Shown one piece after another: positions 1-45,694 of a DNA stretch of 45,694 nucleotides (position 1 is the stretch's first letter; the number at the start of each line of letters is the position of its first letter). A model generated the notes under the pieces. It searched no databases. It had not been told where the DNA came from and worked only from the letters and a program-made list of their open reading frames with translations. The DNA comes from Verrucomicrobiota bacterium (lineage in GTDB: Bacteria; Verrucomicrobiota; Verrucomicrobiia; Limisphaerales; PALSA-1396): NCBI GenBank assembly GCA_016200005.1, contig JACQFP010000025.1, positions 1-45,694 on the forward strand, read 5' to 3'. Both the position numbers and the translations under genes were made by a program.

Positions 1-255
1 CGATGAAGCTTTGAATTGATGAACACCAAAGATTTTCTCCGTCTCGGCGTGCCGTTAGGACGGCGACACGCCTGGCGACGGATTTTGTTTCCAAATTCAT
101 CCTCGGCGGCGGCGCGACCGGGAGCGCGGAATTTATTCCGCTTCAACGCGCAAAGTTGTGAGGCGCTGGGAAACAATTGTACCGGCTGGTGTTCGTGAGT
201 TGAAGCGGCGTGAACGCCGCGCGCCGTTTACCGCACTCGAGGAGGTTGTTGAACT
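1..255. other. Flank left of the att-like scar, no gene seen
   Basis: No open reading frame here looks like a protein. The stretch holds two short perfect palindromes: one built on GCGGAAT/ATTCCGC near 134-149 and one on GCGGCGT/ACGCCGC near 205-220. By the geometry of the neighbouring tRNA fragment this should be host chromosome downstream of the original tRNA-Arg gene (inference). Confidence 0.4.
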
Positions 256-300
256 TGGCGCGCCCGGCGTGAGTCGAACACGCGACCATCTGCTTAGAAG
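256..300 (-). repeat. 3' fragment of tRNA-Arg(UCU), probable att site
   Basis: Read on the minus strand, this is the 3' part of a normal tRNA-Arg. It has an anticodon loop CTTCTAA (anticodon TCT), a T-arm of stem GCGTG/CACGC around the canonical loop TTCGACT, and an acceptor 3' strand ending in encoded GCCA. The 5' half is missing: upstream bases (301 onward) form no partner for the anticodon stem. Displaced tRNA 3' ends of this size are the usual product of tyrosine-integrase insertion at a tRNA gene. The element lies on the 5' side of the fragment, i.e. toward higher coordinates. No integrase gene is visible in the window. Confidence 0.7.
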
Positions 301-542
301 GTATCCCAAAGCGCTATTTTTATTAGCTTTTACGCGGTTTTTCTAAGAAAGTCAACGGGTGCGTTGCAGTGCAGGGGTCGTGCGGAGGCGAAGCGTTGGA
401 CTACTTTTGGACTACACTTCCCATTTGATTGCCTTCGAGTGCAGACACGTCTCCCAATGGCCTCGCACGACACTGCTTTTCCACTCTGCAACATCATTTC
501 TGGATTGTTTAACTCGGCGTTCCGGTCAAGAGGTCAAGTCCG
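301..542. other. Intergenic, nothing recognised
   Basis: Between the tRNA fragment and the multi-HTH gene I see no convincing gene. The short open frames have no recognisable sequence or start signals. Confidence 0.4.
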
Positions 543-2159
543 TCATGTGCCGCTGCACCGTTCAATTGAACAGCAAATTGGTTCCGCGGATTCGCGTTCT
601 TCGCCACTCGGATCGTCCGCGTCGGCGTTATTCTCGGACACTTGCGCCGATTGCTGATCACGGTTTTGTGCTTGCCTCTGGTCAGGCGGGGAATGGAACC
701 CACGCAGATCCGTCATAAGCAGATCTCGCGGCGACACGTGAAAAAATCGGGCCAGCTTCGCCACTTGGTGCGGGTTAGGGTCTGTGCCGCCTAATAGCGT
801 GCGTTGAACTCTTAATTCTATCCCGCAAGCTTCACCCAGAGGCGTCGGTGCCATTCCGGATGAGTTGATGAGGTGTTCGAGATTCGTCTTGAAGAATGGG
901 GTCACCGTGATTTCGGGCCGAGCCGGGTCGGCCAGTTCAGCAAGGCTGATCCCAAGTGCTCGTGCGACCTCCGTGAGTAGATTGCGGTCAATGCGGCGCG
1001 ACCTTGCTTGAGCGTAAGCGACCGCGGACATTGGCGAGATGCCCGCCATTCGCGCAATTTCCGCCGGATACAAGCCTCGTTCCCAACCGATGCTTTGGAG
1101 ATTCCTGCTGATGACGAGTGGATTGAGCACCGGCGCCGGCGGGTACATGGCAGTTATATCCTCCATCACTAACTGCCGGACTGAGAATCTTTCGCCCTCG
1201 GTCCGAACGATGCGATGCGCCTGCAACGCTGAAATGTCTCCCGTCGCGAGCACCTCGTGCATGATCTTGCTGTCCATCCGGCAAAACCGAACAAAGTACG
1301 TGCTGCTCGCGATTCCGTGGTGGGCGATGATGGAGTTGAGATTGGCTTTAACGAGAGATGGATTTGGAACAACGTTCTCTCGTCTCGGATCCAGTATTTG
1401 AACCTCGGTCACATCCAACGCTTTAGCCAGCTTCGAAAGGGTGTCCTGCTTCGGGACCGCCTCCTTCTTGAGAGTTTTGTAACACTGCGGAGAGGCAATA
1501 CCTGCCTTGAGCGCAAGCCCGTTGGCCGTCAAATTCCGTTCGAACATCATGCCCGCCAAATTCTGAGCGATTGTTTCTGCAACGGCGGCTGGATCATGCT
1601 GCACAATCATGTCGTCAAAAGTTTTTTCGCACTTCACGGGAGATGGTTGGTTCTCGGCCTCCGGCTGGGAAGGCGCATCATGATGAGGACTGGTTTCCGA
1701 GGTGTCCGCCGGGCGGGTCAGGTCGCTTGTCAACAATTGTTGAGGGGCGATACCAAAATAGCCGCAAATGGCCGGCACAAAGCACGCCTGCAAATCGCCG
1801 AATTTGCAGACCCGCGCAATAGTGGATCGAGGAATGCCAGTAGCGACAGCAATGTCGCTGTGATAAACGCCCTTTTGCGTTATCAGATGCTTCAGGTTGT
1901 TCTTCACCATCATTGGAGTCGGCTTTTCGACTGCGTGCGACGGAGTCTGTGTGTATATCGCCGGCTGCTCCTGCCCCAAACGTGGCAATTGTGTTAACGC
2001 CTCATAGTCCCGACTATCCAACTTCGATTCGATCCAGAGAATTGCGTCCAGCGCCCTGGCCGCCGGCTCTGCGTCCGAAGTCAGAATCTTTGCAATCATT
2101 GCTTTTGCCTGCGCAGCGGCGGCCTCCAAACTTTTGCCGGGGATGGCTCCCGGATACAA
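543..2159 (-). CDS. Protein with five tandem XRE/Cro-type HTH domains
   Basis: A 538-residue protein. After an alanine-rich N-terminal helix region (about 1-80) it carries five helix-turn-helix units of the Cro/C1 (XRE) type at about residues 84-147, 193-258, 270-335, 348-412 and 421-486. Each unit has the pattern NL..I...G....ELA...G, then a recognition helix, then LA.ALGV....L. The C-terminal 50 residues are low complexity. One XRE domain is normal and two are common; five in one chain is rare and suggests DNA binding over several helical turns or a scaffold. The only usable start is a TTG at 2159. The upstream in-frame stop is about 15 codons away with no ATG or GTG between, so the true 5' end was probably lost at the junction with the jetB stub. 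A start at Met21 (2099) is possible but lacks a Shine-Dalgarno. No enzymatic domain is seen. The target is unknown. Confidence 0.75.
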   Translation of the reverse strand: MYPGAIPGKSLEAAAAQAKAMIAKILTSDAEPAARALDAILWIESKLDSRDYEALTQLPRLGQEQPAIYTQTPSHAVEKPTPMMVKNNLKHLITQKGVYHSDIAVATGIPRSTIARVCKFGDLQACFVPAICGYFGIAPQQLLTSDLTRPADTSETSPHHDAPSQPEAENQPSPVKCEKTFDDMIVQHDPAAVAETIAQNLAGMMFERNLTANGLALKAGIASPQCYKTLKKEAVPKQDTLSKLAKALDVTEVQILDPRRENVVPNPSLVKANLNSIIAHHGIASSTYFVRFCRMDSKIMHEVLATGDISALQAHRIVRTEGERFSVRQLVMEDITAMYPPAPVLNPLVISRNLQSIGWERGLYPAEIARMAGISPMSAVAYAQARSRRIDRNLLTEVARALGISLAELADPARPEITVTPFFKTNLEHLINSSGMAPTPLGEACGIELRVQRTLLGGTDPNPHQVAKLARFFHVSPRDLLMTDLRGFHSPPDQRQAQNRDQQSAQVSENNADADDPSGEERESAEPICCSIERCSGT

Positions 2160-2170
2160 TTGCCGGCCGG

Positions 2171-2395
2171 ATGCTGGAAATCCTCCGACAAGCCCAGCGC
2201 TTCAACCTGGTTCGATTTGAGCTGGCCGAACCATTTGAACAGTCGCAAATCGAGGTTCTCAAAACGCTGCCGCGCGTGATCCAGTTCAACGAAATCGCTG
2301 AGTGGACGAAGACGGCGGAGTTGCACAAAAGCCCGCAGACCGCGCAAGCCGAAGCCGAGGAAGTCGGCGGCGAAGGGGAGGAATCTGAATCATGA
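2171..2395 (+). pseudogene. 3' stub of the gene preceding jetC (jetB-like)
   Basis: This frame encodes about 74 residues from Met at 2171, a helical segment followed by an acidic Glu-rich tail. It ends at an ATGA overlap with jetC. In Wadjet operons the gene directly before jetC is jetB (kleisin-partner/MksE-like), so I read this as its C-terminus; the sequence alone does not prove the family. The rest of the gene is absent: 5' of about 2165 the DNA belongs to the opposite-strand multi-HTH gene. The frame stays open further upstream (to 1913), but there it is antisense to that gene. Translational coupling with jetC through the overlap may persist. Confidence 0.55.
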
Positions 2396-5300
2396 CCCGC
2401 GCTATCAAGCTCACCCGCATCCACGCCATCAACTGGTATGGCTACAACGACACCCTGTCGGTCGAAGGCAATCTATTGCTGGCGGGCGTGACCGGATCAG
2501 GAAAGTCCGTTCTCATGGATCTGGTGATGGCGGTGCTCGTGGGCACGGATGCCGCCCACCGGCATTTTAACCGGTCCGCAACCGGTGGCCAGGGCGACCG
2601 CACACTCAAGGGCTATTGTCTGCTCGACACCAAGCGCGAAGAAAACGGCGTGCCGCAATACCTCCGTCCGGCTGCTATCACTTACGTGGCGCTCGAATTC
2701 ACATGGCCACCTCGAAATTCGGAAGAGACGCGCATTGAAACGTGGGGACTGCGCATCGAGTTCCGCAACACGGCGGAGAATCAGGGCCACATCAAGCCGT
2801 TCGTATGTTACGGACCGTTGGCAAAGGCGGATTTTCTGGATGCGGACCGTCGCCCCTTGGAAATGGCCGCGTTCCGCCACCTCATCGAAAAGGGACGCGA
2901 CGGCCGGCTGTTTGAAACGCAGGACCAATACTTGCGCGACATGGCCAACGAACAGCACCTGAATTTCAACCGGGCCGTGCTGACTTCCCTGCTTCCGCAG
3001 GCGATGTCCTTCACGAACCTCAAGAGCTTCGATGAGTTTTGCCGGCGGTTCATCCTGCCGGACGACAAGCTCAACGTCGCGGATGTGGTTGCCAGCTATC
3101 GAAATTTCAAGGCATACGAAGATGACCTTCGCGAGTTGTTCGACCAACAGACGCGCCTTGAAACGATTCGTGACCATCACCGCGGCCACGCCGACGCCAC
3201 GCGCGACCGTGTTGTTGCGCGGTGGCTGGCTGCACAATTGGCTCACGAATACGCCGCGGATTGCGTGCGCGAGCAGGAAGAAAAGTTGGTGAAGGAGAAA
3301 GCGGCGTTTGCGAAGGAGGAGGCGCGCATCGGGGAACTCGACAATCTGATCCAGGAGCGTCGCAGTCAGATTACGCGGGAGTTGGCCGCATTGAAGGAAA
3401 TGCCGGGCGGGGCGCTTTACTTGGAACTTCAAGAGCAGAAGAAGCGGTTGGTTGGAGAAATCACTCGCCTGCAGGGCATCGGTAGCACCGTGGATTCAGC
3501 ACTGCGCAATCGCGTTCAGAAAGCTCGCCAGTGGTTGAAGGACGTGGTCGCAGCGCCGCTTGCCGAACCCGTGGCGACCGCAGAGATGGAAGCGGCCATC
3601 AAAAAACTCGAAGCCTGCGCGGCAGACCAAACCGAAGTTGCCCTTGCTGCTGTCGCCAGTGAAGCCGAGCAGTTGAAAGCTGCGCTGAGCCGGGCCGTGC
3701 GGCCTACAGTTCAACAGTTGAACGAGCTTCGCGATCGGAAGGGTCGTTTGCGGGAAGAAATCACGCTGTTGGAGAGCGGGCAACTTCCCTTCCCGACCAC
3801 CGTGCTCAACGCTCTCAACGAAGATTTGCCACGGGAGGGACGAACGCCGGCGGCGCAGCCGCTGTGCAAATTGTGTGAAGTCACGGATGAAGAATGGCGA
3901 CCCGCCATCGAAGTTGCGTTCACTCGCAAGTTCTCTGTCGTCGTCGGTGAAGTGAATTACGCTGCCGCGCTCAAGATCTACCAGGCATTGAAAGCCGACT
4001 CCCCTCAGGAATCGCTCGTGAATCCGGTGAAGGCACTGCGCCTGGAGCGCTCGGTGAAACCCGGCTCGCTCGCAGAGAAGGTGCACATGGAGCATCCCGT
4101 CGCGCGCGCCATTGTCAGCCATCTCTTCGGTGATTTGATGTGCGTGCAGCACAGTGAAGATCTGGCCAAGCATGACTTCGCGATTCTCAAGGACGGCTTC
4201 ATGGCCCGCGGCGCGTTCGTCGAGCGACGGCGGCATTACGACGGAATGCCGTTCGTGGGATTGCGCGGATTGGAAAAGCAACTCGGTCTCAAGAAATCGC
4301 AATGGAAGGAGCTTGACGCAAAGGAGCGCCAACTCGCCCCGATTGTCGCGGCGGTGCAGAACATTTGCGAGCGCGCGGCAGAGTTCATCCCGAGCCACAC
4401 TTCATTGATGGGCGACCTGCGCGAGGCGCAACGGCTACCGAAACTGGAGGATGAGTTGAAGCAAACACTCGCCAAACTGAACTCAATGGACCGTGGGAGT
4501 TTCGAGGAAAAGGAACGCCTACTGGAAACGTTTGGAAGGGAATTGGAAGGTTGGGAGAAAGAGTGGCGGGGATTGCTGCAGAGCCAGAAGAAGGGTGAAA
4601 TTGATCGACTGACCACCAATCTCAAGGAAGCGGAGGAGAAAGAATCCGCCGCCGCTCGTGTATTTGAACGGGTCAGACAGGAGAGCGGCGACCTTTCTAT
4701 TCATGCCGCCCGTCTCAGCGACTGGCGCAAAGAAGTAACGACTGCCATCCCGGCACTGGACGCAGCCGCCCGAGAGTTCGAGCGGTTGGAACGCGAAGCC
4801 GACAAGCAGGCCGAGGTCGGCTGGGAGAAATTGAAAGCTGCGCGGCACGAACTGGCTCTGGCCTATCGCAAGTTTCAGGATCTCTCTCCTGAAAACCCCT
4901 CGAACGAGCCGTGGGCCAAATTGCTCACACAAATTGCCGAGGCGAACATTCCCGACTACAAAGCCAAGGCCGAGGCGGAGCGCAAGCGGTGGGAACATCT
5001 TTTCCGCAGCAATGTTCTCCAGCGGATGGATCAGGCGTTGCGACAGGTCAACAATGCCATTGTGCTGCTCAACGACCACTTGAAGCAACCCATCGGCAAT
5101 GACCGTTACCAGATTGAGCGCAAACAGAATCCCGATTTTCGTCTCTACCGGCAACTCATTGATCTCAACGCTCAATTCCAGGACGATGGCCTTTTCTATC
5201 AGGCCGTGCAGGGCCAGCTTGAAGATGCGCTGAAACATTTTCTGGATGTGCTCACCGATGCGCAGAAAAGCGCCGAAGCCGACCGGCTTCTGGATTATCG

Positions 5301-5754
5301 GCAATACTTTGACTACGACCTCCTCGTCTGGGACGCACGCGACCCGCAGGCCAAGCCGGTGAGCGTGGACAAGCAGAGCGGCAAGATGAGCGGAGGCGAG
5401 AACCAGTCGCCGTACTTCGTCGCGATCCTCGCCAGTTATCTGCGCTCCTACAAACGGCACGAACGACGATGGAACGATCCGTCGCTTGCCCTCGTGCCCA
5501 TTGATGAAGCGTTCTCCAAGATGGATACCGGACGTATCAAGGACTGCATCGAGGCGATCAAGGACCTGGACCTTCAGGGCGTCTTCTCCATGAGCACGGG
5601 CAACGTCCCGACGGCGTTCAGCTTGTGCAACGAACTCATCGTGGTTTCGCGCCACGAAGAGCGCCGTGGCAATCGCACGCACATTCGCAACGTCCCTGTG
5701 ACCATCCTTCGGGATTCCGAGGAAGGACGGGAGTGGATGCGTGAACACGCGTGA
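2392..5754 (+). CDS. jetC: Wadjet SMC-like ATPase JetC
   Basis: A 1120-residue MukB/SMC-type ATPase. The Walker A motif GVTGSGKS is at residues 32-39. Long charged helices typical of coiled-coil arms run from about 260 to 960. The ABC signature KMSGGE is at 998-1003 and Walker B LVPIDE at 1034-1039, giving the split head expected of JetC. In the family, JetABC forms a loop-extruding condensin-like complex that recognises small circular DNA, and JetD cuts it. The start overlaps the stop of the preceding stub (ATGA) and the end overlaps jetD (GTGA), so the operon arrangement is kept. Length is normal for the family. Because jetA is absent and jetB reduced to a stub, the protein is unlikely to work as a complete Wadjet system unless partners are supplied elsewhere. 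Confidence 0.92.
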   Translation: MTRAIKLTRIHAINWYGYNDTLSVEGNLLLAGVTGSGKSVLMDLVMAVLVGTDAAHRHFNRSATGGQGDRTLKGYCLLDTKREENGVPQYLRPAAITYVALEFTWPPRNSEETRIETWGLRIEFRNTAENQGHIKPFVCYGPLAKADFLDADRRPLEMAAFRHLIEKGRDGRLFETQDQYLRDMANEQHLNFNRAVLTSLLPQAMSFTNLKSFDEFCRRFILPDDKLNVADVVASYRNFKAYEDDLRELFDQQTRLETIRDHHRGHADATRDRVVARWLAAQLAHEYAADCVREQEEKLVKEKAAFAKEEARIGELDNLIQERRSQITRELAALKEMPGGALYLELQEQKKRLVGEITRLQGIGSTVDSALRNRVQKARQWLKDVVAAPLAEPVATAEMEAAIKKLEACAADQTEVALAAVASEAEQLKAALSRAVRPTVQQLNELRDRKGRLREEITLLESGQLPFPTTVLNALNEDLPREGRTPAAQPLCKLCEVTDEEWRPAIEVAFTRKFSVVVGEVNYAAALKIYQALKADSPQESLVNPVKALRLERSVKPGSLAEKVHMEHPVARAIVSHLFGDLMCVQHSEDLAKHDFAILKDGFMARGAFVERRRHYDGMPFVGLRGLEKQLGLKKSQWKELDAKERQLAPIVAAVQNICERAAEFIPSHTSLMGDLREAQRLPKLEDELKQTLAKLNSMDRGSFEEKERLLETFGRELEGWEKEWRGLLQSQKKGEIDRLTTNLKEAEEKESAAARVFERVRQESGDLSIHAARLSDWRKEVTTAIPALDAAAREFERLEREADKQAEVGWEKLKAARHELALAYRKFQDLSPENPSNEPWAKLLTQIAEANIPDYKAKAEAERKRWEHLFRSNVLQRMDQALRQVNNAIVLLNDHLKQPIGNDRYQIERKQNPDFRLYRQLIDLNAQFQDDGLFYQAVQGQLEDALKHFLDVLTDAQKSAEADRLLDYRQYFDYDLLVWDARDPQAKPVSVDKQSGKMSGGENQSPYFVAILASYLRSYKRHERRWNDPSLALVPIDEAFSKMDTGRIKDCIEAIKDLDLQGVFSMSTGNVPTAFSLCNELIVVSRHEERRGNRTHIRNVPVTILRDSEEGREWMREHA

Positions 5755-7004
5755 CGGAAATGAAATCCGCCTCTCCAATCCTCCGCGCACTCGCCAGGCT
5801 CTACGCCGAGTCCAGGGCCGGACGCACTGGCGCGGGTCAGCGCGACTTCCTGGTGGATTTCAAGAAGCTGCTGGCTGCTGCCGGATGCGAAGATGGCGAT
5901 GATCGGGAAACCGCCATCCGCCAACTTCGTGAATTGCATGGCAAGCTGCTGCGCCTTGAAGGTCCACGCCGGGACGCAGACATCATTCATCAGGTCCGAC
6001 TCCCGCTCGCCAATGAAGCCAACCTATTTGCACTGCTGGGCGATCCTCCGCCCGCAGAACGCCGCCTCCGGCTGGCTCAACAGTTTGCCGAGGCAGTTCA
6101 TGCCGACGTTCCCGACCGCTGGCGCGAGTCGTGGCGAAAATGCTGCGCGGAATTCCAGCAAGCGGCGATTCAAGGGGCAGCCATTACTCCATTCTCTCGC
6201 GACGATTTGGCCGTCAATTCTGAACTGCTGGCACTCGTTCCCAAGTTGCTAGCCTGGCACGCCAAGGGAGAGGAGTCGCTATTGCGGTTTGCCAGTTGTG
6301 TGCTGACAAGTAACTCCAAACGACTCGGCGAACTCGCGGCGGAAGATGACACCGGCAACCGTCGTGGCAAACTCGGCGCGATTCTCGAACGCGTGACCGA
6401 TGGCGAGATTCGTTCTCTTGAAGACGTTGGCATCCTGCAAGCGCCGCGCTTTGCGCTCGTCCATGGACCGATTCGTCTGTTGCTGGACGGTGAATGGCTG
6501 AACTTGGGTTCGCTCCAAGGCCCATGCCGCCTGTCCGAAACCGACATCACCCGCGCGGAACGAGTTGAAACTCCCGCCCGCCGCTGCCTGACTGTGGAAA
6601 ACGAAACCAGTTTTCACGAGTTGGCAAAGCTCCGTTCCGGCGAATTGCTCATTTGCACGAGCTATCCAGGTTCTGCGACGCTCGCATTGCTGAACAAGCT
6701 GCCGGATGCATTGGAGTTTTGGCATTTTGGTGACAGTGACCCGGAAGGTTTTGACATTCTCCGTGACCTTCGAGAACGCACCCGCCGACCGTTTCGATCT
6801 CTTCACATGAACTGGCGACCTGCGACGGACTCTCCCACTCTGGATGCCGCTGAAGAACGGCTCGTCAATAAATTGCTGAAGTCGGAAGCCATGCAATCCG
6901 AACGCGAGGTTCTGAAAACCATGTTGAACGCGCACAAACTAGGCAGCTTCGAACAGGAATCCCTCGGACGGCCGACTCAGCGGGAATGGCCATTCTATTC
7001 TTGA
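5751..7004 (+). CDS. jetD: Wadjet nuclease JetD (DUF3322/DUF2220, Toprim-like)
   Basis: A 417-residue protein starting with GTG in a 4-base overlap with the jetC stop; an ATG three codons later is an alternative. The N-terminal part matches the arm/wing region of DUF3322-type proteins. The C-terminal part is Toprim-like: an acidic cluster VENET (Glu283, Glu285) is followed by DSDPEG (Asp328, Asp330), the residues expected to bind divalent metal. In Wadjet systems JetD is the topoisomerase VI/Spo11-like subunit that cleaves DNA trapped by JetABC. The reading frame is intact. With JetA and JetB missing, its present function is uncertain. Confidence 0.9.
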   Translation: MTEMKSASPILRALARLYAESRAGRTGAGQRDFLVDFKKLLAAAGCEDGDDRETAIRQLRELHGKLLRLEGPRRDADIIHQVRLPLANEANLFALLGDPPPAERRLRLAQQFAEAVHADVPDRWRESWRKCCAEFQQAAIQGAAITPFSRDDLAVNSELLALVPKLLAWHAKGEESLLRFASCVLTSNSKRLGELAAEDDTGNRRGKLGAILERVTDGEIRSLEDVGILQAPRFALVHGPIRLLLDGEWLNLGSLQGPCRLSETDITRAERVETPARRCLTVENETSFHELAKLRSGELLICTSYPGSATLALLNKLPDALEFWHFGDSDPEGFDILRDLRERTRRPFRSLHMNWRPATDSPTLDAAEERLVNKLLKSEAMQSEREVLKTMLNAHKLGSFEQESLGRPTQREWPFYS

Positions 7005-7090
7005 GTCGGGATGTTGAGCGCTCCGAGCCTGCAACCGCTGGATTGAAATGCTTCTTGAAATACTTCAACGCCTACCCGATATAGTATTCC

Positions 7091-7555
7091 ATGAGCACAG
7101 CGGTCAGAGAACGGCCGACAAAGGTGGCGCGAGTGAAGCGCAGCCTGGAAAAAGAGCGCGACAAGCTCTTTGCCAGGCTTCAGGAAATCAACCAAGCCAT
7201 TCAGGAGGCCGACACCGAAACCGCGAAGTCCGGGAAGTTGACCCTCGCCAAACTGAGGGCAGCGCTGGGCTGGAGTCGCAATCAACTCGCCCATGTGATG
7301 AACGCTTCTGACCGTGCCATCGTGAATTGGGAACAAGGCGACCCCATCAGCCCCGTTTACGCGGCCAAGCTGCGGGAGATTCAGAGTGTTTACAACGAAC
7401 TCAAGCAATTGATGAAGCCCGAAGAAATCGGCCCGTGGCTGCTGACCGAGATGGAGGAATTTGAAGGCCGCACTCCAGCGGACCTGATCAGCAAAGGCGA
7501 GACCGGCCGCCTTTGGGCATCGCTGTTTTACCTCCGTTCTGGTTTGCCGGATTGA
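7091..7555 (+). CDS. HTH protein with Xre/MbcA/ParS-like antitoxin features
   Basis: 154 residues. A charged N-terminal helix (about 10-45) is followed by an XRE-type HTH at about 50-90 (LTLAKLRAALGWSRNQLAHV, then NWEQG). The C-terminus, with a WLL/P/ADLI pattern, resembles the DUF2384 part of Xre/MbcA/ParS antitoxins. No RES-type toxin gene is next to it: the following gene is on the other strand and encodes an ASCH protein. It lies 86 bases after jetD on the same strand. A TATAGT hexamer at about 7080 could serve as a -10 element, but no well-spaced -35 is seen. It may be a solitary regulator or an orphan antitoxin. Confidence 0.7.
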   Translation: MSTAVRERPTKVARVKRSLEKERDKLFARLQEINQAIQEADTETAKSGKLTLAKLRAALGWSRNQLAHVMNASDRAIVNWEQGDPISPVYAAKLREIQSVYNELKQLMKPEEIGPWLLTEMEEFEGRTPADLISKGETGRLWASLFYLRSGLPD

Positions 7556-7629
7556 ATCCATCGGCAAACGTCAATCTGCACGAATCAATTGCCCGGCACG
7601 GGAGCGATTCACGGACCAGATCGTCTTCG

Positions 7630-8073
7630 TTAGTTCAGTCGGAGTTGGCTTTCAAACCCGGCGATGCGTGAGAAGGCGCGCCTGCAAATGTAGTGGTAAC
7701 TCTGCGGAGGGTGGAATCCGTTGCGTTCCTTTCTGAGCTTTGCTAGTCGAACCGGGGCGGGGAGCCGCCAATAACGGTTAATTAAGATCGCGAACGCTGT
7801 TTTCTTTCCTTTGTAGTAGACGTCAAATTCGCGTTTTGATAATCCACTTCCTCCATTGAATTTGCGCCATATCGAGCTTGGCGCGCCAGAAACGACTTCG
7901 CCGACCTCAAACGCCCCTTCAAGTGCCATCACTGGAGAAGACACATAGACGAAAACCAAGTCTCCCTTTCCAATGCGCGGTCGCAGCCGCCGGAGTTCGA
8001 CGTTCTTCGTTCCGGCAAAAATCATCTCCGCGAATCGAGGACGAATGGAGATCAGGAGAGCGTGGTTTGGCAT
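7630..8073 (-). CDS. ASCH-domain protein (PUA-like fold)
   Basis: 147 residues matching the ASCH superfamily. The N-terminus has ALLISIRPRFAEMIFAG and then VELRR. A strand follows with GDLVFVYVSSP, then a typical EGAFEVGEV strand. ASCH domains have a PUA-like beta-barrel and are thought to bind RNA or modified bases; some have nuclease or amidohydrolase activity. The start lies 9 bases after the stop of the GNAT-PIN gene on the same strand, so the two are probably one transcript. A pairing of a PIN RNase with a PUA-like RNA-binding protein suggests a role in RNA targeting (inference). Confidence 0.8.
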   Translation of the reverse strand: MPNHALLISIRPRFAEMIFAGTKNVELRRLRPRIGKGDLVFVYVSSPVMALEGAFEVGEVVSGAPSSIWRKFNGGSGLSKREFDVYYKGKKTAFAILINRYWRLPAPVRLAKLRKERNGFHPPQSYHYICRRAFSRIAGFESQLRLN

Positions 8074-8082
8074 GGTTTTTGG

Positions 8083-10143
8083 CTACAGTTGTTTTCCCAT
8101 CCGGTAGATTGCGGTGAATTGTTCAGGCGTGATTTTTCTCGGTGACATGATCGGCGGGGCGACACCGAGGCGCTCCAATTCCTCGAGCGACACTGGTCGA
8201 GCAAATCGCTCCGTCATTGCAAATCGAAACGCCAGAAGGTGTTCGTTGAGGTTACCCCCGGCGGCGTTCAAAACATCTCGCCACTGATAAACGCCAAGAC
8301 GACTGAATTTCTTGAACACTTCTTTGGGCCTGCCGACAAAAACCTCCTCGATTCTAGAACAGGCCTTGACGGTCATCGAGCCGCGCCCTTCCGGTCCCTT
8401 GCTCACATACCACAGCACGCGACCGGGATGCTGAAGATGAGTATTCCGTCTTGAGCAGTAATAAGCGCCCTCAATACCAAGGTGTAATTCGTCCCTGAGT
8501 CCGAAGAGCAGTTCGCTTCCCAGATCCGCGTCGAAGAAATGCTGCGCCCATTGTGCCTGGATGGGCACCACAAACGAGTCCAGAGGTGCGTCTGCGACCT
8601 TTGCCGGCCAAAGCACCCTTTCGATATCCGCTGCTCCGAGTGCGGATTCTTCGCGCAGATAGCCGTCGATGCCTGCACGGATTGTCGCAAGCACGTCATC
8701 GGGTAACGTGAAATTGCCGACCGACTGCTTGAGCGCCTCCGCTGGCAGGGATTGCCCCACTCCAACCTTCCACCAACCTTGGGACGACGGGACGAAACCC
8801 ATTTCCTCCAAGGCGAGCTTCACCTCAGTTGCCAAATCCGCGTCAACAATCCTTAACAATGGGACTGAGCGCGATGCGTTTTCGATTAATGACCGCAGCA
8901 AATGCCGCGCGACTGTTGGAGCCAATGAGTGATTAGTCAGGCGAAAAAGGGTGATATTGATGGCTGAGTCGGGCGTGCGGCTCTTGACCAAGAGTGCCAC
9001 GGGCTCTTTCTCGCCCGTCATCGCAAGTTTGCACTCGTGTTCTTGCGGCTTGGCGAGAAAGTGTCGAATAGCTTTTGCGAAATCGCCTGCCTTCTCACCG
9101 TTTGGTCGGAGGAAGGCTTCGACCACGATTTCTACCTGTTCCGCGCGGAGGAGATTCGCGGTCAGTCTCGATCCTTCAAGCCGGGCAGGTCGGTACTCCG
9201 CCTCGCGGCGCAGACTGTCGAGTTCGTTGATCAAATCCGTGGGATGAAGGACACGGAGGCCGTAACTGTCAAAAAGTGAATCGCACCGCTCGACGAGCTT
9301 TGTGTCGCGGGTCACGAAAAAAGGAACATCCGCAGCAATACTGTGTGCGACCTGCCTGAGATCGGAATCATCCCGCAGGCATGCCGCGTCTGGAAAATCC
9401 GACTCAAGTTCCGCAATCAGGCCTTGCACTCGTGCATCTTCAGTTTTCAGAATTCGATGTCTCGACACCAGACTCCGACTCCTTTGCCTTTGTTCCTCGG
9501 ATGGCGCGCGGCGAATCTCGTTGTAAATCTCTGGCGTGAGGCAGAGTTCGATGCTCTCCTGCAGCCAGTCCGCAAGCAATGCCTTGGAATCCTCGCTTTC
9601 CAGCGTATTCCGCTCGTGAAGATCGTAGAATACGTTCGCGTCAATCACCACTCGCAGTTTCGCCTCTGCGACACTGGAAGCCGCCCCAAAGGAAAACAAA
9701 TCGGGATGATTGTGGTCCAGCCACCAGTATTCGAGTTCCGCTCCGTCACTGCCCCGCCCCCGTTTTGCTGCCACCGCGACGAAACCGAACTTTGGCCATG
9801 CAGCATTCGCTTCATAATCGCGGCGGCAATAGAGGCCAACGCCCCTCAACTGTTTGGTTTCGGATTTCAGCTTCTCAACCAACGCCCGAGCGGCGCCTTT
9901 GCCACGGAAATCCGCGCGTACGCAAAAATGGACTATGGCAGCACGTTCTCGTGCGATTCGATATAGGAGATAACCAACGCACTCGCCGCCGCCTGTGAGC
10001 GCGAGCAGAATTTGCCCCTCCGTGGCTCGCTCTTGGAAAGCTCCCTTGGGAAACATGCCAAGATTCTTGCCATCGGCCCGGTGTAGCGCCATCACCGATG
10101 CAAGGTGCGGCGAATCAGTGTTGATTGCTTCGATCTTAATCAT
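8083..10143 (-). CDS. GNAT acetyltransferase fused to a PIN-domain ribonuclease
   Basis: About 686 residues from the ATG at 10143; a longer start at 10221 is possible but would overlap the divergent helicase region. Residues about 1-145 form a GNAT fold with the acetyl-CoA loop RGKGAA near 80-85. Residues about 163-310 form a PIN domain: VVIDANVF with Asp168, an acidic E.YNEI segment near 205-209, DDSDL near 258-262 and TRD with Asp280, which together give the metal-binding acidic set. The next section looks like a second, degenerate GNAT-like unit. The C-terminal 150 residues are unrecognised and end in a charged helix. The family role is acetyl transfer coupled to RNA cleavage, but the substrate is unknown. 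Transcribed divergently from the helicase gene across about 200 bases and followed at once by the ASCH gene. Confidence 0.8.
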   Translation of the reverse strand: MIKIEAINTDSPHLASVMALHRADGKNLGMFPKGAFQERATEGQILLALTGGGECVGYLLYRIARERAAIVHFCVRADFRGKGAARALVEKLKSETKQLRGVGLYCRRDYEANAAWPKFGFVAVAAKRGRGSDGAELEYWWLDHNHPDLFSFGAASSVAEAKLRVVIDANVFYDLHERNTLESEDSKALLADWLQESIELCLTPEIYNEIRRAPSEEQRQRSRSLVSRHRILKTEDARVQGLIAELESDFPDAACLRDDSDLRQVAHSIAADVPFFVTRDTKLVERCDSLFDSYGLRVLHPTDLINELDSLRREAEYRPARLEGSRLTANLLRAEQVEIVVEAFLRPNGEKAGDFAKAIRHFLAKPQEHECKLAMTGEKEPVALLVKSRTPDSAINITLFRLTNHSLAPTVARHLLRSLIENASRSVPLLRIVDADLATEVKLALEEMGFVPSSQGWWKVGVGQSLPAEALKQSVGNFTLPDDVLATIRAGIDGYLREESALGAADIERVLWPAKVADAPLDSFVVPIQAQWAQHFFDADLGSELLFGLRDELHLGIEGAYYCSRRNTHLQHPGRVLWYVSKGPEGRGSMTVKACSRIEEVFVGRPKEVFKKFSRLGVYQWRDVLNAAGGNLNEHLLAFRFAMTERFARPVSLEELERLGVAPPIMSPRKITPEQFTAIYRMGKQL

Positions 10144-10340
10144 TTCCGTCCGAGCCGTAACGGTCAGCATACTACCGAACTGCCCACCGAGGACAAGGGC
10201 CGATGGCCCAGCCTTCCGCAATCAGAGCGGCGCATGTCGCTCGACAGACGAGCGTCAGGTCCTTGAAGCCAACCACGAGAACGACAAAGGATTGTCCGTA
10301 TGGGAACGTCCTGCTACCGTCACCCGCAGACTGCGGAAAA

Positions 10341-13300
10341 ATGACGATGGAAACCCGACTTCCCATTGGCGTGCGAATTCAGCTTCCGGGGCACTTCGAT
10401 GCTCCGGTGATTCTGGAGGACGCACGGCCATTGCCCAACGGCTACGAATGTCGCGTTCGACTGGCAGACGGGACGCTTGAGGAAGCTGTCATTTCCAAAG
10501 AGGAAGCCGCCGCGCTCAGTGCCGACGATCACGCGGGAACCGCAAAAGCGACGCTGGCCGACCCAGAGAAACTTCGCCTGTTGATTGAGTCCGCGCGCAT
10601 CCGGCTCGCCTTCGCGCACGATCGGCAGTTCGCAGTCAGCCTGTCCGGGATCCGCACGCTGCCGCACCAGATCGAGGCGGTTTATCAGAAGATGTTGCCG
10701 CAACCGCGCCTTCGATTTCTGCTCGCGGACGATCCCGGCGCTGGTAAGACGATCATGGCCGGGCTGCTCATCAAGGAACTGAAGCTCCGCGAAGCCATCG
10801 AGCGCGTGCTCATTCTTTGTCCAGCGCCGCTAACGATTCAGTGGCAGGACGAAATGCTCCGCTGGTTCGGTGAGACGTTCGACATCATTTTCGCTGCGGT
10901 TGACCAGCAGCAACTCACGAATCCCTGGCAGCGATCCTCGCAAATCGTCGCCTCGCTGGACTACGCGAAACAGGATTCTGTTCGTGAGCGCATCTGGCAG
11001 CAACATTGGGATCTCGTCATTATTGACGAAGCTCACAAGTGCTCCGCGCGCACCAGGCCCGGCGGCGCGGGCCGCGAACCTTCGACTGACCCGACGAAAC
11101 GCTACGAACTCGCCGCCAAGCTCACCTCGCAGGCTGACCACGTCTTGCTGCTCACAGCGACGCCTCATCATGGCGATGAAGACAAGTTCGCGCATTTTCT
11201 TCGCCTCATTGACCCCGACCTTTTCCCCGAACCGCACCGGCTTGGCAAGCAGGCGGAGCAAATCCGCAAGGAAGTATTCCGCCTTGGCAAAGATTGTCCG
11301 TGGGCGTTGCGCCGCCTGAAGGAAGACTTGCGTGACATGAACGGCCAGCGGCTCTTTCCTGACCGCCACGCCATCACCGTTAGTTTTAACCTCAACGAGG
11401 AGGAGTTCGCGCTTTACAAAGCCGTCACCGCCTACATCAACGAATTCATGTCGCAGCAAAGCGGCCAGCGTCGTTCGTCCGCCGCGCTTGCTCGCACCGT
11501 GCTGCAACGCCGTCTCGCCAGTTCTGCTTGCGCCATCCACGAATCAATGAAGCGCCGGTTGCTCAAACAGGAGAATCTTCTGAAAGAACTTGAAGGTCTT
11601 TCACCAAAGGACCGCGCCAAGCGACTCTCCGCCATTCAAGGTCGGCTACCCGACGCGGAGCAGGAAGAAGACGACCTCGACGACGAGGCGCGCGACCAAT
11701 TGGTGGACGACTACACCGCCGCAGTCGAACTCGACCAACTCCGCCGGGAAATCATCGAGCTTAAGGAACTCGTCGAGCAAGCCCGCCGCGTCCGGGAAGG
11801 CGCGGGCGACTCCAAGCTCGCTGCACTCAAGAAATGTCTTGGCGAGGCGCAGTTCGCCGAACTCAAGGACGGTCGCGGCAAGCTTCTGATTTTCACTGAG
11901 CATCGTGATACGCTCAATTATTTGAAGGAGAATCTGGCAAAGTGGAACTACACCACCTGCGAAATCCACGGCGGCATGAACCCGCACGAACGCAAACACG
12001 CGCAGGAACTTTTCCGCACTTCCTCACAAATCTGCACCGCCACCGAAGCGGCAGGCGAAGGCATCAACCTTCAGTTCTGTCATCTGATGATCAACTATGA
12101 CATGCCGTGGAATCCGACGCGCTTGGAGCAACGGCTCGGGCGCATCCACCGCATCGGTCAGGAACGCGACGTTTACGCTTACAACTTCGTCGCCACCGAT
12201 TCCGTGGATGGCCAACCGATTATCGAGGGCCGAATTCTTCATCGGTTGCTGGAAAAACTCGACCAGATGCACGAAGCCCTCGAAGGCCGCGTGTTCGATG
12301 TCATCGGTGAAGTGCTTTCGCTCAACGACGTAAATCTGCCGGAAATGATGCGGGAGGCCGCCTACGACCCTCGCCGATTGGATGAATACATTGACCAGAT
12401 TGACCGCATAGACCCCGGCAAACTGAAGTCTTACGAGGAAGCCACTGGCATCGCCCTCGCACGCGGCCATGTGGACTTCACCGGCTTTCAAAAACAAAAC
12501 CTCGAAATCGAGGAACGCCGTCTCATGCCGCGTTACGTCGAGGCGCATTTCATTGCCGCTGCGAAAGAAATCGGGCTTCGCACTGAACCGCGTGCCGATG
12601 GCCTGTGGCGCATTGAACACGTTCTGGCAGACCTTCGCTCCGACCGGCTCGATGCTGTGCGCAAGCTCGGCAAACCGGACGTCTCCTATCGCAAAGTTGC
12701 GTTCGACAAGGCCCGCTTGGAAGAGGATGCGCACATTGACGCCGTCCTGCTCGGTCCCGGTCACGCACTGTACGCGACCGTTGACGAGAAACTTAACGAG
12801 CGCCTCACTGCGCTGGTCGGAAATGTTGCGTGCTACGAAGACCCGCTCTCGCCAACCGCCTACGTGCTGCATTTTTTTGAAATCGCCATCAGAGGCAAGG
12901 ATACCAAGGGCAAAGACGTGCCACTTTATGGCGAACTCGTTGCCGTGCGCGAGGAAGCTGGAGCGTTCGAGGTCGTGCCCAGCGACATCTTGCTCAACCT
13001 CCCGCCGCATCCCAAGCCGCCCAGGGAAATCGAGCCGGTAAATTCCCAGCCCGCTGCCGATTTCCTCAAGACGACCTACCAACTCGAATGTCGCGCCCGT
13101 TGTCAGGAGGAACGTCAGCAATTCGCCCGCATCATCCGCGAGTACCTCGACAAGTCGTTCGACGCGCGCATCAAGAAAGCGCAGGAGCGCGCGATGCTGC
13201 TCGCCGCCGAAGTGGGTTCCAAACCGGAATACAAACTCCCTGCCGAAGAGGCCCGCAAACAGGTGGATGAATTGCAACGGACGCGCACGGAACGGCTCGA

Positions 13301-13835
13301 TGGTTTGAATCGTCTGGAAATCGCCCGCACCGGACCCGTTCGCCACGTCGCGACCGCTCTCGTATTACCCCCGACCGCCGGAGACACGGCAGACCTCGGT
13401 TCGCTCTTTGGCGACCGCGATCCGAAGACCGAACTCGCCGCCGAGGAGTTCGTCATCAACCACCTGGTCACGAAGGAAGGCTTTCGCCGGGAGGATTGCC
13501 AGCGCGTCGGCAACGCCCGCTTCGCCGGCAACAAGCGCGAGGGCTTCGACATTCGTGCTGTGAAGTTGCTCGACGAGGCGACCGGCGCAATGGAAGTGCG
13601 CCGCATCGAAGTCAAAGGCCGCAAACGCGGCGGTAACATCGTGCTGACGACCAATGAGTGGTTCAAGGCGCAGCAACTCGGCGAGCACTACTGGCTTTGT
13701 GTCGTGTGGGACCCGCTCGGCCAATCGCCCGAACTGGTCGCCATCCAGAATCCTGTGCAGAAACTCGACCACGCGAAGCGGGAAATCATCGCGTCACGGT
13801 ATTATGAGATTCCGGCGGACGCCTTGAGGCGCTAA
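10341..13835 (+). CDS. SNF2-type helicase with C-terminal DUF3883
   Basis: 1164 residues from ATG 10341; an upstream frame to 10203 exists but looks non-coding. The SF2/SNF2 core shows ADDPGAGKTIMAG (Walker A), VIIDEAHK (DEAH box), LLTATPHHGDEDKF, and a helicase C half with IFTEHRD, EIHGGM, EAAGEGINLQ and QRLGRIHRIGQ. A long middle region of unknown fold follows. The end (about residues 1030-1160) matches DUF3883/NO VEIN C-terminal domains, with an EVKGR strand typical of that nuclease-like fold. Helicases of this architecture occur with DNA methylases in DISARM-like and related defence cassettes. It is the first gene of a tightly spaced plus-strand series ending at 27.05 kb. Its last 66 bases are echoed at 15561-15626. 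Confidence 0.9.
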   Translation: MTMETRLPIGVRIQLPGHFDAPVILEDARPLPNGYECRVRLADGTLEEAVISKEEAAALSADDHAGTAKATLADPEKLRLLIESARIRLAFAHDRQFAVSLSGIRTLPHQIEAVYQKMLPQPRLRFLLADDPGAGKTIMAGLLIKELKLREAIERVLILCPAPLTIQWQDEMLRWFGETFDIIFAAVDQQQLTNPWQRSSQIVASLDYAKQDSVRERIWQQHWDLVIIDEAHKCSARTRPGGAGREPSTDPTKRYELAAKLTSQADHVLLLTATPHHGDEDKFAHFLRLIDPDLFPEPHRLGKQAEQIRKEVFRLGKDCPWALRRLKEDLRDMNGQRLFPDRHAITVSFNLNEEEFALYKAVTAYINEFMSQQSGQRRSSAALARTVLQRRLASSACAIHESMKRRLLKQENLLKELEGLSPKDRAKRLSAIQGRLPDAEQEEDDLDDEARDQLVDDYTAAVELDQLRREIIELKELVEQARRVREGAGDSKLAALKKCLGEAQFAELKDGRGKLLIFTEHRDTLNYLKENLAKWNYTTCEIHGGMNPHERKHAQELFRTSSQICTATEAAGEGINLQFCHLMINYDMPWNPTRLEQRLGRIHRIGQERDVYAYNFVATDSVDGQPIIEGRILHRLLEKLDQMHEALEGRVFDVIGEVLSLNDVNLPEMMREAAYDPRRLDEYIDQIDRIDPGKLKSYEEATGIALARGHVDFTGFQKQNLEIEERRLMPRYVEAHFIAAAKEIGLRTEPRADGLWRIEHVLADLRSDRLDAVRKLGKPDVSYRKVAFDKARLEEDAHIDAVLLGPGHALYATVDEKLNERLTALVGNVACYEDPLSPTAYVLHFFEIAIRGKDTKGKDVPLYGELVAVREEAGAFEVVPSDILLNLPPHPKPPREIEPVNSQPAADFLKTTYQLECRARCQEERQQFARIIREYLDKSFDARIKKAQERAMLLAAEVGSKPEYKLPAEEARKQVDELQRTRTERLDGLNRLEIARTGPVRHVATALVLPPTAGDTADLGSLFGDRDPKTELAAEEFVINHLVTKEGFRREDCQRVGNARFAGNKREGFDIRAVKLLDEATGAMEVRRIEVKGRKRGGNIVLTTNEWFKAQQLGEHYWLCVVWDPLGQSPELVAIQNPVQKLDHAKREIIASRYYEIPADALRR

Positions 13836-13848
13836 AAAATCTTCAGCG

Positions 13849-15312
13849 ATGAGCGACCCCATCATTTTCATCAGCAGCGTTCAGAAAGAACTGGCCGCCG
13901 AGCGGCGCGCCGTCAAAGACTACGTTGAGGGCGACGCTTTGTTGCGCCGTTTCTTTCAGGTCTTTCTGTTTGAAGACCTGCCGGCATCGGATCGTCGTGC
14001 CGATGACGTGTATCTGGACGCGGTGGATCGCTGCGTCGTTTATGTCGGACTGTTCGGGAGCGAGTATGGGAATGAAGACGCCGAGGGATTCTCTCCTACG
14101 GAACGCGAGTTCAATAAGGCCACCGCTCTGGGCAAAACCCGCTTCATCTTCGTGAAAGGAGCGAACGATCGCGACCGCCACCCCAAGATGCGCGCCCTCA
14201 TCGGCAAGGCCGGCGCGCAATTGATCCGCCGCCGCTTCACCGGAATTCCCGACCTCACCGCCGCGCTCTACGCCAGTCTGGTGGAACAGCTCGAAAACAG
14301 TGGCGTCATCCAAGACCGGCCTTTTGAGGAACGGCCCTGCCCCGGCGCCACGCTCGACGACATTGACGCGGAAGCGGTCGCCGGCTTTGTACGCCGCGCG
14401 CGCCACGAGCGCCAGTTTCCGTTGCCGGAGGGCGTGCCTGTGGCCGATGTGCTCGCCCACCTGAATCTGCTTCACGTCCAACAGCCCACCAACGCTGCCC
14501 TGCTGATCTTCGGACGCGAGCCTCAACGCTTCGTTCCCGCCGCCGAAATCCGCTGCATGCACTTTCACGGCACGGAAATTCAGCGGCCCGTGCCCTCCTA
14601 CCAGATCTTCAAAGGCCGCCTCTTCGACCAGGTGGATCGCGCTGCCGACTTCGTGCTCGGTGTGCTTAACCGCAGTGTCGGTACTCGGGCCTTGAGCACT
14701 CAGGCGCCCGTCGCCTACGAAATCCCGCCCGACGTCATCCGCGAAGCCATCGTCAACGCCGTGGCCCACCGCGACTACACATCGGCCGCAGCCGTGCAGG
14801 TGTCGGTCTTCGCCGATCGTGTCGAGGTCTGGAATCCCGGCGTGCTCCCGCCGCCGCTCACGCCCGAGCGCCTGCGGCGTCCCCACAGTTCCATCGCGCG
14901 CAACCCGCGGATCGCCGAGGCCCTCTTCCTCGCCCGTTACATTGAGAAATTCGGCACGGGCACGCTGATGATGATCCGCGAAACCGCCGCCCACGCGCTG
15001 CCCGAGCCTGATTTCGAGCAGCGCGGCGGCGAATTTGTGACAACCGTCTGGCGCGACTGGCTGACCGATGCGGTAATGGCGGGGCTAGAACTGAACCAAC
15101 GGCAGCAGAACGCAGTGGGTTTTGTGAAGCAGCATGGCCGGATCACGAACGCCGAATACCAAAAGCTCGTGGGCGTATCCGATAGCACAGCGTTGAGGGA
15201 CATTGGCATTCTCGAAGCAAAGGGCGTGTTTGAGCGAATAGGAACCACTGGCCGCAGGACCTATTACGCTTTGCGGAAGAAACCCGTCAAAAACCCTTCA
15301 AACCCGTCATGA
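13849..15312 (+). CDS. DUF4062 (TIR-like) plus RecG-type ATP-binding protein
   Basis: 487 residues. The N-terminus is DUF4062: FISSVQKEL at the start, DAVDRCVVYVGLFG, then FSPTEREFNKA, a fold related to TIR and nucleotide-hydrolysing signalling domains. The middle is an AlbA_2/HATPase_c_4-like segment of RecG-like regulators, with EAIVNAVAHRDYT, VEVWNPG and FGTGTLMMI. The C-terminus is a winged helix (QRQQNAVGFVKQHG, then STALRDI). Such proteins are common in defence islands, probably as sensors or regulators. The start is 13 bases after the helicase stop. Between this gene and the next helicase lies a stretch with remnants of a helicase 3' end, so the gene may be a later insertion into the operon. 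Confidence 0.85.
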   Translation: MSDPIIFISSVQKELAAERRAVKDYVEGDALLRRFFQVFLFEDLPASDRRADDVYLDAVDRCVVYVGLFGSEYGNEDAEGFSPTEREFNKATALGKTRFIFVKGANDRDRHPKMRALIGKAGAQLIRRRFTGIPDLTAALYASLVEQLENSGVIQDRPFEERPCPGATLDDIDAEAVAGFVRRARHERQFPLPEGVPVADVLAHLNLLHVQQPTNAALLIFGREPQRFVPAAEIRCMHFHGTEIQRPVPSYQIFKGRLFDQVDRAADFVLGVLNRSVGTRALSTQAPVAYEIPPDVIREAIVNAVAHRDYTSAAAVQVSVFADRVEVWNPGVLPPPLTPERLRRPHSSIARNPRIAEALFLARYIEKFGTGTLMMIRETAAHALPEPDFEQRGGEFVTTVWRDWLTDAVMAGLELNQRQQNAVGFVKQHGRITNAEYQKLVGVSDSTALRDIGILEAKGVFERIGTTGRRTYYALRKKPVKNPSNPS

Positions 15313-15663
15313 ACACTTCACCGCCAGAACCCTTCACAAACCCTTCAAACCCTTCATGGGCACGGGCAGGCAAGACATTTACTGCTCGGAAATGCGCCGC
15401 AAACACGCCCGATGTGCCACCCGGCGGAATGAGACATTTATGGGACATCGGTCTCCCTCGAATCCCCAGAGGCAAGTCAGCGCTGACATGCCTGTCGCCC
15501 CTGCTCGTGTTTCGCGCGGGCAGACTATGTAGTGCGGCGCATACAAGGGTGTCGCGGCAAAAGCTCGAGCAAGCTAAGCGCGAAATCATCGCGTCGCGTT
15601 ACTACGAGATTCCGGCTGATGCCTTGTCTGCCCCTGGAGGAACAAAATAGGAGAAAATCACTG
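15313..15663 (+). pseudogene. Scar with remnant of a second DUF3883 helicase C-terminus
   Basis: An open frame (15309-15650) runs through, but only its end is recognisable. Codons 15561-15626 spell KLEQAKREIIASRYYEIPAD and AL, matching the last residues of the helicase ending at 13835. Over 66 bases there are 11 differences, all at third codon positions, so this is a diverged homologous end and not a fresh copy. Upstream are several copies of the phrase ACCCTTCA (about 15290-15355) and otherwise unrecognised sequence. Most likely a recombination remnant left when genes in this operon were exchanged. Confidence 0.6.
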
Positions 15664-18279
15664 ATGGCACAGAAGGGACTTTTCAAAACGGAGTTTGAAG
15701 ATGGCGGCTGCCCAGCAAATCCGGAGCTTCTATTTCATGATCTCAAGGCGCGTGCGGAAGAGATTCGCCACTTGTGGTCTCACCAGGCCGATTTACTTCG
15801 CGCTTACACGAAGGAGCATCTTCACACCCCCGACATAGCGTTGGAACTGCCGACGGGTGCGGGCAAAACATTGGTCGCACTGCTCATCGCAGAATTTCGG
15901 AGGCGAAAATTTGATGACCGGGTCGCATACCTGTGCCCGACCCGTCAACTCGCCAACCAAGTTGGCGGGCAGGCGAAGCGATACGGCATAAAAGCACACG
16001 TTCTCGTCGGTAAACAAAGGGATTACAATGCTGAAGAGTTCGATGATTACCAAAGAGGCAGCGCCATCGCGGTAACGACCTACAGCGGATTGTTCAATAC
16101 CAATCCACGCATCAAGGATCCCAGCACCATTGTCCTCGATGACGCGCATTCCTCTGAGAACTACATAAGCAGTATGTGGTCGGTTGAGCTGACACGGAAA
16201 GACCACGACGTGTTATTCAAGGCCATCGTTGACATCTTCGCCCCCCTCCTTCCGGCTTCATTCGCGACCAGATTGCGATCTGAAGAACCACCTGCGCTTT
16301 GGACGCGAGACATCGATATGGTTCCGGGGAAGCACCTTCGCGACCGGCTCCGCGCGTTGCGAGATCTGATCACTACACATTTGCCGGCGGACGACGATGC
16401 CTCTTATTCGTGGCAAATGATAGCAGACCATCTACCAGCCTGCAATTTGTTCATCAACTGGGGTGCGATATTGTTGCGTCCCATCATTCCGCCGGCTCAA
16501 ACCCACGCTCCCTTCGCCAGCGCAAAGCAGCGTGTTTACATGTCAGCCACGCTTGGTGCCGGTGGAGAGCTTGAGAGGATAACCGGTGTCCGGCAGATTC
16601 AAAGACTTCCGATCCCCGCAGGTTGGGATAAGCGTGGGTCGGGCAGAAGACTCTTTTTGATGCCTGAATTATCGTGTGATGAAACCGAAGCCCTCCAAAC
16701 AGCGGTCGATTCGGTTCAATCGGTCAAGCGCGCTCTGACTCTTGTTCCAAACGAAGCCGTACGACGCACAACCGTTACGATGTTTGAAGAGAGTGGCGTT
16801 CGGGTTTTAGGCCGTGAACACATCGAAGATTCGCTCGATTCGTTCACAAAGAGCGAAAACACAGTGCTTGTGTTGGCAAACAGATATGATGGGATTGACC
16901 TTCCAGATGAAAGCTGCCGTTTGCTGATCCGGATGGGATTACCAGTCGGGACGAATCTTCAGGAGTCTTTTCTGCTCACCCGACTTGCAGCGAGTTCGTT
17001 GTTACGGGATCGGATGCTCACACGCTTCACCCAAGGCGTTGGGCGATGTACTCGCTCGGATCGTGATTACTCAGCCGTGCTTTTGCTCGACAGAAATCTC
17101 ATAGACTTCGTGCTGCGCTCGGAGAACAGAAAAATTCTGCATCCTGAACTTCAGGCTGAACTTCAATTCGGCATGGAGAATTCGGACGGCAAATCTCGGC
17201 CGGATTTTGTCGCCTTGCTGGAGGCGCTTATCGAACAAGGCGAAGACTGGTCACATGCGGAGCGCGCTATCCTGAATTTGAGAAGCAAAAAGACTAAAGA
17301 GGAGGACCAAGTCGCCAAGAGATTAAAGAACGTGGCCGCCGACGAAGTTGATTTTGTTTATGCACTTTGGACGGGAAATCTCGAAAAGGCGCTGGAGAAA
17401 TCCAGATCCGTCTCAGACAATCTCGGCGGCAACGAAACCAAAGGTTACCGTGGTTGGTGGTACTACCTCGCTGCCGACGTTGCCACACAAGGACATGAAT
17501 CCAACAAGGCCGCGAGTTCGCTTCAAATTGCCAAAGACTATTACGCGAAGGCGGCAAATTGCTCGCTCTCGATTAGTTGGTTCGCTGAACTCGCCCGCCT
17601 TACGATAGCGGGGTCACCCATTGCTGACGCAGATGAATTGACACCGCTTGCGGTGGAAACGACGCGCCGACATTTGATCGAACTCGGTCTGACTGGCCAG
17701 AGATTCGACCAGCAAATGAAGTTGTTATTGGAAGAAATCATGTCAAAGGATCACGACACGTTTCAGCGGGGATTGAAAAGTCTTGGCGATCTCTTGGGCT
17801 TTGACAGTGATGCTCCTGATTCCACTGCTGACCCCGACTGCGTTTGGTCAATTGGAGACAAGCTTCACATCGCTCATGAGGTCAAAGTGGAACACTCGCC
17901 CGGAGACGAAATCGGTGCCAATGACGTGCGCCAGGCAGCAAGTCACGTCAATTGGGTCAAGGCGCACCGTCCGTGTTCCGCAGACTGCGAAGTTGTGTGT
18001 ATCATCGAATCGCCACGCCAAACTGTCGAAGCTGGCGCCATTCCTCATGCTGGCAACCTGTTTCACGCCAGCCCAACAATGGTCAAACAGTTGGCAGAGG
18101 AAAGCGTGTCAGTATTACGGTCAGTCAGAGCGTCGTCGCCGACGATGCAAGATGAAACCATGCTCGAAGCCATTCGGCAAGAAATGGCCAAGCACGGCCT
18201 CTTGCCACGCGACATCATACAGAAGTTCGCGCGGCAACTCGTGAGCAAAATGCCAGTCCAACCTCGAAAGAAGACTTGA
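15664..18279 (+). CDS. DEAD/DEAH-type helicase, defence-operon member
   Basis: 871 residues from ATG 15664, preceded by GGAG at a usable distance; the frame extends to 15532 through the scar described before. Walker A is LPTGAGKT at 62-69 and the Walker B-like box is DDAH at 159-162. A threonine-rich TTYSG motif and MSATLG (motif III) follow. The C-terminal helicase half has NRYDGIDLPDESCR and FTQGVGRCTRS (motif VI, XPD/DinG-flavoured). Residues about 540-871 carry unassigned domains rich in charged helices, with a strand pattern near 730-800 that might be a nuclease-like fold (weak). It follows the operon order between the DUF4062 gene and the GIY-YIG gene. Substrate and polarity are unknown. 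Confidence 0.85.
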   Translation: MAQKGLFKTEFEDGGCPANPELLFHDLKARAEEIRHLWSHQADLLRAYTKEHLHTPDIALELPTGAGKTLVALLIAEFRRRKFDDRVAYLCPTRQLANQVGGQAKRYGIKAHVLVGKQRDYNAEEFDDYQRGSAIAVTTYSGLFNTNPRIKDPSTIVLDDAHSSENYISSMWSVELTRKDHDVLFKAIVDIFAPLLPASFATRLRSEEPPALWTRDIDMVPGKHLRDRLRALRDLITTHLPADDDASYSWQMIADHLPACNLFINWGAILLRPIIPPAQTHAPFASAKQRVYMSATLGAGGELERITGVRQIQRLPIPAGWDKRGSGRRLFLMPELSCDETEALQTAVDSVQSVKRALTLVPNEAVRRTTVTMFEESGVRVLGREHIEDSLDSFTKSENTVLVLANRYDGIDLPDESCRLLIRMGLPVGTNLQESFLLTRLAASSLLRDRMLTRFTQGVGRCTRSDRDYSAVLLLDRNLIDFVLRSENRKILHPELQAELQFGMENSDGKSRPDFVALLEALIEQGEDWSHAERAILNLRSKKTKEEDQVAKRLKNVAADEVDFVYALWTGNLEKALEKSRSVSDNLGGNETKGYRGWWYYLAADVATQGHESNKAASSLQIAKDYYAKAANCSLSISWFAELARLTIAGSPIADADELTPLAVETTRRHLIELGLTGQRFDQQMKLLLEEIMSKDHDTFQRGLKSLGDLLGFDSDAPDSTADPDCVWSIGDKLHIAHEVKVEHSPGDEIGANDVRQAASHVNWVKAHRPCSADCEVVCIIESPRQTVEAGAIPHAGNLFHASPTMVKQLAEESVSVLRSVRASSPTMQDETMLEAIRQEMAKHGLLPRDIIQKFARQLVSKMPVQPRKKT

Positions 18280-18317
18280 ACACACACCTTCTCTCTGACG
18301 GTACCAGTTAGGAATTT

Positions 18318-19001
18318 ATGGCGGCCAAAAAGAAAAAAGACCAGGGGCAGAAAATAATCGCCAACATGGGGCTTTTCTGGAAGCGCGATTGGGTTCGTTG
18401 GAAAGGTGATCGCGGCATCGGTCGTGCGCGTCTTGCGGGTAAGCGGCGGTATGCCAAGACGCAGGGTGAGGTGGATTTTTGGACGCAGACCGGCATTTAC
18501 TCTCTCTACGCTGATTATCGTTTGGTTTATGTCGGGCAGGCAGGCTTGTCTGACAAAAGCTGTCTCGGCAACCGGCTCAAAGCGCATCTTTCGGACGATC
18601 TCGCCGGACGTTGGGATATGTTTTCTTGGTTTGGCCTTCAGAAAGTCAGGACCACCGACAACAAGGTCGGCACACGCAAACAGGTCAATGTTTCCTCGCG
18701 CAGTCACCTTGCCAATGTTTTGGAGGGAATCATCATTGAGGTCGCCGAACCACCTATGAACAGCCAAAAAGGCCGGTTCGGCAAACGGGTCGAAAGATAT
18801 ATCCAAGTGGACGACAGCGTTGAACTCGCAGCCGAGATTCAAAAGGAAATTATCGGCAAGGTTGAAGAATTGGATGAGCAACTCAAAACAACCAGAAAGC
18901 AGCTAAAGGAAGCAGTCAGGCAAGCGTCGTCCACGATGCAACATAAAATCAGCAACACCAGAAAACGTCTTACAAAAGCCATCAAAAAAGTTTCCAAATG
19001 A
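18318..19001 (+). CDS. GIY-YIG nuclease with coiled-coil tail
   Basis: 227 residues with a good Shine-Dalgarno (AGGA) before ATG 18318. The GIY-YIG core is GIY at 59-61, YVG at 71-73, Arg86, His90 and Glu136, the expected catalytic set. About 70 charged residues follow that look like a helical or coiled-coil tail. The stop overlaps the start of the DNA methylase gene by ATGA, so the two are translationally coupled. A nuclease coupled to a DNA methylase recalls restriction-modification or DISARM-like logic, with the methylase marking self DNA (inference). The N-terminal 55 residues are basic and may bind DNA. Confidence 0.82.
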   Translation: MAAKKKKDQGQKIIANMGLFWKRDWVRWKGDRGIGRARLAGKRRYAKTQGEVDFWTQTGIYSLYADYRLVYVGQAGLSDKSCLGNRLKAHLSDDLAGRWDMFSWFGLQKVRTTDNKVGTRKQVNVSSRSHLANVLEGIIIEVAEPPMNSQKGRFGKRVERYIQVDDSVELAAEIQKEIIGKVEELDEQLKTTRKQLKEAVRQASSTMQHKISNTRKRLTKAIKKVSK

Positions 19002-22000
19002 CTTACGACGACCGCCGTTTAATCGAAGACTACCTGCCGATTCAGGCCATCAGTGCCGAGGCGTCGCGCGAGAAGTCTCCACGCAAGGGACACATCTCCA
19101 CGCTGCATTTGTGGTGGGCGCGGCGACCGCTCGTCGCCTGCCGGGCGGCGGTGTACGGCGCACTCGTGCCGGCATCACAGTTTGTGCCTGCCTGCGCCGA
19201 CAAGGCAGGCAGGCCGAATGGTGGGTCGGATGCGCAGAAGAAAAGTTTGGGACGAGCGAACGCGGCCAAGTTCATCGAGCGGTTGTGCCAGTATCCCGGC
19301 TCGCCAGATGTCATCAAGGAAGCACAAGAGCACATCCTCAAGGCACACGCGGAACGGTTGAGCCGCGAGACGGGCAAGCCGGTCACGGTGGAAGACATTG
19401 TGGCGGGACGCGCGCCCCTGCCTGCGCCGCGCCCGGGGAAGTTCTTCATTTATGTAATCAAGTGTTCCGATGATTCGTTTTACATCGGCCAGACTGACAA
19501 TGTTCCGCGCCGGTTTGAGGAACACAACCAAGGCAAAGTTGAATGGACTTCTTCTCGTCGGCCATTGCAGGTTATTCACTACGAGGAATTCGATTCACGC
19601 GAGGAGGCGGTGACGAGGGAAAAGGAATTGAAAACCGGATTCGGTCGGCAATGGCTCAAGAGAGAATATGCAGCGGGCAGGCTTGCGGCGCGGCAGGCAG
19701 GGCGTCCGAAAGTGCTCGATATGTTTGCGGGCGGCGGGGCGATTCCGCTCGAAGCGTTGCGGCTCGGCTGCGAATCGTATGCGCTCGACCTCAATCCGGT
19801 CGCGCACATCATCCAGCTTTGCACACTGGTTTATCCGCAGAAATTCGGTAAGCCCGATCCGAACGCGAAAGGTTCGGCGAAGGATGGCACTTGGGCCGGA
19901 CTCGCGGCGGAAGTCGAGCATTGGGGCAACTGGGTGCTGAAAAAAGTGAAGGCAGAGATTGGCGACCTGTATCCGCCGATTCCCGACCCGCAAGCGAGCG
20001 GCGAAGAACTTGGCAGCGACCCGCAGGGGACGATGGGTTTTGCGGAAGACCCGCAGCAGAAGCTCAAAGCGAAGCGCGGTTTCCTGACTCCCGTAGCGTA
20101 TCTGTGGACGCGGACCGTGCAATGCAAGAATCCCGCGTGCAACGCGACCGTGCCGCTGGTGAAACAAACCTGGCTTTCCAAAAAGAAAGATCACTTCGTA
20201 GCCATGCGTCTGGTCGCGCCCAAAGGCGAAAAGCGCGTGCGGTTTGAAATCGTCCAAGGGCGCAGTGAAGCCGGTTTGGGCTTCGACCCTACGGCCTTTT
20301 CAAAGGAGGGGAATGCGACCTGTCCGTTTTGTGGGGCAGTTGCGGATTCGGACTATGTGCAAGAGCAAGGAATACGAAAGAGAGTCGGGTCTCAACTTCT
20401 CGCGTTTGTCTGCCGAAGTGCGAACAAATCAGGATCGGTGTTTGTTGGCGAACTGGACGCGCCAAGAGGATTGCTGCCTACAGCCGCCAACATTGAAAAA
20501 CGCATCGAAGAAACTACGAGCAGAGCGAATATCTCGATTCCAGCCGAAGAAATCAGCCCGCTGCGGCCTTCGCCGAATGCGCGTGGCATGACCGCCCCAA
20601 CACGGCACGGGCTTACCACCTTGGGAGACTTATTTAACCGAAGACAACTGCTCTCTCTTCTCACGCAATGTGGTGCTGTTAGGTGCGCCCATGCTGAAAT
20701 GCGAACCACTGGCTACGACGAGGAGCGGAGCAAAGCAGTGGCAACTTTTCTTGGAATTGTTGTTGACCGTATGGCCGATCGCGGAAGTTCGCTTTGCAGG
20801 TGGGACCCCGGATACACAAAAACACAATCCACCTTTGGCCGCCCAGCACTACCATTCGTGTGGGACTATTCCGAAACCAATCCGTTCGGTGATGCCTCGG
20901 GAGATATGTCCCAAGCCATAGACTGGGTGCGAGCGGTCATTGACGAAACCGCGATACTTCATAGCTACGCGAGAGTTGAGCGCGGCTCTGCGCATCAGTT
21001 GAGTAGCGCCGACGCCAACTTTGACGCTGTGATTTCTGACCCTCCTTACTACGACAACGTTCCTTACGCCGATATTTCAGACTTTTTTTACGTTTGGCTC
21101 AAGCGGTCGATTGGCTTTCTCCACCCTGAGCACTTCGGCACTGAGCTAACTCCGAAGAAGGCGGAAATCACTGCGCTGTCATCACGATTCGGCGGGGACA
21201 TGGCTGCAGCCAGTTCCAACTATGAACAAATGATGTTTCTCTCGCTCACCGAGGCAAATCGCGTACTGAAGGCGAATGGTGAGTTGGTCATCGTCTATGC
21301 CCACAAGACGACTTTAGGTTGGGCGACTCTGGTTGATGCCTTGAGGCGTTCGGGTTTTACCGTGGTTGAAGCGTGGCCGCTCGATACGGAATTCGGCGGG
21401 AGGTTGATGGCAATGGATTCGGCTGCGTTAGCTTCCAGCATTTTCCTTATTGCCCGAAAACGCGACGGTGCAAAGACCGGTTCATACGAAGATGAAATTC
21501 GCCCGGAGTTGGAGCAAATCGTGCGCGAGCGCGTAGAAACGCTCTGGCGCATGGGCATCACCGGCGCGGATTTAATCATCGCCGCCGTCGGTGCGGGTCT
21601 GCGCGCGTTCACGCGCTTTGCCCGCGTCGAGTATGCCAACGGCGAGGAAGTACCAGCGGAAAAATTTCTCGGCGAAGTGGAAAGCGTGGTGCTGGAGACA
21701 TTGTTGGAAAAGATTTTCGGTGTGGCCAGCAGCCGCGTGGCGGCGGTGGACGGGCCAAGCCGGTTTTACGTCTTGTGGCGCTACGCGTATCGCACGGCGG
21801 AACTGGACGCGGGCGAGGCCATCGTCTTCACCTACGGCCAGCCGGTGGAATTGGAAGGCGCGGATGGACTGGCGAACGGCACACTATCGCTGGTGGAAAA
21901 GAAAAAGGGCAAGTATCGCCTGCGCGATTACACCGAACGCGGCCCGCTGGAAAAACTTGGTCTGCCGAACGACGAGGGCAAGCCCGCACCGCTGCTTGAC

Positions 22001-22258
22001 TCACTGCATCGGCTGCTCTGGCTGATGGAAAACGAACCACGCAAGCTGCCCACCTTCCTGGACGAGGCCCGCCCCGACCGCGAACGACTTCGACTCGTAG
22101 CCCAAGCATTGGCCGGCGCGGGATTGTCCGGCGGCAGCGAGGACCAGACTGGGGTCGTGAATACGACAGCCGCAGAGCAGGCCGCGCTCGGCAAGCTGCT
22201 CGCAAATTGGCGTGCGCTCGTGCCCGAAACCTTGTTCACTGCTGCCGGGAAATCTTGA
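18998..22258 (+). CDS. DUF1156 (COG1743-type) adenine DNA methylase with internal GIY-YIG insertion
   Basis: 1086 residues. The N-terminus (LPIQAISAEASREKS, LHLWWARRPL) is DUF1156. The SAM-binding motif DMFAGGG is at 241-247 and the catalytic motif DPPY at 681-684, the order of N6-adenine methylases. Cysteine pairs near residues 375-440 suggest Zn-ribbon elements. Between the DUF1156 part and the SAM motif lies a complete GIY-YIG domain (about 147-222: FIYVIK, FYIGQT, R..EH, EKELK) in frame. Family homologues run from the N-terminal part into the SAM motif directly, so this is an insertion. A palindrome (19186-19214) also adds residues near 64-72. Coupled to the preceding GIY-YIG gene and followed 5 bases later by the DUF499 gene, its usual partner. 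Whether the methylase is active is uncertain. Confidence 0.9.
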   Translation: MTYDDRRLIEDYLPIQAISAEASREKSPRKGHISTLHLWWARRPLVACRAAVYGALVPASQFVPACADKAGRPNGGSDAQKKSLGRANAAKFIERLCQYPGSPDVIKEAQEHILKAHAERLSRETGKPVTVEDIVAGRAPLPAPRPGKFFIYVIKCSDDSFYIGQTDNVPRRFEEHNQGKVEWTSSRRPLQVIHYEEFDSREEAVTREKELKTGFGRQWLKREYAAGRLAARQAGRPKVLDMFAGGGAIPLEALRLGCESYALDLNPVAHIIQLCTLVYPQKFGKPDPNAKGSAKDGTWAGLAAEVEHWGNWVLKKVKAEIGDLYPPIPDPQASGEELGSDPQGTMGFAEDPQQKLKAKRGFLTPVAYLWTRTVQCKNPACNATVPLVKQTWLSKKKDHFVAMRLVAPKGEKRVRFEIVQGRSEAGLGFDPTAFSKEGNATCPFCGAVADSDYVQEQGIRKRVGSQLLAFVCRSANKSGSVFVGELDAPRGLLPTAANIEKRIEETTSRANISIPAEEISPLRPSPNARGMTAPTRHGLTTLGDLFNRRQLLSLLTQCGAVRCAHAEMRTTGYDEERSKAVATFLGIVVDRMADRGSSLCRWDPGYTKTQSTFGRPALPFVWDYSETNPFGDASGDMSQAIDWVRAVIDETAILHSYARVERGSAHQLSSADANFDAVISDPPYYDNVPYADISDFFYVWLKRSIGFLHPEHFGTELTPKKAEITALSSRFGGDMAAASSNYEQMMFLSLTEANRVLKANGELVIVYAHKTTLGWATLVDALRRSGFTVVEAWPLDTEFGGRLMAMDSAALASSIFLIARKRDGAKTGSYEDEIRPELEQIVRERVETLWRMGITGADLIIAAVGAGLRAFTRFARVEYANGEEVPAEKFLGEVESVVLETLLEKIFGVASSRVAAVDGPSRFYVLWRYAYRTAELDAGEAIVFTYGQPVELEGADGLANGTLSLVEKKKGKYRLRDYTERGPLEKLGLPNDEGKPAPLLDSLHRLLWLMENEPRKLPTFLDEARPDRERLRLVAQALAGAGLSGGSEDQTGVVNTTAAEQAALGKLLANWRALVPETLFTAAGKS
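19186..19214. repeat. GC-rich palindrome inside the methylase gene
   Basis: GCCTGCCTGC (19186-19195) and GCAGGCAGGC (19205-19214) form a perfect 10-bp stem with a 9-base loop, inside the coding frame. Similar halves flank the GIY-YIG insertion at 19419-19441 and 19680-19703. Confidence 0.75.
19419..19703 (+). mobile_element. In-frame GIY-YIG element flanked by inverted repeats
   Basis: The DNA between about 19419 and 19703 encodes a small UvrC-type GIY-YIG domain continuous with the methylase frame. The left flank reads CGCCCCTGCCTGCGCCGCG and the right flank, in reverse complement, reads CGCCCTGCCTGCCGCGCCG, so the domain is bounded by imperfect inverted repeats of the same CCTGCCTGC type as the nearby lone palindrome. 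I infer a small mobile unit that kept the host gene open; it may be spliced neither as RNA nor as protein. Confidence 0.6.
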
Positions 22259-22263
22259 TTGGC

Positions 22264-25149
22264 ATGAGCGTTCACTCATTAAAGCCTTGGACCGAGTTGG
22301 TGAAACTCCACCCCGACGTGGAGGCGGGCAATCTGCCCGAAGCGGTGTTTGCCATTGATCTCGGTGCGATTGCGGAGCGCGACCCGGTTGTGCCGGTCGT
22401 GAACCGTGAGCCGCAGGCATTCTTCCGCGCAACCTACCTCACGGTGGATTTGCGGAAGCTGCTGGAGGAAGTGCTCGCGTCGCTGGCAGGCAAGCCGGAT
22501 TTCAATCGCGTGCTCAAATTGCGCACTCCGTTTGGCGGCGGCAAATCGCACACGCTGGCAGCGCTGCTCCACGCGGCCCGGGATCGCGCGGCGCTGAATG
22601 TTCTGCCGGAAGCGGCAGGCCTGCCCGACCCCGGAAAAATGGACGTGGCGGTATTCGACGGCGAGAAGTTTGACGCGCGCGACGGCAAAACGCTGCCGGA
22701 TGGACGGAAGATTCAAACGATGTGGGGCTGGATCGCATGGCAAATTGGCGCGGATAAATTCAAGTTGGTCGAAAACCACGACAAGGACCGCGTCTCTCCC
22801 GGTGGAGATGTCATTAGACAAATGCTCGCGGGCAGTCCGAAACTGATTCTGCTGGACGAGGTATTGAAATACATGGAGCGGGCTTCAGCCGTCGCAGTGC
22901 TCGACTCGACATTGCAGCGACAGGCGAAGGATTTTTTCCAGAATCTCACGGTCGAGGTCGCGGGAAGCAAAAACGCAGCGATGGTTTATTCGCTGCAATG
23001 GAGCGCGCGTGAATCACTCGGCAACGTGGCGCTCTTGCAGGAGATAGACAAGCTGGCGTCGCGCGTGGACCAGTTGCGCGAACCGGTCACGGGTGATGAA
23101 GTGCTCCACGTTCTTCATCGCCGCTTGCTCGGCGGGCCGCCTCCTGCCGCTGCCGCCCAGGAAGTTTCGGAGAGTTACAGCAAGGTGGTGACGGGAATGC
23201 GCCAGGCTCACGCGGAGACGCTGTCCGACCGCCAACACGCCGAACAGGAAGGGCTGGCGTTGCTCAACCGTATGAAGGCTGCTTACCCGTTTCATCCCGC
23301 GTTGATTGACGTGATGCGCGAGCGATGGGCGGCGGTGGACCAATTTCAGCGCACGCGCGGCGCATTGAAGTTTTTGTCCTCATGCCTCCACGCGCTGAAG
23401 CAAGATGGAGGAGCGCGAGCACTGTTAGGACCGGCGGAGATTCCGCTCAAGAACGTTGAGGTGCGCGTCAAGATGTTGAAGGAACTCGGCGTGCAGAACG
23501 ATTACGATGCCGTCATTTCCGCCGACATCGAAGGGCCGAGCGCACGGGCTAAACGGATTGACGAGCGATTGGCGCGGGAAACGCCCGCGTTGGCGAACGT
23601 AAAGCCGGCGACGCGGCTGGCAACGGCGATTTTAGTTTATTCTTTCGGTGGATTGCGGCGAGCGGGCGCTGGCACGGAGGAAACTCTGCCATCGGGAGTC
23701 ACCGAGACCGAGTTGCTTTCATCATGCGTCGGGCCGGACCTGGACAGCATCACGGCCAGCGCTGTGTTGTCGGAATTGCGCTCGGCCTGTCTTTATCTGC
23801 ACTTCGATGGCGTTCGCTACTGTTTCAAGAAAGACCCGAACGTCACCAAGCTAATTGAGGACGCGGAACAGGAAGTCACCCGTGAAGACACCGCCAATCC
23901 AAAAGCCGGGCCGGTGCGCTCGGCCATCAAGGAATTGCTCGAAAAGCGGCTGGCGGGAAAACAGGCCATCGTGTGGCCGGAAGCCAGTGGCGAAATCCCC
24001 AATGACGAACCGCGTTTTCTGGTCGCGTATCTGCCGTTGGAGTTCGCGGCCGAAACCAGGGCCGAACAGGAGAAACGAGGGCTGGCGTTGCTGACCCAAT
24101 ATGGAGACAAGCCGCGCCGATACCGCAACGGCATCGGGCTTGCCATTCCTGAGAAGAAACAAGTCGAGGCTCTCCGGCGCGCCATGCGCTACCTTCTCGC
24201 GATTGACCGCGTGGAGGGTCAAAAGGCGAAGCACCGATTGAGCAAAGATCAGTTGGACCAGTTGCGCGAGCGGCGGCGCACGGAAGAGGCGGCAGCGGAG
24301 TCGGCGCTGCGGAATCTCTATACATCAATCTGGCTGTTGCGGATGGAGTCGGGCGCGCCCGCGCTCGACAAAGTGGAAATCGGCGGACGCCCGCTACAAG
24401 CAACAGGCGTTCACGAACGCATCATGGAATTACTGATGAATGTCGGGACGCCGAAAGTTCACGCAACGGTTACGGCCGCGAAGTTGATGCAGCGCGTGAA
24501 GCTCGGCGAATCGGTTGCGACGGGCGAAGCCCCACGGCTGCTGATCAAGGCTGGTGACGTGTTGAATGCGTTTTTCGAGTTTCTCGAACCACCGCGCATC
24601 TTGTCTGCTGACGTGCTGAAGAAGGCCATCGTCAAAGGCGTCGGTGATGCTCAGTTCGCATGGTTCAGCGGCGCAACACCGCAGATCGGCCCTGACAACC
24701 GCGTGCAGGTCAGCCGTGAGAAAATCGTTTTTGGTCGAACCATCGTCGAGGACGAAGTTGATTTCGAGACCGGCTGGTTGATTGCGCCGGTCGCATTGCC
24801 TCAAGTGGCCCCCGCGTCGGCGCAACCGGGACAAATGCAGGAACAACCGGGCGCAGCCACGGCAAGTCCGTCGTCCGCGACGAGTGCCGGAGGAACGCCA
24901 GGCACCGGGCAACCTGCTCAAACCGCTGCTGTGCGAATGAACGTTTCGCTGCGGTTTACCGCTACACGAAATCAGATTTTCAAGGCGTTCCCTGCCATCG
25001 CGAATCTAGCCGACAAGTCAGACGGCGGCGAAATCACGGTTCAGGTCGAAGGGACAAGCGCAAAAGGCTTCGACACCGCATGGCTGCGGAACGCCGTCGA
25101 GGAGCCGCTCGACGAGGCAGACGTAAAACGGTCGGACGATTCACAGTGA
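22264..25149 (+). CDS. DUF499 (COG1483-type) AAA-like ATPase
   Basis: 961 residues from ATG 22264 (MSVHSLKPW), 5 bases after the methylase stop; the frame reaches further upstream but there overlaps the methylase. The N-terminus with FAIDLG and the Walker A motif FGGGKSHT (residues 90-97) and Walker B LILLDE (194-199) are the DUF499 signature. Residues about 860-895 are a Pro/Ala/Gln-rich linker, and the last 70 form a small separate domain. DUF499 ATPases sit beside DUF1156 methylases and SNF2-type helicases in predicted defence cassettes (including those described as DISARM-related arrays). The role is thought to be ATP-driven remodelling of bound DNA, which is not shown here. Confidence 0.9.
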   Translation: MSVHSLKPWTELVKLHPDVEAGNLPEAVFAIDLGAIAERDPVVPVVNREPQAFFRATYLTVDLRKLLEEVLASLAGKPDFNRVLKLRTPFGGGKSHTLAALLHAARDRAALNVLPEAAGLPDPGKMDVAVFDGEKFDARDGKTLPDGRKIQTMWGWIAWQIGADKFKLVENHDKDRVSPGGDVIRQMLAGSPKLILLDEVLKYMERASAVAVLDSTLQRQAKDFFQNLTVEVAGSKNAAMVYSLQWSARESLGNVALLQEIDKLASRVDQLREPVTGDEVLHVLHRRLLGGPPPAAAAQEVSESYSKVVTGMRQAHAETLSDRQHAEQEGLALLNRMKAAYPFHPALIDVMRERWAAVDQFQRTRGALKFLSSCLHALKQDGGARALLGPAEIPLKNVEVRVKMLKELGVQNDYDAVISADIEGPSARAKRIDERLARETPALANVKPATRLATAILVYSFGGLRRAGAGTEETLPSGVTETELLSSCVGPDLDSITASAVLSELRSACLYLHFDGVRYCFKKDPNVTKLIEDAEQEVTREDTANPKAGPVRSAIKELLEKRLAGKQAIVWPEASGEIPNDEPRFLVAYLPLEFAAETRAEQEKRGLALLTQYGDKPRRYRNGIGLAIPEKKQVEALRRAMRYLLAIDRVEGQKAKHRLSKDQLDQLRERRRTEEAAAESALRNLYTSIWLLRMESGAPALDKVEIGGRPLQATGVHERIMELLMNVGTPKVHATVTAAKLMQRVKLGESVATGEAPRLLIKAGDVLNAFFEFLEPPRILSADVLKKAIVKGVGDAQFAWFSGATPQIGPDNRVQVSREKIVFGRTIVEDEVDFETGWLIAPVALPQVAPASAQPGQMQEQPGAATASPSSATSAGGTPGTGQPAQTAAVRMNVSLRFTATRNQIFKAFPAIANLADKSDGGEITVQVEGTSAKGFDTAWLRNAVEEPLDEADVKRSDDSQ

Positions 25150-25165
25150 ACGCGCAGAATCTGTC

Positions 25166-25987
25166 ATGGCCGTGATCCCCTCTTTCGACGAGACTCATCT
25201 TGAAGCTATTTGCGAGGTGCTCGGCCAGACAGACGGCGGCCTTACGGGTTCAGAAATAGGACGCTACCTGAGCCAGTGCAACATTCCCGATCCGTTGCCG
25301 AGCTACACAAAGCGGCATCGCCTCTACGAAGCACTGAGAGCGAAGCAGCGCCAGGATGGTTGTGCCAACAATGTGTTCACGTTTATCAGGAAGGTGATGA
25401 ATCCGGTGCTCTACCACGCGAACGCGGATTACTACACTGGTTTTCGCTCACGCTTCAACACGCCGTTTGCCTTTTGCGGATACCAGGTCAACGAGCGCGG
25501 GGAGATTGTGCCTGTCACCGCCGCCCGCACGCAGACGGAGGCCGAGCAACGCGCGGACCGGCTCCAAAGCGAGTTACGGCGCCGGCAGGTTCATCCCGAC
25601 GTCTTGAAATTCTGCCGGGCCGAGTTGCTTCAAGAAAACTACTTTCACGCCGTGCTGGAAGCGACAAAGAGCGTCTCCGAAAAGATACGAGCAAAGTCGG
25701 GGCTTACCGGTGATGCCGGAGAGTTGGCCATGAAAGCGTTTTCAATCGGCCAGGCCGGAATGCCATTCCTTGCCTTCAACTCCTTGAGGACAGACACGGA
25801 AAAGAGCGAGCAGTCTGGTTTGATGAATTTATTCGTCGGGATGTTTGGCGCATTTCGCAACGTGACGGCCCACGGTCCGAAGATTTCATGGAACATGACG
25901 GAGCAGGATGCTTTGGATTTGTTGACACTGGTGTCATTGCTCCATCGGCGGCTGGATGCCGCCGTCCCAACAGGGAGGAAGTCGTGA
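25166..25987 (+). CDS. TIGR02391 (Ymh)-family protein with HEPN-like RNase motif
   Basis: 273 residues. An N-terminal winged-helix-like part (about 1-60) and a middle domain of unknown fold precede a C-terminal helical domain of the TIGR02391 type. That domain contains RNVTAH (Arg231-His236), the R-X4-H motif of HEPN ribonucleases. HEPN proteins in defence operons usually act as abortive RNases that cut tRNA or mRNA. It follows the DUF499 gene by 16 bases and overlaps the next gene by GTGA, so it belongs to the same transcript. The catalytic inference rests on the motif and helical context only. A toxin activity would be notable given the tRNA array downstream. Confidence 0.78.
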   Translation: MAVIPSFDETHLEAICEVLGQTDGGLTGSEIGRYLSQCNIPDPLPSYTKRHRLYEALRAKQRQDGCANNVFTFIRKVMNPVLYHANADYYTGFRSRFNTPFAFCGYQVNERGEIVPVTAARTQTEAEQRADRLQSELRRRQVHPDVLKFCRAELLQENYFHAVLEATKSVSEKIRAKSGLTGDAGELAMKAFSIGQAGMPFLAFNSLRTDTEKSEQSGLMNLFVGMFGAFRNVTAHGPKISWNMTEQDALDLLTLVSLLHRRLDAAVPTGRKS

Positions 25988-27051
25988 AACCTGAAGTCAA
26001 ATTGGTGAAACTCACTTTTTGCGGTCCCAGCGATGTCGCGAAAGAAATTACAATTGCGCAGCACGTCGTCACCGACTGGAATACCCAACACGGAGAGGCC
26101 AGCGGCTTTTGGGTCAAGCACCAGCACTGGTCCACTGACAGCCACCCCGACTTGAGCGACCGACCCCAAGGAGTGATCAACCGGCAGGTGATTGATGAAT
26201 CAGACATCATCGTGGCCATTTTCTGGTCTCGCTTTGGCACGCCCACAGGTGTCGCTAATTCGGGTACCGAAGAAGAGATACGACGCAGCATGAAGCTCAG
26301 GCGCAAAGTCATGGTCTATTTCTCCGACTTGGAGCCTATCCCCGCAAATGCCGACAATGGGCAATTGGAGCGCCTGTGGAGCTTTCGCCGGGAGCTTCAG
26401 TCAGACGGCTTTTGCTGGAGATTCTCGTCCCGCGACCAGTTCCGCCGAGAATTCACTCGGCATCTGGCGCATGCGTTGAACGAGTTCAAGCCTCGGGAGA
26501 CACGGCGACACGTTACCACTCCGAGCCAGAATATCACCGGCGACAACAACATCCAGGTTGGTCGCGACCTCAACGTCTTTAACAAACCCCCTGTTGTGAA
26601 GAACGTCATTGAACGACGCGATGGCAGCATCTCGTCCGAGGAGACCCGGAAAATCCAGTTGTGGATCGAAGAGTTGGCTGAAGGGACTGTTGGCATGAGC
26701 CGAAAGCAAGCTTTCGGAATGTGGTGGTCTCGATTCAAAAATCGGTTCGGCCTGGAAAAATATGAAGCGTTGCTTTCGGCTGATATGGGCGACGCGGCAC
26801 AATGGTTTCGGGAACAGCGCGCAATTCAAACGCGAGGTCTCAAAACCAAGGCACCAGACGAGTGGCGACGCAAGCGAATTGGCGCAATCAAGGCGGCGAT
26901 GAACGAGATGGGTGTTACGAATGAGACTTATTATCCGATGCTGGCCCGGCGGCTCCGAATGAAGAAACTTTTCACTTCGCTCAACGACCTCACCAAACGC
27001 GACCTTGACCGGGCGTATAATCTGGTGCTTCGCGACGCACGCGAAACCTGA
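25984..27051 (+). CDS. TIR-like/DUF4062-like protein with GDNN motif
   Basis: 355 residues from GTG 25984 in a 4-base overlap with the previous stop. The N-terminus (LTFCGPSDVAKEI, ESDIIVAIFWSRFG, GTEEEIRRS) has the DUF4062/TIR-like pattern. Residues near 185-205 hold the phrase ITGDNNIQVGRDLNVF, a linker seen in proteins that join TIR-like or NTPase sensors to effector parts. The C-terminal 120 residues are helical and basic, resembling phage regulator tails (ORF6C/KilA-C-like, weak). It is the last gene of the defence series. Possible roles are NAD-related signalling or an immune sensor; neither can be read from the sequence. Confidence 0.72.
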   Translation: MKPEVKLVKLTFCGPSDVAKEITIAQHVVTDWNTQHGEASGFWVKHQHWSTDSHPDLSDRPQGVINRQVIDESDIIVAIFWSRFGTPTGVANSGTEEEIRRSMKLRRKVMVYFSDLEPIPANADNGQLERLWSFRRELQSDGFCWRFSSRDQFRREFTRHLAHALNEFKPRETRRHVTTPSQNITGDNNIQVGRDLNVFNKPPVVKNVIERRDGSISSEETRKIQLWIEELAEGTVGMSRKQAFGMWWSRFKNRFGLEKYEALLSADMGDAAQWFREQRAIQTRGLKTKAPDEWRRKRIGAIKAAMNEMGVTNETYYPMLARRLRMKKLFTSLNDLTKRDLDRAYNLVLRDARET

Positions 27052-27391
27052 CTTGGCCGCGACCAACGCAAGGTTTGCTTTGCTTCACGAGCTCCCGGTC
27101 GGCCCTGTCTCGACCACGTCCGTTCCGCTTGTCAAACCGCGCGCTCGTCACGAGCTTGCATGGCACAGGGCCGCAGCAGCGGCCGGCTTCCGTCCGGCGC
27201 ATGTCGTCGTCGCTCTGGCCTTGGGGTGTTCCCCATTTCGGTGTGCCCTCTTCGCCTTCATCCGCCGCTTTGAGCCGGAGGCGCGGGACAGGCTACCTCC
27301 AGCACGCGGAGAGGGGAGTCGCCGCAGAGAGGAACAACTTGCTTAAATAGGCTGCCTTGACCGCGTGCTCAAGTTTTGGTATTTGGACAAC
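27052..27391. repeat. Intergenic with left copy of a diverged direct repeat
   Basis: No gene is seen. Positions about 27061-27210 resemble 30151-30300: both start GACCAACGC, then share GTCGGCCCTGTC, TCGACCAC, CCGTTCCGCT and CAAACCGCGCGCTCGTC in the same order with small gaps. The two copies bracket the toxin-antitoxin module and the small genes after it. Confidence 0.6.
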
Positions 27392-28462
27392 ATGAGCCGA
27401 GCATTGAATTCGAGAATGGTGGAGGACATCTCGCGCCGGCTGGCGGAGTTGCTGGCCCTGCCCATGAGCCGGGTCAAGGTGAAGCTCGAACCGTTTGTTC
27501 CAGGCGACGAGAACAACCGGGCGGATCTGCTGGTGTCGGCGGGGAACTTTCACTTTGCCGTGGAGTGGAAGGCATCCGGCCAGGCATCGGCGGTGGCCAT
27601 GGCGGTCCGATCCATCCGCCGGTTTGTCGAAGCGTCCCGCAAGAAACTCATCCCGCTCGTGGCCACGCCCTTCATCGGCGAGGTCGGGCAGAAACTGTGC
27701 GAGGAAGCAGACGTGTGCTGGTTGGACTTGTCCGGCAATGCTCATCTGGTTGGGGCGGGCCTGCGGGTGAACATCGAAGGGAAGCCGAACCAGTTCAAGC
27801 GCCCGGGCCGACCGCGCAGTGTGTTCGCGCCGAAGAGCGCGCGGATTGCGCGTTGGTTGTTGATCGAGCCTGAGCGTGCGTTCAGCCAGCGGGAACTGGC
27901 GAAGGCGAGCGGCCTGGATGAAGGCTTCACCAGCCGGATTGTCCGGCAACTGGAAGCAGAGCGCCTCGTGGCGCGCGGCGCGGACGGCGCGGTGAGGGTC
28001 GCCGATTATGACGCGCTGCTGAACGCATGGCGCGAGACTTACGATTTCTCAAAGCATCACGTTGTGCGGGGGCACGTGGCGGCGCGGTCCAGTGAGGACG
28101 TGCTGCGACAACTGGCCGGGCAATTGAAACGCGACAAGATCGAGCACGCGGCCACGGGGCTGGCGGGGGCGTGGTTGCTGAACCCATTTGCCGGCTATCG
28201 GCTCGCGGTTCTTTATGTGGCGAAGATGCCGTCCGCCGAAGCGAGGCAGGAGATGGGTTTTCATGAGCAGCCAAAAGGCGAGAACGTCTGGCTGGTCGTC
28301 CCGAATGACGAAGGCGTGTTCCACGGCGCGGCGGATCGTGAAGGCATCCGCTGTGTTCATCCCGTGCAGGTGTATCTGGATTTGAAAAACCATCCCGAAC
28401 GGTCGGAGGAAGCGGCCGCGCAGTTGCGCCAGAAGATTCTGAGAAAGGGCGGCCATGCCTGA
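27392..28462 (+). CDS. Type IV toxin-antitoxin AbiEi-family antitoxin
   Basis: 356 residues from ATG 27392 (a GTG nine codons upstream at 27365 is possible; neither start has a strong Shine-Dalgarno). A PD-(D/E)XK-like N-terminal segment (DLLVSAG, FAVEWKA) is followed by a winged helix (RIARWLLIEPERAFSQRELA, then SRIVRQLEAERLV) and the AbiEi C-terminal domain with HPVQVYLDL near the end. AbiEi proteins repress their own operon and counter the AbiEii nucleotidyltransferase. The next gene overlaps the stop by 8 bases and encodes the matching partner, which supports the call. Confidence 0.82.
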   Translation: MSRALNSRMVEDISRRLAELLALPMSRVKVKLEPFVPGDENNRADLLVSAGNFHFAVEWKASGQASAVAMAVRSIRRFVEASRKKLIPLVATPFIGEVGQKLCEEADVCWLDLSGNAHLVGAGLRVNIEGKPNQFKRPGRPRSVFAPKSARIARWLLIEPERAFSQRELAKASGLDEGFTSRIVRQLEAERLVARGADGAVRVADYDALLNAWRETYDFSKHHVVRGHVAARSSEDVLRQLAGQLKRDKIEHAATGLAGAWLLNPFAGYRLAVLYVAKMPSAEARQEMGFHEQPKGENVWLVVPNDEGVFHGAADREGIRCVHPVQVYLDLKNHPERSEEAAAQLRQKILRKGGHA

Positions 28463-29300
28463 GAAACCAAGAACCGCCGCCGGTTACGCGCCTGATCAGG
28501 TCGCGCGGGTGAAATCCACGTGCCTGTATTTCGCCACCAAGCTGGGCGATTTGATGGATGAACTGGTGGTCGTGGGCGGCCTCGTGCCGTCGCTGCTGAT
28601 TGATCAGGAGCATCTGCCGGCGAACGTGCCAGCCCACGTGGGCACGCTCGACCTTGACCTGGGGCTGGCGTTCGCGCTGGTGGGAGAGCAGCGCTACCAA
28701 GCCGTGGTGAAACGTTTGCGCGCGGCGGGATTCGAGATGGACGAGAACGAGGAGGGCCAGCCCACACGCCAACGCTGGCGCATCAGCGATCCGCCGGTGA
28801 CAGTGGATTTTTTGATCGAGCCGGAGAAGAGCGCCGAAGCACAGGCGGGACGTTTGTTCCCGCTCACGAAAGATTGGGCGGCCATCATCGCGCCCGGTTT
28901 GCATCTGGCGTTCACGAACAACCAAACCGTGACGCTGGACGGACGAACCATCGCCGGGGAGACCGCCCGGAGGGACATCCGCGTCTGTGGAGCGGGGGCG
29001 TTCGTGGTGCTCAAGGCGCTGGCCTTCCACATTCGCGGTGAGAACAAGGACGCTTACGATTTGTTTTATCTACTTCGGAATTATGGGCGCGGCGTCGCGG
29101 ACGTGGCCGCGCAACTCCGTCCGTTGCTTGCGGACGCCAGCGCGAAGAAGGCGCTGGCATACTTGCGGGAGGATTTCCGGGAATCTGAGAGCATCGGGCC
29201 GAGACGCGTTGCCGAATTCCAGTTCGGACGACCGGAGGTGGACACCCAGGCGGACGCCCTCGGTTTCGTGCGCCAACTCCTGGCGGACTGCAAGGGTTGA
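28455..29300 (+). CDS. AbiEii-like nucleotidyltransferase toxin
   Basis: 281 residues overlapping the antitoxin gene. The N-terminal nucleotidyltransferase motif is VVGGLVPS followed by TLDLDLG (the G-S ... D-x-D pattern), and the KDAYDLFYLLRNY segment near residue 196 is typical of the AbiEii/nucleotidyltransferase toxin fold. Family members add nucleotides to tRNA 3' ends or otherwise block translation, causing growth arrest on phage infection. If this one also targets tRNA acceptor ends, the downstream tRNA/RtcB region would be a relevant neighbour (inference). Confidence 0.82.
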   Translation: MPEKPRTAAGYAPDQVARVKSTCLYFATKLGDLMDELVVVGGLVPSLLIDQEHLPANVPAHVGTLDLDLGLAFALVGEQRYQAVVKRLRAAGFEMDENEEGQPTRQRWRISDPPVTVDFLIEPEKSAEAQAGRLFPLTKDWAAIIAPGLHLAFTNNQTVTLDGRTIAGETARRDIRVCGAGAFVVLKALAFHIRGENKDAYDLFYLLRNYGRGVADVAAQLRPLLADASAKKALAYLREDFRESESIGPRRVAEFQFGRPEVDTQADALGFVRQLLADCKG

Positions 29301-29303
29301 GGC

Positions 29304-29405
29304 ATGAGCTACCGATCATCAGCATCGTTCGGCAAGCGGCAGGAATACGTCGCGGTCGCCGAACTGTTGCGACGAAGCTTTGATGTTTACATGAAAAGAA
29401 TATGA
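29304..29405 (+). pseudogene. Truncated 33-codon ORF
   Basis: ATG 29304 opens a 33-residue frame (MSYRSSASFGKRQEYVAVAE and 13 more) that stops inside an ATGA overlap with the next small gene. The GKRQEY..VAELLRRSFDVY pattern looks like the first strand and helix of a larger nuclease-like protein cut short. It could equally be a short leader peptide. No Shine-Dalgarno is obvious. Confidence 0.35.
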
Positions 29406-29590
29406 ACCCCACCACCAAACCGAAGTCCATCGCGGACAAAGAGGCTGAAGCCCGGAAGGACAGCGTCCTGCTTCGGCACGCGTATCTCTACGATTCCGCC
29501 AAGGGGCGACTGCTGCCCAAAGACCACCGCAAGGTTCGCCCCGAAATTCTGGAGCTCTTCGGGGAGTTGGTGGAAGTGGCGGCGAAATAG
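29402..29590 (+). CDS. Small hypothetical protein (62 residues)
   Basis: Charged, mostly helical 62-residue protein starting in the ATGA overlap with the truncated ORF and ending 2 bases before the next gene. No family recognised. Tight spacing with its neighbour suggests cotranscription, and it may be a partner or regulator of the tandem alpha-CTD-like protein. Confidence 0.5.
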   Translation: MNPTTKPKSIADKEAEARKDSVLLRHAYLYDSAKGRLLPKDHRKVRPEILELFGELVEVAAK

Positions 29591-29592
29591 CC

Positions 29593-30072
29593 ATGACATC
29601 CAAATTACTTCCAAACGGGCTTTCCGGGAGGACGAACCGCTGCCTGCTGAACGCCGGCATTCCCATCAAGAAAAAGGCTGTCATCCGTGCTCTCAAAACC
29701 GGGAAACTCTACCCCTACTGTTGGCCGCCAAACTACGGCAAGAAAACGCATAGGGAAGTCTGTCACTGGGCTGGTGTTGACCCCGGGACTTTGCCTCAAG
29801 TTTGGCCCGATCATGATACGTCCCCTTATCCAGACATCGGCATTTCTTACCGAGCTTGGCGATGTCTTCGCCGATCCGGTGTTCCCGCTAACAAAAAGTC
29901 GGTCCGCCAAGCCCTGCGAACTGGGCTGCTTTCGCCGGGCCAACGCCCCAGCAATTTTGGTCCACAAACCCACGCCGAACTTTGCCGTTGGACTGGCGTT
30001 GATCCCGCTACCCTGATTCCCGCGCTGCTGAAACCCACGCCATCCGGCGTTCGAAAACGAAGTGCGAGTTGA
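29593..30072 (+). CDS. Protein of two tandem RNAP alpha-CTD-like helix-hairpin-helix units
   Basis: 159 residues made of two repeats (about 9-66 and 83-141). Each has the pattern LS.RT..CL..AGI....V..AL.TG.L......NYG..TH.E.C...GVDP, close to the C-terminal domain of the RNA polymerase alpha subunit (LSVR..NCL..AGI ... NFG..S). The alpha-CTD binds UP-element DNA and transcription factors, so the protein could be a decoy or adaptor for polymerase, or simply a DNA-binding HhH protein. No alpha N-terminal domain is present. It is the last gene before the second repeat copy. Confidence 0.6.
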   Translation: MTSKLLPNGLSGRTNRCLLNAGIPIKKKAVIRALKTGKLYPYCWPPNYGKKTHREVCHWAGVDPGTLPQVWPDHDTSPYPDIGISYRAWRCLRRSGVPANKKSVRQALRTGLLSPGQRPSNFGPQTHAELCRWTGVDPATLIPALLKPTPSGVRKRSAS

Positions 30073-30580
30073 ACCATTTGGGAAAGGACATGGGGATTCT
30101 CGTTGCACGCATTGCGAGCCGGAACGCCGCGCACGTTGCCGATTATGCCGTGACCAACGCGCGGTTCTGCTCTGGTGCACGGGCCTGCCGGTCGGCCCTG
30201 TCTTCCTCTCGACCACGCCCGTTCCGCTCTGCAAACCGCGCGCTCGTCTCGAGGGCGCATCCGCGATACGCCGCAAAAGCGGCTGGCCTCCGTCTGCGGC
30301 TCGGCGGCGGGCGTTGCGCTCCGGCTTCATTCCAGTAGACGCTCCTCTCCGCCACCGCTCCACTTTTCCTGCTCGCCGACCACAAACCAAGGACAGAGTC
30401 GGAACGCTGCTTACCGGCAACGAGCCTCTCTTCACGAAGTTCAGAATTGGCTGTCGCGGCTTGTTGTTGTCACAAAGATTAGGCAGTTTTTGTGACAGGT
30501 ACCAATGAAAACAGCCGCTCAACCAATTGATGTTTCGACACTCCGGTCTTTGCAAACAGACCGCAGGACCAGATTCGCCG
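30073..30580. repeat. Intergenic with right copy of the diverged direct repeat
   Basis: Holds the partner (about 30151-30300) of the repeat at 27061-27210. After it the sequence to 30580 shows no gene; a weak hairpin GGTCT/AGACC lies at 30546-30563, downstream of the minus-strand exonuclease gene, without a clear U tract. Confidence 0.5.
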
Positions 30581-31096
30581 TCAAATCTTCAGCCCCAGCT
30601 CCTTAAACTTCATCAACGCCTCGGCGTTGCCGCGTGCGTCGTCCACGGGATTGTGGGTGTGGCGCGTGACTCGATACTTCTTCCACTCGGTCGCCTTGTG
30701 CGCGTCCTTTACCAGGCCGGCGTAAAGGTCGCCGATACGTCGGCCGGAAAATCCGAACGGGTTGCGGCCGAGAAAACGATGGAAGTAGTAATTGATGAAC
30801 TGCCAGTCGAACGCCACATTGTCCGAAACAAAAATCGCGCGACCCTTGGAGTGCTGGTCCAGCCATGCCGCGAATGCTTCCATGACAGTTTTCGGATCGT
30901 CGAATGTCATGTGTTCTTCGCGGGAGAAACCGCTGACAGCGAGGGCCTCGGGAACGAAGCGATCTGAAATCGGGCGCGTTCGGCCATAAAACGATTTGTC
31001 CAGCTTGTCATCGAACAGGACCGCACCGAAGCACACCATGGAAAACTCCGCGGGAATCGGGCCGTCGGATTCGACATCTACGATCACAAAGCTCAT
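30581..31096 (-). CDS. DEDDh 3'-5' exonuclease (DnaQ/RNase T-like)
   Basis: 171 residues. The exonuclease motifs are DVESDG near the N-terminus (first Asp-Glu pair), SDNVAFDW in the middle (third acid) and HTHNPVDDA near the end (His and last Asp), i.e. the DEDDh set. The size is that of a free-standing domain without polymerase. Such enzymes trim DNA or RNA 3' ends. With tRNA-processing functions downstream, an RNA role such as 3' end trimming is conceivable, but nothing in the sequence decides between DNA and RNA. Confidence 0.82.
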   Translation of the reverse strand: MSFVIVDVESDGPIPAEFSMVCFGAVLFDDKLDKSFYGRTRPISDRFVPEALAVSGFSREEHMTFDDPKTVMEAFAAWLDQHSKGRAIFVSDNVAFDWQFINYYFHRFLGRNPFGFSGRRIGDLYAGLVKDAHKATEWKKYRVTRHTHNPVDDARGNAEALMKFKELGLKI

Positions 31097-31376
31097 GGAC
31101 TTCGATCTGTTTTGGAATTCAGGCGGACGCGCAACAGCAGGTCGTTAAGCGCGGCGCGTGTCTGTTCGCTCGGCAATTCGGGCAAACGGCTGCACGAGGG
31201 AATTATTTGTCCCGCGCACTTCGACCAGGGACACGACCTGTGTCCCAGAAAAAACGTTGTCGGGCTGGTGCGACATTTGTCGTTGCAGGATAGGCGAAGT
31301 GAACGCCCCGTAGCCAGTCGAGAGAACGGTTTTCCGGCCTTCGCCAAACGGATTGAGCCTGAAAAATCCACCAAAC
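31097..31376. other. Intergenic, no confident gene
   Basis: A minus-strand open frame crosses this stretch (to 31602), but most of it is antisense-frame shadow of the next gene. The part over 31093-31280 has no recognisable family and no start signal. Confidence 0.35.
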
Positions 31377-31781
31377 TCAAAACTGAAACCACGGGTTGGC
31401 GCGCATCTCCGCGAAACATTCCTCCAGACTCATTTGATGGCCGAGCACCAGCCATTGATCGTTGTGGCGGCGCGCCCAAAGACTCCACGCGTCGTCTCGA
31501 AAGTAGCCGAGCCGGGCGAAGGCGGTGTCGAAGAATAGCGACAGCGCGTTCGGGCCGGGGCAGGCGTAACGCGCGATGAACTGCAAGTACGGCCCGTGCC
31601 ATTTCGTGAAGAAATCCACGGTGTAATTGAATCGCTGGTCCTTCGGCGGTGGTTTGATGAAGGGCTTGTAAAAATCGTTCGCGAATTCATCGGCCCTGGC
31701 TTTCAGCGATTCCTTCCGCCATTTCGACAATTTGCACTTCGGCGGAATACCGGTCCGCATCCAGACCCATTCACCGGGCAT
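31377..31781 (-). CDS. Conserved small protein with TKW...CPGPNA pattern
   Basis: 134 residues from ATG 31781, chosen because AAAGGA lies 8 bases upstream; a start at 31805 has no ribosome site. Key features are FFTKWHGPYLQF, YACPGPNALS, FARLGYF, WSLWARRHNDQW and SLEECF..M...PWF. I recall small conserved proteins (DUF3024-like) with TKWY..Y, CPGPNA, FARLEY and SLEECL in the same order, but the family number is uncertain. Function is unknown. It is probably cotranscribed with the gene upstream on the same strand (gap about 65 bases). Confidence 0.65.
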   Translation of the reverse strand: MPGEWVWMRTGIPPKCKLSKWRKESLKARADEFANDFYKPFIKPPPKDQRFNYTVDFFTKWHGPYLQFIARYACPGPNALSLFFDTAFARLGYFRDDAWSLWARRHNDQWLVLGHQMSLEECFAEMRANPWFQF

Positions 31782-31846
31782 ACGCTTGTCCTTTCTCTGT
31801 TCCAAATAAAAAAGTCTGTTTGGCGGCGCTGCTCATTTCCGACGGT

Positions 31847-32419
31847 TCAGTACAATTCAAAAAGCGAATCGCCGCCCAGGTGCTTGACGAACTTGCGGAT
31901 GACAGACGGCAATCTCTGCGGTGGCCCACCGATGTCAATCCAGTCATCCACGGCGCCGCGAAAGCAGAAACGCTCGGCCAGAAACAGCCGTTGCTCCCGG
32001 TCCACCAGCACGAACCTCATCATCGCAGTATGAGTGGCGTGTTGGATGGCGGATTGCCTGACGGTCTCCTTCGCGACCCACGGCGCGGCGATGTTTTCCA
32101 GCGTCGAAAGGTTGTCCGCCGCTTCGTAAATGATCATCGCGTTCTTTTTCACCTCCACTTCATAGCGCCACTCGTCGGCGTGACGGCGGAGTGCCGCCTT
32201 CACGGCATCCAGTTCCTCGTCCGTAATGAGCCGGGGCATCGCGCGCCGAAGAAAAACCTGGCCGTGGATATTCTCGTAAATCTCAAAATCGGGAGGCACT
32301 GCTTCTGCCAACGTGCCGTCGGGCCGGGTGGAGAAGTGATACTTCGGTTTGCCGTTCTTTCCCGCCATGACGTGCAGGTAATAGGTCTTCCCGTTTCGCG
32401 CAGTGTGCCGGATGCTCAT
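31847..32419 (-). CDS. Conserved hypothetical protein
   Basis: 190 residues. The N-terminus (RNGKTYYLHV, KYHFSTRPDG) looks like a small beta-hairpin domain that often opens proteins of this group. The remainder is mixed alpha/beta and ends GGDSLFELY. No catalytic motif was recognised. It is the first gene of the minus-strand group running to 30581. Confidence 0.6.
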   Translation of the reverse strand: MSIRHTARNGKTYYLHVMAGKNGKPKYHFSTRPDGTLAEAVPPDFEIYENIHGQVFLRRAMPRLITDEELDAVKAALRRHADEWRYEVEVKKNAMIIYEAADNLSTLENIAAPWVAKETVRQSAIQHATHTAMMRFVLVDREQRLFLAERFCFRGAVDDWIDIGGPPQRLPSVIRKFVKHLGGDSLFELY

Positions 32420-32770
32420 AAATGATCACAAAAGTTTGCTTCTGTTCGTCTAGCGCAGTTTTCCGCCGTTGATTTGGAATGCAAGTGAACACTGCTTGGT
32501 AAGCCAGCGCGATGGTTTGTTACACCCGGATGCGCGGCTGCTTGCGGTTGCGCGACTGCACTGTCGTTGCATCAACCGATTCGGATATTTGAATTCAAGA
32601 TTTGCCACCCCCACAAAGTATAAGTGGACTGTAACCACGCTCCTGTGATATTCGTCTCCCACGTTCGATGAAAACTTGCATGAACATACCAGCCACGATT
32701 TGGCCGACGATGCCGGTCGCGAAAGCGACACGTCATAGCCGGTTAAACCCGGGTTGTGCGTTTAGCCAGA
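32420..32770. other. Intergenic, no gene recognised
   Basis: Divergent gap between the minus-strand group and the plus-strand RNA region. A TATAAG hexamer near 32618-32623 could be a -10 element for the structured RNA that follows, but the upstream hexamers are badly spaced, so I do not call a promoter. Confidence 0.3.
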
Positions 32771-32772
32771 GG

Positions 32773-32899
32773 CTATCCCTCGCACCCATTGGGCAACGGC
32801 CCGAAGGTAATTTGGATAGTCCCGGTGTAAGCAGGTTCTGAAGAACGAAAGGCGAATTTCTCTCTCACCCTGCTTACCGCAACGTAAGCAGGGTTTTTT
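32773..32899 (+). ncRNA. Candidate structured RNA or attenuator ahead of the tRNA array
   Basis: A perfect terminator (CCCTGCTTAC 32868-32877, loop, GTAAGCAGGG 32884-32893, six T) ends the stretch. The same CCTGCTTACCG strand can instead pair with CGGT-GT-AAGCAGG (32823-32835), an 11-bp helix with a two-base bulge, so two exclusive folds exist. Upstream, CTATCC (32773-32778) pairs with GGATAG (32814-32819) enclosing a GGGC/GCCC hairpin. The loop closed by the bulged helix holds the pyrimidine run TTTCTCTCTC. Either a transcription attenuator controlling the array or a free small RNA; a bulged stem with a pyrimidine-rich loop also recalls Y RNAs. Confidence 0.5.
32868..32899 (+). terminator. 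Rho-independent terminator
   Basis: Ten-base-pair perfect stem with a six-base loop followed by TTTTTT, on the plus strand, upstream of the first tRNA unit. Confidence 0.85.
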
Positions 32900-33202
32900 G
32901 TTCCCTGAAACTGACGGTGAAATGGCAGCAACGAAAGGCAACGATCTGTGAACGATAACAAAGTGACGTCTTGATGATGTCTGACAGTGCCAAACGAATT
33001 GAAGCGCAGGAATGCCGAGGCGTTCCACCGGTGGGGTCTGCCCATCGCGAGCGAAGGCGCGCGCCAAGATGGTTTGAAACGCTTTTACATTTTAAGGGCT
33101 TCGGAGGAGGTGTGCCCCCAAACACCGAAACAGCCGCCGTGAATCCGCGGGCTGGGATCAAGTAGATCACCAGGAGGTGTTTGTTCTTTGTTGAAATGGC
33201 AT
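32900..33202. other. Leader of the tRNA array, nothing firm
   Basis: No gene is supported. A small hairpin GGTGT/ACACC is present near 33108-33125. This stretch probably holds the promoter of the first tRNA block, but I cannot identify it. Confidence 0.3.
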
Positions 33203-33230
33203 GGGCCGGGAGCATGAACGCTCCCGGCCC
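33203..33230. other. Strong hairpin heading tRNA block 1
   Basis: GGGCCGGGAGC (33203-33213) and GCTCCCGGCCC (33220-33230) form a perfect 11-bp stem with a 6-base loop. It is followed by TCTCAATTTC, the same tail that separates tRNA units. A comparable 12-bp hairpin stands before the block at 42048. Confidence 0.8.
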
Positions 33231-33241
33231 TCTCAATTTCC

Positions 33242-33315
33242 GCGGTTGTGATTTAACAGCAGAATGCCTCCCCGCCACGGAGGAAGTCCGGGTGCGATTC
33301 CCGGCAGCCGCACCA
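33242..33315 (+). tRNA. tRNA-Gly(GCC), array unit 1
   Basis: Acceptor GCGGTTG/CAGCCGC with encoded ACCA. Anticodon stem CCTCC/GGAGG, loop CCGCCAC (C at 33). T-stem CCGGG/CCCGG, loop TGCGATT. The D-loop is degenerate and contains CAGCA. Confidence 0.85.
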
Positions 33316-33326
33316 ACCCTTTTCAC

Positions 33327-33398
33327 AGGCTGCGCGTCAGCACGCGGCCGAGTCTCCAAAACTCAGCCCACTCCGGGCAGCACGGAGGCAGCCTGCCA
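33327..33398 (+). tRNA. tRNA-Trp(CCA), array unit 2
   Basis: Acceptor AGGCTGC/GCAGCCT with GCCA. Anticodon loop CTCCAAA on stem GAGT/ACTC. T-stem CTCCG/CGGAG with the unusual loop GGCAGCA. Short D-arm. Confidence 0.82.
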
Positions 33399-33405
33399 AT
33401 TTCAT

Positions 33406-33480
33406 GGGGTCGTGGCAGACAAGTAATGCACCTGCACTGCAAGCAGGTTGATGTGGGCGCGCTACCCACCGACTCCACCA
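33406..33480 (+). tRNA. tRNA-Ala(TGC), array unit 3
   Basis: Acceptor GGGGTCG/CGACTCC with ACCA. Anticodon stem CCTGC/GCAGG, loop ACTGCAA (C at 33). T-stem GTGGG/CCCAC, loop CGCGCTA. D-stem GCA/TGC. Confidence 0.82.
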
Positions 33481-33486
33481 TTTCAC

Positions 33487-33559
33487 TGCGGGGAGAATGA
33501 GATTCAGGCGAGCCTCATAAGCTCAGCCTCCGTGGGCGCAACTCCCACCCCCGCTACCA
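33487..33559 (+). tRNA. tRNA-Met(CAT), array unit 4
   Basis: Six acceptor pairs (GCGGGG/CCCCGC) and a T-T opposition at the end, ACCA encoded. Anticodon loop CTCATAA on stem GAGC/GCTC. T-stem GTGGG/CCCAC, loop CGCAACT. Very small D-arm (GAAT/ATTC with three loop bases). No initiator GGG/CCC anticodon-stem run, so probably elongator or Ile2-type. Confidence 0.78.
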
Positions 33560-33565
33560 ATTTCA

Positions 33566-33654
33566 GGGAAGTGATTCGGCTGCCGGCCTGTAAATCCGGT
33601 GTCATCAAACAAGCTGGAAGCGACGAACTGGAGCGTTACCAGCACTTCCCACCA
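33566..33654 (+). tRNA. tRNA-Tyr(GTA), array unit 5
   Basis: Class II with a long variable arm. Acceptor GGGAAGT/ACTTCCC with ACCA. Anticodon loop CTGTAAA on stem CCGG/CCGG. T-arm CTGG/CCAG with loop AGCGTTA, where 54 and 58 are swapped (A and T). Confidence 0.82.
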
Positions 33655-33659
33655 TTTCT

Positions 33660-33735
33660 GGATCCGTAGCTCAATCAGCAGAGCGCCCCGTTGTCTGCGG
33701 GAAGGTTGAGGGTGCGACTCCCTTCGGATCCGCCA
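33660..33735 (+). tRNA. tRNA-Asp(GTC), array unit 6
   Basis: Acceptor GGATCCG/CGGATCC with GCCA. D-stem GCTC/GAGC, loop AATCAGCA (A18, G19). Anticodon loop TTGTCTG. T-stem GAGGG/CCCTT, loop TGCGACT. Confidence 0.88.
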
Positions 33736-33742
33736 ATTTTCT

Positions 33743-33818
33743 CGGAGCGTAGCTCAGTCTTTAGAGCGCCCGGCTTGGGACCGGGAGGCCGCAGGTGAGA
33801 ATCCTGCCGTTCCGACCA
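33743..33818 (+). tRNA. tRNA-Pro(TGG), array unit 7
   Basis: Acceptor CGGAGCG/CGTTCCG with ACCA. D-loop AGTCTTTA has T at 18 and 19; T-loop TGAGAAT has A at 56, so 19-56 would be U-A instead of G-C. Anticodon stem CCCGG/CCGGG, loop CTTGGGA. Confidence 0.88.
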
Positions 33819-33824
33819 TTTCAT

Positions 33825-33900
33825 TGCTCAGTGGGATAACGAGTAGTCCACCCGCCTGTTAAGCGGGATAGTGCTGGTGCGAATCCAGCCTGAGCAGCCA
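33825..33900 (+). tRNA. tRNA-Asn(GTT), array unit 8
   Basis: Acceptor TGCTCAG/CTGAGCA with GCCA. D-stem GGAT/GTCC, loop AACGAGTA. Anticodon stem CCCGC/GCGGG, loop CTGTTAA. T-stem GCTGG/CCAGC, loop TGCGAAT. Confidence 0.88.
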
Positions 33901-33910
33901 ATTTCAAATT

Positions 33911-33986
33911 GCTCGCGTAGCTCAATCACCAGAGCGCGGCGCTTCTAACGCCGGAGATGAAGGTGGGAGTCCTTCGGCGAGTGCCA
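33911..33986 (+). tRNA. tRNA-Arg(TCT), array unit 9
   Basis: Acceptor GCTCGCG/GGCGAGT (one mismatch at 7-66) with GCCA. Anticodon stem CGGCG/CGCCG, loop CTTCTAA. D-loop AATCACCA (C19) with T-loop TGGGAGT (G56), i.e. 19-56 changed to C-G. Distinct from the canonical tRNA-Arg(UCU) fragment at the left end. Confidence 0.88.
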
Positions 33987-33993
33987 TTTTCTT

Positions 33994-34069
33994 CAGGGTG
34001 TAATGTCAGCAGCAGACGGCCTCGTTCGGAACGAGGAGGACGCAGGTGCAACTCCTGCCACCCTGACCA
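33994..34069 (+). tRNA. tRNA-Pro(CGG), array unit 10
   Basis: Acceptor CAGGGTG/CACCCTG with ACCA. Anticodon stem CCTCG/CGAGG, loop TTCGGAA. T-stem GCAGG/CCTGC, loop TGCAACT. D-loop AGCAGCA. Confidence 0.87.
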
Positions 34070-34074
34070 TTTCT

Positions 34075-34164
34075 GGAAGGCAGGCAGATATAAGCTGGCT
34101 GCACCTGTCTCGAAAACAGGATCCGTTCAATCGGAGGTCGGAGCGTTACCGACGCCTTCCGCCA
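34075..34164 (+). tRNA. tRNA-Ser(CGA), array unit 11
   Basis: Class II. Acceptor GGAAGGC/GCCTTCC with GCCA. D-stem GCAG/CTGC. Anticodon stem CCTGT/ACAGG, loop CTCGAAA. Variable hairpin CCG/CGG. T-stem GTCGG/CCGAC, loop AGCGTTA. Confidence 0.87.
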
Positions 34165-34334
34165 TTTTGCTGTGGATCGCAAGACAAGACCGGCGGCTCT
34201 CCTGCACATGATTCAACAGTCATGCGGGATGCGGTTTGCACCATAAACAAGTGAACCGCTTTTCACTAACTTCCCGAGGCAGTGACAAATTAACGGCGAC
34301 TGCTTGTTAGCCGACCATTCTGAGAGGAAACGAT
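34165..34334 (+). pseudogene. Decayed tRNA-like remnant and gap
   Basis: About 34200-34242 keeps a D-arm-like ATGA/TCAT hairpin with loop TTCAACAG and ends in TTTGCACCA, but no anticodon or T-arm can be folded. Probably a deleted array unit. The rest holds the Shine-Dalgarno of the next gene. Confidence 0.4.
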
Positions 34335-35141
34335 ATGAATGCTGAACACATTGAATCGAAATTCACCGCCATGGGCGCGCGCTTTCGGACGCGCATTATC
34401 CCGCCGAGCAGGCGCTCCGGCAGCTACGCTGTGGACATTCGCAGCGACCGACGCGGCGAATTCTTTGAACTCCGCGTTCCGCAGGATCTCAACGACAAGC
34501 TCGACGTTACTGTTCTGCAAGCCCGTCCCCGCCGACGTCACCTCCTGCTCATGGTGCGGCGCACACAACCGGAGCAGCAACCCGACCGCTTCCTGTGCGG
34601 CCACGACGAGCGCGATTGGTTTGTGGCAGCAGTGCCGGGCCGTGTGTCCACTGTGAACGACGCGATGGAATCCCTGAAACCCGCCGAGGTACAGGCGGCC
34701 CAAGCCCAATCCGGATTGCCTCCACGCGAATGCAACCGGCGAAAGAATCGGGCCTTCCGCCGTCAGGGCGAGTGGTTCTTCGTGCCGGCCACAGGATTGC
34801 GGCCTGCCCCAAAACTCGTTCTGCGGAATGAACCTATTCGTCGCGGGCGCGGCAAGCCCCACGTCGTCGAGGAGTTGTATCGCGAGGGCGGCACGCAAGT
34901 CTATGTGTGCTTTCGCCATCCCAATGGCGTGACCGAAGCCGAGTATCGCGAACTATTGCGCACCGATCCTGCGCGGACCAAATGGGGCTGGCGGCGCATG
35001 CAGCGGGATGCGGCGGTATATGCGCGCGGCGCAATTCGTCACCCGGACCACCGCACCATCTGGCTGCCCTTCTGGCATCGCGTCCTGATGAATACCGAGA
35101 CTCGCTCCCGCACGATGCAGCAAGTGGCGTTTCTGGATTAA
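34335..35141 (+). CDS. Unknown protein in the tRNA/RtcB region
   Basis: 268 residues with a good ribosome site (GAGAGGAAACG) before ATG 34335. The N-terminal half (MGARFRTRIIPP, YAVDIRSDRRGEFFELRVP, HLLLMVRR, DRFLCGHDERDWFVAAVP) reads as an alpha/beta domain. The C-terminal half is basic and Arg/Trp-rich (TKWGWRRMQRDA). I do not recognise a family or catalytic motif. Its position between array units and two genes upstream of rtcB suggests a role in handling RNA, possibly binding the array tRNAs (inference). The basic tail fits nucleic-acid binding. Confidence 0.75.
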   Translation: MNAEHIESKFTAMGARFRTRIIPPSRRSGSYAVDIRSDRRGEFFELRVPQDLNDKLDVTVLQARPRRRHLLLMVRRTQPEQQPDRFLCGHDERDWFVAAVPGRVSTVNDAMESLKPAEVQAAQAQSGLPPRECNRRKNRAFRRQGEWFFVPATGLRPAPKLVLRNEPIRRGRGKPHVVEELYREGGTQVYVCFRHPNGVTEAEYRELLRTDPARTKWGWRRMQRDAAVYARGAIRHPDHRTIWLPFWHRVLMNTETRSRTMQQVAFLD

Positions 35142-35155
35142 CACCAATCGCCATC

Positions 35156-35229
35156 CGTCCTGTAGCTCAATAGCAGAGCGCCCGGTTGATAACCGGAAGA
35201 CCGCGGAGCATTACCACGCGGGACGACCA
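35156..35229 (+). tRNA. tRNA-Ile(GAT), array unit 12
   Basis: Acceptor CGTCCTG/CGGGACG with ACCA. D-stem GCTC/GAGC, loop AATAGCA. Anticodon loop TTGATAA on stem CCGG/CCGG. T-arm CGCGG/CCACG (one mismatch), loop AGCATTA with 54 and 58 swapped. Stands alone between two protein genes. Confidence 0.85.
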
Positions 35230-35261
35230 CTTTTTATCTCAATCTTAACGAAAGGACTCAC

Positions 35262-35708
35262 ATGAAAATCGCCAAGGCACTCAAACTGAAAAACCAACTG
35301 GCCGGCGAGGTCGGCCAGTTGAAGGAATTGCTCGCCAAGCAGAATTCCCGTTCCACCAAGCAAAAGTTCGACTACGACAACCGCGAAGTTTTGACGCGCT
35401 TGCGCGCCAAGCTCGACGAGTTGGTCAAGGTCAAGGCCGCCGTGGCGGCTGCCAACGCGGAAATCTACGAAAAAATTTTCCGCCTGGCCGAATTGAAGGG
35501 CCTCGTCACCACGTTGACCGGCCTCGATACCAAGGCCGGCGTGTTCCACGAGGGCCGCGGTTTTGGTGAGGCTGCTTACGAAGTCGAGTACGTCGCCCAG
35601 CTTGGCAAGGTGGACGTGGACAAGGTGGTTACCGAGTTGAACGCTGAAATCCAGTCGCTGCAAGACGCACTGGACGAGTTCAACTTCACCCGCAGCGTGA
35701 ATCTCTGA
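35262..35708 (+). CDS. Small coiled-coil protein
   Basis: 148 residues with AAAGGA ahead of ATG 35262. The start (MKIAKALKLKNQLAGEVGQL) and two long amphipathic helices (about 1-85 and 115-142) predict a coiled coil, with a Gly-rich turn near 90-105. It weakly resembles DIP1984-type proteins in the N-terminal LAEAL/LK pattern. Function is unknown. Conserved spacing between tRNA-Ile and the Phe unit suggests it is part of the RNA module; it could form an oligomeric scaffold. Confidence 0.72.
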   Translation: MKIAKALKLKNQLAGEVGQLKELLAKQNSRSTKQKFDYDNREVLTRLRAKLDELVKVKAAVAAANAEIYEKIFRLAELKGLVTTLTGLDTKAGVFHEGRGFGEAAYEVEYVAQLGKVDVDKVVTELNAEIQSLQDALDEFNFTRSVNL

Positions 35709-35954
35709 CTCCGCTGGCGGTTTGATTCAGGTGCGCGGTGGTGGCGGAAAGCCGTCGGCGAGACTGCTGTCAAAACCAGGATGCTGCAAACATCCCTGAT
35801 TGGACTGATAATCCAATGACCCGCTGATGTTGATGCCGAGTTGTCAAACTGCATCGGTTAGCCGGTTCAAGCCTCAAGCCGCAGCCCGCAAGGCTCAAGC
35901 TTCTTAGACAGCGATTCGCGGTGGTCAACCCAAGCTGCCGCGCACCGTGGTTTT
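35709..35954 (+). pseudogene. Probable decayed Leu-like tRNA and gap
   Basis: About 35735-35826 keeps a variable-arm-like hairpin GGATG/CATCC and a following stem TTGGA/TCCAA, with TGTCAAAA where an anticodon loop would be. Acceptor strands do not pair well and no CCA follows. A further hairpin GATGC/GCATC lies near 35833-35857. I read this as a broken array unit, with low confidence. Confidence 0.35.
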
Positions 35955-36030
35955 CACTGGATGGTGTAGTCAGTCTGCACGCTGGTCTGAAAAGCCGGAG
36001 GTGTCGGCGCAATCCCGACTCCAGTGGCCA
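35955..36030 (+). tRNA. tRNA-Phe(GAA), array unit 13
   Basis: Acceptor CACTGGA/TCCAGTG with GCCA. D-stem GTGT/GCAC, loop AGTCAGTCT. Anticodon stem CTGGT/GCCGG, loop CTGAAAA. T-stem GTCGG/CCGAC, loop CGCAATC. Lies 43 bases before rtcB. Confidence 0.85.
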
Positions 36031-36073
36031 ACTTCCAAAAACCCAACCCGCTTTGGCGGGCCCAAAAGGAACC

Positions 36074-37240
36074 ATGAACACACTGACTGAAACTCAGGTG
36101 CGCCTTTTCGCCTCGTCCAAAAGCTGGATCGAAGGCGAAGCGGTGCGCCAGCTCTATGCCACCGCAAAGCTTGATGGCGTCCGCCACGCGGTTGGCTTCC
36201 CCGATTTGCATCCGGGCAAAGGCACGCCCGTCGGCGCAGCCTTCGTGACCGAAGGCGTGATCTATCCGCACCTCATCGGCGGCGACATCGGCTGCGGAAT
36301 GGCGTTGTTCAAGACGGATCTCGTTCGGCGCGATGTGAAACTCGATCGCTGGGCCAAGTTGCAGTTCAACCTCGAACACCAGTGGGATCAGTTCGTCAGC
36401 GATTTCCTCGCTGAACACGATCTTGAATCCACGGGGTTCGATTCGGCGCTCGGCACCATCGGGGGCGGCAATCACTTCGCCGAGTTGCAGGCCGTCGAGA
36501 AGGTTCTCGACGCCGACGAGTTCAAGAAACTCGACCTCGGCAAGCAACAGCTTGTCGTGCTCGTTCACAGCGGCTCGCGATGCTTGGGAGAATCCATCCT
36601 GCGCGCTCATGTGGATCAGCACTTTGGCGAAGGCGTGGAAGCGGATTCGTTTGCTGCGGAGGAATATCTCCGTGGACACGACATCGCCGTGCGCTGGGCC
36701 AAGGCCAACCGCGAACTCATCGCGCGCCGCTTCGTTGCGACGCTCGGTGCGGAAGCGGAATGCCTCTGGGATGGTTGCCACAACAGCATCACGCCCTCAC
36801 CCCCAGCCCCTCTCCCATCGGATGGGAGAGGGTGGCCGTCAGGCCGGGTGAGGGAATGGATTCACCGCAAAGGCGCAGTTGCAGCCGACGATGACTTCGT
36901 TGTCATCCCTGGTTCACGCGGCTCGTTGAGCTATCTCGTGAAGCCGATTGGTGATGGCGAAAGCCACGCCTGGTCGTTGGCACACGGTGCAGGTCGCAAG
37001 TGGGCGCGGAGCGATGCTCGCCAGCGCATGCGCGAACGCTTCAGCGTTGCTGAACTCGCCCAGACCGGCCTCGGCGGCCGTGTGGTCTGCGAAGATCGCG
37101 ACCTGCTCTACGAGGAAGCACCAGCCGCCTACAAAAACATTGAGGCAGTGGTTCAAGACCTCGTTGATGCCGGACTCGTGGCCGTCATCGCGACGTTGCG
37201 ACCGCTCCTCACCTACAAGACGCGCAAGCCTCGACGCTAG
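36074..37240 (+). CDS. rtcB: RNA ligase RtcB
   Basis: 388 residues from ATG 36074 with AAAGGA upstream; the frame stays open further upstream but only across the tRNA-Phe gene. RtcB joins RNA 2',3'-cyclic phosphate or 3'-phosphate ends to 5'-OH ends using GTP and manganese. Seen here: GGDIGCGM (Asp71, Cys74), GGGNHF (His134), HSGSR (His165), CHN (His236), PGSRG (279-283) and AHGAGR with the guanylylated His304. The size fits the shorter RtcB class. Residues about 238-261 (ITPSPPAPLPSDGRGWPSGR) are a foreign insertion made by a palindromic repeat, placed in frame between conserved CHN and WIHRKGA. Its neighbours are array tRNAs on both sides, so the likely substrates are cut tRNAs (inference). 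Confidence 0.93.
   Translation: MNTLTETQVRLFASSKSWIEGEAVRQLYATAKLDGVRHAVGFPDLHPGKGTPVGAAFVTEGVIYPHLIGGDIGCGMALFKTDLVRRDVKLDRWAKLQFNLEHQWDQFVSDFLAEHDLESTGFDSALGTIGGGNHFAELQAVEKVLDADEFKKLDLGKQQLVVLVHSGSRCLGESILRAHVDQHFGEGVEADSFAAEEYLRGHDIAVRWAKANRELIARRFVATLGAEAECLWDGCHNSITPSPPAPLPSDGRGWPSGRVREWIHRKGAVAADDDFVVIPGSRGSLSYLVKPIGDGESHAWSLAHGAGRKWARSDARQRMRERFSVAELAQTGLGGRVVCEDRDLLYEEAPAAYKNIEAVVQDLVDAGLVAVIATLRPLLTYKTRKPRR
36794..36854. repeat. Palindromic repeat inserted in frame in rtcB
   Basis: The outer arms CCCTCACCC (36794-36802) and GGGTGAGGG (36846-36854) enclose a perfect inner palindrome CCCTCTCCCATC/GATGGGAGAGGG (36808-36832). Nested inverted repeats of this kind are dispersed intergenic elements; here the element is translated. 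Confidence 0.85.
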
Positions 37241-37336
37241 CCCGTCCACATCGCCACGGAGGAAATGAGTCCACGGAGTAAACGTCTGCCGAGAGCAGCG
37301 ACTCTGTGTTCTCATCCTCTGCGGCAACCATTTTCT
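37241..37336. other. Short intergenic gap
   Basis: Holds the phrase CTCTGTGTTCTCATCCTCTG ending in GCGGCAACCATTTT. The last bases look like the end of an array unit (CCA plus linker), but no tRNA folds upstream of it. Confidence 0.35.
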
Positions 37337-37414
37337 GTCCGTGAATGCAAAGCAGATCGAGCAGCCGGTCTTTCAAGCCGGGCCTAATCGGTGCGAGTCC
37401 GATCACGGATGCCA
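37337..37414 (+). tRNA. tRNA-Glu(TTC), array unit 14
   Basis: Acceptor GTCCGTG/CACGGAT with GCCA. Anticodon stem CCGGT/GCCGG, loop CTTTCAA. T-stem ATCGG/CCGAT, loop TGCGAGT. D-arm with stem TGC/GCA. Confidence 0.84.
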
Positions 37415-37418
37415 TTTT

Positions 37419-37496
37419 GCTCTCAAGGTGTAATTAGTTCTGCACGCCGGTTTGCGAAGCCGGAAGCTCGTGGTGCAAATCCACGTGAGAGCACCA
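37419..37496 (+). tRNA. tRNA-Arg(GCG), array unit 15
   Basis: Acceptor GCTCTCA/TGAGAGC with ACCA. Anticodon stem CCGGT/GCCGG, loop TTGCGAA. T-stem CGTGG/CCACG, loop TGCAAAT. D-stem GTGT/GCAC. Bacteria normally read CGN with an ACG (inosine) anticodon, so GCG is unusual. Confidence 0.86.
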
Positions 37497-37504
37497 TTTT
37501 CAAA

Positions 37505-37581
37505 GCCCCTGTGCCTTCAGCAGCAACAGGGCGAGTTTCGTAAACTCGTATTCGTCGGTGCGAGTCCGACCAGGGGATCCA
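37505..37581 (+). tRNA. tRNA-Thr(CGT), array unit 16
   Basis: Acceptor GCCCCTG/CAGGGGA (one end mismatch) with TCCA. Anticodon stem CGAGT/ACTCG, loop TTCGTAA. T-stem GTCGG/CCGAC, loop TGCGAGT. D-stem CCT/AGG. Confidence 0.85.
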
Positions 37582-37582
37582 G

Positions 37583-37612
37583 CCTTCGCTCTCCGAGCTT
37601 CGGCTCGGCGGG
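37583..37612. repeat. UUCG-loop palindrome after tRNA-Thr(CGT)
   Basis: CCGAGC (37593-37598), TTCG, GCTCGG (37603-37608) inside CTTCGCTCT...GGCGGG. It is related in pattern to the palindrome inside tRNA-Thr(TGT) at 44.53 kb. Confidence 0.7.
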
Positions 37613-37621
37613 CCATTTCAT

Positions 37622-37697
37622 CAGGGTCGTGATGTAACAGTTAGCATCTCCGCCTGTGACGCGGACTGTGCGTGTGCGAATCCCGTCGCCCTGACCA
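37622..37697 (+). tRNA. tRNA-His(GTG), array unit 17
   Basis: Acceptor CAGGGTC/CGCCCTG (one mismatch) with ACCA. D-stem GATG/CATC. Anticodon stem TCCGC/GCGGA, loop CTGTGAC. T-loop TGCGAAT on a stem with one mismatch. Discriminator is A, without the usual C73 partner of G-1. Confidence 0.8.
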
Positions 37698-38166
37698 TTT
37701 CATTTTCGATGGGCCGCTCGTTGTGGATTATCGCACGCAAAACGAAACCGAACGCGGATGTAGTTCAACTGCGATAGAACGCCCGGACGAGTTCGGGAAA
37801 TGCAGGTTCGAGACCTGCCTTCCGGTTTCTAAGCCACAGCACTTTTTGTCCATCGAGTCTTTCCGACGGGCCGTTGAGTTTGGATTATCGGTGAAGCGGG
37901 AAACCGCGAGCGCGTTCAAACCGCGCACCATCGGGCAACCGATGGATTCCCATCTCGCCTCTTGTCCGTCGTTCCTTTTGGGATGGGCCGCTGTGCTTCG
38001 GTTATCGAACTGGTAGCTCAACTGCGTCAGAGCATCTCGTGAAAACGAGAAAATGCGGGTTCGATTCCCGTCCAGAAGCATCGAGGCCGCCTCTTGTTCA
38101 TCCTTCAGCATTCGACGGGTCTCTGGATCGGGTTATCGCCCGTAACGCTCGTGGTTGCCGAAGATT
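37698..38166 (+). ncRNA. Three tRNA-like modules with canonical T-loops (candidate Y-RNA-type)
   Basis: Module E (37744-37829): acceptor-like GAAACCG/CGGTTTC, D-arm GTTC/GAAC, an 8-base anticodon-like loop on CCCG/CGGG, T-stem GCAGG/CCTGC with loop TTCGAGA. Middle (37910-37930): T-stem GCGCG/CGCGC with loop TTCAAAC, then ACCA. Module F (37994-38080): stems TGCTT/AAGCA and CTGG/CCAG, D-arm GCTC/GAGC, a 6-base loop on TCTCG/CGAGA, T-loop TTCGATT. A motif with TTATCG recurs at 37728, 37885, 38002 and 38133. Unlike the array units these have U55, no usable anticodon, and E and F have no CCA. Bacterial Y RNAs (YrlA) carry such tRNA-like modules, so a link to the nearby Ro60 gene is possible. Confidence 0.45.
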
Positions 38167-38874
38167 CTAATTACCGCTCCAGCGGTAGTCATATCCAAGA
38201 GGCGGGTCGTAGTGGAGGGCTAGCCCGGAACGATTGTCATCCCAGTAAATTCTGATATAGCTGACGTGACCATCAACAAAGCTGACCATGTTCATTGCGT
38301 TATCGAACCTTGCATTCTCGTGGGAGAGCGGACGTTTCGGTTGATGCCATGACCAGGGAATGTAAGCAGACCCTTCCGCAACTAAAACGGTTTTGGCTGG
38401 CTCGCGAATGGAACTCAACGTCAGCCCTGAAATTCCGGGGCCGGCGTTCGCCATCGCATTTGCCCCATTGAACGCATAACTGCTGTTATCAGAAATCGAC
38501 TGCTCCCACAGGCCGTGTGGCACGTAACGGGCAATCGACATCACCTCGTCGTAGTAAAAGCGGTCAGATGGACAGGCAAAAATCTTAACGTTGTGTCCGA
38601 CGTAGCTTTTCATCAGCCGTTTGTAGGCAACCAAGCTGAACGTCGTATCGTTCGGAGTCGAGTGGCTGGGTGTAGCATCGCCAGAATCATCGGCATACAT
38701 CTGCAGGCCAAGGTTGATCTGCCTCAAATTATTCGCGCAGGCAATGCGCTTCGCTTTGGCTTTGGCAGTGCCTATGCCAGAGAGGAGCAAACCAGCCAAG
38801 AGGCTGATAATCCCAACGACCACCAGCAACTCAATCAGCGTGAAAGCACGGATTGGTATATCTTGTGCGCGCAT
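38167..38874 (-). CDS. Prepilin-type protein (H-X9-DG/DUF1559-like)
   Basis: 235 residues. The N-terminus has a type IV prepilin signal (RAFTLIELLVVVGIISLLAG) after a short basic leader, cut before Phe in this class. The rest has a DUF1559/H-X9-DG-like layout: CANNLRQINLGLQMYADD, a CPSD segment and SFVDGHVSYI near the end. These proteins are expanded in Verrucomicrobia and Planctomycetes and are exported as pseudopilins or surface proteins. Lies 13 bases downstream of the sigma-factor gene. It has no obvious link to the RNA genes around it. Confidence 0.88.
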   Translation of the reverse strand: MRAQDIPIRAFTLIELLVVVGIISLLAGLLLSGIGTAKAKAKRIACANNLRQINLGLQMYADDSGDATPSHSTPNDTTFSLVAYKRLMKSYVGHNVKIFACPSDRFYYDEVMSIARYVPHGLWEQSISDNSSYAFNGANAMANAGPGISGLTLSSIREPAKTVLVAEGSAYIPWSWHQPKRPLSHENARFDNAMNMVSFVDGHVSYIRIYWDDNRSGLALHYDPPLGYDYRWSGN

Positions 38875-38887
38875 CGAACGTGGCCCG

Positions 38888-39952
38888 CTATTGATCGGAG
38901 CGTTTTAGGTCACCTAACTTGCGCCCATCGCGGACCAGCGCGAATTGTGTCGCACGGCCCAACGCGTCCCGGACGAACGTCAATTCTGTCAGCGAGTTGT
39001 GGTCGTGACTCGCGAATTTGTCCACGGATTTAGGATAAGCAACGAAAGCAGGATTGCCGTCGATGTTGACGGCCAGCCCGTTGGCTCGCTTCTTGATCTC
39101 GATCTTGTGGTCGATCATTTCAAATTGCCCGACGTAATTGTCGAGATCAGCCGCGACGCTTTCACTGGACTTCGATCCCTTCGTTATTTTCGAAGACACC
39201 AGAACAGCGCTGGTGCCGCAAAGGAGAATGACGACAGTGGTGGCGATGGTCTTTTGCAGAGTGGTCATGACGATGGCTTTGGTTGTGGTTGCAGTTGCAG
39301 TGGTGGCAATTGTGTTTCCGAGAGCGGCGGCGGTGGTGATTGCGGCGCTCAATCCAACCGGTGCGGCTTGGGCAGCATTGGCTGAAATCATCACCACGAG
39401 GCTGCTCGCGCCAATGGTGACGCCGCGTCTTGTGAAGAATTCGCGCAAGCGATCCACGGCGCGGCTGACGCGCTTTTGGGCGGCATCTTCGCTGGCGCCG
39501 AAGAATTGGCCGACTTCGCGCAGGGATTTGTTCTCGAAATAGCGAAGAAGGAGGGCTGCGCGATCACTTTCTTCGAGAGAGTGCATCCCTTCGTCGAGCA
39601 GCGGTTCGATCTCATTCCAGGCGGTGGTGTTGGCGTCCATGTCATTCATTTCCAAGGCGGTTTGCTCGCGCACTTGGCGGCGAATCTCGCCGCGCACCAA
39701 ATTCACGGAAATTCGATGCGTCACCTTGTAAAGCCAGGCCGCAAGGATCGTGTCTGTCGAGAGGTGATTGGCCTGACACGCAAGTTCGAGGAAAACGCAT
39801 TGGGCGACTTCCTCCGCGAGTTGTGGTGAGCGAACCTGACGCAGAGCCGCGCCATACACAATGTTGACGTGCCGCCGAACGATTTCGGCGAAAGCATCGT
39901 CAGTCCTCTCTCGTGCGTAGGAATCGAGCAATTCCAAGTCGCTGCGGCTCAT
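38888..39952 (-). CDS. ECF-type sigma factor with transmembrane and DUF3471-like extension
   Basis: 354 residues from ATG 39952; a TTG two codons upstream also fits. Sigma-2 region: DAFAEIVRRHVNIVYGAALR and AEEVAQCVFLELA. Sigma-4 region: ALLLRYFENKSLREVG followed by QKRVSRAVDRLR. After that come Ala/Thr-rich segments with one or two hydrophobic stretches (about 190-255, including TTVVILLCGTSAVLV), then a C-terminal DUF3471-like beta domain (YVGQFEM, FVRDALGRATQF). This architecture, with sigma and an exported sensor-like tail on one chain, is common in Verrucomicrobia. It probably controls the prepilin gene next door. Confidence 0.88.
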   Translation of the reverse strand: MSRSDLELLDSYARERTDDAFAEIVRRHVNIVYGAALRQVRSPQLAEEVAQCVFLELACQANHLSTDTILAAWLYKVTHRISVNLVRGEIRRQVREQTALEMNDMDANTTAWNEIEPLLDEGMHSLEESDRAALLLRYFENKSLREVGQFFGASEDAAQKRVSRAVDRLREFFTRRGVTIGASSLVVMISANAAQAAPVGLSAAITTAAALGNTIATTATATTTKAIVMTTLQKTIATTVVILLCGTSAVLVSSKITKGSKSSESVAADLDNYVGQFEMIDHKIEIKKRANGLAVNIDGNPAFVAYPKSVDKFASHDHNSLTELTFVRDALGRATQFALVRDGRKLGDLKRSDQ

Positions 39953-40325
39953 ATTCAATTGTATATCACCGCCAACCTTCGGAATCCGCCAAATTTTGTT
40001 TGGAAATGAGTTGGGGGCGCAATTCCTCCCGTCGACGGTCTGGGCGACGGCGTAAAGCGGGGGAAACCGTGCTTCGCCAATTGGTCCAGCTCAATTCGTT
40101 CTCGAAGGCTGTCCAACGTGTCGCGTTCGGCTGCTGTCATCGTGGGCAACCATACATCGTAGTCACCTTCGCATCACGACACTGTTCTTTCTGCGGGCCG
40201 AAGAACATGGGTTATCACTGCAAATGATAGCCGTAAGGCATTCCCACGTTCACCAACTTGTCCGCAGTGCAATCAAACACATCGTGCCGGGAGTTGGCGG
40301 CGCACATAACGAAAGGGAGGCCAGC
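39953..40325. other. Intergenic with a weak minus-strand small ORF
   Basis: A 61-residue minus-strand frame (40140-39955) starts MTAAERDTLDSLRERIEL, helical then Pro-rich, and ends two bases before the sigma ATG. A 23-residue frame overlaps its start. Either may be a short leader gene; confidence is low. The plus strand carries the GGGAGG ribosome site of the Ro60 gene near 40313-40318. Confidence 0.35.
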
Positions 40326-41972
40326 ATGGCTATTAACTACGCAAAGCTCTTCAACCGACGCGTCACGCCGCAGTCGCTGCCGATTCCGGGTTCGACGCAG
40401 GTCGCAAACTCGGCTGGCGGCTACTCCTGGCCGGTGGATGACTGGACGCGGTTCGACCGCTTCCTGATCCTCGGCGCGGAAGGGGGCACGTATTACATCG
40501 GCGAACGCGAACTGGTGAAGCAGAACCACGACGCACTCGTCCGCTGCATCAAGGCCGACGGTGTTCGCGCCGTGAACCGCATCGTTGAAATCAGCGACAG
40601 CGGCCGCGCGCCGAAGAATGATCCGGCCATCTTCGCCCTGGCGTTGGTGGCCGCTCACGGCAATGCCGAAGCCAAGGCGCTGGCCTTCCAGAACCTCGGC
40701 AAGGTCTGCCGCATCGGCACGCACCTGTTCCACTTCGCCGAGTATGTGAATGCTCTGCGTGGTTGGGGGCGCGGTCTGCGCAACGCTGTGGGTCGTTGGT
40801 ATGTCAGCCGCGAAGCTGACGCACTGGCAGTTCAGGCCGTGAAGTATCAGCAGCGCGATGGCTGGTCGCACAGCGACCTGCTCCGCCTCGCCCACCCGAA
40901 GGCGCCAAGCCGTGAACACGAAGCGGTTTTCCGCTGGATGCTCACCGGCGCGGACTTGCTCGGCGAGCGCGAGGTCAACCGCAAGGTTCGCGGTGAAAAC
41001 CGCATGGCGAAGTATGCCGCAGTTGGCGAACTGCCGAAGTTCATCGAAGCCTTCGAGCAGGCGAAGAAGGCAACGAGCAAGGACGAGATCGTCAAGCTGA
41101 TCACCGAGCATGATCTGCCGCGCGAAGCAATCCCGACGCAGTGGCTCAACGAAGTCGCAGTGTGGGAAGCGTTGCTCCAACGCATGCCGACGACGGCGAT
41201 GATTCGCAACCTCGGCAAGATGACCAGCATCGGTCTCGTGCAACCGTTCAGCGATGCGGCCAAGTTGATTGTCCGCAAGCTGGGCGACGAGGCGGTGCTC
41301 AAGCGCGCCCGCATCCACCCGTTGGCGGTGTTGATCGCCGAAAAGGTGTATGCGCAGGGCAAGGGTGAGAAAGGTTCGCTCACCTGGAAGCCCGTGGCGA
41401 AGATCGTAGATGCGCTGGACGAAGCGTTCTACGCCACGTTCCAAAACGTCGAGCCGTGCGGCAAGCCGGTGCTCCTGGCACTTGACGTCAGCGGTTCGAT
41501 GGGTGGCGGCTCGGTGGCAGGTTCGTGCCTGACCCCGCGCGAAGCCAGTGCGGCGATGGCGTTGGTGACGGCAGCTACCGAAGCGGAATACCACATCATG
41601 GGATTCTCGAATCGGTTCATCCCGCTGAACATCTCGCCGCGCATGCGCCTGGACGACGTGGTGAAGCGCATCAGCGACCTGCCGTTCGAGGCGACGGACT
41701 GTGCCCAGCCGATGATCTGGGCTGGCGAAAATGAGCAAAACGTGTCGGCGTTCATCACCTACACGGACAGCGAAACGTGGGCGGGCAAGATTCATCCCAC
41801 GCAGGCGCTGCGTCAGTATCGCAGCGAGTTCGTCAGTGATGCGAAGGCGGTCGTTGTGGGCATGACCTCCAACGGCTTCACCGTCGCCGACCCGAACGAC
41901 CGCGGCATGCTCGACGTGGTGGGCTTCGACACGACGGCACCCGCCGTGATCGTGGACTTTGTCCGCAATTAG
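40326..41972 (+). CDS. rsr: Ro60/TROVE-domain RNA-binding protein
   Basis: 548 residues from ATG 40326 with GGGAGG upstream. The TROVE domain (about 1-370, HEAT-like helices) is recognisable by PIPGSTQVANSAGGY, FDRFLILGAEGGTYYI and the RIGTHLFHF region. The C-terminal vWA domain has the MIDAS motif DVSGSMG (Asp387, Ser389, Ser391). Ro60 rings bind misfolded RNA ends and Y RNAs. In bacteria the protein (Rsr) works with RNases and is often encoded beside RtcB in RNA-repair operons. Here it is followed by tRNA units and a terminator-ended structured RNA, a good Y-RNA candidate. The protein is full length with all motifs intact. Confidence 0.94.
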   Translation: MAINYAKLFNRRVTPQSLPIPGSTQVANSAGGYSWPVDDWTRFDRFLILGAEGGTYYIGERELVKQNHDALVRCIKADGVRAVNRIVEISDSGRAPKNDPAIFALALVAAHGNAEAKALAFQNLGKVCRIGTHLFHFAEYVNALRGWGRGLRNAVGRWYVSREADALAVQAVKYQQRDGWSHSDLLRLAHPKAPSREHEAVFRWMLTGADLLGEREVNRKVRGENRMAKYAAVGELPKFIEAFEQAKKATSKDEIVKLITEHDLPREAIPTQWLNEVAVWEALLQRMPTTAMIRNLGKMTSIGLVQPFSDAAKLIVRKLGDEAVLKRARIHPLAVLIAEKVYAQGKGEKGSLTWKPVAKIVDALDEAFYATFQNVEPCGKPVLLALDVSGSMGGGSVAGSCLTPREASAAMALVTAATEAEYHIMGFSNRFIPLNISPRMRLDDVVKRISDLPFEATDCAQPMIWAGENEQNVSAFITYTDSETWAGKIHPTQALRQYRSEFVSDAKAVVVGMTSNGFTVADPNDRGMLDVVGFDTTAPAVIVDFVRN

Positions 41973-42006
41973 CGGACGGTTCAAGGACGCCAAGAGGCGA
42001 ACAACG

Positions 42007-42034
42007 CGGACGGAGGCGAAAGCCTCCGTCCGCA
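42007..42034. other. Strong GAAA-capped hairpin heading tRNA block
   Basis: GCGGACGGAGGC (42007-42018), GAAA, GCCTCCGTCCGC (42023-42034): a perfect 12-bp stem after the Ro60 stop. It is followed by ACTTCAATTTC, like the hairpin at 33203-33230. Could protect the Ro60 mRNA 3' end or help tRNA processing. Confidence 0.8.
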
Positions 42035-42047
42035 CTTCAATTTCACA

Positions 42048-42122
42048 TCCCGTTGGCCGAACAGCCCAGGCAGTGGTCTGCAAAACCACGTATGCGAGTG
42101 CGATTCTCGCACGGGATTCCAA
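42048..42122 (+). tRNA. tRNA-Cys(GCA), array unit 18
   Basis: Acceptor ATCCCGT/ACGGGAT with TCCA. D-stem GCC/GGC. Anticodon stem GTGGT/ACCAC, loop CTGCAAA. T-stem GCGAG/CTCGC, loop TGCGATT. Confidence 0.87.
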
Positions 42123-42128
42123 TTTTTC

Positions 42129-42203
42129 GGGCATAGGTGTTGAGAGACACACGCCGGTCTTCCAAACCGGAGTAGAGGGCGCGCTACCCTCATGCCCGTC
42201 CAT
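42129..42203 (+). tRNA. tRNA-Gly(TCC), array unit 19
   Basis: Acceptor CGGGCAT/ATGCCCG with TCCA. D-stem GTGT/ACAC, loop TGAGAGAC. Anticodon stem CCGGT/ACCGG, loop CTTCCAA. T-stem GAGGG/CCCTC, loop CGCGCTA. Confidence 0.87.
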
Positions 42204-42206
42204 TTC

Positions 42207-42310
42207 CCAAGTGAATCGGGTGTGTCGGCAGAGACCCCGCAAGGTCGAAGGTGCTTGCGCACCGCCACCAAGCCGGAGACCCGATTCGGTGCGCTTGGGA
42301 GTCTTTTTTC
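42207..42310 (+). ncRNA. Structured RNA with terminator, candidate Y RNA
   Basis: The ends pair: CCCAAG (42207-42212) with CTTGGG (42295-42300), and GAATCGGGT (42214-42222) with ACCCGATTC (42280-42288), leaving an asymmetric internal loop. Inside, CGGC (42227-42230) pairs with GCCG (42273-42276) and encloses two hairpins, GACC/GGTC (42234-42247) and GGTGC/GCACC (42251-42264). The outer stem runs into TCTTTTTT. A stem joining both ends, a bulge, and a U-tract 3' end are Y-RNA features; the position just after the Ro60 gene supports this. Sequence similarity to known Y RNAs was not tested. Confidence 0.65.
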
Positions 42311-42390
42311 CGCGACGCGAAAACCCGGTGCCGGTCAGCACTTCACAGATCTGACTGCGGTGGTTCAACTCCGCCTTCGTGTCGCCTTCG

Positions 42391-42465
42391 GGTTGCAAAC
42401 TTTGACAGTGAAGTCCCGGCTCTTAACCGGCGAGAACTCGGTGCGAATCCGAGGCAACCCACCAT
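42391..42465 (+). tRNA. tRNA-Lys(CTT), array unit 20
   Basis: Acceptor GGGTTGC/GCAACCC with ACCA. D-stem ACTT/AAGT, loop TGACAGTG. Anticodon loop CTCTTAA on CCGG/CCGG. T-stem CTCGG/CCGAG, loop TGCGAAT. Confidence 0.86.
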
Positions 42466-42470
42466 TTCCG

Positions 42471-42546
42471 CATCCGTGGTGAAATTATGATCATCCTCCG
42501 CTTCGAACGGAGAGTTTGCAGGTGGGAGTCCTGCCGGATGCACCAA
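42471..42546 (+). tRNA. tRNA-Arg(TCG), array unit 21
   Basis: Acceptor GCATCCG/CGGATGC with ACCA. D-stem GTGA/TCAT. Anticodon stem CTCCG/CGGAG, loop CTTCGAA. T-stem GCAGG/CCTGC, loop TGGGAGT (G56). Confidence 0.87.
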
Positions 42547-42552
42547 TTTACG

Positions 42553-42636
42553 GGCATGTGGTTTAACCCGAATAGCAGAGGGTCCAGACTCAGAATCTGG
42601 CAGCCTTGGGGGTGCAATTCCCTTCAAGCCCACCAT
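42553..42636 (+). tRNA. tRNA-Leu(CAG), array unit 22
   Basis: Class II with a short variable arm. Acceptor GGGCATG/CAAGCCC (one mismatch) with ACCA. Anticodon stem CCAGA/TCTGG, loop CTCAGAA. T-loop TGCAATT. Long D-loop ending AATAGCA. Confidence 0.83.
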
Positions 42637-42641
42637 CTCAC

Positions 42642-42724
42642 GGCGACTGGCTTCAGCGGGAATAGCAGACCCCGGCGACTTAAAATCGCCGAGCCTTCCG
42701 GGTGCAAGTCCCGGGTCGCCGACC
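42642..42724 (+). tRNA. tRNA-Leu(TAA), array unit 23
   Basis: Acceptor CGGCGAC/GTCGCCG; only discriminator A and one C follow before the next gene begins, so CCA is not fully encoded and must be added. Anticodon stem GGCGA/TCGCC, loop CTTAAAA. T-stem CCGGG/CCCGG, loop TGCAAGT. Confidence 0.85.
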
Positions 42725-42808
42725 GGCGTGTGGTTAAACGGGAACAGCAGACCGGTTCGACTCAAGATCGAACAGTCTTGGGAGTGCAAGTCTCCCCACG
42801 CCGACCAT
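42725..42808 (+). tRNA. tRNA-Leu(CAA), array unit 24
   Basis: Abuts the previous unit with no linker. Acceptor CGGCGTG/CACGCCG with ACCA. Anticodon stem TTCGA/TCGAA, loop CTCAAGA. T-loop TGCAAGT. Long D-loop with AACAGCA. Confidence 0.86.
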
Positions 42809-42812
42809 TCTG

Positions 42813-42900
42813 GAATGTCAACTGGCCAAGCAAGCCGGGCCTGTTTGCTAAACAGTGCGTGCCTTCGGGCAAGTGGTGCAAGTCCACGGCATTCCGCCAT
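42813..42900 (+). tRNA. tRNA-Ser(GCT), array unit 25
   Basis: Class II. Acceptor GGAATGT/GCATTCC with GCCA. Anticodon stem CTGT/ACAG, loop TTGCTAA. Variable hairpin TGCC-TTCG-GGCA. T-arm GTGG/CCAC, loop TGCAAGT. Confidence 0.86.
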
Positions 42901-42905
42901 TCATG

Positions 42906-42997
42906 CGCGCGTAGCTCAAAGAGAGCCGGCGGCTTTATACCCCGCATCGCACTAGATCAGTGCCGGGATCCGGAGCGTTACCGGACGCGCGTACCAT
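42906..42997 (+). tRNA. Class II tRNA of uncertain anticodon (TTA or TAT), array unit 26
   Basis: Acceptor GCGCGCG/CGCGCGT with ACCA; D-stem GCTC/GAGC with only a 5-base loop. Variable hairpin GCACT/AGTGC and T-stem TCCGG/CCGGA (loop AGCGTTA) are sound. The anticodon arm around CTTTATAC is badly paired: one alignment gives TTA (would read UAA stop), the other TAT (Ile AUA) with one stem mismatch. Confidence 0.7.
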
Positions 42998-43060
42998 TTT
43001 GCACGGCTTCCCGCTTTTTTCCTCGCTTGCCCAGTATGGTGGGCAAATCATTGGAGGCGC

Positions 43061-43810
43061 ATGATTACTTACAAAGCTGAGATCATCGAGAAAATCGAGA
43101 ACCGTCCTGGCACCTGGAATAGCATTCGAGTCGGCGTATTTCGATGTGAAGCCGAAAGTAAAGAGCAGGTGGGGCATTACGTGCGAAATTATCCCAATCT
43201 CTTCCGCACCTTTTGTCATTTCAGGAAAAACGACAAAGACTATGCCTTGTACGCCTCGGACTATACCGCGTCTCGGATCATGGAACTTCCATCGTGCAGG
43301 GACATAGGAGGCGAAGATCCTCATGGTGCTGGTTTTTGCCCTGTCGATTTTTTTGTTCCCCGTTATATCGAACGTGAATCGATCGGTCTGGATGACAAGA
43401 AGCATCGATATAGAGTAAATGAGCCCTCTGCGGACGATTTGATCGCTTGCACAACTAAGTTTACCCCGCTCGATGAGAAAACCGGCAAACGAATCACCGT
43501 CGAGAAACCATCGTATCCAGTCGCTCCATTGATGTATTACCCGTTTGGTTTCGTGGCGGGTTGCATTTGGGGCGACGATAGTTCGTGGAAGATTCAATAT
43601 CTCGATATGTCCAAAGCTGAAACGGGCGTCCTGAAGCGCGACGATCGGTTTGGATACATAGCGTTGCCCGATTCCATCCCCTTAAGTCAGGCAATTGATG
43701 TTGCGGATTATCAATGCAACGAGGGTGAGGAATGGGCGAATCAAATTACCATTGCGATTCAAAAACGATTCGATTTGCGGACAGGAAAACCCGTGGATGA
43801 ACTGGCTTAG
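43061..43810 (+). CDS. Unknown protein between array blocks
   Basis: 249 residues with GGAGG before ATG 43061; the leader also holds a TTGCCC/GGGCAA hairpin (about 43027-43046). Mixed alpha/beta sequence rich in aromatic and acidic residues (GTWNSIRVGVF, HFRKNDKDYALYASDYTA, GFVAGCIWGDDSSW, EGEEWANQI). No signal peptide, membrane segment or catalytic motif is recognised. Flanked closely by tRNA blocks on the same strand, so it may be expressed with them. Base composition is lower in GC than its neighbours, which hints at separate ancestry. Confidence 0.7.
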   Translation: MITYKAEIIEKIENRPGTWNSIRVGVFRCEAESKEQVGHYVRNYPNLFRTFCHFRKNDKDYALYASDYTASRIMELPSCRDIGGEDPHGAGFCPVDFFVPRYIERESIGLDDKKHRYRVNEPSADDLIACTTKFTPLDEKTGKRITVEKPSYPVAPLMYYPFGFVAGCIWGDDSSWKIQYLDMSKAETGVLKRDDRFGYIALPDSIPLSQAIDVADYQCNEGEEWANQITIAIQKRFDLRTGKPVDELA

Positions 43811-43832
43811 TTTCCCGTTCTGATAAGTTCTC

Positions 43833-43908
43833 ATCCCCATAGCTCAAAACACAGAGCGGTCGCGTCCTAAGCGCCAGGTTGTCGGTGAAAGTCCGGCTGG
43901 GGACACCA
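43833..43908 (+). tRNA. tRNA-Arg(CCT), array unit 27
   Basis: Acceptor ATCCCCA/TGGGGAC (end mismatch) with ACCA. D-stem GCTC/GAGC, loop AAAACACA. Anticodon stem GTCGC/GCGCC (one mismatch), loop GTCCTAA. T-loop TGAAAGT (G55, A56). Confidence 0.82.
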
Positions 43909-43913
43909 GTTTC

Positions 43914-43988
43914 GCGGGTGTGGTTCAACAGCTAGAACGCGGCCTTGCCAAGGCCAAGACGACGGTGCGACTCCGTTCACCCGCTCCA
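43914..43988 (+). tRNA. tRNA-Gly(GCC), array unit 28
   Basis: Acceptor GCGGGTG/CACCCGC with TCCA. D-stem GTTC/GAAC, loop AACAGCTA. Anticodon loop TTGCCAA on GGCC/GGCC. T-loop TGCGACT. Confidence 0.88.
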
Positions 43989-43994
43989 ATATCT

Positions 43995-44069
43995 GGGGGC
44001 GTAGCTCATCAGCAGAGCGCTCGTTTGACATGCGAGAGGCAAAGAGGGCAGCACTCTTCGCTCCCACCA
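43995..44069 (+). tRNA. tRNA-Val(GAC), array unit 29
   Basis: Acceptor GGGGGCG/CGCTCCC with ACCA. D-loop ATCAGCA. Anticodon stem CTCGT/GCGAG, loop TTGACAT. T-stem AAGAG/CTCTT, loop GGCAGCA. Confidence 0.85.
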
Positions 44070-44073
44070 TTTC

Positions 44074-44149
44074 GAGGGCATAGCTCAGTCACCAGAGCGG
44101 ATGCGTCACATGCATCAGGTCGAAGGCGCGAATCCTTCTGCCCTCACCA
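44074..44149 (+). tRNA. tRNA-Val(CAC), array unit 30
   Basis: Acceptor GAGGGCA/TGCCCTC with ACCA. D-loop AGTCACCA. Anticodon stem GATGC/GCATC, loop GTCACAT. T-stem GAAGG/CCTTC, loop CGCGAAT. Confidence 0.87.
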
Positions 44150-44154
44150 TTTCT

Positions 44155-44232
44155 GTCCCTGTGGTGTAGTCCAGTCAACATGCCTGCCTCTCATGCAGGA
44201 GATCACCGGAGCAAAGCCGGTCAGGGACGCCA
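44155..44232 (+). tRNA. tRNA-Glu(CTC), array unit 31
   Basis: Acceptor GTCCCTG/CAGGGAC with GCCA. D-stem GTGT/ACAT. Anticodon stem CCTGC/GCAGG, loop CTCTCAT. T-stem ACCGG/CCGGT, loop AGCAAAG. Confidence 0.87.
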
Positions 44233-44239
44233 ATTTCAA

Positions 44240-44323
44240 CGGCGCGTGGTTCACGGGGAACAGCAGACCCACCTGACTCAGAATCAGGCAGCCTTGGACG
44301 TGCAAGTCGTCTCGCGCCGACCA
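44240..44323 (+). tRNA. tRNA-Leu(CAG), array unit 32
   Basis: Acceptor CGGCGCG/CGCGCCG with ACCA. Anticodon stem CCTGA/TCAGG, loop CTCAGAA. T-stem GGACG/CGTCT, loop TGCAAGT. Second Leu(CAG), different in acceptor from unit 22. Confidence 0.87.
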
Positions 44324-44331
44324 TTTTCAAC

Positions 44332-44406
44332 GCCCTCAAAGCATTGTCAGCGATGCATTCGCTCGGTAAGCGAATCAACTCGGTGCAATTCCGAGTGAGG
44401 GCTCCA
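44332..44406 (+). tRNA. tRNA-Thr(GGT), array unit 33
   Basis: Acceptor GCCCTCA/TGAGGGC with TCCA. D-stem GCAT/ATGC, loop TGTCAGCG. Anticodon stem TTCGC/GCGAA, loop TCGGTAA (C at 33). T-stem CTCGG/CCGAG, loop TGCAATT. Confidence 0.87.
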
Positions 44407-44409
44407 TTT

Positions 44410-44481
44410 CGCAGCCGAGCCAGCGCTCAGGTGAGTTTCATAAGCTCGCCGTGTCCGGGGCAGCACCGGAGACTGCGACCA
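44410..44481 (+). tRNA. tRNA-Met(CAT), array unit 34
   Basis: Acceptor CGCAGCC/GACTGCG (one mismatch) with ACCA. Tiny D-arm GAGC-CAGC-GCTC. Anticodon stem GAGT/GCTC, loop TTCATAA. T-stem TCCGG/CCGGA, loop GGCAGCA. Confidence 0.82.
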
Positions 44482-44486
44482 TTTCC

Positions 44487-44592
44487 GCCTCCACGCAGCA
44501 GCCTGCGGATTTCTTTTGTAAAGAAATCCTGTCGGGGCAGCATCCGCCGTCGCTCGATGAGCTATGGCGGGACAGGCCGACTGGAGGATCCA
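44487..44592 (+). tRNA. tRNA-Thr(TGT) with palindrome inserted in the T-loop, array unit 35
   Basis: Acceptor GCCTCCA/TGGAGGA with TCCA; D-arm GCAG-CAGC-CTGC; anticodon stem TTTCT/AGAAA, loop TTTGTAA. The T-stem GTCGG/CCGAC encloses about 41 bases instead of 7: GGCAGCA followed by a hairpin CCGCC...GGCGG with inner GCTC/GAGC. The insertion has probably ended normal tRNA function unless the loop is removed. Confidence 0.75.
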
Positions 44593-44605
44593 ATTTCACA
44601 TTTTC

Positions 44606-44689
44606 GGGCGAGTGGTTCAGAGGGAATAGAAGACCCCGCAGATCGAGAGTCTGCGAGCCTTGGAGGTGCAAGTCCTCTCTCGCCCACCA
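44606..44689 (+). tRNA. tRNA-Leu(GAG), array unit 36
   Basis: Acceptor GGGCGAG/CTCGCCC with ACCA. Anticodon stem GCAGA/TCTGC, loop TCGAGAG (C at 33). T-arm GAGG/CCTC, loop TGCAAGT. Confidence 0.86.
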
Positions 44690-44696
44690 GTTTCAC

Positions 44697-44773
44697 GGAG
44701 TCGAAGCCACAGCAGACCGGCACCGGACTTTTAATCCGGTATGGTGAGGTTGCAACTACCTCCGGCTCCACCA
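44697..44773 (+). tRNA. tRNA-Lys(TTT), array unit 37
   Basis: Acceptor GGAGTCG/CGGCTCC with ACCA. D-stem GCC/GGC. Anticodon stem CCGGA/TCCGG, loop CTTTTAA. T-stem GAGGT/ACCTC, loop TGCAACT. Confidence 0.87.
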
Positions 44774-44779
44774 ATTCAT

Positions 44780-44854
44780 TGCCGGGTCGTCTAATCAGTA
44801 GGACATCGCCCTTTGAAGGCGACTGTGGTGGTGCGAATCCATCCCCGGCAGCCA
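44780..44854 (+). tRNA. tRNA-Gln(TTG), array unit 38
   Basis: Acceptor TGCCGGG/CCCGGCA with GCCA. D-stem GTCT/GGAC, loop AATCAGTA. Anticodon stem TCGCC/GGCGA, loop CTTTGAA. T-stem GGTGG/CCATC, loop TGCGAAT. Confidence 0.88.
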
Positions 44855-44859
44855 ATCAA

Positions 44860-44933
44860 TGCCCGTTAGCTCAAAATCAGAGCGGCAGTCTTACAAACCG
44901 CGGACGCTGGAGAGTTACCAGCACGGGCTACCA
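44860..44933 (+). tRNA. tRNA-Val(TAC), array unit 39
   Basis: Acceptor TGCCCGT/ACGGGCT (end mismatch) with ACCA. D-loop AAAATCA (T19) with T-loop AGAGTTA (A56): 19-56 changed to U-A. Anticodon loop CTTACAA, stem with one mismatch. T-stem GCTGG/CCAGC. Confidence 0.85.
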
Positions 44934-44935
44934 AT

Positions 44936-45010
44936 TGCCGCTGAGTGTGGAAGTCTGCACACCTGTCTCTGAAACAGGGAGAGCTGGAGCATTACCAGCA
45001 GCGGCAGCCA
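44936..45010 (+). tRNA. tRNA-Gln(CTG), array unit 40
   Basis: Acceptor TGCCGCT/AGCGGCA with GCCA. D-stem GTGT/GCAC. Anticodon stem CCTGT/ACAGG, loop CTCTGAA. T-stem GCTGG/CCAGC, loop AGCATTA. Last unit before the HNH gene. Confidence 0.88.
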
Positions 45011-45072
45011 ATTCCATTTCAATGAAGAACAAACACCTCACGCGCGGAGCAGTCACGGTGTGCAAACATTTT

Positions 45073-45657
45073 ATGAGCGACATACTGAACAAGACAATTG
45101 TGCTGGTGCTCAACCGCAACTGGCAGGCGATCAACATTCGTTCGCCGCAGGAGGCGTTCTGCATGATGGCCACCAACGTGGCCACGGCGCTCGATATCGA
45201 GAGCGAGAGCCACATCCGTCCCGTGACGTGGGACGAATGGCTCACGCTGCCCGTGCGCGTGCAGGACTACGCCGTGCGTACCGCACATCGTGCGATCCGC
45301 GTGCCGACAGTCATCGTGGCGGTGAACTTTGCCAAGGTGCCGAAGAAGCGTCCGAAGCTCTGTTCCAAGACGATTCGTGAGCGCGACGGCAATCGCTGCC
45401 AATACACGGGCAAGTTGCTGAAGCCGGACGAAGGCAGCCTGGACCACGTCCTGCCGCGCTCGCGCGGGGGCAAGGACGAGTGGGAAAACCTCGTGTGGTC
45501 GAGCAAGGAAGTGAACGCCTGCAAGGGCAACCGTCTGCCGCACGAGGCTAGGTTGAAGCTGCTCACCGCCCCGCGCGCGCCGAAGGAACTGCCGGTGACG
45601 GCGCTCCTCCGCAACCCCCACGGCGTCGCCGAGTGGAAGTTGTTTCTGAGCGAATGA
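45073..45657 (+). CDS. HNH endonuclease
   Basis: 194 residues from ATG 45073 (MSDILNKT); ATG 45022 would add 17 residues, and neither has a strong ribosome site. The N-terminus VLVLNRNWQAINI is typical of the HNH_5 family. The HNH core near residues 115-155 shows CQYTG, LDHVLPRSRGGKDEWENLVW (the Asp-His pair and the central Asn) and NACKGNR. The first zinc cysteine pair is reduced (CQYTG, not CxxC). The enzyme cuts DNA or, in some families, RNA. It follows the last array tRNA by 62 bases on the same strand, so it likely belongs to the array module, perhaps for its mobility or as its nuclease arm (inference). Confidence 0.87.
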   Translation: MSDILNKTIVLVLNRNWQAINIRSPQEAFCMMATNVATALDIESESHIRPVTWDEWLTLPVRVQDYAVRTAHRAIRVPTVIVAVNFAKVPKKRPKLCSKTIRERDGNRCQYTGKLLKPDEGSLDHVLPRSRGGKDEWENLVWSSKEVNACKGNRLPHEARLKLLTAPRAPKELPVTALLRNPHGVAEWKLFLSE

Positions 45658-45694
45658 AGCAAACCGAAGCCCGGAACGGACGAAAGAAAAGCCC
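45658..45694. other. Right end of window, nothing seen
   Basis: Thirty-seven bases after the HNH stop with no feature. Confidence 0.5.

Follow-up and report, generated by a model that had tools for sequence, protein, structure and literature searches.

A GIY-YIG nuclease between palindromic ends is inserted in frame in a Verrucomicrobiota DNA methylase gene and has close relatives in unrelated genes of several phyla

We analyzed a stretch of 45,694 nucleotides from a Verrucomicrobiota bacterium (GenBank assembly GCA_016200005.1, contig JACQFP010000025.1, positions 1 to 45,694), in the following termed the window. On its forward strand, an open reading frame of 1086 amino acids (18998–22258) codes for an HmaB-like DUF1156 DNA methylase, with the DUF1156 domain at residues 12–65 (Pfam E 5.4e-24) and a PADLOC match to HmaB (E 2.9e-125). 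The gene stands between a DEAD/ResIII helicase gene (15532–18279, forward strand), which in PADLOC matches PDC-S28 and not HmaA, and a gene for a DUF499, HmaC-like ATPase (22207–25149, forward strand; Pfam E 5.6e-32, PADLOC HmaC E 5.8e-102). Both neighbors serve here as context only.

The methylase gene contains a complete GIY-YIG palindromic element of 285 nt, i.e., 95 codons (19417–19701, forward strand). Its UPF0213-like catalytic domain (19442–19642, host residues 149–215; Pfam E 2.3e-15) is bracketed by 9-nt inverted arms, CCTGCCTGC at 19417–19425 and GCAGGCAGG at 19693–19701. In the longer left arm CCTGCCTGCGCCGCG (19417–19431) and right arm CGCGGCAGGCAGG (19689–19701), both given for the forward strand, the LPAP and ARQA codons, respectively, are conserved at the DNA level across 10 elements. 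The motif VLDMFAGGGAIPLEA, which we take to be of the SAM type, follows immediately after the insert. Moreover, the same gene contains a lone palindrome of this family, 27 nt long (CCTGCCTGCGCCGACAAGGCAGGCAGG, 19187–19213, forward strand), which lies 203 nt upstream of the element and codes in frame for PACADKAGR. A preliminary description of this DNA had placed an in-frame GIY-YIG domain between DUF1156 and the SAM-type motif, flanked by inverted repeats and with a lone palindrome of the same type about 200 bases upstream, and our analysis bears this out. The span it gave, 18998–19720, includes the element proper but also takes in the host N-terminus.

The arm sequence CCTGCCTGC occurs five times in the window compared with 0.41 expected copies, and none of 100 shuffles reached five. 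Four copies form the arm pairs of the element and the lone palindrome; the fifth (18536–18544) lies in a neighboring gene and may be due to chance. The lone palindrome folded better than all 200 shuffles (hairpin z −3.9), and the whole element as a single strand folded weakly better than its shuffles (z −2.05; 8 of 200 equaled it). The 285 nt are open in only one of six frames, that of the host. No in-frame ATG, GTG or TTG is present from the left arm to the nuclease motif, and the window nuclease is hence made within the host protein or from a start in host sequence. In-frame starts occur in relatives, i.e., GTG (L141) or TTG (L129) between left arm and motif and GTG inside the motif (L126). 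The pattern CCTGCCTGCN{0,20}GCAGGCAGG was found at one location only in the 6.54-Mb genome, so element and lone palindrome are probably foreign to its native repeat stock.

Insert edges were defined by a homologue from another genome (G120:C72) that lacks both window inserts and is 71% and 61% identical over two matched pieces. At the lone palindrome, the window reads ALVPASQFV-PACADKAGR-PNGG and the homologue ALVPASLFI-PENG; at the element, GRAP-[95 residues]-RPKVLDMF faces GKAP-RPMVLDMF. The inserts of 27 and 285 nt are both multiples of three, and the GIY-YIG unit is thus a precise in-frame insert. Genes from Nitrospira, Planktothrix and Geminocystis likewise have no GIY-YIG domain at the window's DUF1156 site. 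Among the homologues compared, the domain is therefore not a normal part of DUF1156 proteins, and alignment with an insert-free homologue fixes its edges in the way the preliminary description had proposed.

To compare empty sites in other host genes, we aligned insert-free plasmid homologues to element-bearing genes. The clearest case is an HsdM gene (L143), where PHAPD-[99 residues]-AWIDHEK corresponds to PHAQD-AWIDHDK in Allochromatium. On the DNA level, GA/T GCC has become GA[CCTG...CAGG]T GCC without a target-site duplication. Such a duplication was absent from all three junctions compared, i.e., this HsdM junction, the window element and a lone palindrome in a UvrD/PD-(D/E)XK gene (L144). 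In the latter gene, 45 nt (15 codons) separate a lone palindrome of 33 nt from a full element, and a Blastomonas helicase homologue contains neither. Three HsdR genes (L129, L130, L137) from records of three phyla have one common insertion site, which is empty in the HsdR genes of Ketogulonicigenium and genome G390. Among DUF1156 genes, the insertion position is common to the window and L142 and differs in L126. Alignments of the type III methylase (L127) and of the HsdS genes were too loose to place edges to the base; for the helicase L141, no homologue aligned across the insertion site.

We found these relatives with the nuclease domain as query. A scan of genome contigs with the domains of the window and of genome G295 gave 13 loci, six of which have an element with both arms or recognizable remnants. 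By record titles, with mis-binning possible as most named sources are metagenome assemblies, these are a Nitrospira DUF1156 methylase (L126), a Parcubacteria type III methylase, Mod (L127), an Acetothermia HsdM with the frame lost at the right end (L128), a Verrucomicrobia HsdR gene fragment (L129, the G295 locus), a whole Chloroflexi HsdR of 1184 residues (L130) and a Lysobacterales HsdR whose nuclease is frameshifted (L137). Five of the remaining seven loci (L131–L135) carry the domain in short frames.

In 293 genomes of the window's order, we obtained 34 matches with E up to 1e-12 in 32 genomes. The eight with E < 1e-26 all lie in frame within longer open reading frames, i.e., in the window, G295, HmaA (L141), HmaB (L142), HsdM (L143), UvrD/PD-(D/E)XK (L144) and two HsdS genes (L145, L146). 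The other matches were 25 frames of at most 160 residues and one further long frame, an EcoEI-type HsdR (L158), which we left out of the element count; it carries a different GIY-YIG branch and different repeats. Among 400 Chloroflexota genomes, the only element of the clade was the one already known; the next matches included loci L215–L217, L219, L221 and L224, and L216, a 511-residue frame, had no such arms. The 379 genomes of the Parcubacteria element's phylum gave two matches with E < 1e-40, the known one and a new element in frame within a RibD_C gene (L245).

The total is 14 elements from several phyla, which occupy about ten distinct sites; close relatives of the window element thus occur in unrelated genes across phyla. 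Full elements measure 282–309 nt. The frame is lost in two of the 14 copies (L128, L137), the left arm is changed in the HsdR copies L129 and L137, and the HsdS copies L145 and L146 have no left arm. By Pfam or PADLOC assignment, or for L137 by alignment with L129, hosts are restriction-modification (R-M) or HMA defense genes in twelve cases, UvrD/PD-(D/E)XK in one and RibD_C in one. This bias is not a direct search artefact because searches used the nuclease and not the hosts; common sites and horizontal transfer of R-M genes lower the number of independent events behind it. The RibD_C host refutes a confinement of hosts to R-M genes. In viral contigs, two protein scans found no relative, and 14 stretches matched a DNA pattern of arms enclosing a TAY codon, but a profile search of their frames detected no GIY-YIG domain. 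The element protein matched 16 records of a plasmid collection, all below 60% identity, and 24 records of a phage collection, with the best 20 of 24 below 60%.

Two loci also showed other nucleases between other repeats. L128 has a DUF559 nuclease between CCCTCACCC../..GGGTGAGGG repeats, and in L158 the other GIY-YIG branch lies between CTTCGGCAGGCTCAG-type repeats.

We analyzed codon use in ten elements to compare ends and core. Where residues were common to a pair, codons were identical in 171 of 171 pairs for LPAP and 163 of 163 for ARQA, compared with 730 of 1991 in the core. As arm codons are identical and core codons mostly are not, we conclude that the element ends are conserved as DNA and not as protein alone; protein constraint by itself would not easily give such codon identity. 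The nuclease domain has remained intact, and purifying selection acts on it: of eight chosen pairs, five had dN/dS between 0.10 and 0.23, and three had saturated dS, with pN 0.15–0.24. Y12, Y22, G24, R32, H36 and E68, to which we assign active-site roles, are invariant in 12 aligned elements. AlphaFold predicted a confident GIY-YIG fold (pLDDT 88.6). The closest solved folds, at modest TM-scores of 0.49–0.59, are 1zg2, 1ywl and 6seh, i.e., UPF0213 proteins and Slx1, and the UPF0213 proteins 1ywl and 1zg2 are also closest in sequence (E 8e-17 and 1e-16, respectively).

In a phylogenetic tree, neighbors include elements from different host genes and phyla mix, with weak deep support. The HmaA (L141) and HmaB (L142) elements are 78% identical though their hosts differ, and the HmaB element L126 groups with the HsdM element L143 (support 94/78). 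The in-frame elements do not form one clean clade; the tree has three label changes, again at weak deep support. In the HsdR pair L129/L130, the element is 76% identical at the amino acid level compared with 32% and 40% for the flanks. On nucleotides, it is 68% compared with 64% for the downstream flank, with only 15 bases aligned upstream. As nucleotide divergence of element and flank is about equal, whole-gene transfer together with the element is a possible explanation of the same-site cases.

Lone palindromes were frequent in some genomes. In a sample of the phylum, the pattern occurred in 22 of 387 genomes and a reversed control pattern in seven. At the loci fetched, we counted 42 unique lone palindromes above 20 nt in length. 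The asymmetric CG bulge of the left arm of the element recurs in 26 of them, and the length is divisible by three in 24 of those 26, compared with nine of the 16 others. The 42 include a 21-nt match (L074) that we set aside in our reading, as it presumably is a native protein stretch, judged by the NadA sequence. Loops vary among lone palindromes. Three of them, by pattern, are all open in one 1129-residue frame of the G390 HsdR; one lies in frame in a DUF499 protein of genome G555, encoded on the contig that also carries this genome's HmaA element, and another in frame in a polyprenyl synthetase gene, which rules out that lone palindromes are confined to R-M genes. Further copies lie outside genes or in doubtful frames. 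Genome G456 had 65 pattern matches, some overlapping, compared with one for the reversed control, and many of its lone palindromes sit inside other repeats, in frames that are short or doubtful. When the pattern was relaxed slightly, seven of 12 element-bearing genomes had matches (1 to 65) and five had none; pairing of element and lone palindrome is therefore not universal. The earlier proposal of an element that makes use of palindromes while host genes stay open is well supported, since the nuclease with the same ends recurs in unrelated genes and lone palindromes occur in frame.

We consider it likely that the insert is a mobile palindromic element that codes for protein, does not splice and brings its own nuclease; we infer movement, DNA cutting and homing for it. 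The unit of movement would be the palindrome-ended DNA, and the enzyme would be translated as one stretch of the host protein. The nuclease would nick or cut an empty allele, or else the DNA in or close to the hairpin, and the element would be copied in during repair. As the domain is related to UPF0213 and Slx1, the nuclease perhaps prefers DNA structure. Lone palindromes may be copies mobilized in trans or remnants after nuclease loss. Frame-keeping insertions would persist, and the element could hence spread without destroying the host gene. Homing-type behavior is plausible, in the context of three HsdR genes from three phyla's records with one identical insertion site.

The element could instead be a domestic domain fusion, where GIY-YIG would equip R-M proteins with another nuclease and the repeats would be linkers that arose by accident. 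R-M or HMA proteins make up 12 of the 14 hosts, the nuclease is under purifying selection, and GIY-YIG restriction enzymes are known (excerpted text of PMC2630997); nevertheless, we regard a fusion as unlikely, because the arms are conserved at synonymous positions, nuclease-free lone palindromes with the same ends exist, a RibD_C gene is among the hosts, and the insert position varies between homologous proteins, some of which have no insert. We give slightly less credit to passive amplification, i.e., a spread of palindromes by replication slippage or template switching with a nuclease trapped once between two of them and carried along. It would fit the many lone palindromes of genomes such as G456 and their variable loops, but the arms and the enzyme between them turn up together, as a unit, at about ten different sites spread over several phyla, and selection maintains the nuclease.

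An intein or self-splicing intron carrying a GIY-YIG endonuclease is highly improbable. The place in frame inside conserved genes is as for inteins, but the frame is open through both junctions, and 95 residues with an LPAP start and an ARQAG end leave no room for a splicing domain. Residues typical of intein junctions are also absent from LPAP...ARQAG. The Pfam tables of the host genes contain no intein family, and Rfam gave no match up to E 1 in window positions 18900–22300; we hence rejected the intein as well as a group I or group II intron.

The mobile palindromic element allows a bolder reading, which we put forward tentatively and do not favor. The element might be the first protein-coding palindrome with its own nuclease, driving itself, borrowing DNA binding from its hosts and mobilizing lone palindromes in trans as satellites, a principle that could recur with other nucleases and repeats (DUF559 in L128; L158). 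Thirteen of the 14 hosts handle DNA, i.e., are methylases, restriction translocases, specificity subunits or helicases, which borrowed host DNA binding would explain. This borrowing is the boldest reading the data allow; the RibD_C host argues against its general validity.

Within an open-access library of published papers, by titles and abstract starts among the matches listed, we found no paper linking GIY-YIG with such palindromes, and within that limit we claim the element as new. To our knowledge, the way in which protein-coding palindromes get into genes and spare their function has been an open question since the description of the Rickettsia elements. A nuclease with the same ends as lone palindromes is a testable candidate mover. 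Defense genes often house an element that is probably selfish and leaves them open, and such insertions may be a route for new peptide segments and domains into proteins across phyla. If the bolder reading holds, small nucleases would be the long-missing movers of common bacterial palindromic repeats.

Rickettsia palindromic elements are about 150 bp long and lie in frame in many unrelated protein genes that stay open (Ogata et al. 2000, 2002, via the available text of PMC10969869). The present elements resemble them as palindromic DNA in frame inside unrelated, open host genes, i.e., in the window and in HsdR, HsdM, HsdS, Mod, HmaA, UvrD-type and RibD_C genes, with lone copies in polyprenyl synthetase and DUF499 genes. 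Compared by size and phyla, they differ: here, lone forms are mostly 27–36 nt, occur in phyla other than that of Rickettsia, and the full forms contain GIY-YIG. The word "nuclease" is absent from the available text of that review. In Coxiella, in-frame MITE insertions have been described, with no nuclease partner mentioned in the excerpted text (PMC5896051). Like MITEs and other derivatives of DDE-type transposons, the elements have inverted ends, but the three junctions compared showed no duplication. REPs are short bulged hairpins, mostly extragenic, and RAYT is an HUH (Y1) transposase. As in REP/RAYT systems, we found short bulged hairpins together with a partner enzyme whose coding sequence is flanked by repeats of the same kind; in contrast, the enzyme here is GIY-YIG, and the nuclease form lies in frame within genes.

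UPF0213 proteins, also called YhbQ-type, are closest to the element domain in sequence and among the closest in fold. They are free-standing small proteins, whereas the element domain is encoded as part of a host protein. With GIY-YIG homing endonucleases such as I-TevI, the element shares the catalytic domain, with its active site intact, in a mobile-looking insert, as well as an insertion site common to three genes. Phage GIY-YIG homing enzymes depend on a DNA-binding part (excerpted text of PMC3943268); the 95-residue element consists of catalytic domain and arms only, without a separate DNA-binding region. In contrast to these endonucleases, it stands outside any intron or intein, ends in palindromic DNA and has nuclease-less relatives.

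Two of the 14 element-bearing genes, an Acetothermia HsdM gene (L128) and a Lysobacterales HsdR gene (L137), also house a DUF559 nuclease in frame. In HsdM it lies at L128:4254-5004 (Pfam E 6.9e-38), and in HsdR it was recognized by eye at L137:1-600. The nuclease is flanked by repeats of the form CCCTCACCC../..GGGAGAGGGG..GGGTGAGGG, and we regard this arrangement in L128 and L137 as a putative second nuclease-plus-palindrome design.

A GIY-YIG domain of another branch is found in frame in an EcoEI-type HsdR (L158, G437:C138). It is flanked by a CTTCGGCAGGCTCAGCCACCG-type repeat and its inverted partner GCCTGAGCCTGTCGAAG, the latter inferred from the translation PEPVEG. The Verrucomicrobia genome G295 carries two copies of an HsdR 5' fragment (L108 1-4100, contig C52) with 98% identity across 221 nt, and both contain an identical in-frame 36-nt palindrome and an additional palindrome, GTCTGCCTGTGCG..CAGACAGGC. 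Palindromes are nested in G456, because several of its lone ones (L196-L212) are enclosed by another repeat, which translates to PLTPALSHP..VGEG.

The small gene preceding the methylase (window 18318-19001) reads TGIYSLY...VYVGQAG, a motif that looks GIY-YIG-like by eye, although Pfam found no GIY-YIG match in this gene. The fifth match of the arm sequence CCTGCCTGC in the window is explained by the codons for VGQAG in this gene. A 39-nt direct repeat, 74% identical, occurs at window 18122-18160 and 18913-18951, i.e., each copy near the 3' end of one of two successive genes.

Directly downstream of tRNA genes is a frequent place of free-standing small GIY-YIG genes, judged by raw counts. Among the 29 phylum loci (L012-L040), with distances measured by hand, seven had a tRNA gene at most 60 nt before the GIY-YIG gene (L016, L018, L022, L024, L027, L034, L039; raw count). 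In the Parcubacteria-phylum set, a tRNA gene lay within 150 nt at 8/28 loci (L250, L252, L255, L261, L262, L268, L271, L272; raw count). Tandem repetition of the small GIY-YIG gene and its flank was seen in L020, L022 and L034. In the window's own genome, another small GIY-YIG reading frame, with a single TGA inside, lies at L002 1407-1794 (contig C20:165491-168697). It starts about 20 nt after the 3' end of a tRNA-Met. Behind it lies a partial tRNA copy whose anticodon arm is replaced by a CCCCGAC-type palindrome.
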